Origin: Bdellovibrionales bacterium
GTDB lineage: Bacteria > Bdellovibrionota > Bdellovibrionia > Bdellovibrionales > UBA1609
Direction: 5' to 3'
NCBI GenBank assembly: GCA_013216195.1
Contig: JABSOQ010000022.1
Coordinates: forward strand, 1-35,945
Length of the DNA stretch: 35,945 bases
The position numbers and the translations under genes are program-made. Of this stretch, positions 1-35,945 are shown piece after piece. Under the pieces are notes generated by a model. The model saw nothing but the letters and a program-made list of their open reading frames with translations, was not told the origin of the DNA and searched no databases. The stretch's first letter is position 1. Each line of letters starts with the position of its first letter.

Positions 1-1125
1 ATCATTGAGATCAAAGCCCGGAGCAATAACTCGACCTGGTGAATTTAAATCTCCACCAAACATCATCATCACTCCACCTCTGCCGTGATCGGTGCCACCC
101 GTACCGTTCTCAGCCATAGTTCTACCAAATTCACTCATCACAAGAATCACAGTGTCGTTCCACTTGCCTTGTGATCTTAAATCATCTGCTGCTGCTCCAA
201 TCATTTTATCGAGACTCTTAACTCGGTCTCGGAAGGTTCCATTTAGAACACCCTGACTGAAGTGTGTGTCCCATCCGCCCATATTAACGTTTATGACTTT
301 GGGACCAAGATCAGAACAGGCCAATCGCACAGCTTCTCGCAACTCCTTGGCTGGATTGGAGGTGCCGTACTTGTCTGAATCTAAATCTGGCAACGAGTTG
401 AGATTGTCTTCTACGCGGTCAATATTTGAAGCCGTCTGTCTGGCATTGCCACACAGGTCTTTGCGGGTACCCGAGTAATTGCTGCAGGTGCCATCACTAC
501 CAACTGACATGCCTTCAACCCGCTCCGCCTTACTAATATTGGGGGTTACTGTTTGCCAAGCACCTCTTAGCTTAGAAAAGCTTTCGGGCTTCGTCATCGA
601 CACCGCTTTTGAACCAATGCCTCTCATTGATTTCACGACTCCCCCGCCAACGGAAACCATATCAAGACCTGATGCTGTACTGCTCAGGGCCCTATAAATA
701 TAGCCGTTGTCCGCGATCACATCCGACTTTCCACCCTCAATGATATCCATTTGAGTGAAGTGAGATCTCGTGTTGTTAAGGGAACCAGCACCGTGAGCCA
801 AGATCGCAAATGAGTTGTTAAAAAGGCCACGAATCCGAACAGCTTCTGGATGCAAACCGAAACCAGTGTTTCCTTTAAGGCCCAGCAGCTGATTCTTAGG
901 TATCTTCAAATTAGGCCTCGCAGCCGCATAAAGATTGTACTGAGCGGCCGACCTTGGCACCAATAGTGACAGGCCATCCATACCACCTCTCAAGAAAATT
1001 TTAATAAATGTCTTACCGCTTGCTGCTGCCATCGCTTGCTCACTAATCAACATTGGCACTGAGCTTAACCCTGCATAGCTAAGGGCAGTAATTGCTGAAT
1101 TTTGAAGAAATTTACGTCTTTTCAT
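1..1125 (-). CDS. DUF1501 family Tat-exported protein (3' end outside the window)
   Basis: The first 375 codons are open and run off the left edge. The N-terminus carries a twin-arginine signal (RRKFLQ at residues 3-8), a hydrophobic stretch and an AMAAA cleavage region near residue 35, so export by Tat is likely. Hallmarks of DUF1501 (a sulfatase/alkaline-phosphatase-like fold) are GGWDTH at 283-288, SEFGRT at 331-336 and GTDHG at 344-348, with GGMDGL at 47-52. The start is preceded by AGGGGA. It lies 12 bases after the DUF1800 gene, the usual partner of DUF1501 proteins, so the two are co-transcribed and probably act together outside the cytoplasm. The substrate of this family is unknown to me. 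Family call is firm; function is not. Confidence 0.9.
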   Translation of the reverse strand, partial: MKRRKFLQNSAITALSYAGLSSVPMLISEQAMAAASGKTFIKIFLRGGMDGLSLLVPRSAAQYNLYAAARPNLKIPKNQLLGLKGNTGFGLHPEAVRIRGLFNNSFAILAHGAGSLNNTRSHFTQMDIIEGGKSDVIADNGYIYRALSSTASGLDMVSVGGGVVKSMRGIGSKAVSMTKPESFSKLRGAWQTVTPNISKAERVEGMSVGSDGTCSNYSGTRKDLCGNARQTASNIDRVEDNLNSLPDLDSDKYGTSNPAKELREAVRLACSDLGPKVINVNMGGWDTHFSQGVLNGTFRDRVKSLDKMIGAAADDLRSQGKWNDTVILVMSEFGRTMAENGTGGTDHGRGGVMMMFGGDLNSPGRVIAPGFDLND

Positions 1126-1137
1126 TTTCAAGTTCCC

Positions 1138-2841
1138 CTATTTTCTAACAAAGTTATTGCTATTGAGAATTAGCGAGTTGATTGTTCTACCAGGTAAAGC
1201 GAGTCCAGAATTTTTATCTTTGTCTGGCCTTGCAAAAGCATCTCTGAGCAGGGGTCTGCCAGCTTCACTCCAGTAACCGACGGGCCTGGTCCTCAGTGAC
1301 AAAAACAAGTAGTCAGATACCGCATTGCCATTGCCTTCAGATTTGGCAATTGATGCAATCTTGCGCTCTTTACCATCTCCCCAAAAATTCTTGTCGTCCA
1401 ATCTCAAAGGCACTCTGTCATCGGCCATTTTGTAACCAAAGTTAGCCGCTTCAGCCTGGTAATTTGGGTTAATCCATGCGCGACCAACCACTGGGTAGCC
1501 TGTAGGAGGAGCCACTCGTCTAGGTGTCATACCCAAAGCCTGAACCGACCAATACAAATGCCGCAAGTGATTGTAGTCCTCTAAGCGGTTGATCGGGTAA
1601 CCCATTGCGCGGCTTCCACTGGCAACCAACTCTATTGGTGTTTTGACAGAGTTCTTTAAGTTAGAGCCACTCCAAAATCTCGGTCGAGTAAGCAGATACT
1701 TGTAGATCGCCACAAGGTCGCCATCTGTTCCCCACCTTGCTACACAGCCACTCACAATAGACGATGGTGGTTTATCGCCAAATAGCTCTGTTGAGAGTTT
1801 CGTGCAAATGTTCGTTTTCGTAAAAGCGCGATTTGCTAAGTCTTTCAATAAAGACATTCCACCGTTAAAACCGGCTGGGTGAGTCTTACCCATAATTTTA
1901 GGTCGCGCGGGATCGTGATTTTTTTCACGAAAAATAAACTTTGGCGCCTCTCCTTCATTCCTAGTGAATGTCCAGCCTGTTAAAAGCCTTGAAGCATCTG
2001 TCACAGTCTTTTGAGTGTAAGGGCTGTTCTTTTCAGCAGACGTCTTAGGCCCAATGCCGAGCGTGTAAAGCTCAAGCAGTTCTCTGCCGTAGTTCTCATT
2101 AATACTGCCACGTCTCGAACGGAAGTTATCTAAGTACCTCAACATTGCAGGATGAGTGGCACTAGTAACTAAAAGATCTAAGAAGGTGCCACACATTCTT
2201 GCCTGAAGCTGTCGCTCGTAGTGCATAGCATGGATGGGCACTTTGGTAGCGTCGACATTGAAATGATTGAACCAGAACTCTGTCATCATGGCATTCACGT
2301 TCATACTACCGCCCAATGCCTGACCAATCGCACCCATAGAGGCTGTTCTTCTAAGCTCATTAATGTACGGGTTTCTCGCTTTAGCTCTCTCTTGCCGATC
2401 GACGATTTTTGAAATGCGAATCATCTCGTCGTTCAATGCGCGATAGTTCATTCGGTATTTTGGCAAAAATTTTCTAATGTGATCAGTATGACCAGGACCA
2501 CCCATGTAGCCTAAATGACGCTCAACCTTATCTGCCAGAGCCCTTCTCGCCATCTGCGCACCAAACATCTCCTCCATTGCTGTGTAGTCTTGTGGTGTCG
2601 AATTTGAAGCTGGCACCTCTCCATAACCAAGTTTGTCATAAGCTATGACAGCCTGTTGACCGACTTCGGTACCCCATGAGTCTTTCATGGCTTTTTCTAA
2701 GTCTTTTTGAAAACCCAGAAACGCTGTTGAGCATGACTTAACTGGTCTCCAAACCTGTTGAGCGTTTGCATTACTAGCAAATCCCAAGCAAAGTGTCAGA
2801 GCAAGTGCTCCGCCGAGCCAACTTTTACCCTTAGTTTTCAT
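1138..2841 (-). CDS. DUF1800 family exported protein
   Basis: I start this 567-aa protein at the ATG at 2841, which has a perfect AGGAGG 5 bases upstream and gives a clean Sec signal peptide ending ASNANA; an upstream in-frame start at 2889 would bury that signal. DUF1800 motifs are FWFNHFNV near residues 189-196, ENYGRELLELYTLG near 249-262 and RLLTGWTF near 285-292, followed by HDPARPKIMGK. The gene overlaps the end of the preceding gene by 11 bases, implying translational coupling, and is followed by DUF1501. DUF1800 and DUF1501 are a well-known pair of exported proteins of unknown biochemistry. Length is in the usual family range. Confidence 0.9.
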   Translation of the reverse strand: MKTKGKSWLGGALALTLCLGFASNANAQQVWRPVKSCSTAFLGFQKDLEKAMKDSWGTEVGQQAVIAYDKLGYGEVPASNSTPQDYTAMEEMFGAQMARRALADKVERHLGYMGGPGHTDHIRKFLPKYRMNYRALNDEMIRISKIVDRQERAKARNPYINELRRTASMGAIGQALGGSMNVNAMMTEFWFNHFNVDATKVPIHAMHYERQLQARMCGTFLDLLVTSATHPAMLRYLDNFRSRRGSINENYGRELLELYTLGIGPKTSAEKNSPYTQKTVTDASRLLTGWTFTRNEGEAPKFIFREKNHDPARPKIMGKTHPAGFNGGMSLLKDLANRAFTKTNICTKLSTELFGDKPPSSIVSGCVARWGTDGDLVAIYKYLLTRPRFWSGSNLKNSVKTPIELVASGSRAMGYPINRLEDYNHLRHLYWSVQALGMTPRRVAPPTGYPVVGRAWINPNYQAEAANFGYKMADDRVPLRLDDKNFWGDGKERKIASIAKSEGNGNAVSDYLFLSLRTRPVGYWSEAGRPLLRDAFARPDKDKNSGLALPGRTINSLILNSNNFVRK

Positions 2842-3307
2842 ACCGACCTCCTTGTATCTCACCTTGACTCTCAAAATCATATTCACCATAAATCTCCATC
2901 ATCTCAGCATCGTCTTGCTTCTTGATAAAGTTCAAATAGGCACGATACTCGACAACATCTTTGTCCTCGATCCAGCCCTTCTCTAGAGCAGCAAGTACCT
3001 CTTCGTAATGGTCTTTTGTTTGGAATGCTTCTGGGTTGAGATCACCCGTCTGCGTGAACAAGTCTCGAGTACTCGCGACCGATGCCGGCTCACGCGAGTC
3101 AGCACTCGAGATGTCTACGAAGTCTTTATCTGAATTTAGATCTTGTTCCTCAACAGCTGACTGCTGCTGATCTTCGTTGAGAACTTCAAGAACTCTCAAC
3201 TCTGCTTGTCTAGCCTTGTCTTCATCACTGCCTGTGAAAGAAGAAGGCCCTAGGTATACGCTCGCGGCAATTGCTATTACCCCGCCCACTGCCAACCAAC
3301 GATTCAT
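2831..3307 (-). CDS. Membrane-anchored hypothetical protein, first gene of the DUF1800/DUF1501 operon
   Basis: This 158-aa protein has one N-terminal hydrophobic segment (about residues 4-20) and then a strongly acidic, Glu/Asp/Gln-rich tail, so it is probably anchored in the inner membrane with the tail in the periplasm. I recognise no domain. The start has a G-rich ribosome site directly upstream. Its 3' end overlaps the DUF1800 start by 11 bases, which ties it to that pair. It could be an assembly or anchoring partner for the two exported proteins, but that is inference from position only. Confidence 0.75.
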   Translation of the reverse strand: MNRWLAVGGVIAIAASVYLGPSSFTGSDEDKARQAELRVLEVLNEDQQQSAVEEQDLNSDKDFVDISSADSREPASVASTRDLFTQTGDLNPEAFQTKDHYEEVLAALEKGWIEDKDVVEYRAYLNFIKKQDDAEMMEIYGEYDFESQGEIQGGRYEN

Positions 3308-3360
3308 AATCCCCCCCGGGATACATCCTGTCTACTTTGCCTAGCCCTGTCAGCTGAGAA

Positions 3361-3376
3361 TGCACTGCAAGTGCCA
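3361..3376 (-). promoter_or_regulatory. Sigma-54 (RpoN) -24/-12 promoter
   Basis: Read on the minus strand the site is TGGCACTTGCAGTGCA. It has the full TGGCAC -24 box, TGCA at -12 and exactly 10 bases between the invariant GG and GC; it differs from the consensus TGGCACG-N4-TTGCA at two positions. The predicted start of transcription is near 3350, about 43 bases before the ATG at 3307, so it would drive the DUF1800/DUF1501 operon. Confidence 0.65.
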
Positions 3377-3404
3377 AATTGCGACAGTCATTTTGAGAAC
3401 CCAA

Positions 3405-3428
3405 AACTATTCATGTTTTCAAATAGTT
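3405..3428. promoter_or_regulatory. Inverted repeat upstream of the sigma-54 site, candidate activator site
   Basis: A perfect 7-base inverted repeat, AACTATT-N10-AATAGTT, sits about 55-78 bases upstream of the predicted start of transcription of the 3307 operon. Dyads in this position are typical of binding sites for sigma-54 enhancer-binding proteins. Role is inferred from position. Confidence 0.4.
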
Positions 3429-3570
3429 AGGAGTCTATGTTTGAAATTTGTTGCCGTCTGAGACCGTTCAAGATCTGTACAGCGGTCGAATAGTTGATCG
3501 GAGTTCACCAAAAAGATCGTCAACTGTCGTTATTGTGTAAATGTGATGGAGTTTTGATCACTGTGATGAA

Positions 3571-3588
3571 GCTGGCCCAGTTGCCAGC
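3571..3588 (-). terminator. Possible hairpin terminator after the SpoVR gene
   Basis: GCTGGC and GCCAGC form a 6-base stem with a 6-base loop, about 15 bases past the end of the PrkA/YeaH/SpoVR operon. There is no following T run on the minus strand, so it is at best a weak terminator. Confidence 0.25.
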
Positions 3589-3602
3589 CCTGGCAGTGTC
3601 AG

Positions 3603-4007
3603 CTAGCTCTTTTGCTCTTCGGACTCGTCAGCTTCATTTTGGTCACCCACAGGCAAATCAGAGAATGACATCGACTTGAACTCCTGCCCGTCAAAATGAA
3701 CTACCCTACGCTCATTATCCATAACAGTTGCCACGTTGACTGGTCGCCCCCAGATCTTAGCCAGGTTCTTCATCGTCTCTTTCATAAAGTCTGGCTGCAT
3801 TTCGATACCTTCAAACAAGTGCGCCAATAAAAGCTCGCCTCTGTTATTGAAGTTCGCATCGATCACATTGATGATCGGCTGGCCAAAGTTTGTGAGCTGA
3901 AACAGAAATTTCTTTTTAATAAGCGGGAAGTCTCGAGTGTCGACTTCGTACTGCCCTGTCCGCTGGTTGAACTTGTAGACAAAACTCTTCGGTGAGAAAC
4001 TCATCAA
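3603..4007 (-). CDS. SpoVR family protein, C-terminal part (frameshifted)
   Basis: This frame encodes the missing C-terminal quarter of the SpoVR protein begun at 5136. Family-like sequence starts at about 3980 (VYKFNQRTG) and runs through QLTNFGQPIINVIDANFNNR and RGELLLAH to a short acidic tail. These blocks belong to the conserved end of SpoVR/YcgB proteins. The ATG codons at 4007 only exist because this frame overlaps the upstream one; no ribosome site supports independent initiation. Joined to residues 1-385 of the upstream frame, it would give about 510 aa, the length of E. coli YcgB. See the neighbouring entry for the lesion. Confidence 0.7.
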   Translation of the reverse strand: MMSFSPKSFVYKFNQRTGQYEVDTRDFPLIKKKFLFQLTNFGQPIINVIDANFNNRGELLLAHLFEGIEMQPDFMKETMKNLAKIWGRPVNVATVMDNERRVVHFDGQEFKSMSFSDLPVGDQNEADESEEQKS

Positions 4008-5136
4008 TAAAGGTCACATCATTGTAGTTGCGCCTCACTTCAAAGATCTTCTCGCGGCCCTTCATGAGTTTACGATCCCAGTTCTTTCGCTCTGCCAGGT
4101 CGTCGCACTCTTCCCACTCTTTGCCGAACTGACCCGTGTTCCAGCGACGCTCAATATCCCTCATCAACTCGATGCCGATCTTGTAGGGGTTAAAGCCTGT
4201 TGGCTCCATAGCCATAGTTCCGCTATGCCGATCGGCAAAATCAATGACCTCACTGTCGTTCATGATTTGTTCAGTCATGAGCTTTGAGTGCCAATAAGAA
4301 GCCCAGCCCTCATTCATGATCTTCGTCATCCCTTGAGGAGCGAAATAGTAGGCCTCTTCGCGAATAATCGAAACGACATCTTGCTGCCAAGGCTCCAATG
4401 GTGCGTACTCCATTAAAAACTTGAGAACATCGCGTTCAGGCTTCTCCGGGAATCTTCTGTTCTCCATCTGGTTCTCTAGCGCGGCCTTTTCTTGCTGCTC
4501 TCTGAGGTACTCAGGTGGATTAATAAAAGACTCCATGTACTCTTTGTGAACTTTCAGCTCGCCTGGCTTTCTGTTTGCCGACTGCTGTGAAAGATCAGCC
4601 TCTTGCGCTTCGTACTCAATTTTTGATTTACTATAAGGAGCATGGCGATCAATAAGGTTCTCAAGAGAAAGTACCACGTCGATGAAGTCTTCAACCACAT
4701 CTTTACCAAAGCGGTCCATGTACCTTCGCACGCGGGTCGCATGGTTGGCCATTTCATCCATCATTTTACGATTCGTCTGCGAGAACCACTGATTGTTCTT
4801 AAAAAAATCGCAGTGGCCAAACACGTGGGCCATAACAAGCTTTTGATCTATGAACTCGTTGCCTTCCATAAGGTAGGCGTAGCAAGGGTCGTTGTTAATC
4901 ACGAGCTCGTAAATCTTAGACAAGCCATAGTCGTAACCCTTTGAGATTGACTCATAGTCCATACCAAAACGCCAGTGAGGGTAACGAACTGGAAACCCTC
5001 CGTAGGCGGCGATCTGGTTGAGCTCTTTGTAGGTGACGAGTTCAAATATCGTATTGTAAAAATCAAGACCAACCTTATCGGCAATCTTCTCGATTTTTTG
5101 TCGTTCTACTTCAAGCTCAGGAGTCAAATTTGCCAT
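3916..5136 (-). CDS. SpoVR family protein, N-terminal part (frameshifted)
   Basis: Residues 1-386 match the SpoVR/YcgB family (stress or sporulation-associated cytoplasmic protein of unclear activity), ending in the conserved block NDVTFIDEFLTEEFC. After that the frame reads about 20 unrelated residues and stops, while the conserved C-terminus continues in another frame (3603-4007). The shift lies at a TTTT run, 3981-3984. The start overlaps the YeaH stop by one base (TAATG), and the order PrkA, YeaH, SpoVR is the standard arrangement. Either the gene is inactivated, it is read by frameshifting, or the sequence carries an error. Confidence 0.8.
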   Translation of the reverse strand: MANLTPELEVERQKIEKIADKVGLDFYNTIFELVTYKELNQIAAYGGFPVRYPHWRFGMDYESISKGYDYGLSKIYELVINNDPCYAYLMEGNEFIDQKLVMAHVFGHCDFFKNNQWFSQTNRKMMDEMANHATRVRRYMDRFGKDVVEDFIDVVLSLENLIDRHAPYSKSKIEYEAQEADLSQQSANRKPGELKVHKEYMESFINPPEYLREQQEKAALENQMENRRFPEKPERDVLKFLMEYAPLEPWQQDVVSIIREEAYYFAPQGMTKIMNEGWASYWHSKLMTEQIMNDSEVIDFADRHSGTMAMEPTGFNPYKIGIELMRDIERRWNTGQFGKEWEECDDLAERKNWDRKLMKGREKIFEVRRNYNDVTFIDEFLTEEFCLQVQPADRAVRSRHSRLPAY

Positions 5137-6233
5137 TAACGGCCCTTCCCTAGGAAATCTTTTATCGAACCCAAAATTCGGTCTTTGTTTTCTATTCGAC
5201 TCATCACCAGCCGATCTTCTACTGGAAAAGCCTTTTCCAAGTCTTGTAAAAACTGGCCACTACCGTACTTGCTCTCTACCTGCCCGTAGCCAAACTGATT
5301 TACCTTAGGCAGAAAGAACTCTTTGAGCATCTTCACGCAGAGCCTAGTGTCTTCCCCACTCCAATTGTCTCCATCACTGAAGTGAAATGGATAGACATTC
5401 CACTCGTTGGGTGGGTAATCCTCTTCGATGATCTTTTGGCAAAGCTTATAAGCTGAGCTGATCAAAGTTCCACCAGACTCGCTAGTGCTAAAGAAGGTGT
5501 TTTCATCAACTTCTTTTGCTGCCGCATCGTGAATGATGAACCTTGTCTCAAGGCCTTTGTAGTTTTTCTTGAGCCAAGTGTTGATCCAGAAGCTCTCAAG
5601 GCGAACGATCTCTTTTTGCTCGTCTCCCATCGAACCAGATACGTCCATCATGTAAACCACTACCGCATTTGCTTCGGGCTTTTTTGTCACTCTAGGAGTC
5701 CGATATCTTATATCTCGCTTTATCGGAATGACTATCGGGTTTTTTGGATCATAAGTGCCGCTGGCAAGTTGACGCTTCAAAGCCTCTTTGTAAGAGGTTT
5801 TAAAGTGCCTTAAACCTTCTGGCCCTACCCGAGCGCGACCTGTATATCGATTCGTTGTCGTGGTTACATTCTTATTACCCCGGGGCTCAATTTTGGGCAG
5901 CTCTAACTCTTCACCCAAAATATCGGCGAGCTCCTCGAGGCTTACATCTACTTCTAAAACGTGTTGGCCGGCGGCGTTTCCCGCCTCGCCCTGCCCTGGC
6001 TGCCCATTTTCATCGACATTTTCACCAGGCTGCCCTTCACCCTGGCCAACCCCACCAGATTGCTTGGGGCCGTATTTGAACCGGGGCGTATCGATCGAAG
6101 GAATAGGAATCTTCACAAACTCATTCTCTTGTTTGCCGATCATTTCACCCTGGGTCACATACTTCTTGAAGTTCTGCTTAATGCGACCCCGAACAATGTC
6201 TTTAAAACGTTTGTGATCTTCCTCTATACTCAT
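5136..6233 (-). CDS. yeaH: YeaH/YhbH family protein (DUF444)
   Basis: This 365-aa cytoplasmic protein has the DUF444 layout: a basic N-terminus, a Gly/Gln/Asn-rich linker (about residues 58-90) and a von Willebrand A-like domain with a metal-ion-dependent adhesion motif DVSGSMGD starting at D197. The linker is normal for the family. In E. coli, YeaH works with the kinase YeaG in responses to stress such as nitrogen starvation. Here the start overlaps the PrkA stop by one base (TAATG) and the stop overlaps the SpoVR start in the same way, so the three proteins are translationally coupled. Identification is firm; the molecular role of YeaH is not known. Confidence 0.9.
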
Positions 6234-8317
6234 TACTTCTTATCTTTCACATCTCCGCGAGCAAAAATCGAAGCTACATAGTGGAGAACATCTGTAGCTG
6301 AAACATCATCGTAGCCAAAGTCTTTGATCAATCGAGTTTTCACAATGTCGATTTTCTCTTGGGTGTCCTTGTCTGTTACAGACGTAACAAGAGAAGTCAG
6401 TTTGATCGTGTCCTTTTGATCTTCAAAAAGCTTCAACTCTAGAGCCTTGTGTAAACGCTCATTCGTTTTGTAGTCAAACTTCTTACCGTCAAGAGAGATA
6501 GCCCCAATGTAGTTCATAATCTCACGTCTGAAATCGTCTTTGCGAGACTCTGGAATCTCAATCTTCTCTTCGATCGAGCGCATGAGTCTTTCGTCTGGAT
6601 CTTCATCAGCACCCGAGAACGGATTTCGCACCTTCTCTTTTTGGGTGTAGGCTTTCACATTGTCGATGTAGTTGGCACAAAGTCTTTGAAGGGCACTTTC
6701 ATCTGCTGAGATAGCCCTTTGAACCTCGGCCTTGATGATCTCTTCATACTCTTGCTTCACAACACCAAGTAGCTCACGGTAGTCTGTGCGCTGCTCATCA
6801 GAACCAATCAGAGAGTGATTCTTCAGGCCGCCCTCAAGCTCTTTCATCATCATAAAGGCATTCACAGAGCCCTTGTTTCGCTGCTGAGCCTGAACGATCG
6901 CATTCGACAATTTGTCTTGAATGTATCGTGGAGAAATTCCCTCTAGGCCCTCTCGTTTGGCTTCTTTACGAAGCTCTTTGATATTGTCTTCGGTGTAGTT
7001 TGGTAGAGATTTACCATTGTAGAGTTTTAGCTTTTGCAAGCGAGTTAGATTTGCCTTCTTAGGCTTCTCTAGCCTGGTCATGATTGCCCACATACTCGCC
7101 ACTTCAATTGTGTGAGGTGCTATACTCACTCCTCTTAGCTTCTCGCTATTGAAGTCTTTCTTGTAAATGTCGATCTCGTCATTCAGCTTTGTAATGTAGG
7201 GAATGTCGATTTTGACAGTTCTATCACGCAAAGCTTCCATGAATTCGTTGTCTTGAAGCTTTCTGTACTCTGGCTCGTTTGTGTGACCAATAATGACTTC
7301 ATCGATCATGGTCTGAGCAAACTTCTTCGGCTTGATTCTGTGCTCTTGAGAAGCTCCGAGGAGATCGTACAAGAAGGCGACATCAAGCTTTAGAACTTCG
7401 ACAAACTCGATCATGCCGCGGTTTGCGACATTGAACTCACCGTCAAAGTTAAATGCTCGAGGGTCTGAATCTGAACCATACTCGGCAATCTTTCTGTAGT
7501 TCAAATCACCCGTTAACTCAGTACTATCTTGGTTTTTCTCATCTTTTGGCTGAAAAGTACCAATACCAATTCGGTCATTTTCACTCAGAACAAGTCTCTT
7601 AACTCGCACATGGTTTAAGACCTGGTTCACGTCACCGTTATAGGCCTCTAGTAGCTTTCTGAAGATAAAGCGAGATGGTGGGCAAAGCTCTCCCACGATA
7701 TTCACTCTAAACTCATCTTTAGAGCCACGATTAATCTCTTCGCAAACCTTATCGCGCATTTCTTCGGGTATGAGAAGCATTGGGTCTTCATGCATCGGAC
7801 TTGGAAAGACACGAACGCCCTCGCCGAACACGTCTTCAAATTTACCTTCTTCATCTATCCATTCAAATGTGTAGAGAGCACCTTGATCAGTGCGGCTGTA
7901 CCGCTCAACACCCTGCTTAAGCAACCGACAAATAGTCGACTTGGCAGAACCAACAGGGCCATGAAGGAGTATCACCCGCTTTTCAGTTCCGTATCCAAAG
8001 GCAGCAGACCGAAGTACATTGACAAGTTTCATAAGAGGAATGTCAGCGCCGAAGACAGCATCTTTACCGTCTTGATCTGGATCATCGAAGAAGTTGTAAT
8101 GAACCATATGTTTTTTAACGTCGACATACTCGCTCGTTCCCTTTTCCATGATCATGTCGTACATGCGCTGAAAAGAGTTTCGAGTCACCTTTGGGTTTTT
8201 CTTTACGATGTCGAGGTAGTCGGTAAATGAACCCGCCCACGTCAAACCTTGATAGTCACTTTTGGTTTGTAATTGCGAAATTATATCTCGAATATTGTTT
8301 CCAGATTCCGTGGACAT
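6233..8317 (-). CDS. prkA: PrkA/YeaG family serine protein kinase
   Basis: The 694-aa protein has an N-terminal AAA-like domain with a Walker A motif GPVGSAKST at residues 120-128, and a C-terminal PrkA domain; it is slightly longer than E. coli YeaG (644 aa). PrkA proteins are reported as serine protein kinases, although some may act as AAA+ proteases. It heads the PrkA-YeaH-SpoVR operon, a widespread stress module. The ATG follows GGGAGAG. I found no convincing promoter motif in front of it. Confidence 0.93.
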
Positions 8318-8762
8318 TCACTCTCCCTTCATGGATGTTTTTGTGTGACCCTTTTGCTGCCAGCGGGTCTTGAGGCAACCCCTCTACCTAATCATTATGC
8401 ACCAATGAGCGCTGCACTTCCAACGACGAGTCCAGGTAAATATTTATTTTTATTTTGATAATTTGATTAACCTAATTTGATAGCAGCTGACTTATGACTG
8501 TGTTGCAGATCACAGGTAATTTGGTCATAGATTCCATTAGATTGATCGAGAGAGGGATCAAAACTCTATTGACCCAACCAAAGACGAGGTTCATCTCTGT
8601 ATAAGCGATTGTGATATCAAGATGAGACACTCGACTTTTGTCTGTAGTGCTATGAGCTTGTGTTGCTTGTATGTGCTTTCGACATTTGAAAATTTACAGT
8701 CATCAACTAGGCGATGAAAATCGCTCTTTCCATCTGGTCCAAATCCTGCTTTAAAAGCCCTT
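8318..8762. other. Divergent intergenic region between prkA and a secreted-protein gene
   Basis: No gene is visible in these 445 bases. Two hairpins stand out: TTGATC (8542-8547) with GATCAA (8556-8561), and GCGAT-GAAA-ATCGC (8711-8724), the latter in the leader of the gene at 8763. An AT-rich block lies at about 8440-8480. It must hold the promoters of both flanking genes, but I could not assign -35/-10 boxes with confidence. Confidence 0.5.
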
Positions 8763-9377
8763 ATGCAATTTCGATTTCGGCGTGCGGCCCTACTTTTAGC
8801 CAGTTTGAGCTTTATTTTGTCATTTCAGGCACATGCGGTGCCCAAATGCGGGTCTGAGCTGCATGATTCGATTGATCTAGAAGACACCGTGGAGGCAATA
8901 GATACGATCTCAAGAATGGGCTTTGGTAGCTACCTGGTTAAAGAAAAGACCTTGTTGATCCCAGATAGAGCTCGCCAGTTTATGCCAAGACTCGAGGCCG
9001 CTAAGGTTACCATTACCCTTTATAAAGATGACCCTGAAGATGAAGGTCAACAAACGGAGCTCGAGGTTTTGGTTCAAGTCATCAACCCCAACACACGTGA
9101 AGAGATTGATAGCATTGAATTTCTCGAAGTGTTTTTACCTCTCAGTAGAGCGAAACAGATTTTAAAATCTAGCGTCAAAAGCCCGGTGGCTTTGGTGCCC
9201 TCGTTCATTACAAGGCCAGTGTTTGAAGAGTCAGACCATGAAGCTCCCCACTGGATTGAAATCGGCACCAAACACCTCACACAAGATGAGCTGCTTACCT
9301 ACTTGGAAGCTTTTGGCGATTACCTCGATCAACGAGCCGAGAGGTTGATACAACTACGACAAGACGGTCAATTGTAG
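8763..9377 (+). CDS. Secreted hypothetical protein
   Basis: The 204-aa product starts with a good Sec signal peptide (basic n-region, long hydrophobic core, cleavage after AHA at about residue 25). The mature part is acidic and mostly soluble, with one cysteine just after the signal. I recognise no domain. No clear ribosome site precedes the ATG. It stands alone: the upstream gene diverges and the downstream gene converges. Probably periplasmic. Confidence 0.7.
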   Translation: MQFRFRRAALLLASLSFILSFQAHAVPKCGSELHDSIDLEDTVEAIDTISRMGFGSYLVKEKTLLIPDRARQFMPRLEAAKVTITLYKDDPEDEGQQTELEVLVQVINPNTREEIDSIEFLEVFLPLSRAKQILKSSVKSPVALVPSFITRPVFEESDHEAPHWIEIGTKHLTQDELLTYLEAFGDYLDQRAERLIQLRQDGQL

Positions 9378-9396
9378 GGCAGAACTGCTACCTGCT

Positions 9397-9424
9397 AAAA
9401 ATTTTGCCCACAAATTAGTTTGTG
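9397..9424. terminator. Hairpin between convergent genes
   Basis: CACAAA-TTAG-TTTGTG (9409-9424) forms a 6-base stem with a tetraloop. On the minus strand it is followed by GGGCAAAATTTTT, so it may end transcription of the 10058 gene; on the plus strand it follows the 9377 stop. Weak to moderate candidate. Confidence 0.35.
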
Positions 9425-9425
9425 C

Positions 9426-10058
9426 CTAGCGAATACGAAATTTCTTATATTTTTTCGGCGCGTTCAAAGAAAACACATCTCTATCTGTCTCAATAGAAGG
9501 CTTAAACCACGTGACGTTCATCTGCAACGAGGCCTTTTTGTGCTTGATATACACACTCTTCTTTCGACCCTTGCGGTCTTTCCAATCTACGACCAGCCCT
9601 TTTGCATCGTGCTTACAGCTGGTCAAAAAACCCTGCTCTGTCTTCTCACAGCTCCATGACTCATCCGCCGGGACAATGTCAAACAGCATGCTGTAGAACA
9701 GCTTAGGGTCTACCGGTACCGACAGTATGGGTTTTAAAACTCTTTCTGATGACTTGCCCTCGTAATAACTCTTTTTTCTCGGCAGCACGTATTTAACATC
9801 GTCACCCAGAAGCACTAACGACGCTACAGGCGTGCCTAGTGCTGCAGTCACATCAATTCTTAGACTCTGGTTTCTGACTGCAAATGCATCCATTTTAACA
9901 ATGTAAGACTTTGAATTTTCGTGATCTTTTACCAGGACCTTAGCTTCCCACTGCCCTTCTTGAACTTCATCATACTTAGTTGGCACTAAGCTACAGCCAG
10001 TTAAAAATATGACTACAAAAGTGGCTGACAACATTGATCTTAAAACTGACATCTGCAC
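9426..10058 (-). CDS. LolB/DUF4292-like outer-membrane lipoprotein
   Basis: The 210-aa product has a lipoprotein signal with lipobox LTGC at about residues 19-22. The mature part is a run of beta strands (for example RIDVTAALGTPVASLVLLGD, then a YVLPRKKSYYEG segment) like LolB and DUF4292 proteins, which bind lipoprotein acyl chains or assist outer-membrane assembly. The ATG follows AGGAG at 8 bases. A plausible promoter lies upstream (TTGAAC at 10109-10104, 16-base spacer, TATTTT at 10087-10082). The LolB link is by overall pattern and needs a profile search. Confidence 0.6.
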   Translation of the reverse strand: MQMSVLRSMLSATFVVIFLTGCSLVPTKYDEVQEGQWEAKVLVKDHENSKSYIVKMDAFAVRNQSLRIDVTAALGTPVASLVLLGDDVKYVLPRKKSYYEGKSSERVLKPILSVPVDPKLFYSMLFDIVPADESWSCEKTEQGFLTSCKHDAKGLVVDWKDRKGRKKSVYIKHKKASLQMNVTWFKPSIETDRDVFSLNAPKKYKKFRIR

Positions 10059-10401
10059 GACTCCTAAAAAGCGGTCCCATGAAAATACCTACTTTTTTTT
10101 GAAGTTCAATCAACAATCACAAAGAGGAGCCCCTCTTCTTTCGAAGAGGGGCTGGGAGGGGACAAGGAGATATTAGGGCAGGGGTAGGGGTAGGAGAAAT
10201 AAACAACGAAAATTACATCGAGAGCCAACCTCCTGGCCTGTGAGCTTACGAGAAAGTGACACAAAGAGGGGGAGCGCGGTCTTTCTCGTAGAGCTCATCT
10301 GGCCAAAATCCATAAAGGCTGACTCTACTGTTGAAGAGAATCTCTCCCCTTCAACACTTATGACTCTATTCGAAGCCCATGAAGGGCACATTAAATTGAA
10401 A
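10059..10401. other. Intergenic region between the histidine kinase and the LolB-like gene
   Basis: No gene fits here. It holds the promoter of the 10058 gene at the left, the strong hairpin at 10128-10153, a G-rich purine stretch at about 10150-10195 and a second hairpin, GTTGAAG (10330-10336) with CTTCAAC (10349-10355), just after the kinase gene. Confidence 0.5.
10128..10153 (-). terminator. Strong hairpin, likely terminator of the response regulator/kinase operon
   Basis: AGCCCCTCTTC and GAAGAGGGGCT make a perfect 11-base stem with loop TTTC. On the minus strand it is followed by CCTCTTTG rather than a T run, so termination may be partial or factor-assisted. It lies between the kinase stop (10402) and the next gene. 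Confidence 0.5.
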
Positions 10402-11871
10402 TTAAACCTTTTTAATGACAAAAAGAGCCTTGGTACCGACTGGGCCCTGAGAAGAAATGCTGATTTCAGCCGAATGAAGATCACTGATTCTCTTCGCAAT
10501 AGACAAACCAAGACCAGAGCCGGCCACAGACTTAGAGCCCCTCGAAAACCTTTGAAACAGGTCCTCTGAGGTCTTGTCACCGAGCCCAGGCCCCTCGTCG
10601 ATGATACTCACAGAAACTCGCTCTGGTTGATCAACAACGCGAATATCTATCGTGGTTTTAGCTGGTGAGTACTTTATTGAGTTTTCAATTAACGACTGAA
10701 ACAAACTAATCAAGAGTTCAGAGTCACCATTTACTAAAAATGGGTGTTCATCTTCTTTTTCAATATTGAGATCTAGACGCAGATTGATCTCTTTTGCTTG
10801 CGCAAAGGGTGAAAGCTTTGCACATGCACTCGAGAGAACTTCGTCGAGCTGAATATCTTTAAAGTGGGCACTCAACTCGCCAGCATCGACTCGAGCAAGA
10901 AGCAGCAAATTATTAACTAAGGCAATCAAAGAGTCGACCTCTTCCCTCAGGGACTCGGTCTTCGCATTAAGATCTTCACCATCACTGCAGTCTTTTGCTA
11001 ACCTCTCAAGCTCTCCCTTTAAGATGGCCAGAGGAGTTTTGAGCTGATGAGAGGCGTCTGAAACAAATCGATCTTGCGATTCAAAAGCCCCCTCTACCCG
11101 ATCTAGCATCTCATTAATAGTAATCGCCAATCCATGAATTTCGTCTTTCGACTCAGGCAGTGTGACCCTCGAAGAGAGCTTCCTGGCCTTAATCTCTTCG
11201 AGACTGCGCCTCATTCTCTGTATCGGGCTCAAGCTGAAGCCTGCATACGAGTACCCCACAAAACCTGACAGCAGCAGAATAAAGGGTATCGAATAAAAAA
11301 AGATATTCGCGATTTTCTGATTGTTTCGTCTAAGCAACTCATCGGGCACACCGACTTGCAAAACCAATGGTTCAGGAGCCTTGCCGGTCACAAGGTATGT
11401 GATAACACGAAACCTCGACTGACCGTCGATTGGCTGTTTGGCCTTCCAATCTCTAAAGAGTGAGCCTGTCTGCACCAGCAACTGGCCATCTCTTGGGCTA
11501 TAGGGCAAGTTTTGGCTTTTCAGGGCAGCTACTGTTGCAAGCAATTGCCCACTTAATGATCGAATCTGAATCACCGAGTCTTTTGATGTAAAAGGAAAAA
11601 ACTTATTACTCTCTCTGATTTTCTTTAGGTTTACACCCAGCCCGGTGAGTAAGCTGAAGTTTACCGAGTCACCGATGTCGCTTGCAAACTCGTACAATTG
11701 AGAGTCAAAGCCTCTTTGAAATACTGTATCAACAGTGTTGTAGATGTATACGGAGTAAGCCACCAAACTGCCACCAAAGATGACAACAAAGATACCCGTC
11801 AACTTGACCTTTAGTGACAGTCGCTTGAACACCGCTTGCTCTTTCTTGGTCGCAGCTCTAAACCACCACAA
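10402..11871 (-). CDS. Two-component sensor histidine kinase
   Basis: Classical membrane kinase: a transmembrane segment at about residues 24-46, a periplasmic sensor region to about 185, a second segment at about 189-211, a HAMP linker, a dimerisation/phosphoacceptor domain with H275 in SDASHQLKTPL, and a catalytic ATPase domain with N397 (ENSIKYSP), DEGPGLG at 425-431 and GSGLGLS at 451-457. It follows the response regulator by 15 bases, its cognate partner. The start given is TTG; a GTG at 11832 is preceded by a better purine-rich site and would remove 13 residues without harming the first membrane segment. The signal is unknown. Confidence 0.92.
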   Translation of the reverse strand: MWWFRAATKKEQAVFKRLSLKVKLTGIFVVIFGGSLVAYSVYIYNTVDTVFQRGFDSQLYEFASDIGDSVNFSLLTGLGVNLKKIRESNKFFPFTSKDSVIQIRSLSGQLLATVAALKSQNLPYSPRDGQLLVQTGSLFRDWKAKQPIDGQSRFRVITYLVTGKAPEPLVLQVGVPDELLRRNNQKIANIFFYSIPFILLLSGFVGYSYAGFSLSPIQRMRRSLEEIKARKLSSRVTLPESKDEIHGLAITINEMLDRVEGAFESQDRFVSDASHQLKTPLAILKGELERLAKDCSDGEDLNAKTESLREEVDSLIALVNNLLLLARVDAGELSAHFKDIQLDEVLSSACAKLSPFAQAKEINLRLDLNIEKEDEHPFLVNGDSELLISLFQSLIENSIKYSPAKTTIDIRVVDQPERVSVSIIDEGPGLGDKTSEDLFQRFSRGSKSVAGSGLGLSIAKRISDLHSAEISISSQGPVGTKALFVIKKV

Positions 11872-11886
11872 CCTGAATCTAAAGAC

Positions 11887-12567
11887 TTATGATGCCTCGG
11901 CCCTCATCTCATAGCCAAAGCCAACAACCGTTTGAATAATTTTGCTATCAAATGGTTTGTCTATCTTCTTTCTTAACATATTGACGTATACGTCAACAAC
12001 GTTACTTCCAGAATCAAAGCTCATATCCCATACATGCTCAATAATCTGAGTTCTTGAAACGGGGCGACCTGCATTTCTCATCAAATATTCTAAAAGGGCG
12101 AATTCTCGTGTTGTCAGACTTATATCTTGACCCGAGCGAGAGACTTTTCGAGATATCAGATTCATCTCGACATCGCCAAACTTCAAAACAGAAGATTCAG
12201 GACTGTCTCCATATCGCCTTAAAAGAGCTCTTACTCTAGCCATCAGCTCTTCAAAGGCAAAAGGTTTCGCAAGATAATCATCTGCCCCAGCATCGAGGCC
12301 TTTCACCTTGTCAGTGGTGCTTGTCAGAGCCGTAAGCATCAAGATCGGGCCTTTATAGTCGTTGCCTCGCAACCAGTTAGCAAAGTCTACGCCGTTACCA
12401 TCTGGCAACATCACGTCTAAAACAACTAAGTCATAATCGTTGTCAGAAGCCAGTTCGATTGCTTCTTTGTACGTTTCGGCCATGTCTACTGCGTAGCCAT
12501 GCTCGGCAAGACCCTTCAATACAAATGAAGCCAACTTCTTTTCGTCTTCAACTAACAAGATTCTCAT
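11887..12567 (-). CDS. OmpR/PhoB family response regulator
   Basis: 226 aa. The receiver domain has the acidic pocket E7-D8, phosphoacceptor D51, switch T79 and K101, followed by a winged-helix DNA-binding domain (FALLEYLMRNAGRPVSR, then VVDVYVNMLRKKID). It is the first gene of a two-gene operon with the kinase at 10402, which should phosphorylate D51. The arrangement resembles QseB/QseC or CpxR/CpxA type systems, but the target genes cannot be read from the sequence. Confidence 0.95.
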   Translation of the reverse strand: MRILLVEDEKKLASFVLKGLAEHGYAVDMAETYKEAIELASDNDYDLVVLDVMLPDGNGVDFANWLRGNDYKGPILMLTALTSTTDKVKGLDAGADDYLAKPFAFEELMARVRALLRRYGDSPESSVLKFGDVEMNLISRKVSRSGQDISLTTREFALLEYLMRNAGRPVSRTQIIEHVWDMSFDSGSNVVDVYVNMLRKKIDKPFDSKIIQTVVGFGYEMRAEAS

Positions 12568-12736
12568 CGAATTCTCCGAGTGCTATGTTTCACCAAGCCC
12601 AAAACCAGCTCGGCGCCTTTTCGTAGTGATAGCACCCAGCCTAACAATTCCAAAACAAACATTAAAAAAATTGGGAGCTGTCAGCGCAGTCCGTAAATAA
12701 CTGAAATTAATGATTAATTTAGGTCTCAGATAAATG

Positions 12737-12773
12737 AAAAAAGCTTCATCTCTGTTAATTAGATTAAAGGCTT
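12737..12773 (-). terminator. Likely terminator after the 12845-13192 gene
   Basis: On the minus strand AAGCCTT and AAGCTT pair (one bulge) around a TTAAT-CTA-ATTAA inner hairpin, followed by TTTTTT. It ends the small membrane-protein gene and separates it from the response regulator operon. Confidence 0.4.
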
Positions 12774-12844
12774 TTAAGAACTTCGCCTAAGTGAGGCCGT
12801 AAACAGGCTTGAATACCTTCACTTGGCTCTGTTGGTGATCTCCG

Positions 12845-13192
12845 TCATTTGCCAACAAGGTTCTCAGCGAGAACGTTAGCCATTTCAGCCGATGGCTGCT
12901 CTTCAACTTGGCTAAGCTCATGCTCAATTGCAAGCTCCCACATACGTTGCAGGTACTCCTCTTCTGAGAGGTCTCCGATTTCATTCATATGATGAAAGTG
13001 CTGCTGAAGCTCAAGGTTGTCGTCGAAGGCCGCTTGACCTATTGAATCTTCTGTAGAAACCGAACCAACATCTTGGTCAGCCTCGCTTAAAAGATTCTGC
13101 GGTGCTGGTGAAAGCGAAATTACAGCAGCTATCAAAAACAAGGCATATAAAAACAAAAGGATATCAAAAGTATTGTGCGAGGGTCTGTTCAT
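12845..13192 (-). CDS. Small membrane-anchored hypothetical protein
   Basis: 115 aa with one N-terminal hydrophobic segment (about residues 10-28) followed by an acidic Glu/Gln/Asp-rich tail. I recognise no family. The architecture is like that of the first gene of the DUF1800 operon (anchor plus acidic tail), without visible sequence identity. It stands alone with its own terminator. An overlapping frame at 12787-12984 is a shadow. Confidence 0.6.
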   Translation of the reverse strand: MNRPSHNTFDILLFLYALFLIAAVISLSPAPQNLLSEADQDVGSVSTEDSIGQAAFDDNLELQQHFHHMNEIGDLSEEEYLQRMWELAIEHELSQVEEQPSAEMANVLAENLVGK

Positions 13193-13293
13193 ACAGCTTT
13201 AGAATGCAGACTCGGTGCCACCCGGCAGGTTCACCAAACTGCTATCTCGTGGCTTTCGGTATTCAAGTGTTAGACTCTGTGTGAAGTCGCCAG

Positions 13294-13544
13294 TCAGAAT
13301 ACGAACCAGGTTTCAGCAACCAGAGTCTTGAATGCTGTTGATTGAACTGAATCAGACTGAGTCAGTTTTTCTGAGCGCCTTTGCTGAAGATCTTCCCTCT
13401 CATTTCTTTGAGCCTCGTCTTTGGCCTTAGCTTCTTTAAACCTTCACAAGCCGTCTTTTCGACCTCTGTCAATTTAGTTGAAAGGCAAAGGCTTGTAACT
13501 GCCACCCGAAAGCTCAGCCAATGATCTTTAAGTGGGTTACTTCC
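13294..13544 (-). pseudogene. Frameshifted coding remnant after the 13545 gene
   Basis: Two adjacent open segments together read like one protein. The first follows directly and in frame after the TAA of the 13545 gene and includes KLTEVEKTACEG; the second, shifted by one base at about 13440, continues FKEAKAKDEAQRNERE then LQQRRSEKL and ends at 13294. The joined product is Lys/Glu/Gln-rich and coiled-coil-like, as expected of a real gene. A GTG at 13505 is the only visible start and has no signal peptide or clear ribosome site. I read it as the tail of a decayed gene; its family is unknown. Confidence 0.4.
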
Positions 13545-13988
13545 TTACTTGGCTTTGAACTCAAAGCGATCTTTTCTAGCCTTGCATTGGTTCTTGTTCT
13601 CTACAGATACCGGTAGGCACTTTGACCCCTCAGTCACCACCAGGTTGCAAACAAAACCACCGCTTTTCTTGCATGCGAGATCTTTATGGCCAAAATTTCG
13701 AACTTTCAAAATGTTCTTAGGTTCAAACAGTGCGAGGTTAGTATCTATCTCTTTCATGTACTGGTCTTGTGCCTGCCTTGGGTAGGCACGTATTTTGTTA
13801 TAATCCTCAAAGTAATAACTGTTAGCGATCGCTTCTCTGAATTTGCGATCTCGCCTTTCCTTTTTTGAAAGAGCTGCCTCAAACTCGGCCTTTACTGCTT
13901 TTTTCTTAGGTGACTTGGCCTGTACGGCTACAGCCGCCTCGGCAAGAAACAGCAATGAAACCAAAACTCCAGCAGCAAGTTTCATCAT
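13545..13988 (-). CDS. Periplasmic hypothetical protein with four cysteines
   Basis: 147 aa with a Sec signal peptide (hydrophobic core then AVQA, about residue 24). The mature part is Lys-rich, then has four cysteines in the last third (ACKKSGGFVC, SKCLP, NQCKAR), which could form two disulfides in the periplasm. The ATG overlaps the stop of the preceding (damaged) gene as ATGATGA, so it is translated in that operon; a second ATG one codon later is equally possible. No family recognised. Confidence 0.65.
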   Translation of the reverse strand: MMKLAAGVLVSLLFLAEAAVAVQAKSPKKKAVKAEFEAALSKKERRDRKFREAIANSYYFEDYNKIRAYPRQAQDQYMKEIDTNLALFEPKNILKVRNFGHKDLACKKSGGFVCNLVVTEGSKCLPVSVENKNQCKARKDRFEFKAK

Positions 13989-15062
13989 TCACTACCCTCC
14001 TGCAAGGTCGGGTCGACAGCTCCATCATCAGAGCCTACTGCACCTGGCCCTTCACCAGAACAAAGGGCATTGAAGGCATTAATGAGTGGTTGGCGGTGAG
14101 CTGTGCCTCTGAAAATAAGACCGCGCCCCTCCGGCAGCCTGCTTTGCATCTCTGTAGCCAAGAATTCATCTCGTTCGACAGAATAGGTGTCTCGGCAAAC
14201 CTGAAATGCGACCGTCATATACATTCTCTCGGCAAAGGTCAGCCTCAATGTTTGCCCAATCCTTCGGACAACTGCAACCTGCCGCTCTGTAAACTGCTGC
14301 AGGCCCTCAGGCCCAGTCAAAGGCAAATTGTTCTCGTCATCTATCGACAACTCGTCAATCAAATCCACAAGAACGGTGTCGTTTGCCAAGAAAGCATAGG
14401 TATAAAGCTCATCTATCAAACCTAAACATCCGTACAAGGCATCTGCATATTCAGCATGAAGAGCTGCATCTTCAGTTAGAACATCTGGTAGATTTTCAAA
14501 TTCGTTGCCCGGCAATCGCAGGTAGTCTTCGTCGCCCAATAATAACAACATCAAGTCATCAATTTTCTGGGCCGAAAGTCTTCTGCTACCAATTTTTCTT
14601 CTCAGATTGGCTCGCAACTGTTCAGCAATTGCAACTATCTCCACTCGACCATCTGCTTGCTCACCTGGGGGGTGATTCAACACCAATATAAAGAAACGGC
14701 TGTACTGCGTGCTGTCCTCTAATCTCTTCAACGTTTCTCCTGAGAACAGGCAAATCCTCTTCGTAGGCATTCAAAAATCGGGTGACAACATCGGCGACAG
14801 CGTCTTTATGGTCGCCATCCCCCCAAGTCCACATTGACTCGGCTGCCACAGAGAGGAGTTCAAGAACCTCTTCCTGGATTCCGCCAGTATGGATCGAAGA
14901 GAATACCACCTGCTCTCGGCCAGGTGAGGTAAAGCGATCATAAAATTACGGTGTTCCAAAAAGATCTGGCTGTGAACTCATAGGAGTCACCTCACAAGCC
15001 CATGAGGGCACTGAAGAGTGAACGAGGATCAAAACAGTGATGGCAATTTGAATTAATCTCAT
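13985..15062 (-). pseudogene. Secreted-protein gene broken by an in-frame stop and a frameshift
   Basis: Translation would start at the ATG at 15062, overlapping the TPR stop by one base (TGATG), with a signal peptide (hydrophobic core then VPSWA, about residues 1-22). After 38 codons the frame meets TAA at 14948-14946, but it continues open beyond it (REQVVFSS, EEVLELLSVAAESMW, FLNAYEEDLPVLRR). At a run of six C (14672-14667) the reading must slip by one base to enter the long frame that ends at 13985. Restored, the protein would be about 358 aa, largely alpha-helical and acidic. No family recognised. The long distal frame alone has no signal peptide or ribosome site. Confidence 0.6.
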
Positions 15063-16960
15063 CACTGCCTCGGTGCAGGTATACCTTTCGGCTTTTCAGA
15101 CGAGGCCGGAAGCCTTTCTCTTTCTACATCTTGAGATTGAATTGCAGACAGCTTTTGCATAATGCCGCTGGCTTTCTGCTCATCTTTTTCGATCCTCAGA
15201 GCCTCCTTGTACAGACTCACAGCTTTGTCTAGCAATTGTAGTCGAGAGTAGGCGTCGGCAAGGTGCTCGACGATCACGCTCTCATCACTAGTGTTTTGAT
15301 AAGCGGCCTCAAGATATTTAACAGCAGTATTCAAATCGCCCTTTTTAAAGAAGACCCAACCTAGTGTATCTAAGATGTAGCCGTCATTCGGCTTAGCTGA
15401 GAGAGCCTTTCTAGCAAGAGCCTCTGCATCAGCAAGGTTGATGTTCTTCTCTGCGTAGGTAAAAGCCAAATAGTTCAATGCCTGCACATGGTTTTCATCT
15501 ATGGCAATCACCTTTTTCAGGTTCTCGATTGTCTTATCTGTCTCGCCAACTCGGTCGTGCATAGAACCTAAGAAGAACAAAATCTGTGTGTGAGAAGGAA
15601 ATTTAGTCACCGCTTTGTTGAGCAGGCTAATTGCCTTTCTGTACTCTTTTAACTCATCGAGAAGTGCAGCATAAAAGGCATAAAACTGAGGTATGTCGTC
15701 TCGAAACCCAATAGCCTTTTCGACCACGGCAGCTGCCCTACCCTGATCACCCATTTCTCGATGAATGTTGGCAGACAATATCACTGACTCAGCAAAGTAA
15801 GTGCTAGAAGAAGGCACACGCTCGAAATGCACAACCGCCTCTTTATAATCTTTCAACTGCTCGTAAACAGCACCAAGGTAGTAACGAATTCGGTCTGACT
15901 CAGGAGCCTCGACCAGAATGTCTTCAAGACGAACTGCAGCTTCTTCATATTTTTTGAGTTCGATCATGATTAAAGCCATTTGAAGCTTTACATTCAGGTT
16001 GTCTCCGTCAAACTCCTCAACAACTTGGAGCTGTCTGAGAGCATTGGCATAGTCTTCTTTTTCTAAATAGATTCGACTAAGGTGCTTGCCCACTTCACGG
16101 CTGGGGCCAAACTTTTCTTGGTAAGACTCAAGAAGCTTAACACTCTCTTTTTCTTTGTCTTGCTTCTCATAAAACATAGCAAGCGCCATCACAGAGTCGA
16201 GGTAAGTCTGCTTCGCTCGAATTGAATTCAGTAAGGCCTGTTTGGCTTTGTCAGCAAACTTCTCTTCATCTCGCTCGAGATAGATGCGGCCCATGTAGTA
16301 CCAAGCCTTTTCGGGTTCTGCGTAAGACTTGTCTTGAGTGAGTCTCTCAAAGTAGGTGATGGCCTGGTCGTAGTCTTTCTTCTCAGCCAAAATCGCTCCA
16401 ATAAAGATTGGAGCCTCAGTGTTTTTCTCATCAACTTTCAGAATCTCTTGATATTGAGCCACGGCCAAATCAAACATCTTCAATGATGAGTAGAGTCCAC
16501 CCAAAAGAAGCCTAGCATCTATGTTGTCAGGCTCGTTCTCAACGGCCATCTCGGTCTGTTCGATAGACTCACTGAGAAGACCCTGCCTTATGTATTCTGC
16601 GGCAAGCCTCATTCTGACCATTGCTGAATTTGGATCATAAACTAGTGCTAACTTAAACTCAGAAATCGCTTTTTCAGACTGGCCCTCAAGACTATAGGCC
16701 TCAGCTATTGTGAAATGATAATCAGCCTGCGACTGCATATAGGTGTTGTCGACTTCGGGCCCATCTTCCTTTGCAAACTCTGGCGGGGCCATATTCGCAG
16801 GGGCAGGATTGAGATGATGCAAGGTTGAGTTTTTGAATAGGGCATTTTCAATCTTAGACATCGATGAGCAGGCAACAAGTTGCCCGGTTGCAAGCAGTAA
16901 GACGCTTGCCTTTATAATTCTCGATCCCAGGAACTGGCCTATTTCTCGCGTTTTTCTCAT
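15062..16960 (-). CDS. TPR-repeat lipoprotein
   Basis: Started at the ATG at 16960, the product has a lipoprotein signal with lipobox LVAC about residues 28-31; an upstream TTG at 17020 would add 20 residues and spoil the signal. The mature protein is built of roughly a dozen tetratricopeptide repeats (patterns such as AKDYDQAITYFERL and GDLNTAVKYLEAAYQN) to about residue 610, then a short basic tail. Such lipoproteins act as scaffolds in envelope assembly or secretion; a partner cannot be named. It overlaps the next gene's start by one base, forming an operon with the damaged secreted-protein gene. Confidence 0.85.
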   Translation of the reverse strand: MRKTREIGQFLGSRIIKASVLLLATGQLVACSSMSKIENALFKNSTLHHLNPAPANMAPPEFAKEDGPEVDNTYMQSQADYHFTIAEAYSLEGQSEKAISEFKLALVYDPNSAMVRMRLAAEYIRQGLLSESIEQTEMAVENEPDNIDARLLLGGLYSSLKMFDLAVAQYQEILKVDEKNTEAPIFIGAILAEKKDYDQAITYFERLTQDKSYAEPEKAWYYMGRIYLERDEEKFADKAKQALLNSIRAKQTYLDSVMALAMFYEKQDKEKESVKLLESYQEKFGPSREVGKHLSRIYLEKEDYANALRQLQVVEEFDGDNLNVKLQMALIMIELKKYEEAAVRLEDILVEAPESDRIRYYLGAVYEQLKDYKEAVVHFERVPSSSTYFAESVILSANIHREMGDQGRAAAVVEKAIGFRDDIPQFYAFYAALLDELKEYRKAISLLNKAVTKFPSHTQILFFLGSMHDRVGETDKTIENLKKVIAIDENHVQALNYLAFTYAEKNINLADAEALARKALSAKPNDGYILDTLGWVFFKKGDLNTAVKYLEAAYQNTSDESVIVEHLADAYSRLQLLDKAVSLYKEALRIEKDEQKASGIMQKLSAIQSQDVERERLPASSEKPKGIPAPRQ

Positions 16961-17072
16961 ATAGAACCATTCGGTGAAATACTCTTCGCGCTTGAAGGAT
17001 ATTTGCCAAAAATGGCTCAAAAAGGGGCAGGCTGCGATTTTTGGACATTTCTCTAGGCAACTAGTTCGGGGA

Positions 17073-17100
17073 AAGTCTAGCGCAACCGAAGGCTAGACTT
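17073..17100 (-). terminator. Hairpin terminator after the GspG-like gene
   Basis: AAGTCTAGC and GCTAGACTT make a perfect 9-base stem with a 10-base loop, directly after the 17104 stop. On the minus strand the stem's last bases give CTTTCCCC, a short T stretch. It separates this gene from the TPR gene. Confidence 0.5.
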
Positions 17101-17103
17101 GTG

Positions 17104-17691
17104 CTATGGGGTCATCGCCACCGTGCCTATATCATCCGATGCTCCCAAATGGTCTTGCAGTTCTCTGGCTTGCTTAAAACCGAGGCTCTCATACTGCTTC
17201 GCAACTTTACCGTCTGGTCCTGCTGACCACACCATAAGCACCTCACTTTTGCCCTTTTCATCAGCAACAAACTTATAATGAAAGGGATGGCCCCACGGAT
17301 CTTTGCCGATAATGCCATGCGGCCCGAGCTCAACTTTGGTCTTCTTCAGCTCTTCAGACGAATCTTGACTCGCCACGTTGCGGCCTTTTTCTACCAGATC
17401 GAATTGTAGGTTTTTTAAGCGCATAGAGAGCAATTGAGCTGAAATATTTTCAGCTGACCTCTGTGCCTTCAACGCCAAGGAGTCTTGTTGACCTCTAATG
17501 ACAACATGAGCCGCGAAGCCAACAAGGGCTACAAACATGCAAAACAAAATCATCATATCTACAGTTTTAAGCTCTTGATTTCGCACAGATTTCCTTAAAT
17601 ATTGGTTTAGATTTGCAGACTGCCTAAAAAGTCTATCGGCCAGGTCTAGTGCGAGCTTTAGCCTGTTTGGCGCATGAATTATTAACCCCAT
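17104..17691 (-). CDS. GspG (type II pseudopilin)-like protein with internal membrane segment
   Basis: 195 aa. The C-terminal half has the signature of GspG C-terminal domains: KDPWGHPFHYKF followed by VWSAGPDGK, the calcium-binding region of major pseudopilins. A hydrophobic segment lies at about residues 46-65, preceded by about 45 polar residues. A normal pseudopilin has a short prepilin leader ending in Gly and then a Glu at position 5; I see neither. It may be a divergent pseudopilin-like membrane protein or a protein that borrowed the domain. No other secretion genes are nearby. Confidence 0.6.
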   Translation of the reverse strand: MGLIIHAPNRLKLALDLADRLFRQSANLNQYLRKSVRNQELKTVDMMILFCMFVALVGFAAHVVIRGQQDSLALKAQRSAENISAQLLSMRLKNLQFDLVEKGRNVASQDSSEELKKTKVELGPHGIIGKDPWGHPFHYKFVADEKGKSEVLMVWSAGPDGKVAKQYESLGFKQARELQDHLGASDDIGTVAMTP

Positions 17692-17780
17692 TGGTGCTGC
17701 ATTGGGTCTAAATTGACTGAGGGGATAGAACGGCGTGTCTATGTCATTGATATTTATTGATTAAGAGCTTCTGAGCACAC

Positions 17781-17809
17781 TTGACAATACGTGACGTGCA
17801 GAAATAAGG
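17781..17809 (+). promoter_or_regulatory. Possible sigma-70-type promoter of phaR
   Basis: TTGACA at 17781-17786 is a perfect -35 box. The best -10 (AATAAG, around 17803-17808) is poor. If used, transcription would begin just before the hairpin at 17811. Confidence 0.3.
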
Positions 17810-17810
17810 T

Positions 17811-17849
17811 CCCCTTCGAAGACACGGTTCAGCGAAGCCGTAGAAGGGG
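17811..17849 (+). other. Imperfect hairpin in the phaR leader
   Basis: CCCCTTC (17811-17817) pairs with GAAGGGG (17843-17849), with an inner ACGGTTC/GAAGCCGT stem. It sits at the probable 5' end of the phaR transcript, about 115 bases before its start codon. It may stabilise the RNA or mark an upstream terminator; function unknown. Confidence 0.35.
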
Positions 17850-17963
17850 AAAAGCCGTATCCGAGGGCGTTTCAAGAGTTTTCGGCACTGCGGTGGAAAT
17901 ACGTTCAACTCGCACAACTTGGCTCCGTGTTAAACGAGCCTTTAACCAGAGGGAGGCAGTCTG

Positions 17964-18509
17964 GTGAACCAAGAAGTAGGAATAGCAAGCAAAGCTAGCA
18001 CGAGAACGAAGATCATCAAAAGGTACCAAAACAGAAAACTCTATGACACCCAACAAAGCTGCTATGTCACACTCGATGATATCGCGAAAATGATTCGGGC
18101 CAACGAAGAAGTCATGGTGATCGACAACAAAACTAAGAACGACATCACTTCTGCTACTTTGACTCAGATCATTTTTGAGGCAGAAAAGAAAGCTGCTCAA
18201 TACGCGCCTCTTTTTACTCTAAGAGAGATCATTCAGAATGGTAACGGTAGCATCTCAAGCTTCTTGGCTAAGCTTGGTGCTTTTCCAAAAGACTACGCAG
18301 AACAGCAACAAGCACAGCAAGTTGTACCTGAAGTGGCTCAAGAGAAGATTGAAATCACAAAGCCGTCAGTTGACGATGTGAAGCAAACTCTTGAAGAGCG
18401 TGTTGCTAACGCAGCGAACAGCGTTCAGACAACTGAGTCTACGAGCTCAACTTTCACTTCTGACTTGCCTGACCTGCCAAACAGCAATAGCAAAATCTTG
18501 GGTAGCTAG
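17964..18509 (+). CDS. phaR: PhaR-type polyhydroxyalkanoate synthesis regulator
   Basis: 181 aa with a GTG start preceded by GAGGGAGG. The N-terminal half carries the PHB/PHA accumulation regulator DNA-binding domain, with the typical KIIKRYQNRKLYDTQ block at about residues 16-30 and CYVTLDDIAKMIR after it. The C-terminal part is Gln/Thr/Ser-rich and variable. PhaR represses phasin and PHA genes in other bacteria and is released by PHA granules. No PHA synthesis gene is visible here. A strong terminator follows at 18541. Confidence 0.88.
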   Translation: MNQEVGIASKASTRTKIIKRYQNRKLYDTQQSCYVTLDDIAKMIRANEEVMVIDNKTKNDITSATLTQIIFEAEKKAAQYAPLFTLREIIQNGNGSISSFLAKLGAFPKDYAEQQQAQQVVPEVAQEKIEITKPSVDDVKQTLEERVANAANSVQTTESTSSTFTSDLPDLPNSNSKILGS

Positions 18510-18540
18510 TTGTAGTATCTTAAAATTTGAGTTTTGAAAG

Positions 18541-18566
18541 GCCTTGGGAAACCGAGGCTTTTTTTT
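18541..18566 (+). terminator. Rho-independent terminator of phaR
   Basis: GCCTTGG-GAAA-CCGAGGC (18541-18558) is a 7-base stem (one G-U pair) with a GNRA loop, followed by eight T. A second perfect stem, CATTTTG-TTGTG-CAAAATG (18569-18587), follows it and may help to stop transcription arriving from the convergent gene at 18649. Confidence 0.9.
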
Positions 18567-18648
18567 GCCATTTTGTTGTGCAAAATGAATTGAGCAGATG
18601 ATCAATCATAAACAGAAGCCAGTCGACATCGGCAGTCGAATGTTCGCG

Positions 18649-19209
18649 CTAGTTGTCTCTATTGAGATCGAACAATTCAATTACCACCCATATACCAATA
18701 CAAAAAACGAGCTCGCCGTACTCCAGTAAGATGTCTCCAAAAGTGTAGCCCCTCCCGATGTCTTTAATCATAAAAAAGAGAAGACCGAGCCCAATAAAAG
18801 GTAAGACAAACTTTCTATGCACTTCGCTGTCGTCAACTTCATTTGAATCATGCCAGTCGTACTCGATGACACCAGACTGAATTTGCAGCTGAGCTGTTCT
18901 ATGCTTCTCTGCAAACATCTTGGCTTCGTTTCCGATATAAAAACTACGCTTAGCTCCAAAATAAATAGCGAAACCAAAAGGTACAAAAGACAACATCATA
19001 GAACCAAAACCTGAGTAACCAAACATCGACTCTCGCACCACAAACAGATGCACCCCAAGAAAGAAATAGTTAATCCATGAGATACCGACATAAGAAGGCG
19101 CGACTATGCTCTTCATGTGTTTAAAGAAATAACCAATCCGCCATCTGAAATACAAAAAATAGGCGAAGTTAAAAATTGATAGCCAGATACCAATATAAAA
19201 ATCAGACAA
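18649..19209 (-). CDS. Multi-pass membrane protein, paralog of the preceding gene
   Basis: 186 aa with about four to five hydrophobic segments: two near the N-terminus, one or two in the middle (MMLSFVPFGFAIYFG) and two near the C-terminus. The loop after the middle segment reads GAKRSFYIGNEAKMFAEKH, which aligns with GAPRGFHVTGELKLISDKI of the gene before it, so the pair arose by duplication. It lies 5 bases after that gene, at the end of the lpoB-COG3014 cluster. No family recognised. Confidence 0.65.
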   Translation of the reverse strand: MSDFYIGIWLSIFNFAYFLYFRWRIGYFFKHMKSIVAPSYVGISWINYFFLGVHLFVVRESMFGYSGFGSMMLSFVPFGFAIYFGAKRSFYIGNEAKMFAEKHRTAQLQIQSGVIEYDWHDSNEVDDSEVHRKFVLPFIGLGLLFFMIKDIGRGYTFGDILLEYGELVFCIGIWVVIELFDLNRDN

Positions 19210-19214
19210 AGCGC

Positions 19215-19784
19215 CTACTCCTCTTGAAAACCCAGAAAACCGGCAACGGCATCAATCACATAAACAAAAACTGTGGCTCCCACTGAGAAAACTGCAGCCT
19301 CATTTGCGGCATCAATTAATGAATAATTCTCATCAACGTAGGGAAGCTCCTCTAGCATCAGCATGAAAAACAGAAGCAGGGCCACAAAAATGTGAATCGG
19401 TATCGATGTTGGCGATTGCTGCTGAACAAGCCTACCCGAGGTGCCTCTGACTGCCTTGCTGTTTTGAGCCTCGGCTCTAATTTTATCAGAGATCAACTTC
19501 AGTTCACCCGTGACATGAAACCCGCGCGGAGCACCCACGAGTATAGCCAACGAAATTACAGGAGCTGACACCAAAGCTGATACCCAAATGTGAGACAAAA
19601 AATAGGGCTGAAAAAAAACGGCGATACCCACACCCATCAAAAGCAATCCAACCCAAGGAATACCGTTAGATAGCCCCAGCCCTTTACCTCTGAGCGATTT
19701 ACGAAGCTTTAGAACCTGTGAGTAAAAATAAATCCAGTAAGAAAACCCAGCGACAATCAATGCCGCACCTACCAGACCCCTCAT
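19215..19784 (-). CDS. Multi-pass membrane protein, first of a tandem paralog pair
   Basis: 189 aa, four hydrophobic segments arranged as two, one or two, then two around a polar loop (about residues 85-125), the same layout as the gene after it. The motif GAPRGFHVTGELKLISDKI marks their relationship. It begins 3 bases after the stop of the COG3014-like gene and so belongs to that operon. Function unknown; by position it may be tied to peptidoglycan-synthase regulation. Confidence 0.65.
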   Translation of the reverse strand: MRGLVGAALIVAGFSYWIYFYSQVLKLRKSLRGKGLGLSNGIPWVGLLLMGVGIAVFFQPYFLSHIWVSALVSAPVISLAILVGAPRGFHVTGELKLISDKIRAEAQNSKAVRGTSGRLVQQQSPTSIPIHIFVALLLFFMLMLEELPYVDENYSLIDAANEAAVFSVGATVFVYVIDAVAGFLGFQEE

Positions 19785-19787
19785 GAA

Positions 19788-21029
19788 CTACCTTACCGAT
19801 CGAAACAGCAAAAAAGTTTTCTTACCTGGTTTCACTGCAACAGTTTTCGGAGTCATGTATTCACCTGATCCCTCGTCGAGATCAGTTAGGCCTTCAGCTG
19901 ATACAGAATGCTCACCAGCGGGTACGGCAATTCGAGCGACCTGAAAAGTATCTGGCAAGGTGAACCAATGTCTCAAGTCGGCTCTGTCTGCCGCATTTAA
20001 GCCAATCTTTGATATTGCTCCGAGCAGTTCGTTTTCTTGGGCCAGCCGCTGAGCCACCAATTCTTTTGCAACTCGACCGGCAACCCTTTTGGCGATCATG
20101 CCTGCATAGGCGTCATTCAGTGTCTTCACTGCCACATCTGAAACGCTATAAATGGGTTGGCTCATAGACTCTTTTTCGTGGCCAACTTTTAACTTCATAT
20201 ACTTGGTGTAGCTAAACCGGCGCTGAAGTTCAGGTATCGACCTCCACTGGGTATTGGGCACCTTTTGAGGCCCCCATCCCTGCAGGTACACCAGCACAAC
20301 CTCTCCCCAACCCTTTGGTATGCGCTGATCATCTTTAAAGCCATACTGCTTTTTGAACTTTTTAACTTCTGAATAGCGTCTGGCATTTGCAGCCGATCGA
20401 ATGAGGTCTGCTTTCAAGTAGAGAACATCTGGTTTCAGCTTTTTCACTCTTCTATAGTCAATAAAAGCTCCATCCCAATCTCTATCTTGTTCGCGAATCA
20501 TCGCAGCCAAATAAAAGGCAAACGGGTTCTGCTCGTAGGGCCTTTTGGCTTCGTATTTGTACTTATAGAGTTTGTCGTTGAGCTTTCTTGTCTCAACCAT
20601 GGCGGCCTCAAGATTATTTAGCATCAGAAAATTAATCGCCAACATCGCGTTGATCAGAACTTTTTCGTAGTCTTCACCCTTGTATTGCTCAACCTCAGCA
20701 GAAGTTAAGATCGAGGCCGAAATGTTTGAGATCGAGTAGTAGTCTTTAATCTCTGTGAGCTGCTCTGCTAGAAGAAATGCCTTATTCGACTCTTCATAAT
20801 CACCGGCAATTTGCATTGCGGTCCCGTACTCGAACAGAAATACAATTTGATCTTTGCCATCTGTAAACGCCTTTTCTTTGATGCTTTCAGCAAAGCCCCT
20901 GGCATTACCGGCGCGAATCATCGTCTGGGTATTGCTCATCTCACTGTTGTAAGATGCACAACCCACGATGATCACAGACAGAACAAACACAGACAGTAAA
21001 CGGCGCAAATTACAGCAGCGGCTCTCCAA
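19788..21029 (-). CDS. COG3014-like TPR lipoprotein, neighbour of LpoB
   Basis: 413 aa starting at a TTG with AGAGGGG upstream; a second in-frame TTG seven codons on is possible. The signal ends in lipobox IVGC at about residues 21-24. The body is mostly helical with TPR-like units (YEESNKAFLLAEQL, NLEAAMVETRKLNDKLYKY, WDGAFIDYRRVKKLKPD), as in COG3014 proteins, which often sit next to lpoB. The C-terminal part, about residues 300-413, is compact and includes a DEGSGEYMTPKTVAVKPGKK segment. It probably assists the LpoB-PBP system at the outer membrane, by context. Confidence 0.75.
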   Translation of the reverse strand: MESRCCNLRRLLSVFVLSVIIVGCASYNSEMSNTQTMIRAGNARGFAESIKEKAFTDGKDQIVFLFEYGTAMQIAGDYEESNKAFLLAEQLTEIKDYYSISNISASILTSAEVEQYKGEDYEKVLINAMLAINFLMLNNLEAAMVETRKLNDKLYKYKYEAKRPYEQNPFAFYLAAMIREQDRDWDGAFIDYRRVKKLKPDVLYLKADLIRSAANARRYSEVKKFKKQYGFKDDQRIPKGWGEVVLVYLQGWGPQKVPNTQWRSIPELQRRFSYTKYMKLKVGHEKESMSQPIYSVSDVAVKTLNDAYAGMIAKRVAGRVAKELVAQRLAQENELLGAISKIGLNAADRADLRHWFTLPDTFQVARIAVPAGEHSVSAEGLTDLDEGSGEYMTPKTVAVKPGKKTFLLFRSVR

Positions 21030-21045
21030 CGCTTTTCCCCTCTTT

Positions 21046-21060
21046 GAGACCCAAGGTCTC
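21046..21060 (-). other. Short perfect hairpin before the COG3014-like gene
   Basis: GAGACC-CAA-GGTCTC forms a 6-base stem with a 3-base loop, in the leader between the lpoB terminator and the 21029 start, upstream of its ribosome site. Confidence 0.35.
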
Positions 21061-21065
21061 CCCTA

Positions 21066-21100
21066 AATAAAAACAGCGAGGGATATTATCCGCCCGCTGT
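21066..21100 (-). terminator. Terminator between lpoB and the COG3014-like gene
   Basis: On the minus strand ACAGCG and CGCTGT pair around an inner GGATA/TATCC stem, followed by TTTTTATT. It would end or attenuate transcription after lpoB, letting lpoB be made in excess over the downstream genes. Confidence 0.6.
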
Positions 21101-21131
21101 CTTTTACTCTCAAATGCCTCAGGCAAAAATC

Positions 21132-21731
21132 TTACAAACCAACTCGTTGCTTTTTGAAGCGCTTACGAAGCTGTTTGTAATCAGACCAAACCATCACGCC
21201 AGTTTTCAAGTTAGTCATCTGCATAGTGACTTTGTAGTAAACCGACTTGTCACGGCCTGCCTGCTGAACAATTGAGTCTAAACGACCGTTAAGAATGAAA
21301 TCTGCACCGGTTTGTTGACCACCCTCTTTGCGTGAGTTGCGTGCAGCATTGTTCTTCTGATACTCGATCTCTTCGGCGATATCTTCACGCGCTGCTTTGT
21401 CAACAAATTGAACTCGGCCACCTCTCATCAACTCAACTCGCACCATATCGGTAATACTTTGAGTGTCGATATGCTCACTAGTTTTGTTCTGCAGTCTAGT
21501 CACCATAACAACTGGTGGGCGCTTGGCATTCGCAATTGAGTAAGAGCCTGTGGCACTCGCAACTAGATCGCGAACCACTTTTTGCATGTCGCTCTCTGAC
21601 CACTTGTCATTCAACAAGTTTGCATCGTTAACGTTGTTATCGTAATCGCCTTTTACAAATGCTTTTGGACCACATCCAGATAGAACTGAAAGACCCGTAA
21701 TCATTAAGATAATTAGAGTGATATTTTTCAT
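21132..21731 (-). CDS. lpoB: Penicillin-binding protein activator LpoB
   Basis: Started at the ATG at 21731, which follows AAGGAG, the product is 199 aa with lipobox LSGC at about residues 17-20. The mature part matches LpoB: PVVMVTRLQNKTSEHIDT, then VRVELMRGGRVQFVDKAAR and GADFILNGRLDSI, ending with a conserved VWSDYKQLRKRF. LpoB is an outer-membrane lipoprotein that activates the peptidoglycan synthase PBP1B. The first gene of a cluster with the COG3014-like gene and two membrane proteins. A possible promoter lies upstream (TTGCTC at 21788-21783, 17-base spacer, TAAAAT at 21765-21760). Confidence 0.88.
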   Translation of the reverse strand: MKNITLIILMITGLSVLSGCGPKAFVKGDYDNNVNDANLLNDKWSESDMQKVVRDLVASATGSYSIANAKRPPVVMVTRLQNKTSEHIDTQSITDMVRVELMRGGRVQFVDKAAREDIAEEIEYQKNNAARNSRKEGGQQTGADFILNGRLDSIVQQAGRDKSVYYKVTMQMTNLKTGVMVWSDYKQLRKRFKKQRVGL

Positions 21732-21933
21732 GAAAGTCTCCTTCATTCACAGTCCTCACATTTTAGGTGGGGGCCCTGCGAAGAGCAACCCTAGTATTCG
21801 ACGCGCTTAGCTTTTGGACATTGGGCGGAATTCGATCATAAGTGTGGCGAAAACCCCACGATACTGATTTCAAATTGCTTCTCAGATTGCATACATTGCT
21901 TTTCAAAATTGGGCTCTACATGGGGGTGTAAAA

Positions 21934-22368
21934 TTGCACATAAAAAATTCGCGCCTAGCCAGTACTTATTTGCGGCGAGTCATAGGCTTCGAGCAAGAAG
22001 AGTTTTGGGTACTGTGCCTGACTTCTAAGCTGCAACTGATATCGGCGAAGCTTATGTTTCTCGGCACTGTCGACAAATGTCTGATTCACCCCAGAGATAT
22101 CTTTAGGTACGCCATGCAAGAAAATGCCTCCAAGATCATGATCGCTCATAGCCATCCTCATGGAGGCCCAGAACCATCGGGCGAAGACATCAGAGTCACA
22201 GATAGGCTAATCGAGGTCGGCTACCTTGTCGGAATACCCGTAGTTGATCACATTATTTTGAGCAAGAGAGGCTATGTCAGTTGCCTTGACAAAAAAGTCG
22301 TAAATTTCTTCAGTGAAAGTAGCTACCGTCGGGCAGAAAGATTTAAGCCCTTCAGTTTTCAATCTTAG
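21934..22368 (+). CDS. Short RadC-like JAB-domain protein
   Basis: 144 aa from a TTG start. It has the JAMM/MPN metal-binding motif of RadC proteins: E22 near EQEEFWVL, H72-S-H74-P and S82..D85 in HSHPHGGPEPSGED. Normal RadC has about 220 aa and an N-terminal helix-hairpin-helix region, which is missing here. So this is either a truncated RadC or a stand-alone JAB protein. Its stop touches that of the convergent gene. Biological role of RadC is itself uncertain. Confidence 0.75.
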   Translation: MHIKNSRLASTYLRRVIGFEQEEFWVLCLTSKLQLISAKLMFLGTVDKCLIHPRDIFRYAMQENASKIMIAHSHPHGGPEPSGEDIRVTDRLIEVGYLVGIPVVDHIILSKRGYVSCLDKKVVNFFSESSYRRAERFKPFSFQS

Positions 22369-23007
22369 CTAGTAGCCTTGACGGTCAAGTAGCTTATCTA
22401 AGGTGGCGGTACCACGGTAAGGTTCTTTGTTGTTGATTCTCTTTACCTCGGTAACCTCGAGGTCTTCATTTATTTCGACCTGATAGCCTTGCTCGTAAGC
22501 ATTTTGCACAAAGGTCTCTATAAAAGCCAACTTTTGCTGGTAATCGTATCTGTCTAAAACCTTCATGCGATGTATCTTGGCTTCAATTCGGTCAGAGGGG
22601 TTCATGTGCGAATCGTATACGTTGCCGCTTCCAAAAATGTCTTCATAAACTTCAGAACTGCCATCATGAACTCTTGGATCAATCATTTCGTATCTTTTTT
22701 CTGACAGCACATCCGGATCAAAGTTATTGTCAGCGCCTTTTCGAGAGGCTTGGTTGTCAGCCTTGACCTTACGGGCGCGAAAGTCGATTAGAGACTGATC
22801 TGATTGAAGGTTTTGGTTTACCATCGCATTGACCTGTTTATCGATCTCGGTGTTACCTGAAGACTTGGAGTTGCTTTGATCAAGATTGAACAGTTCAGGT
22901 GTGAACGACAAGATCGTAACAAACACGCAGCCCAACGACGTACCTATGATGTAGAGTAGGTTGTCTTTAAACGTGGTCTGAATGTCTTGAAGAACGCTTT
23001 TCCCCAC
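22369..23007 (-). CDS. Membrane-anchored hypothetical protein
   Basis: 212 aa with one hydrophobic segment at about residues 17-36 and a long hydrophilic, charged remainder (mostly helical with a Tyr-rich middle, ending in a compact beta-like segment QVEINEDLEVTEVKRI). I recognise no domain. The gene is isolated: convergent with the RadC-like gene and separated by 169 bases without visible signals from the lipoprotein at 23177. Confidence 0.6.
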   Translation of the reverse strand: MGKSVLQDIQTTFKDNLLYIIGTSLGCVFVTILSFTPELFNLDQSNSKSSGNTEIDKQVNAMVNQNLQSDQSLIDFRARKVKADNQASRKGADNNFDPDVLSEKRYEMIDPRVHDGSSEVYEDIFGSGNVYDSHMNPSDRIEAKIHRMKVLDRYDYQQKLAFIETFVQNAYEQGYQVEINEDLEVTEVKRINNKEPYRGTATLDKLLDRQGY

Positions 23008-23176
23008 TTACTCTCCTAAGGCCTTTGCCTATAAATAAGCAAAACCACTGCCAGTTTGACTGTTCTGAGGAGTCATTCTATTGAATCTCAGCTTCTTATC
23101 TCAGTTTGGAACGTCGACTCTTTTGACAGGCGTATTGCCGAAAATCAATGGTTAAACTCTGACTTTAAGGCTCTTG

Positions 23177-23578
23177 CTATTTTGAAGTGAGATCTGTCAT
23201 TTCTTCGATTCGGCAACGGGTTTGACCCCGAATGTCGAGACACCCCAAAAAAGTAAAAGTGAACATTTTTATGTCATCGACTAACTCTGGCTTCTGATAG
23301 AACAGATGCTTCTCGACGAATTCTTTTGATTGATCTGCAGTGAGTGTAATCTGGTCACCGCTTGCGAGAGTCGTGTCGCAGCTCCAGCCTCTCTTATTTG
23401 TGCACTTGGTAGCCGTGAGCGAGCTGCCCGGGGCAGTTAAATCTCGATCTAAGAATACTTTCAGACCAGTTGAATCAACGAACTGAATTGGTGGTTTGCT
23501 GACTTTTGATTCGACGGCCTTCTTTTGGCCCACACACCCAAAAATTAGAAAAACCAAAATGAAGACTGAATTGCGCAT
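23177..23578 (-). CDS. Small lipoprotein, last gene of the mreB operon
   Basis: 133 aa with lipobox IFGC (about residues 12-15). The mature protein has several cysteines (KCTNKRGWSC, GCLDIRGQTRC), which may pair in the periplasm. It starts 5 bases after the histidine kinase stop, so it is co-transcribed with it. No family recognised. Confidence 0.65.
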   Translation of the reverse strand: MRNSVFILVFLIFGCVGQKKAVESKVSKPPIQFVDSTGLKVFLDRDLTAPGSSLTATKCTNKRGWSCDTTLASGDQITLTADQSKEFVEKHLFYQKPELVDDIKMFTFTFLGCLDIRGQTRCRIEEMTDLTSK

Positions 23579-23583
23579 AAGGC

Positions 23584-25539
23584 CTAGCTGTCCTGGGATG
23601 GCCCTTGTTTTGGTAAAATAATTCTAAACTTAGTACCCTTGCCGGGCTCCGAATCTACTTTGATTTCTCCATTGTGTTTTTGAATGACACCATAGGTAAT
23701 ACTCAGCCCCAAGCCGGTTCCGGTACCTAAACCTTTCGTCGTAAAAAATGGATCAAATATCTTCAGTCGAGTCTCTTCATCCATCCCCTTGCCGGTGTCT
23801 TCAATTTCAACAGCGATGTGATCATGATCAGGCTCAAGGGTTCTGATCGTTATTGTACCCTCCCCCTCAATGGCCTGGGCGGCATTCGACAGAATATTCA
23901 TAAAGACTTGATTCAACTGGCTGGGGTAACAATTCACTTCAGAAATGCCGCTGTACTCTTCAACTACCTGAATTCGGTTTTTTAGCTCTCCAGTGAGTAG
24001 CCTTAATGTGTTCTGCAAGCTGTCTTCAATGTTAACCTCTTTGAGCTGAGCCTCCTCAAGACGAGAAAAGTTTCGCAGGCCCAAAACAATGTCTCTAGTC
24101 CTTCTGGCACCATCTTCACAAGAAGTGATCAAACGAGGCATGTCTTCTACAATATAATCAAAATCCGCTTCTTCTTTGGCTGCTGTTAATTTCTTGGTGT
24201 CTTTTTCGGCGACACCAACTAGATCGACCAATTTTTCTGAGTACTCTCGAAGGTGGGTCATGTTTGAATAGATAAAACCAATAGGATTATTAAGTTCATG
24301 GGCAACCCCGGCAACTAACTGACCGAGGCTCGCCATCTTGCCCGAGTGAATTAGCCTCGCTTGTGTTTCTTTGATCTTGAGATTAGCACTCTCTAGCTGT
24401 GTGATTTTGTCTTTCAAGTCTTTTTGCGATTTATGAATTTTGTCAGACATCTCATTGAAGCTGTCGACGAGCATACCAAGTTCGGTGTCGTTGTTGCTTT
24501 CGATCTTAACCCCACCCTTTTCAAAGTCAGCGCCTTTAATAGCCTCAAGAACATTGTAAAGTGGCTTCAATATGATTTTTGAAACGATAAAAGAACAAAC
24601 CAAAATTGTGAAACTGATCGTAAGTACTATGTATAAAAAAGCATTTTGAACATTCTCGAGTACAGAACTTGCCGAACGCTTCGAAGCTGCTAGCCCTACG
24701 TAAAAGTTTGTGGCGGCAAAGTCGATCTTTTTAACAATAAATCGAAATGGCTCTCCTCGAAGAACATGATCAAAGTAAACCACCTCGTCTTCATCGCCCT
24801 GAACTTGATCTTGAAAAAATTGACTCTTGTATTCAATAAGATCCTGATGACTGGCAAACACTCTCTTGCCGTCTTCTTTAAAAAACAGGAGCTCAACTGC
24901 CATGCGATTCTTTGTGTTCATTAAGAAGACTTGGTCAAGATGCAGAGTTTCTTCTATGTAGCCTACAACCACTCCCGAGGTTGATTCTATTGGGCTGTAA
25001 ATCGTCAGCTCTAACTGGCCCTCTATTGAATTGTTTCTCGCTGAGGCAGTGTCGACGCGTATGTCTAGTAAGCTAAGTTGACCTTCAACTTGTATCTTTT
25101 GCAGTAAGTCTTCTGCCAACACAATGTCACCGTTTTCAAGGCTCTCCTGCCTTTGAATGCGGCCACTTGAATCTTTAAATAGAGCGACTTTTAGTGCCCC
25201 ATCTCTTCTAAACATATAGGTACGATGTGAAAAGCCGCTCAATAGCTTTGTCTTCAAAATGTCTCGAACTTTAGAGAAAGAGTTTTGAGAAGAGTAATAG
25301 ATGAGAGACTTGTCGCGAACGTTCTGCTTAGTTTGCTCGATCAAAGAACTTTCAAATTCTTGAAGAATCACCTCAAGTTCACGAGCGTTACCTTTGAGTC
25401 TCTGGCTCAGCTCTTGGTCAAGAGCCTGCTCGTACTTTACCAATGAGAAGCCGGTAATGAACACCAATGGAACGATGGCAAAGAAGATGAATCCTAAGAT
25501 TAAGATCGTCCTTAGTGACTTTCTGGGCTTTAGCTTCAT
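23584..25539 (-). CDS. Sensor histidine kinase with periplasmic Cache-like domain
   Basis: 651 aa: a transmembrane segment at about residues 12-34, a periplasmic region of about 260 residues with the look of a double Cache sensor, a second segment at about 301-322, HAMP and a short coiled coil, then H414 ([13 protein letters not shown], NtrB-like), N552, DTGKGM from D581 and GTGTGLGLS at 605-613. The kinase core resembles those of NtrB/ZraS type. No response regulator gene is adjacent, so its partner is elsewhere. It follows the anti-sigma-like gene by 13 bases. Confidence 0.92.
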
Positions 25540-25552
25540 TTGTGCTCACGCT

Positions 25553-26815
25553 CTAGTTGGTTGTTTCACCCTCAGAGACCTCAGGAGCAGAATCACCAGC
25601 GCTCTCTTCTGTTCCTCCAGTTACCTCGGTGGCATCTGGTGACAATGGAGATACTGACTGTCGCGAGTCTGCAGCAGAGGCAGCACCACCCGAAGTTTGT
25701 GTTGCCTCTTTGAGATCTTTATCCTCAACCCATAGGATAAAACGAATCTCGCCCTGGGGCATCACTTTCCAATGGGGGTCCTTAAAGATTCGGACCGGAC
25801 CAAAGGCTTTAAGCTTGTCGACTAAAGTGTCATAGTTCACTTCAGGCATAGAGAAGTGAAAGTAGCTGCCCTTCGGCTTTCTCCAACCTAGCCTCACTTT
25901 ACCGGCTTTTTTGCCACCCAAAGTTTGAATCTCAGCTCTGATTTGCTCAGTGACATAGTCGAGGTCACCCAGATCCATGTAAACTCTGTAGACAAAGCCC
26001 TTCAACCTAGGCTTTGCTGGCTTTGGCTTCATTGATTTTAGTTTTGCAGATTCAATTGCCGAGTCTCCAGCTGCCGCTAATGCTCCTGACTCGACCTTTG
26101 GCTTATCGCTTTTTGCAATAGAGATGGCGGTGGTTTTCTTAGGCTCTGCTTTCTTAGCTGCTTGCTTTTGAGCCGAGGCTTCAGCATCTTTCTTTACAGA
26201 CTCATCACTCTCTTTTGGCTTCGATTCAACTTTGGGCTCTGAAGTTGATGAGTTTTGATTTTCATTTGCCGCAAACAGATTTGGTGCTGCCGAATCTGAA
26301 CCCTCTTTCGAAGACATCTGCTCCTCTGGCGACAAAGGAACCTTGTCTTTCTCTTTTTCAACTTGCGCCAAGGTCATATCAGGTCTAGGTGCCGGCAACA
26401 TCTCAGTTAACTTCGGCCATCCGATCACCGCCACAAATGCTACCAATGTCGATATCGCAAGGGCCTCGAGCGTCCACTTAGTGACTTCTGGCCAATTTCT
26501 CCAGTGAACAAGTCTAAGAGCCTTCGAATGCCATGACCTCACCTGAGACAACTTGTACATGAGCTCCGAGGATATCTCTGTTTCAGCCAACTGATCACAA
26601 AACGCCATGCCTTCTTTAAGAGACTCAAGCTCCTCTCGAGTCTCAGAGTTCAATCTTAAAAATTCTGCGACAGACGACCTTCTGTGCTCATCCAGGTTAT
26701 CGGTAGCGTAATCATATAAAAGTTCATTGGCCAGAAATCGTGAAAGAGTTCTTTTTTTACCTTTTAACGGCTCAAAGTCATCTGGTCGATGAGGGCTGTG
26801 CTCTTGTTTAGCCAT
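25553..26815 (-). CDS. Anti-sigma-factor-like membrane protein
   Basis: 420 aa. The N-terminal 110 residues are cytoplasmic and helical, as in anti-sigma domains but without a zinc-binding HxxxCxxC motif. A single membrane segment lies at about residues 112-132, followed by a long Lys/Glu/Ala/Ser linker (about 145-275) and a compact domain (about 280-380) reminiscent of DUF4349, a domain found in anti-sigma partners; the tail is Ser/Glu-rich. It overlaps the end of the sigma-like gene by 8 bases. The pairing supports a sigma/anti-sigma module, the linker spanning the periplasm. Confidence 0.65.
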   Translation of the reverse strand: MAKQEHSPHRPDDFEPLKGKKRTLSRFLANELLYDYATDNLDEHRRSSVAEFLRLNSETREELESLKEGMAFCDQLAETEISSELMYKLSQVRSWHSKALRLVHWRNWPEVTKWTLEALAISTLVAFVAVIGWPKLTEMLPAPRPDMTLAQVEKEKDKVPLSPEEQMSSKEGSDSAAPNLFAANENQNSSTSEPKVESKPKESDESVKKDAEASAQKQAAKKAEPKKTTAISIAKSDKPKVESGALAAAGDSAIESAKLKSMKPKPAKPRLKGFVYRVYMDLGDLDYVTEQIRAEIQTLGGKKAGKVRLGWRKPKGSYFHFSMPEVNYDTLVDKLKAFGPVRIFKDPHWKVMPQGEIRFILWVEDKDLKEATQTSGGAASAADSRQSVSPLSPDATEVTGGTEESAGDSAPEVSEGETTN

Positions 26816-27284
26816 TGGCCTTCACCATTCGCCCCAACACTCTCAAAGCGCTACCGACTCGGTATCTTACTGTGCCGGTGCTTACGTTTAATCCATTTGC
26901 GATGCCCTGATCAGAAAACTTGAGCACTTTTGACCAGAGAAGAATAAGGAACTCATCTTCTGCAGATTCTTTTCGAAATTCGCGCCATGGGCCGAGGTGA
27001 ACACCCTCTGGCACAAGCCAGCCACCTTCAATAGTCACCGCTGATTGAGTGCTTCGAATGCTCGACCTAAAGTTGTTCCAAATCTTTTGTGTTACCGCTA
27101 CCAGTACAGCCTCTTGGTTGAGGTCGGTAGAAGCTGGTTTTGGAGTGTCACCTTGCTCAGCAGATTCAAATCTTTTACGAATCTTTTGTAGGGCTTTGAC
27201 TGTTGCCTGAGTGGCTAACTTCTCATCTTGCAAAGCAAAATAGAAAAACAATGCCACCTGATGGCGCTGAAAACCCTCTGTCAT
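26808..27284 (-). CDS. Sigma-70 ECF-like protein (region 4 HTH)
   Basis: 158 aa. The C-terminal part has a region-4-type helix-turn-helix (SDQGIANGLNVSTGTVRYRV, about residues 123-142), and the N-terminal helices (FYFALQDEKLATQATVKAL) resemble region 2, although poorly conserved. It is near the lower size limit of ECF sigma factors. The next gene is an anti-sigma-like membrane protein with which it overlaps. Start is 5 bases after the mreB stop. It could also be a transcription regulator without sigma activity; the pairing makes ECF sigma most likely. Confidence 0.65.
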   Translation of the reverse strand: MTEGFQRHQVALFFYFALQDEKLATQATVKALQKIRKRFESAEQGDTPKPASTDLNQEAVLVAVTQKIWNNFRSSIRSTQSAVTIEGGWLVPEGVHLGPWREFRKESAEDEFLILLWSKVLKFSDQGIANGLNVSTGTVRYRVGSALRVLGRMVKANG

Positions 27285-27289
27285 CGAAA

Positions 27290-28360
<1,071 letters not shown>

Positions 28361-28364
28361 CTAC

Positions 28365-28388
28365 AAGGTCATATTTTTGATTGACCTT
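28365..28388. promoter_or_regulatory. Inverted repeat in the mreB / SCP2-like divergent region
   Basis: AAGGTCA (28365-28371) and TGACCTT (28382-28388) are a perfect 7-base inverted repeat around a 10-base AT-rich spacer. It overlaps the predicted -35 of the plus-strand gene and lies in the mreB leader, where a dimeric regulator could control both. Confidence 0.4.
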
Positions 28389-28409
28389 ACTACTGTAGGA
28401 CAATGATAA
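28381..28409 (+). promoter_or_regulatory. Sigma-70-type promoter of the SCP2-like gene
   Basis: TTGACC (28381-28386), spacer of 17 bases, TGATAA (28404-28409). Both boxes are near consensus; start of transcription near 28416, about 57 bases before the ATG at 28473. Confidence 0.45.
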
Positions 28410-28472
28410 AAAGAGAGTCAATACGGTATGTTAAATGCTTTTTGAGCCTGCCTTTGAAAAATGGAGCGAGCT

Positions 28473-28937
28473 ATGGAAACCGAACAACAATCAAACACTG
28501 AATTTGAAAGATTGGCCGGTTTTGTATCCAGACAACCGGCATTCGATGAGGCCTTTAGTTGCCTTAAAAAAACTGCCGAAATTAGCATCAAAGTGCCAGA
28601 CCAAAATTGTGTGCTTAAATCTGTGGATAACAAGGTCAAGTTGCTTAGAGAGAACACAAGCCTTGCAGATGTAGAGTTTACTTTATCTTCGTCAGCTGCA
28701 AGCCAGCTTTCGAAGTCCTCTGCAAACACAATGGGCACTCTGGGCATTGAAGTGCTGAAGCTAGTGGCTGCGGGTGAGATTCAAATCAAAGTGATTGGCA
28801 AAGTCTTCTCGGTTCTAACCGGGGGCTATCTCTCGATCGTCAAAAAAGCGGGCCCGGAGTTTATGGCATTCTTAGGCAGCAAGGGCTTTAAAAGTGTGGG
28901 CAAAATAACCCAGGCCATCAAAAAAATGAAAAGCTAG
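28473..28937 (+). CDS. SCP2-like domain protein
   Basis: 154 aa from the ATG at 28473, which has GGAG at the right distance; an ATG at 28461 is in frame but lacks one. The centre and end (DVEFTLSSSAASQLS, then GEIQIKVIGKVFSVLTGGYL) look like the SCP2 sterol-carrier fold, in which a beta sheet and helices form a lipid-binding pocket. No signal peptide, so cytoplasmic. Length fits a single SCP2 domain. It stands alone, converging with glpD. Identification rests on pattern only. Confidence 0.5.
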   Translation: METEQQSNTEFERLAGFVSRQPAFDEAFSCLKKTAEISIKVPDQNCVLKSVDNKVKLLRENTSLADVEFTLSSSAASQLSKSSANTMGTLGIEVLKLVAAGEIQIKVIGKVFSVLTGGYLSIVKKAGPEFMAFLGSKGFKSVGKITQAIKKMKS

Positions 28938-28939
28938 CT

Positions 28940-30547
28940 TTAGCCGTTTACTCTCCAGCCCATCTCAGACTCCTCGTGCTGCTTCAGCGCATCAAGCTGC
29001 TGACTTACCTGAGCTTCTCCAAGACCGAGCTCCTCGACAAAAACCTCAGCGATAGGTTCAAGAAAGCTATAGCCATGATCGAACTCGGTTAAAAAGAGAG
29101 GCACCCTTCTGAGGTAAAAGTCTGCCAGATTTAAGCACATGGTGTTGCGGATGGCATGTCTGGCCTCAAGCCTCCAAATTAGAGATTGCTCATCAAATTC
29201 GAGGTCTTTAGCAGTAGCAGAATTCACGATATCAAAAGCCTCAGCCCCATGACGCTCAACTAACCCATGCATAGCCGCGTCACTTATTGGCCAACTGCGC
29301 TCGCCATTTTCAACCAACTCGTGCGACTTCTGCAAACTGTCATTGGTGACCTGAGAGTTTAAAGGTTGTTCGGTGGTCGACTTCGCCCACTTCACTTGCT
29401 CTTCGATGCTGTACAATGACAAAAAGCTATCAACAGACTCCTCTGACATATGGCGATATGTGGTGTACTTACCTCCAGCAACAAAGGTCACATTTCTGGG
29501 ATCGTTAATAATCGTATGATCGCGACTTGTTGCACTCTCTGAGGCCGAGCCGTCAGCAACCAAGGGTCTAACACCTGAGTAACTCGCCACAATGTCTTTG
29601 GCGGTCAACTCTGCACCTGGAAAGTACTGATTGGCTACATCTAGCAGGTACTCAACATCATGCTTCGTCGAATGAACAGAACTTGGGTCTCCTGAAAAAT
29701 CGGTATCCGTTGTGCCGACAATCACCATCTCGTGCCTGGGAATGCCAAAAACGATTCGTTTTTGTTTGTCGGCGGCCATTACAACCGCATCTTTCAACGG
29801 AAATCGTTCTTTTCTAAAAGTAAGATGAACCCCCTTCGAAGGCCGCATAATCGGCGCCCATGTCTTTAATAGGCTCTCACCTAACAGATCCGTCCAGGGG
29901 CCTACCGTCGAAACAAAATGCCTAGCTTTAATACTAAATTGATGACCCGAAATCTTATCATCGCATTCAAGGGCAGTGACTTTACCCTCACTCATTTTGG
30001 CCCCGATGGCTTTCACATAGTTTGCAGAAATAGCGCCCGACTCAGTAGCACTTCTCATTGATTCGTGAACCAAGCGATCATCATCCATGTAGGCATCGTA
30101 ATAAGCGTAAGAGCCTAAAAGGCCATCAGGATTAAGGTGCGGCAGCTCTCTCAAAGTCTCTTCAGCATTCAAGCGTCGATGGGTCTTTGGCGCTTCGAAG
30201 AGTGCCAAGACATCATAAAGCATCATGCCCAGGCCCATTTTAAACATGCCAACACGATCATCTTTATAAATTGGCAGTACAAACCGAAGAGGATGAACCA
30301 TATTCGGTGCCATATCAAAAAGTTTACGACGCTCTGACAAAGCCTCAAAAACCAAACCAAATTCAAGAGACTCTAGGTATCTCAGGCCACCATGGATCAA
30401 TTTGCTCGATCGAGACGAAGTGCCTGAAGCAAAGTCATTTGCCTCGATGAGCGCCACTCTCATGCCTCTACTCGCGGCATCTCGAGCGATACCGGTGCCG
30501 TTGATGCCACCACCGATAATGGCAACGTCAAACTCCTCTTGGCTCAT
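28940..30547 (-). CDS. glpD: Aerobic glycerol-3-phosphate dehydrogenase
   Basis: 535 aa from the ATG at 30547; a GTG at 30586 would add 13 residues ahead of the FAD-binding strand. The Rossmann motif VAIIGGGINGTGIARDA, the SSKLIHGGLRYLE block, VSTVGPWTD and the SYSGVRPLVADG segment identify a FAD-linked glycerol-3-phosphate dehydrogenase with the DAO C-terminal domain. It oxidises glycerol-3-phosphate to dihydroxyacetone phosphate and feeds quinones at the inner membrane. The following upstream gene (31059) precedes it by about 17-56 bases and shares its transcript. Confidence 0.93.
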   Translation of the reverse strand: MSQEEFDVAIIGGGINGTGIARDAASRGMRVALIEANDFASGTSSRSSKLIHGGLRYLESLEFGLVFEALSERRKLFDMAPNMVHPLRFVLPIYKDDRVGMFKMGLGMMLYDVLALFEAPKTHRRLNAEETLRELPHLNPDGLLGSYAYYDAYMDDDRLVHESMRSATESGAISANYVKAIGAKMSEGKVTALECDDKISGHQFSIKARHFVSTVGPWTDLLGESLLKTWAPIMRPSKGVHLTFRKERFPLKDAVVMAADKQKRIVFGIPRHEMVIVGTTDTDFSGDPSSVHSTKHDVEYLLDVANQYFPGAELTAKDIVASYSGVRPLVADGSASESATSRDHTIINDPRNVTFVAGGKYTTYRHMSEESVDSFLSLYSIEEQVKWAKSTTEQPLNSQVTNDSLQKSHELVENGERSWPISDAAMHGLVERHGAEAFDIVNSATAKDLEFDEQSLIWRLEARHAIRNTMCLNLADFYLRRVPLFLTEFDHGYSFLEPIAEVFVEELGLGEAQVSQQLDALKQHEESEMGWRVNG

Positions 30548-30603
30548 CTTTTCAATATTTGACTGACGACTTTTAGCTGAGAACACTCTGGATCAACCTC
30601 GTA

Positions 30604-31059
30604 TTATTTGAGTTTTGCGGTCGCAATTGCCGGAATCGAATTCACATCGAATTTGTAGTCAGAAATCTGCAGCAGCTCGGTTAGCTCGGGGTTGAGTGCC
30701 AGGTTTTGCAGGTGCTTATCTCGAGCCCACTTATAGCTGACTTCTAGTAGACCCAGCTCAATCTCTTGAGACTCAGCCATGACATGCTCAAGCCATAGAG
30801 TTTGTGTCAGGCCTTTGTAAAAAAGAAGCGGTTGAGCCAGTGAAAAGCCCTTTAAAGTCTCGCCATCTTCACTCCAGGCGCTCATACTCCAGCCCAACTT
30901 TAAATAGTGCTCTAGAGACTCTCGCCGCCAAGGCGCACTCCAAGAAGCCATTTCAGCGGCGAATGGGTCGCCACCCTCAGCTGAGTTCTTCTTTTCATGC
31001 AACATTTTCGCAAATTCGAATAACTGATCAATTTCGTGTTCTTTAACTACTCTATACAT
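30604..31059 (-). CDS. Small hypothetical protein, possibly GNAT-like
   Basis: 151 aa, cytoplasmic. A single-domain layout with helices and strands (GFSLAQPLLFYKG, then EVSYKWARDKHL) recalls a GNAT acetyltransferase, but the acetyl-CoA P-loop (R/Q-x-x-G-x-G/A) is not visible, so the call is weak. It lies immediately before glpD and is probably co-transcribed. It begins with MYRVVKEHE. Confidence 0.5.
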   Translation of the reverse strand: MYRVVKEHEIDQLFEFAKMLHEKKNSAEGGDPFAAEMASWSAPWRRESLEHYLKLGWSMSAWSEDGETLKGFSLAQPLLFYKGLTQTLWLEHVMAESQEIELGLLEVSYKWARDKHLQNLALNPELTELLQISDYKFDVNSIPAIATAKLK

Positions 31060-31349
31060 GCGAAGGGTTTAACATGTTCTACTAGTTTATCCAAAACATA
31101 CTGTGTTTAAGAATGAGGCAACGGGGGTATACACAGGGGCCATCGACTCTGGTTTCAGCTATTTATACAGATGCGGCCATAGTCTTTTTCAGCCACCCAC
31201 CTCGAAGCACAAACCCTGACTGGCGACAGCAGGCTCTAGCTCATTGTCTCATTACAAGATCAATCTCAAAAATAAACGTCGAATGAATTAGCAGCTTCAG
31301 GTTTTCGACACTTGTTGAAAACTTAACCGAGTGTCTATTCGATCTCAGC

Positions 31350-31365
31350 TGGCCCAAAACTTGTA
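31350..31365 (+). promoter_or_regulatory. Possible sigma-54-like promoter of the FG-GAP operon
   Basis: TGGCCCAAAACTTGTA matches the sigma-54 consensus TGGCACG-N4-TTGCA at 9 of 12 defined bases but has GT instead of GC at -12. If used, transcription would begin near 31376, just before the paired leader (31382-31443). Confidence 0.3.
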
Positions 31366-31381
31366 CATAAACCGATTGGAG

Positions 31382-31443
31382 TTCAGTTCGCACGGGGGAG
31401 TCCGATAAGCAGTAACCACCTGTAATGCGGAACGAGAGCTGAA
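31382..31443 (+). ncRNA. Candidate structured RNA leader before the FG-GAP lipoprotein
   Basis: TTCAG (31382-31386) pairs with CTGAA (31439-31443), and TTCGC pairs with GCGGAA inside it with one bulge, closing a loop of about 40 bases just upstream of the ribosome site at about 31448. It does not match any riboswitch core I know, including c-di-GMP (GEMM). Could be chance. Confidence 0.25.
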
Positions 31444-31459
31444 TCCAGAGGGGGGATGA

Positions 31460-33451
31460 GTGAGATTGACAAGAACTTCGTCAATTGTGATCGCAATTGT
31501 AGGCTTCGCGACTTTGCTTGCGTTTCAAAACTGTGCGCCGGTAGGTACATCGAGCCAGATTGAAACAGCCTCTGTCGATGACCCAGTTAATGGTAACGAC
31601 GACGGCAGCAACGGTGGCAGCACAACCACACCACCACCGACCGATGATGAGACACCAGCTCCGGTAGTACCCGTGACTCCTCCTAATAATGATGATGAAG
31701 ACATGGGCCCTCCTGACGACTTCACTGGCTGTAACGAAACAAACCACCCAGAGCTTGATAACAACGACAGACCAGTGCTCCTTGGCTGGAGCACAGTGAG
31801 TGCTAATGACAATGCCTTCAATGGTTTTAGAACTGATTCGGCAAATACACAGTTGACTATTGGTATGGGCAACCGTCGATCTGGCGATTCTAACGCCGCT
31901 CGAATTTATTTAGGCATCCACCGAGGAAACGATCCTGATGTTCAAAACCACACTATTAGATGTCAAACCAATCAGACAAGAAACGATGGTAACGATGGAG
32001 CTCTGTTAGATACTGACTGCGGAGATCAGTTCACGGGCAACGACAGAACACATCCATCAGAGAGCCTTTCATTCACACAGGTGCAATTTGATATTCAGAG
32101 AGCACGAAACCTGATTTGCATGGGCGGAACGGCCACGATCACTATTACTATCCGAGACCAATGTAGCCGTAACAACACGAGCAGCCGTGAAATTGTTGTC
32201 AACGTTGGTGCTTTTGATGGCTGCCTTGCCGAAGAAAAACTGGTTCAAGACAACATTCAGTATGCCAACAATAACATGGGTAAAGACGTAGACATTGATG
32301 GTCGCTGGATCGCTGTTGCAGCACCTGAAGACGATGAAGCTGATCCAGGTGGAAACTCTGGTGCGGTACTTGTCTACAAAAGAAACGCCAATAACTCTGC
32401 TAACGTGGATCCAGCTTCGACTCAAAAGCTTTTGCCTACGGGTGCTGGTTTAAATAGCGCAAGACTTCAATCGGTAGCCCTGTCTGGCAACTATCTTATT
32501 GCTGGCGCACCAGCAGCAAATACCGCAGTCGGTGCGGCATGGCTCTACAAGAAAAATGGCAGCGATGTATGGCAAGCCGTCACAAGAATCGATCCGCCTA
32601 CTTCGGCCGTTGGTCAACGAACTCTTTTTGGCTATGACGTTGCTATCGATGGTAACACCTTTGTCGTTTCGGCCATCAGAGATGGCGAGCAAGGCGCTTT
32701 CGCTGGCGCAGCTTACGTCTACACTATCGACACTGCAGATGATTCAATTTCAACGCCAACTAAACTCACGGCTTCAGATGCGAAAGATAGAGACTACTTT
32801 GGTTACTCGGTAGCGATAGAAAACGGCAACGTAGTTGTTGGTGCCCCGGTAGCACCAGAAATCATTAGATCAATGAACAACGACAACACAATCACCCCTG
32901 CTGAAGATGGCGACGGCCAAGTCTATCACTATGCTGCAGGTTCTTACACCGAAACTCGGTTGTTTCCAGCTGGCCAGTCTCCAAACGGAAGTCAGCTCGG
33001 CTACTCAGTGGCTATTGACGGCAACCGCGTAGTTGCAGGTGCACCTCGAGATGACGGCAGCTCTTATGATGAAAACAGCCCAACTGGTGCCGCATTTGTG
33101 GTCAACATCTCGAACTTGAATAGCCCGTCTATTCAAGAGCTTGATGGCAGTGACGGGCGCTTCGGTGAAGCCGTTGCGATCAGTGGGACAAAAGTTCTTG
33201 TAACAGCACTCGACTTTGAAAATGGCCGAGGTACGGGTTCTTTGTTCGGCGACGTTTCATCTAGCTTAACTGACTATTTTGAAGTGCAAGCCAGAGATCA
33301 GCGTGACCGTGACGAACTTGGTATCTCTGCAGCAATTGATGAAGCCACTGGTGACTATGCTGTGCTCGGTGCATGGCTAGACACTGTAAGGCAAAACAAC
33401 CAGAACTGGGACAAAGCCGGTTCTGCTTATGTAGTTGAAACGAATCCATAA
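31460..33451 (+). CDS. FG-GAP beta-propeller lipoprotein
   Basis: 663 aa from a GTG with AGGGGGG upstream. The signal ends in FQNC at residues 22-25, a lipobox of the Bdellovibrio style. A Pro/Thr/Gly/Asp-rich linker (about 40-90) leads to a domain (about 90-250), then about seven FG-GAP-type repeats to the end (for example DVDIDGRWIAVAAPEDD, FGYDVAIDGNTFVVSA, LGYSVAIDGNRVVAGAP), which form an integrin-alpha-like propeller. It is likely an outer-membrane or surface protein binding another molecule. First gene of an operon with the LamG protein. Confidence 0.85.
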   Translation: MRLTRTSSIVIAIVGFATLLAFQNCAPVGTSSQIETASVDDPVNGNDDGSNGGSTTTPPPTDDETPAPVVPVTPPNNDDEDMGPPDDFTGCNETNHPELDNNDRPVLLGWSTVSANDNAFNGFRTDSANTQLTIGMGNRRSGDSNAARIYLGIHRGNDPDVQNHTIRCQTNQTRNDGNDGALLDTDCGDQFTGNDRTHPSESLSFTQVQFDIQRARNLICMGGTATITITIRDQCSRNNTSSREIVVNVGAFDGCLAEEKLVQDNIQYANNNMGKDVDIDGRWIAVAAPEDDEADPGGNSGAVLVYKRNANNSANVDPASTQKLLPTGAGLNSARLQSVALSGNYLIAGAPAANTAVGAAWLYKKNGSDVWQAVTRIDPPTSAVGQRTLFGYDVAIDGNTFVVSAIRDGEQGAFAGAAYVYTIDTADDSISTPTKLTASDAKDRDYFGYSVAIENGNVVVGAPVAPEIIRSMNNDNTITPAEDGDGQVYHYAAGSYTETRLFPAGQSPNGSQLGYSVAIDGNRVVAGAPRDDGSSYDENSPTGAAFVVNISNLNSPSIQELDGSDGRFGEAVAISGTKVLVTALDFENGRGTGSLFGDVSSSLTDYFEVQARDQRDRDELGISAAIDEATGDYAVLGAWLDTVRQNNQNWDKAGSAYVVETNP

Positions 33452-33475
33452 AGAGAAGTGGTGAGGGGAATAAAG

Positions 33476-35755
33476 ATGACATTTAAGTCCGTAGCTAAAA
33501 TCATCGTATCCATTTCTATGGTCTTTACGAGCTTCAACAGTCTCGCGCTAGAGGCTAATGGCGACAAAAAGACCTCGACTGGTACGCTCACTCATGGCTC
33601 GCCCGAGTGGCAAGCTGCTGTTGATGCTGAAGGCCTAGTAGCGCTCTACTTGTTTGAAAACACAAGTGGACCTGTTCTAGATCTTTCTGGTTACCGCAAT
33701 GATGAAGGCAATCTCGAGCCGCTTAACTTGGTTATTGATGACCCTGATGCTGGTACACCGGGCTCAAATCAAACTGAAGTCGTGCGCACAGGAAACTCTG
33801 TTCAACTTCGTCAAGCGGTTCTGATTCATTCACAAACAGCGGCAACGAAAATCATTCGTGAATGCAAAAGGTCTGGCGAGCTTTCGATCGAAGCTTGGGT
33901 TCGCAATGGTAACAACGCCATGAGAGAGAATCAGTTCCCGATGAGAAGAATCATGACTCTGTCTGCGCCTCGCAATAATGGCCCAGCACAAGAGAGGTTT
34001 TCTAGCTTCAATACAAACTTCTTCATGGCCTTTAACTACGATGAAGGTCCGACCTATAAGGCTTCATTCAGAACTTCTTCGAACTTGGAGCGGGCGACGA
34101 TTTCAACTCGTACAAGCGCACCTGATATTCCTGACCCAGATGCCAACAAAGCTAACGGTAGGCTACAACACATTATTTTTACTAAGGGTTCTGACGGCGT
34201 AGCTAAAACCTTTGTCAGCTTTCACGATGACCGCGGCCAAATTATCGACAACGAGCACGATTCAGTGAGGCTCGATTCATTGACCTCAAACTTCAATAAC
34301 TGGGACGATAACGCAGTTTTCGGAATCGGTAACGAAATCTCTTATGACAACGATGCCGGTGCTATGATCATTCAAGATGCCGACGAGGGCACAGAAGAAG
34401 ATGTCACCACTGAAGACCTTGAGTACGAAGGTGAAATCGAAATGGTTGCAGTTTACTGTAAAGCCCTTCAGCCCTCTGATGTACTCGGTGACAAAGCTGG
34501 TGGTGATCCTCTTTATTCAAACTTCTCAGTTGATCCGAGCATGACCGTTAGCCCTGAGTACATCAAAGCAGGTCTGCTATATAAAAGACTGGCTGGTGTA
34601 TCAACATCTCTCGCCAACCCAATAATTGCTGATATGGCCACAGATATTGCCAATGGTGACCTTATGGCCGCTGCCGCACGGGTTACCGACACAAGTGATT
34701 TCTACAACATTACCGTTCGTGACTTCGCAGCTAAGATGTCAAACCGTGCCGAATCAGTAGATGTACCGCTCAATGACTTCATCGCCACCATCATTGGGGT
34801 AACTCGTGATGATATCAACGCCAAACAGCTTTTGACTGGCGATTACGTTTACGAGGGCGACCTTTCTAAGGCTTCAGTAGCTGGTAACCGCATTCAGCAC
34901 ATGATTCTATCTAACGACCACTATTCTGAGCTTGAAGAGAAACGCTTCGATCTCAAAGATGTCTTGGTTCAGTCTAAGCAGGTTCTTTACAACGGTATGG
35001 GACAAACTCAAGAGAACTTCGACTCTGCCGGTCTTCTGACCTCTAGAGCCTGGATGGAGGCTCACGCCTCAGCTGGTACAAACCGCAGACTTGTTGAATT
35101 CGCCTTCCGTGAATTCTTGTGCGTACCTATGGAGCAATGGGCTGACGCTGAAGCACCTGACAACTTTGTCGGCCGTGATATCGACCGCTTTCCAGCTGGT
35201 GATCACGCAAAATACAAAACGACATGCCGTTCGTGTCACTCTGTAATGGACTCACTCAGAGGAGCATATGCTTACTACGACTTTTCAAATAGCTTTGTAA
35301 AGTACGGCCCTCGCCTAACAAGAACCGATGATCCAGCTGCAGAGACTTCACCTACGACTATTAACCTTTACAGAGATGACGAGACCAACACAGACTACCC
35401 GACCGTCACTAAGATGAACCACAATGATCACACATTTCCTGATGGTCACATCACGCAAAACAACTACTTTAAGAACCAGGCCGTCTGGGGCGCTAACGGC
35501 AATTACTTCGGCTGGAATGGCGAGCTCGAGGGCTTTGGTGTGAATGCTTTTGGTAAAATGATTTCTGAATCCGAAGCCTTCCCATTCTGCATGGCCAAAC
35601 GTGTCTTCCGCTCTACCTGTAAGCGTGAGCCCGTAGCCATTGACAAGACTCTTATTGAAAATGCAGCAGAGCAATTTAAGGCCTCAAGTTACAACTTGAA
35701 GTCATTGTTTCAATCTATCGCCATCTCTGATGAGTGTCTCGGGGAGGAGCTATAA
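33476..35755 (+). CDS. Exported LamG-domain protein with a CxxCH haem motif
   Basis: 759 aa from the ATG at 33476, preceded by GAGGGGA; an in-frame upstream start at 33458 is less good. Signal peptide about residues 1-25. A LamG/concanavalin-like domain fills about residues 40-300 (VALYLFENTSGPVLDLSGY, SIEAWVRNGN). The C-terminal part has one CRSCH motif at 584-588, typical of c-type haem attachment and of the DUF1588/1592-type exported proteins that are often found with DUF1501 proteins. Its stop overlaps the next start by one base (TAATG). It may bind carbohydrate and carry a haem. Confidence 0.75.
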   Translation: MTFKSVAKIIVSISMVFTSFNSLALEANGDKKTSTGTLTHGSPEWQAAVDAEGLVALYLFENTSGPVLDLSGYRNDEGNLEPLNLVIDDPDAGTPGSNQTEVVRTGNSVQLRQAVLIHSQTAATKIIRECKRSGELSIEAWVRNGNNAMRENQFPMRRIMTLSAPRNNGPAQERFSSFNTNFFMAFNYDEGPTYKASFRTSSNLERATISTRTSAPDIPDPDANKANGRLQHIIFTKGSDGVAKTFVSFHDDRGQIIDNEHDSVRLDSLTSNFNNWDDNAVFGIGNEISYDNDAGAMIIQDADEGTEEDVTTEDLEYEGEIEMVAVYCKALQPSDVLGDKAGGDPLYSNFSVDPSMTVSPEYIKAGLLYKRLAGVSTSLANPIIADMATDIANGDLMAAAARVTDTSDFYNITVRDFAAKMSNRAESVDVPLNDFIATIIGVTRDDINAKQLLTGDYVYEGDLSKASVAGNRIQHMILSNDHYSELEEKRFDLKDVLVQSKQVLYNGMGQTQENFDSAGLLTSRAWMEAHASAGTNRRLVEFAFREFLCVPMEQWADAEAPDNFVGRDIDRFPAGDHAKYKTTCRSCHSVMDSLRGAYAYYDFSNSFVKYGPRLTRTDDPAAETSPTTINLYRDDETNTDYPTVTKMNHNDHTFPDGHITQNNYFKNQAVWGANGNYFGWNGELEGFGVNAFGKMISESEAFPFCMAKRVFRSTCKREPVAIDKTLIENAAEQFKASSYNLKSLFQSIAISDECLGEEL

Positions 35756-35945
35756 TGAAGAAGCAGCAGATCAAAAAACTATCAAAAGCGATAGCAACCA
35801 GCTTCAGCCTTGGCCTTGTCGTTCTGTTTGTCGGGCATGGATGTAGTGAAATAGGAGCTGTTAAGGGTGCCGCTGGCCCTTCAGCTTCTCTAAACCTTGC
35901 CGGAACCGATGACATCGAAGTGTTTCCAAACACCAAGACCGTTTC
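35755..35945 (+). CDS. Lipoprotein (3' end outside the window)
   Basis: Begins at the ATG at 35755, overlapping the stop of the LamG gene by one base, with GGGAGGAG upstream. The first 63 codons give a lipoprotein signal with lipobox VGHGC (about residues 26-30) and then a polar, Gly/Ala/Ser-rich segment. The frame runs off the right edge. No family can be judged; it is the third gene of the operon. Confidence 0.75.
   Translation, partial: MKKQQIKKLSKAIATSFSLGLVVLFVGHGCSEIGAVKGAAGPSASLNLAGTDDIEVFPNTKTV

Follow-up and report, generated by a model that had tools for sequence, protein, structure and literature searches.

Analysis of a 35,945-nucleotide stretch of DNA from a Bdellovibrionales bacterium (the window) reveals a -24/-12 box that is very probably a working sigma-54 (RpoN) promoter, opened by an activator. 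The operon predicted to be transcribed from it comprises a 158-aa ORF, a DUF1800 gene, and a DUF1501 gene. This reading is favored by the exact spacing of the box, its 10/11 match to the consensus, the presence of rpoN and of activators in the genome, the genome-wide excess of such sites, their intergenic placing, and conservation of the box in an orthologous operon. The enrichment of signal-bearing first genes behind sigma-54 sites and a sigma-70-like match that reaches only chance level point in the same direction. Sigma-54 RNA polymerase would wait in a closed state on the -24/-12 element until a putative enhancer-binding protein opened the complex. Because the activator must open the promoter, the three exported proteins would be made only when this activator is switched on. 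The features of the window are listed in Table 1.

TABLE 1. Features of the promoter region, the operon, and related sites in the window
Feature	Position	Strand	Description
Sigma-54 (-24/-12) promoter TGGCACTTGCAGTGCA	3361..3376	minus	Motif match; conserved in L030/L031
Second sigma-54-like site TGGCACCGAGTCTGCA	13205..13220	minus	Precedes 115-aa membrane-anchored ORF
Third sigma-54-like site TGGCAGTGGTTTTGCT	23038..23053	minus	Precedes 212-aa membrane-anchored ORF
Dyad AACTATT-N10-AATAGTT	3405..3428	.	Exact; center at about -67
GTCTCA half-site	3459..3464	minus	Weak alternative candidate for activator site; 88 bases upstream of box (about -114)
G7 run before ATG (ribosome-binding region)	3311..3317	minus	Can form small hairpin ATCCC-GGGG-GGGAT
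158-aa leading ORF	2831..3307	minus	Single N-terminal membrane segment/signal anchor, acidic remainder
DUF1800 (PF08811) protein	1138..2889	minus	E 7e-78, 263.1 bits; predicted signal peptide
DUF1501 (PF07394) protein	1..1131, cut by window edge	minus	E 4e-27, 95.8 bits

The Operon and Its Surroundings

The original prediction had placed the promoter in front of a DUF1800/DUF1501 operon. Both domains were confirmed, in adjacent genes and above the Pfam cut-off, but the first gene of the operon is the unannotated 158-aa ORF. This leading ORF has no match in Pfam or NCBIfam and no sequence relative among 40 near genomes, and a scan of a named genome collection returned a sole match of 23 residues, which is uninformative. 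The leading ORF shares its last bases with the DUF1800 ORF, and the DUF1800 protein probably starts at an internal ATG near 2841. The N terminus of the DUF1501 protein contains a Tat-type signal, KRRKFL. No solved structure was found that resembles the DUF1800 or the DUF1501 protein by sequence.

A G7 run with a hairpin comparable to that before the leading ORF is also present in both orthologous operons described below (before 3590 in L030 and above 4329 in L031), where the hairpin differs in sequence (TCTCC-TGGGGG-GGAGA). Genome G113 carries a G6 run. The overall fold of the region around the hairpin in the window is no stronger than that of shuffled sequences.

Upstream lies a PrkA-DUF444-SpoVR operon of the same orientation, which ends near 3603. 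SpoVR is read in two frames (3603-4007 and 3916-5136), with the SpoVR domain in one ORF and SpoVR_C in the next. Either the genome itself or its assembly carries a frameshift here.

The -24/-12 Box and Its Genomic Context

The box agrees with TGGCACGN4TTGCW at 10/12 positions and with TGGCACN5TTGCW at 10/11 fixed positions, where the single mismatch is a G that replaces the first T of the -12 element. Both invariant doublets are retained, and the GG-N10-GC spacing is exact; the 10-of-12 match described in the original prediction was reproduced. The distance of 43 bases to the operon start given there is correct when counted to the ATG at 3307 from the predicted transcription start at about 3350; the gap between the box itself and this ATG is 53 bp.

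The genome encodes rpoN (Sigma54_DBD match, E 1.7e-65), and about 11 strong matches to Sigma54_activat (PF00158) represent candidate activators on the basis of this AAA+ domain. The pattern TGGCACN6TGCW occurs 30 times genome-wide with zero mismatches, as compared with 7 times for a reversed control, and therefore about three in four of these sites exceed chance, placement aside; 25/30 are intergenic. When one mismatch at most is allowed in TGGCACN5TTGCW, 194 sites are found genome-wide; the reversed pattern gives 70.

First genes behind sigma-54 sites encode a signal-like N terminus in 31/38 cases, whereas 60/109 of other first genes do so (p 0.004), as called by a simple hydrophobicity rule rather than a trained predictor. 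A first estimate of this enrichment (29/37 versus 46/123) was set aside because its background was unmatched; the matched first genes give a weaker but standing result. Genes behind GTCTCANNNTGAGAC, a palindrome largely unlinked to sigma-54 that is discussed below, are also often signal-bearing (30/42). By eye, several of the first genes behind sigma-54 sites resemble plain lipoproteins, and one resembles an amidase. The operon appears to belong to a sigma-54 regulon of several tens of units in which exported proteins and lipoproteins abound, and the fact that all products of the DUF1800/DUF1501 operon look exported fits such a regulon.

One sigma-54-like site that precedes an exported protein lies next to a perfect 7-bp tandem repeat, TCAGTAA, which is present in 11.4 copies (L136:299-378, contig C45 of genome G000) and ends 22 bp upstream of the site. 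A change in copy number would alter how far an activator site lies from the promoter.

Conservation across the Phylum

A DUF1800 gene is present in 26/369 genomes of the phylum, and a close orthologue was found in only two of the 369, G235 and G236, which belong to the same order and another family. The identity to the orthologues in L030 is 45% for DUF1800 and 52% for DUF1501. The order of the operon is alike (a 158-aa ORF, DUF1800, and DUF1501), but the neighbors differ, as the orthologous operon sits behind ribonucleotide reductase genes. The leading ORFs are equal in length and layout, although their sequence similarity is not significant (E 0.61).

Both genomes carry the site TGGCAGGCTGYCTGCA, which ends 47 bp before the first ATG of the orthologous operon. 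It matches the consensus at 9/11 positions, with a G for C and a C for T, and is the only site of at least 9/11 in the upstream region of 267-268 bp. In shuffled sequences, the probability of such a site is 0.004-0.006 within -120 to -30 and 0.001-0.0015 within -75 to -55. The core 11 positions are identical between G235 and G236, whereas 38/268 intergenic columns differ. The test amounts to one independent comparison, between two close genomes and the source genome. According to the original prediction, a lack of conservation of the GG-N10-GC pair would speak against a sigma-54 promoter; the pair is kept across the family boundary. Of the two elements whose position in relatives the original prediction proposed to compare, the promoter motif is found at the matching position, but the dyad is absent.

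No -24/-12 site was found before the more distant DUF1800/DUF1501 loci of the phylum, including those of G113, G303, and G206, in which a small membrane-anchored ORF precedes the two genes. The site is lacking there even though rpoN is present in 13/16 genomes checked for it, which makes the RpoN link a feature of this branch. The tie between the two families and RpoN that had been proposed therefore holds for this branch and not for the other loci of the phylum: judged from these upstream regions, RpoN control is predicted to belong to this branch and not to DUF1800/DUF1501 families in general. In G303 (locus L034), the small ORF, DUF1800, and DUF1501 are immediately preceded by a gene that looks TatA-like by eye, which is consistent with Tat export of DUF1501.

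Alternative Explanations and the Activator Site

The -24/-12 match could be a coincidence, with transcription of the operon starting at a housekeeping promoter or continuing from the SpoVR operon upstream. We consider this unlikely. It is true that sites of at least 10/12 are no more common in the window than in shuffled sequences (7 versus 4.9 expected) and that about a quarter of the TGGCACN6TGCW sites in the genome (7/30) are expected by chance. Read-through is possible because no terminator was detected between the same-strand SpoVR operon and the DUF1800/DUF1501 operon. However, the box is intergenic, lies at the right distance from the gene, and is kept at the matching place in another family, whereas the sole sigma-70-like match near the operon overlaps the start codon and is at chance level. 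Three of the seven sites in the window retain both doublets, and all three directly precede minus-strand genes.

If the box is a sigma-54 promoter, its enhancer-binding protein could bind the dyad, as the original prediction had suggested. The dyad is indeed perfect as described, with exact 7-bp arms on the upstream side of the promoter, and short dyads with 5-bp arms are modestly in excess upstream of sigma-54 sites (138 versus 91). A perfect dyad with 7-bp arms and a spacer of 0-20 is, however, present in 12% of shuffled sequences of 100 bp and in 26% of those of 295 bp. With up to two mismatches, the dyad occurs at 8 places in the genome and at 24 in the reversed control, so there is no excess, and it is missing from the upstream regions of the orthologues in G235 and G236. 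Activator sites are usually situated at -80 to -150, and the center of the dyad is closer to the promoter. A role for it as the activator site is very unlikely, and its presence is probably due to chance.

A shared activator motif was also sought upstream of 37 intergenic sigma-54 sites using k-mers, gapped dyads, and positional clustering. The hexamer GTCTCA shows such clustering: 5/37 of these sites, that of the operon among them, have it at -93 to -86 relative to the box. It is a half-site of GTCTCANNNTGAGAC, and activation through it is conceivable but doubtful. Two sigma-54 sites have a full palindrome upstream, at distances of 79 and 92 bases, and the pattern TCTCANNNTGAGA, which describes the palindrome, occurs 46 times genome-wide as compared with 8 for the reversed pattern. 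On the other hand, some hexamer reached the same count as GTCTCA in 3/60 shuffle sets, the region upstream of the operon contains the half-site and no full GTCTCANNNTGAGAC, and GTCTCA is missing from the orthologous upstream regions (L030/L031). Moreover, a good sigma-54 site lies behind only 2/92 oriented palindromes, so that the regulator of GTCTCANNNTGAGAC would mostly serve promoters other than those of sigma-54; as a shared sigma-54 activator motif the palindrome was rejected for being largely unlinked. Its copies are nearly all intergenic and beside a gene start. From this distribution, GTCTCANNNTGAGAC is a genome-wide element of its own, with a predicted regulator whose large regulon would mostly not be linked to sigma-54. 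Examples in G000 are loci L205, L212, L216, L231, and L240, where the palindrome is near the middle of each locus.

Relation to Known Systems

Sigma-54 promoters follow the -24/-12 consensus TGGCACN5-7TTGCT (PMC12316311), from which the box of the operon departs by a single base, the G noted above in the -12 element. A further difference is that no activator site was found upstream of the box. The known promoters and the one described here agree in sequence and spacing, in how far they lie from the first gene, and in the presence of rpoN and activators. Sigma-54 control of the operon is a good prediction, and of a kind that is already known.

In the available portion of Francke et al. 2011 (PMC3162934), sigma-54 is presented as controlling the bacterial exterior. 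The sites of the source genome match this theme, because they mostly precede exported proteins and lipoproteins, and they extend it to a little-studied lineage. The emphasis in that portion is on precursor synthesis and transport, and it does not mention DUF1800 or DUF1501.

Pairs of DUF1800 and DUF1501 genes are known, for example adjoining bacterial chitin synthase genes (PMC5122149, as far as its text was available). Those pairs are likewise adjacent and co-directional, with a Tat signal on DUF1501. In contrast, the operon of the source genome is led by a small membrane-anchored ORF and has a predicted sigma-54 promoter, and no adjoining chitin synthase was seen. The available text of that paper contains no discussion of how the pairs are regulated. 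In the partly accessible literature that was searched, DUF1800 is seldom named, and no account of its regulation was found.

The DUF1800 and DUF1501 families, which usually occur as a pair, are unexplained. The conserved RpoN promoter offers a handle on the inducing signal and on co-regulated genes. Tentatively, the DUF1800/DUF1501 module and its small membrane-anchored leader might constitute a surface system that is under sigma-54 control in the order, with one dedicated activator that switches tens of other exported proteins as well. If this were true, the signal of the activator would reveal when the two families are needed. Two further adjacent genes on the plus strand of the window, at 31460-35752, form a second pair whose products are unexplained, one with FG-GAP repeats and the other a DUF1585 (PSD2) protein.
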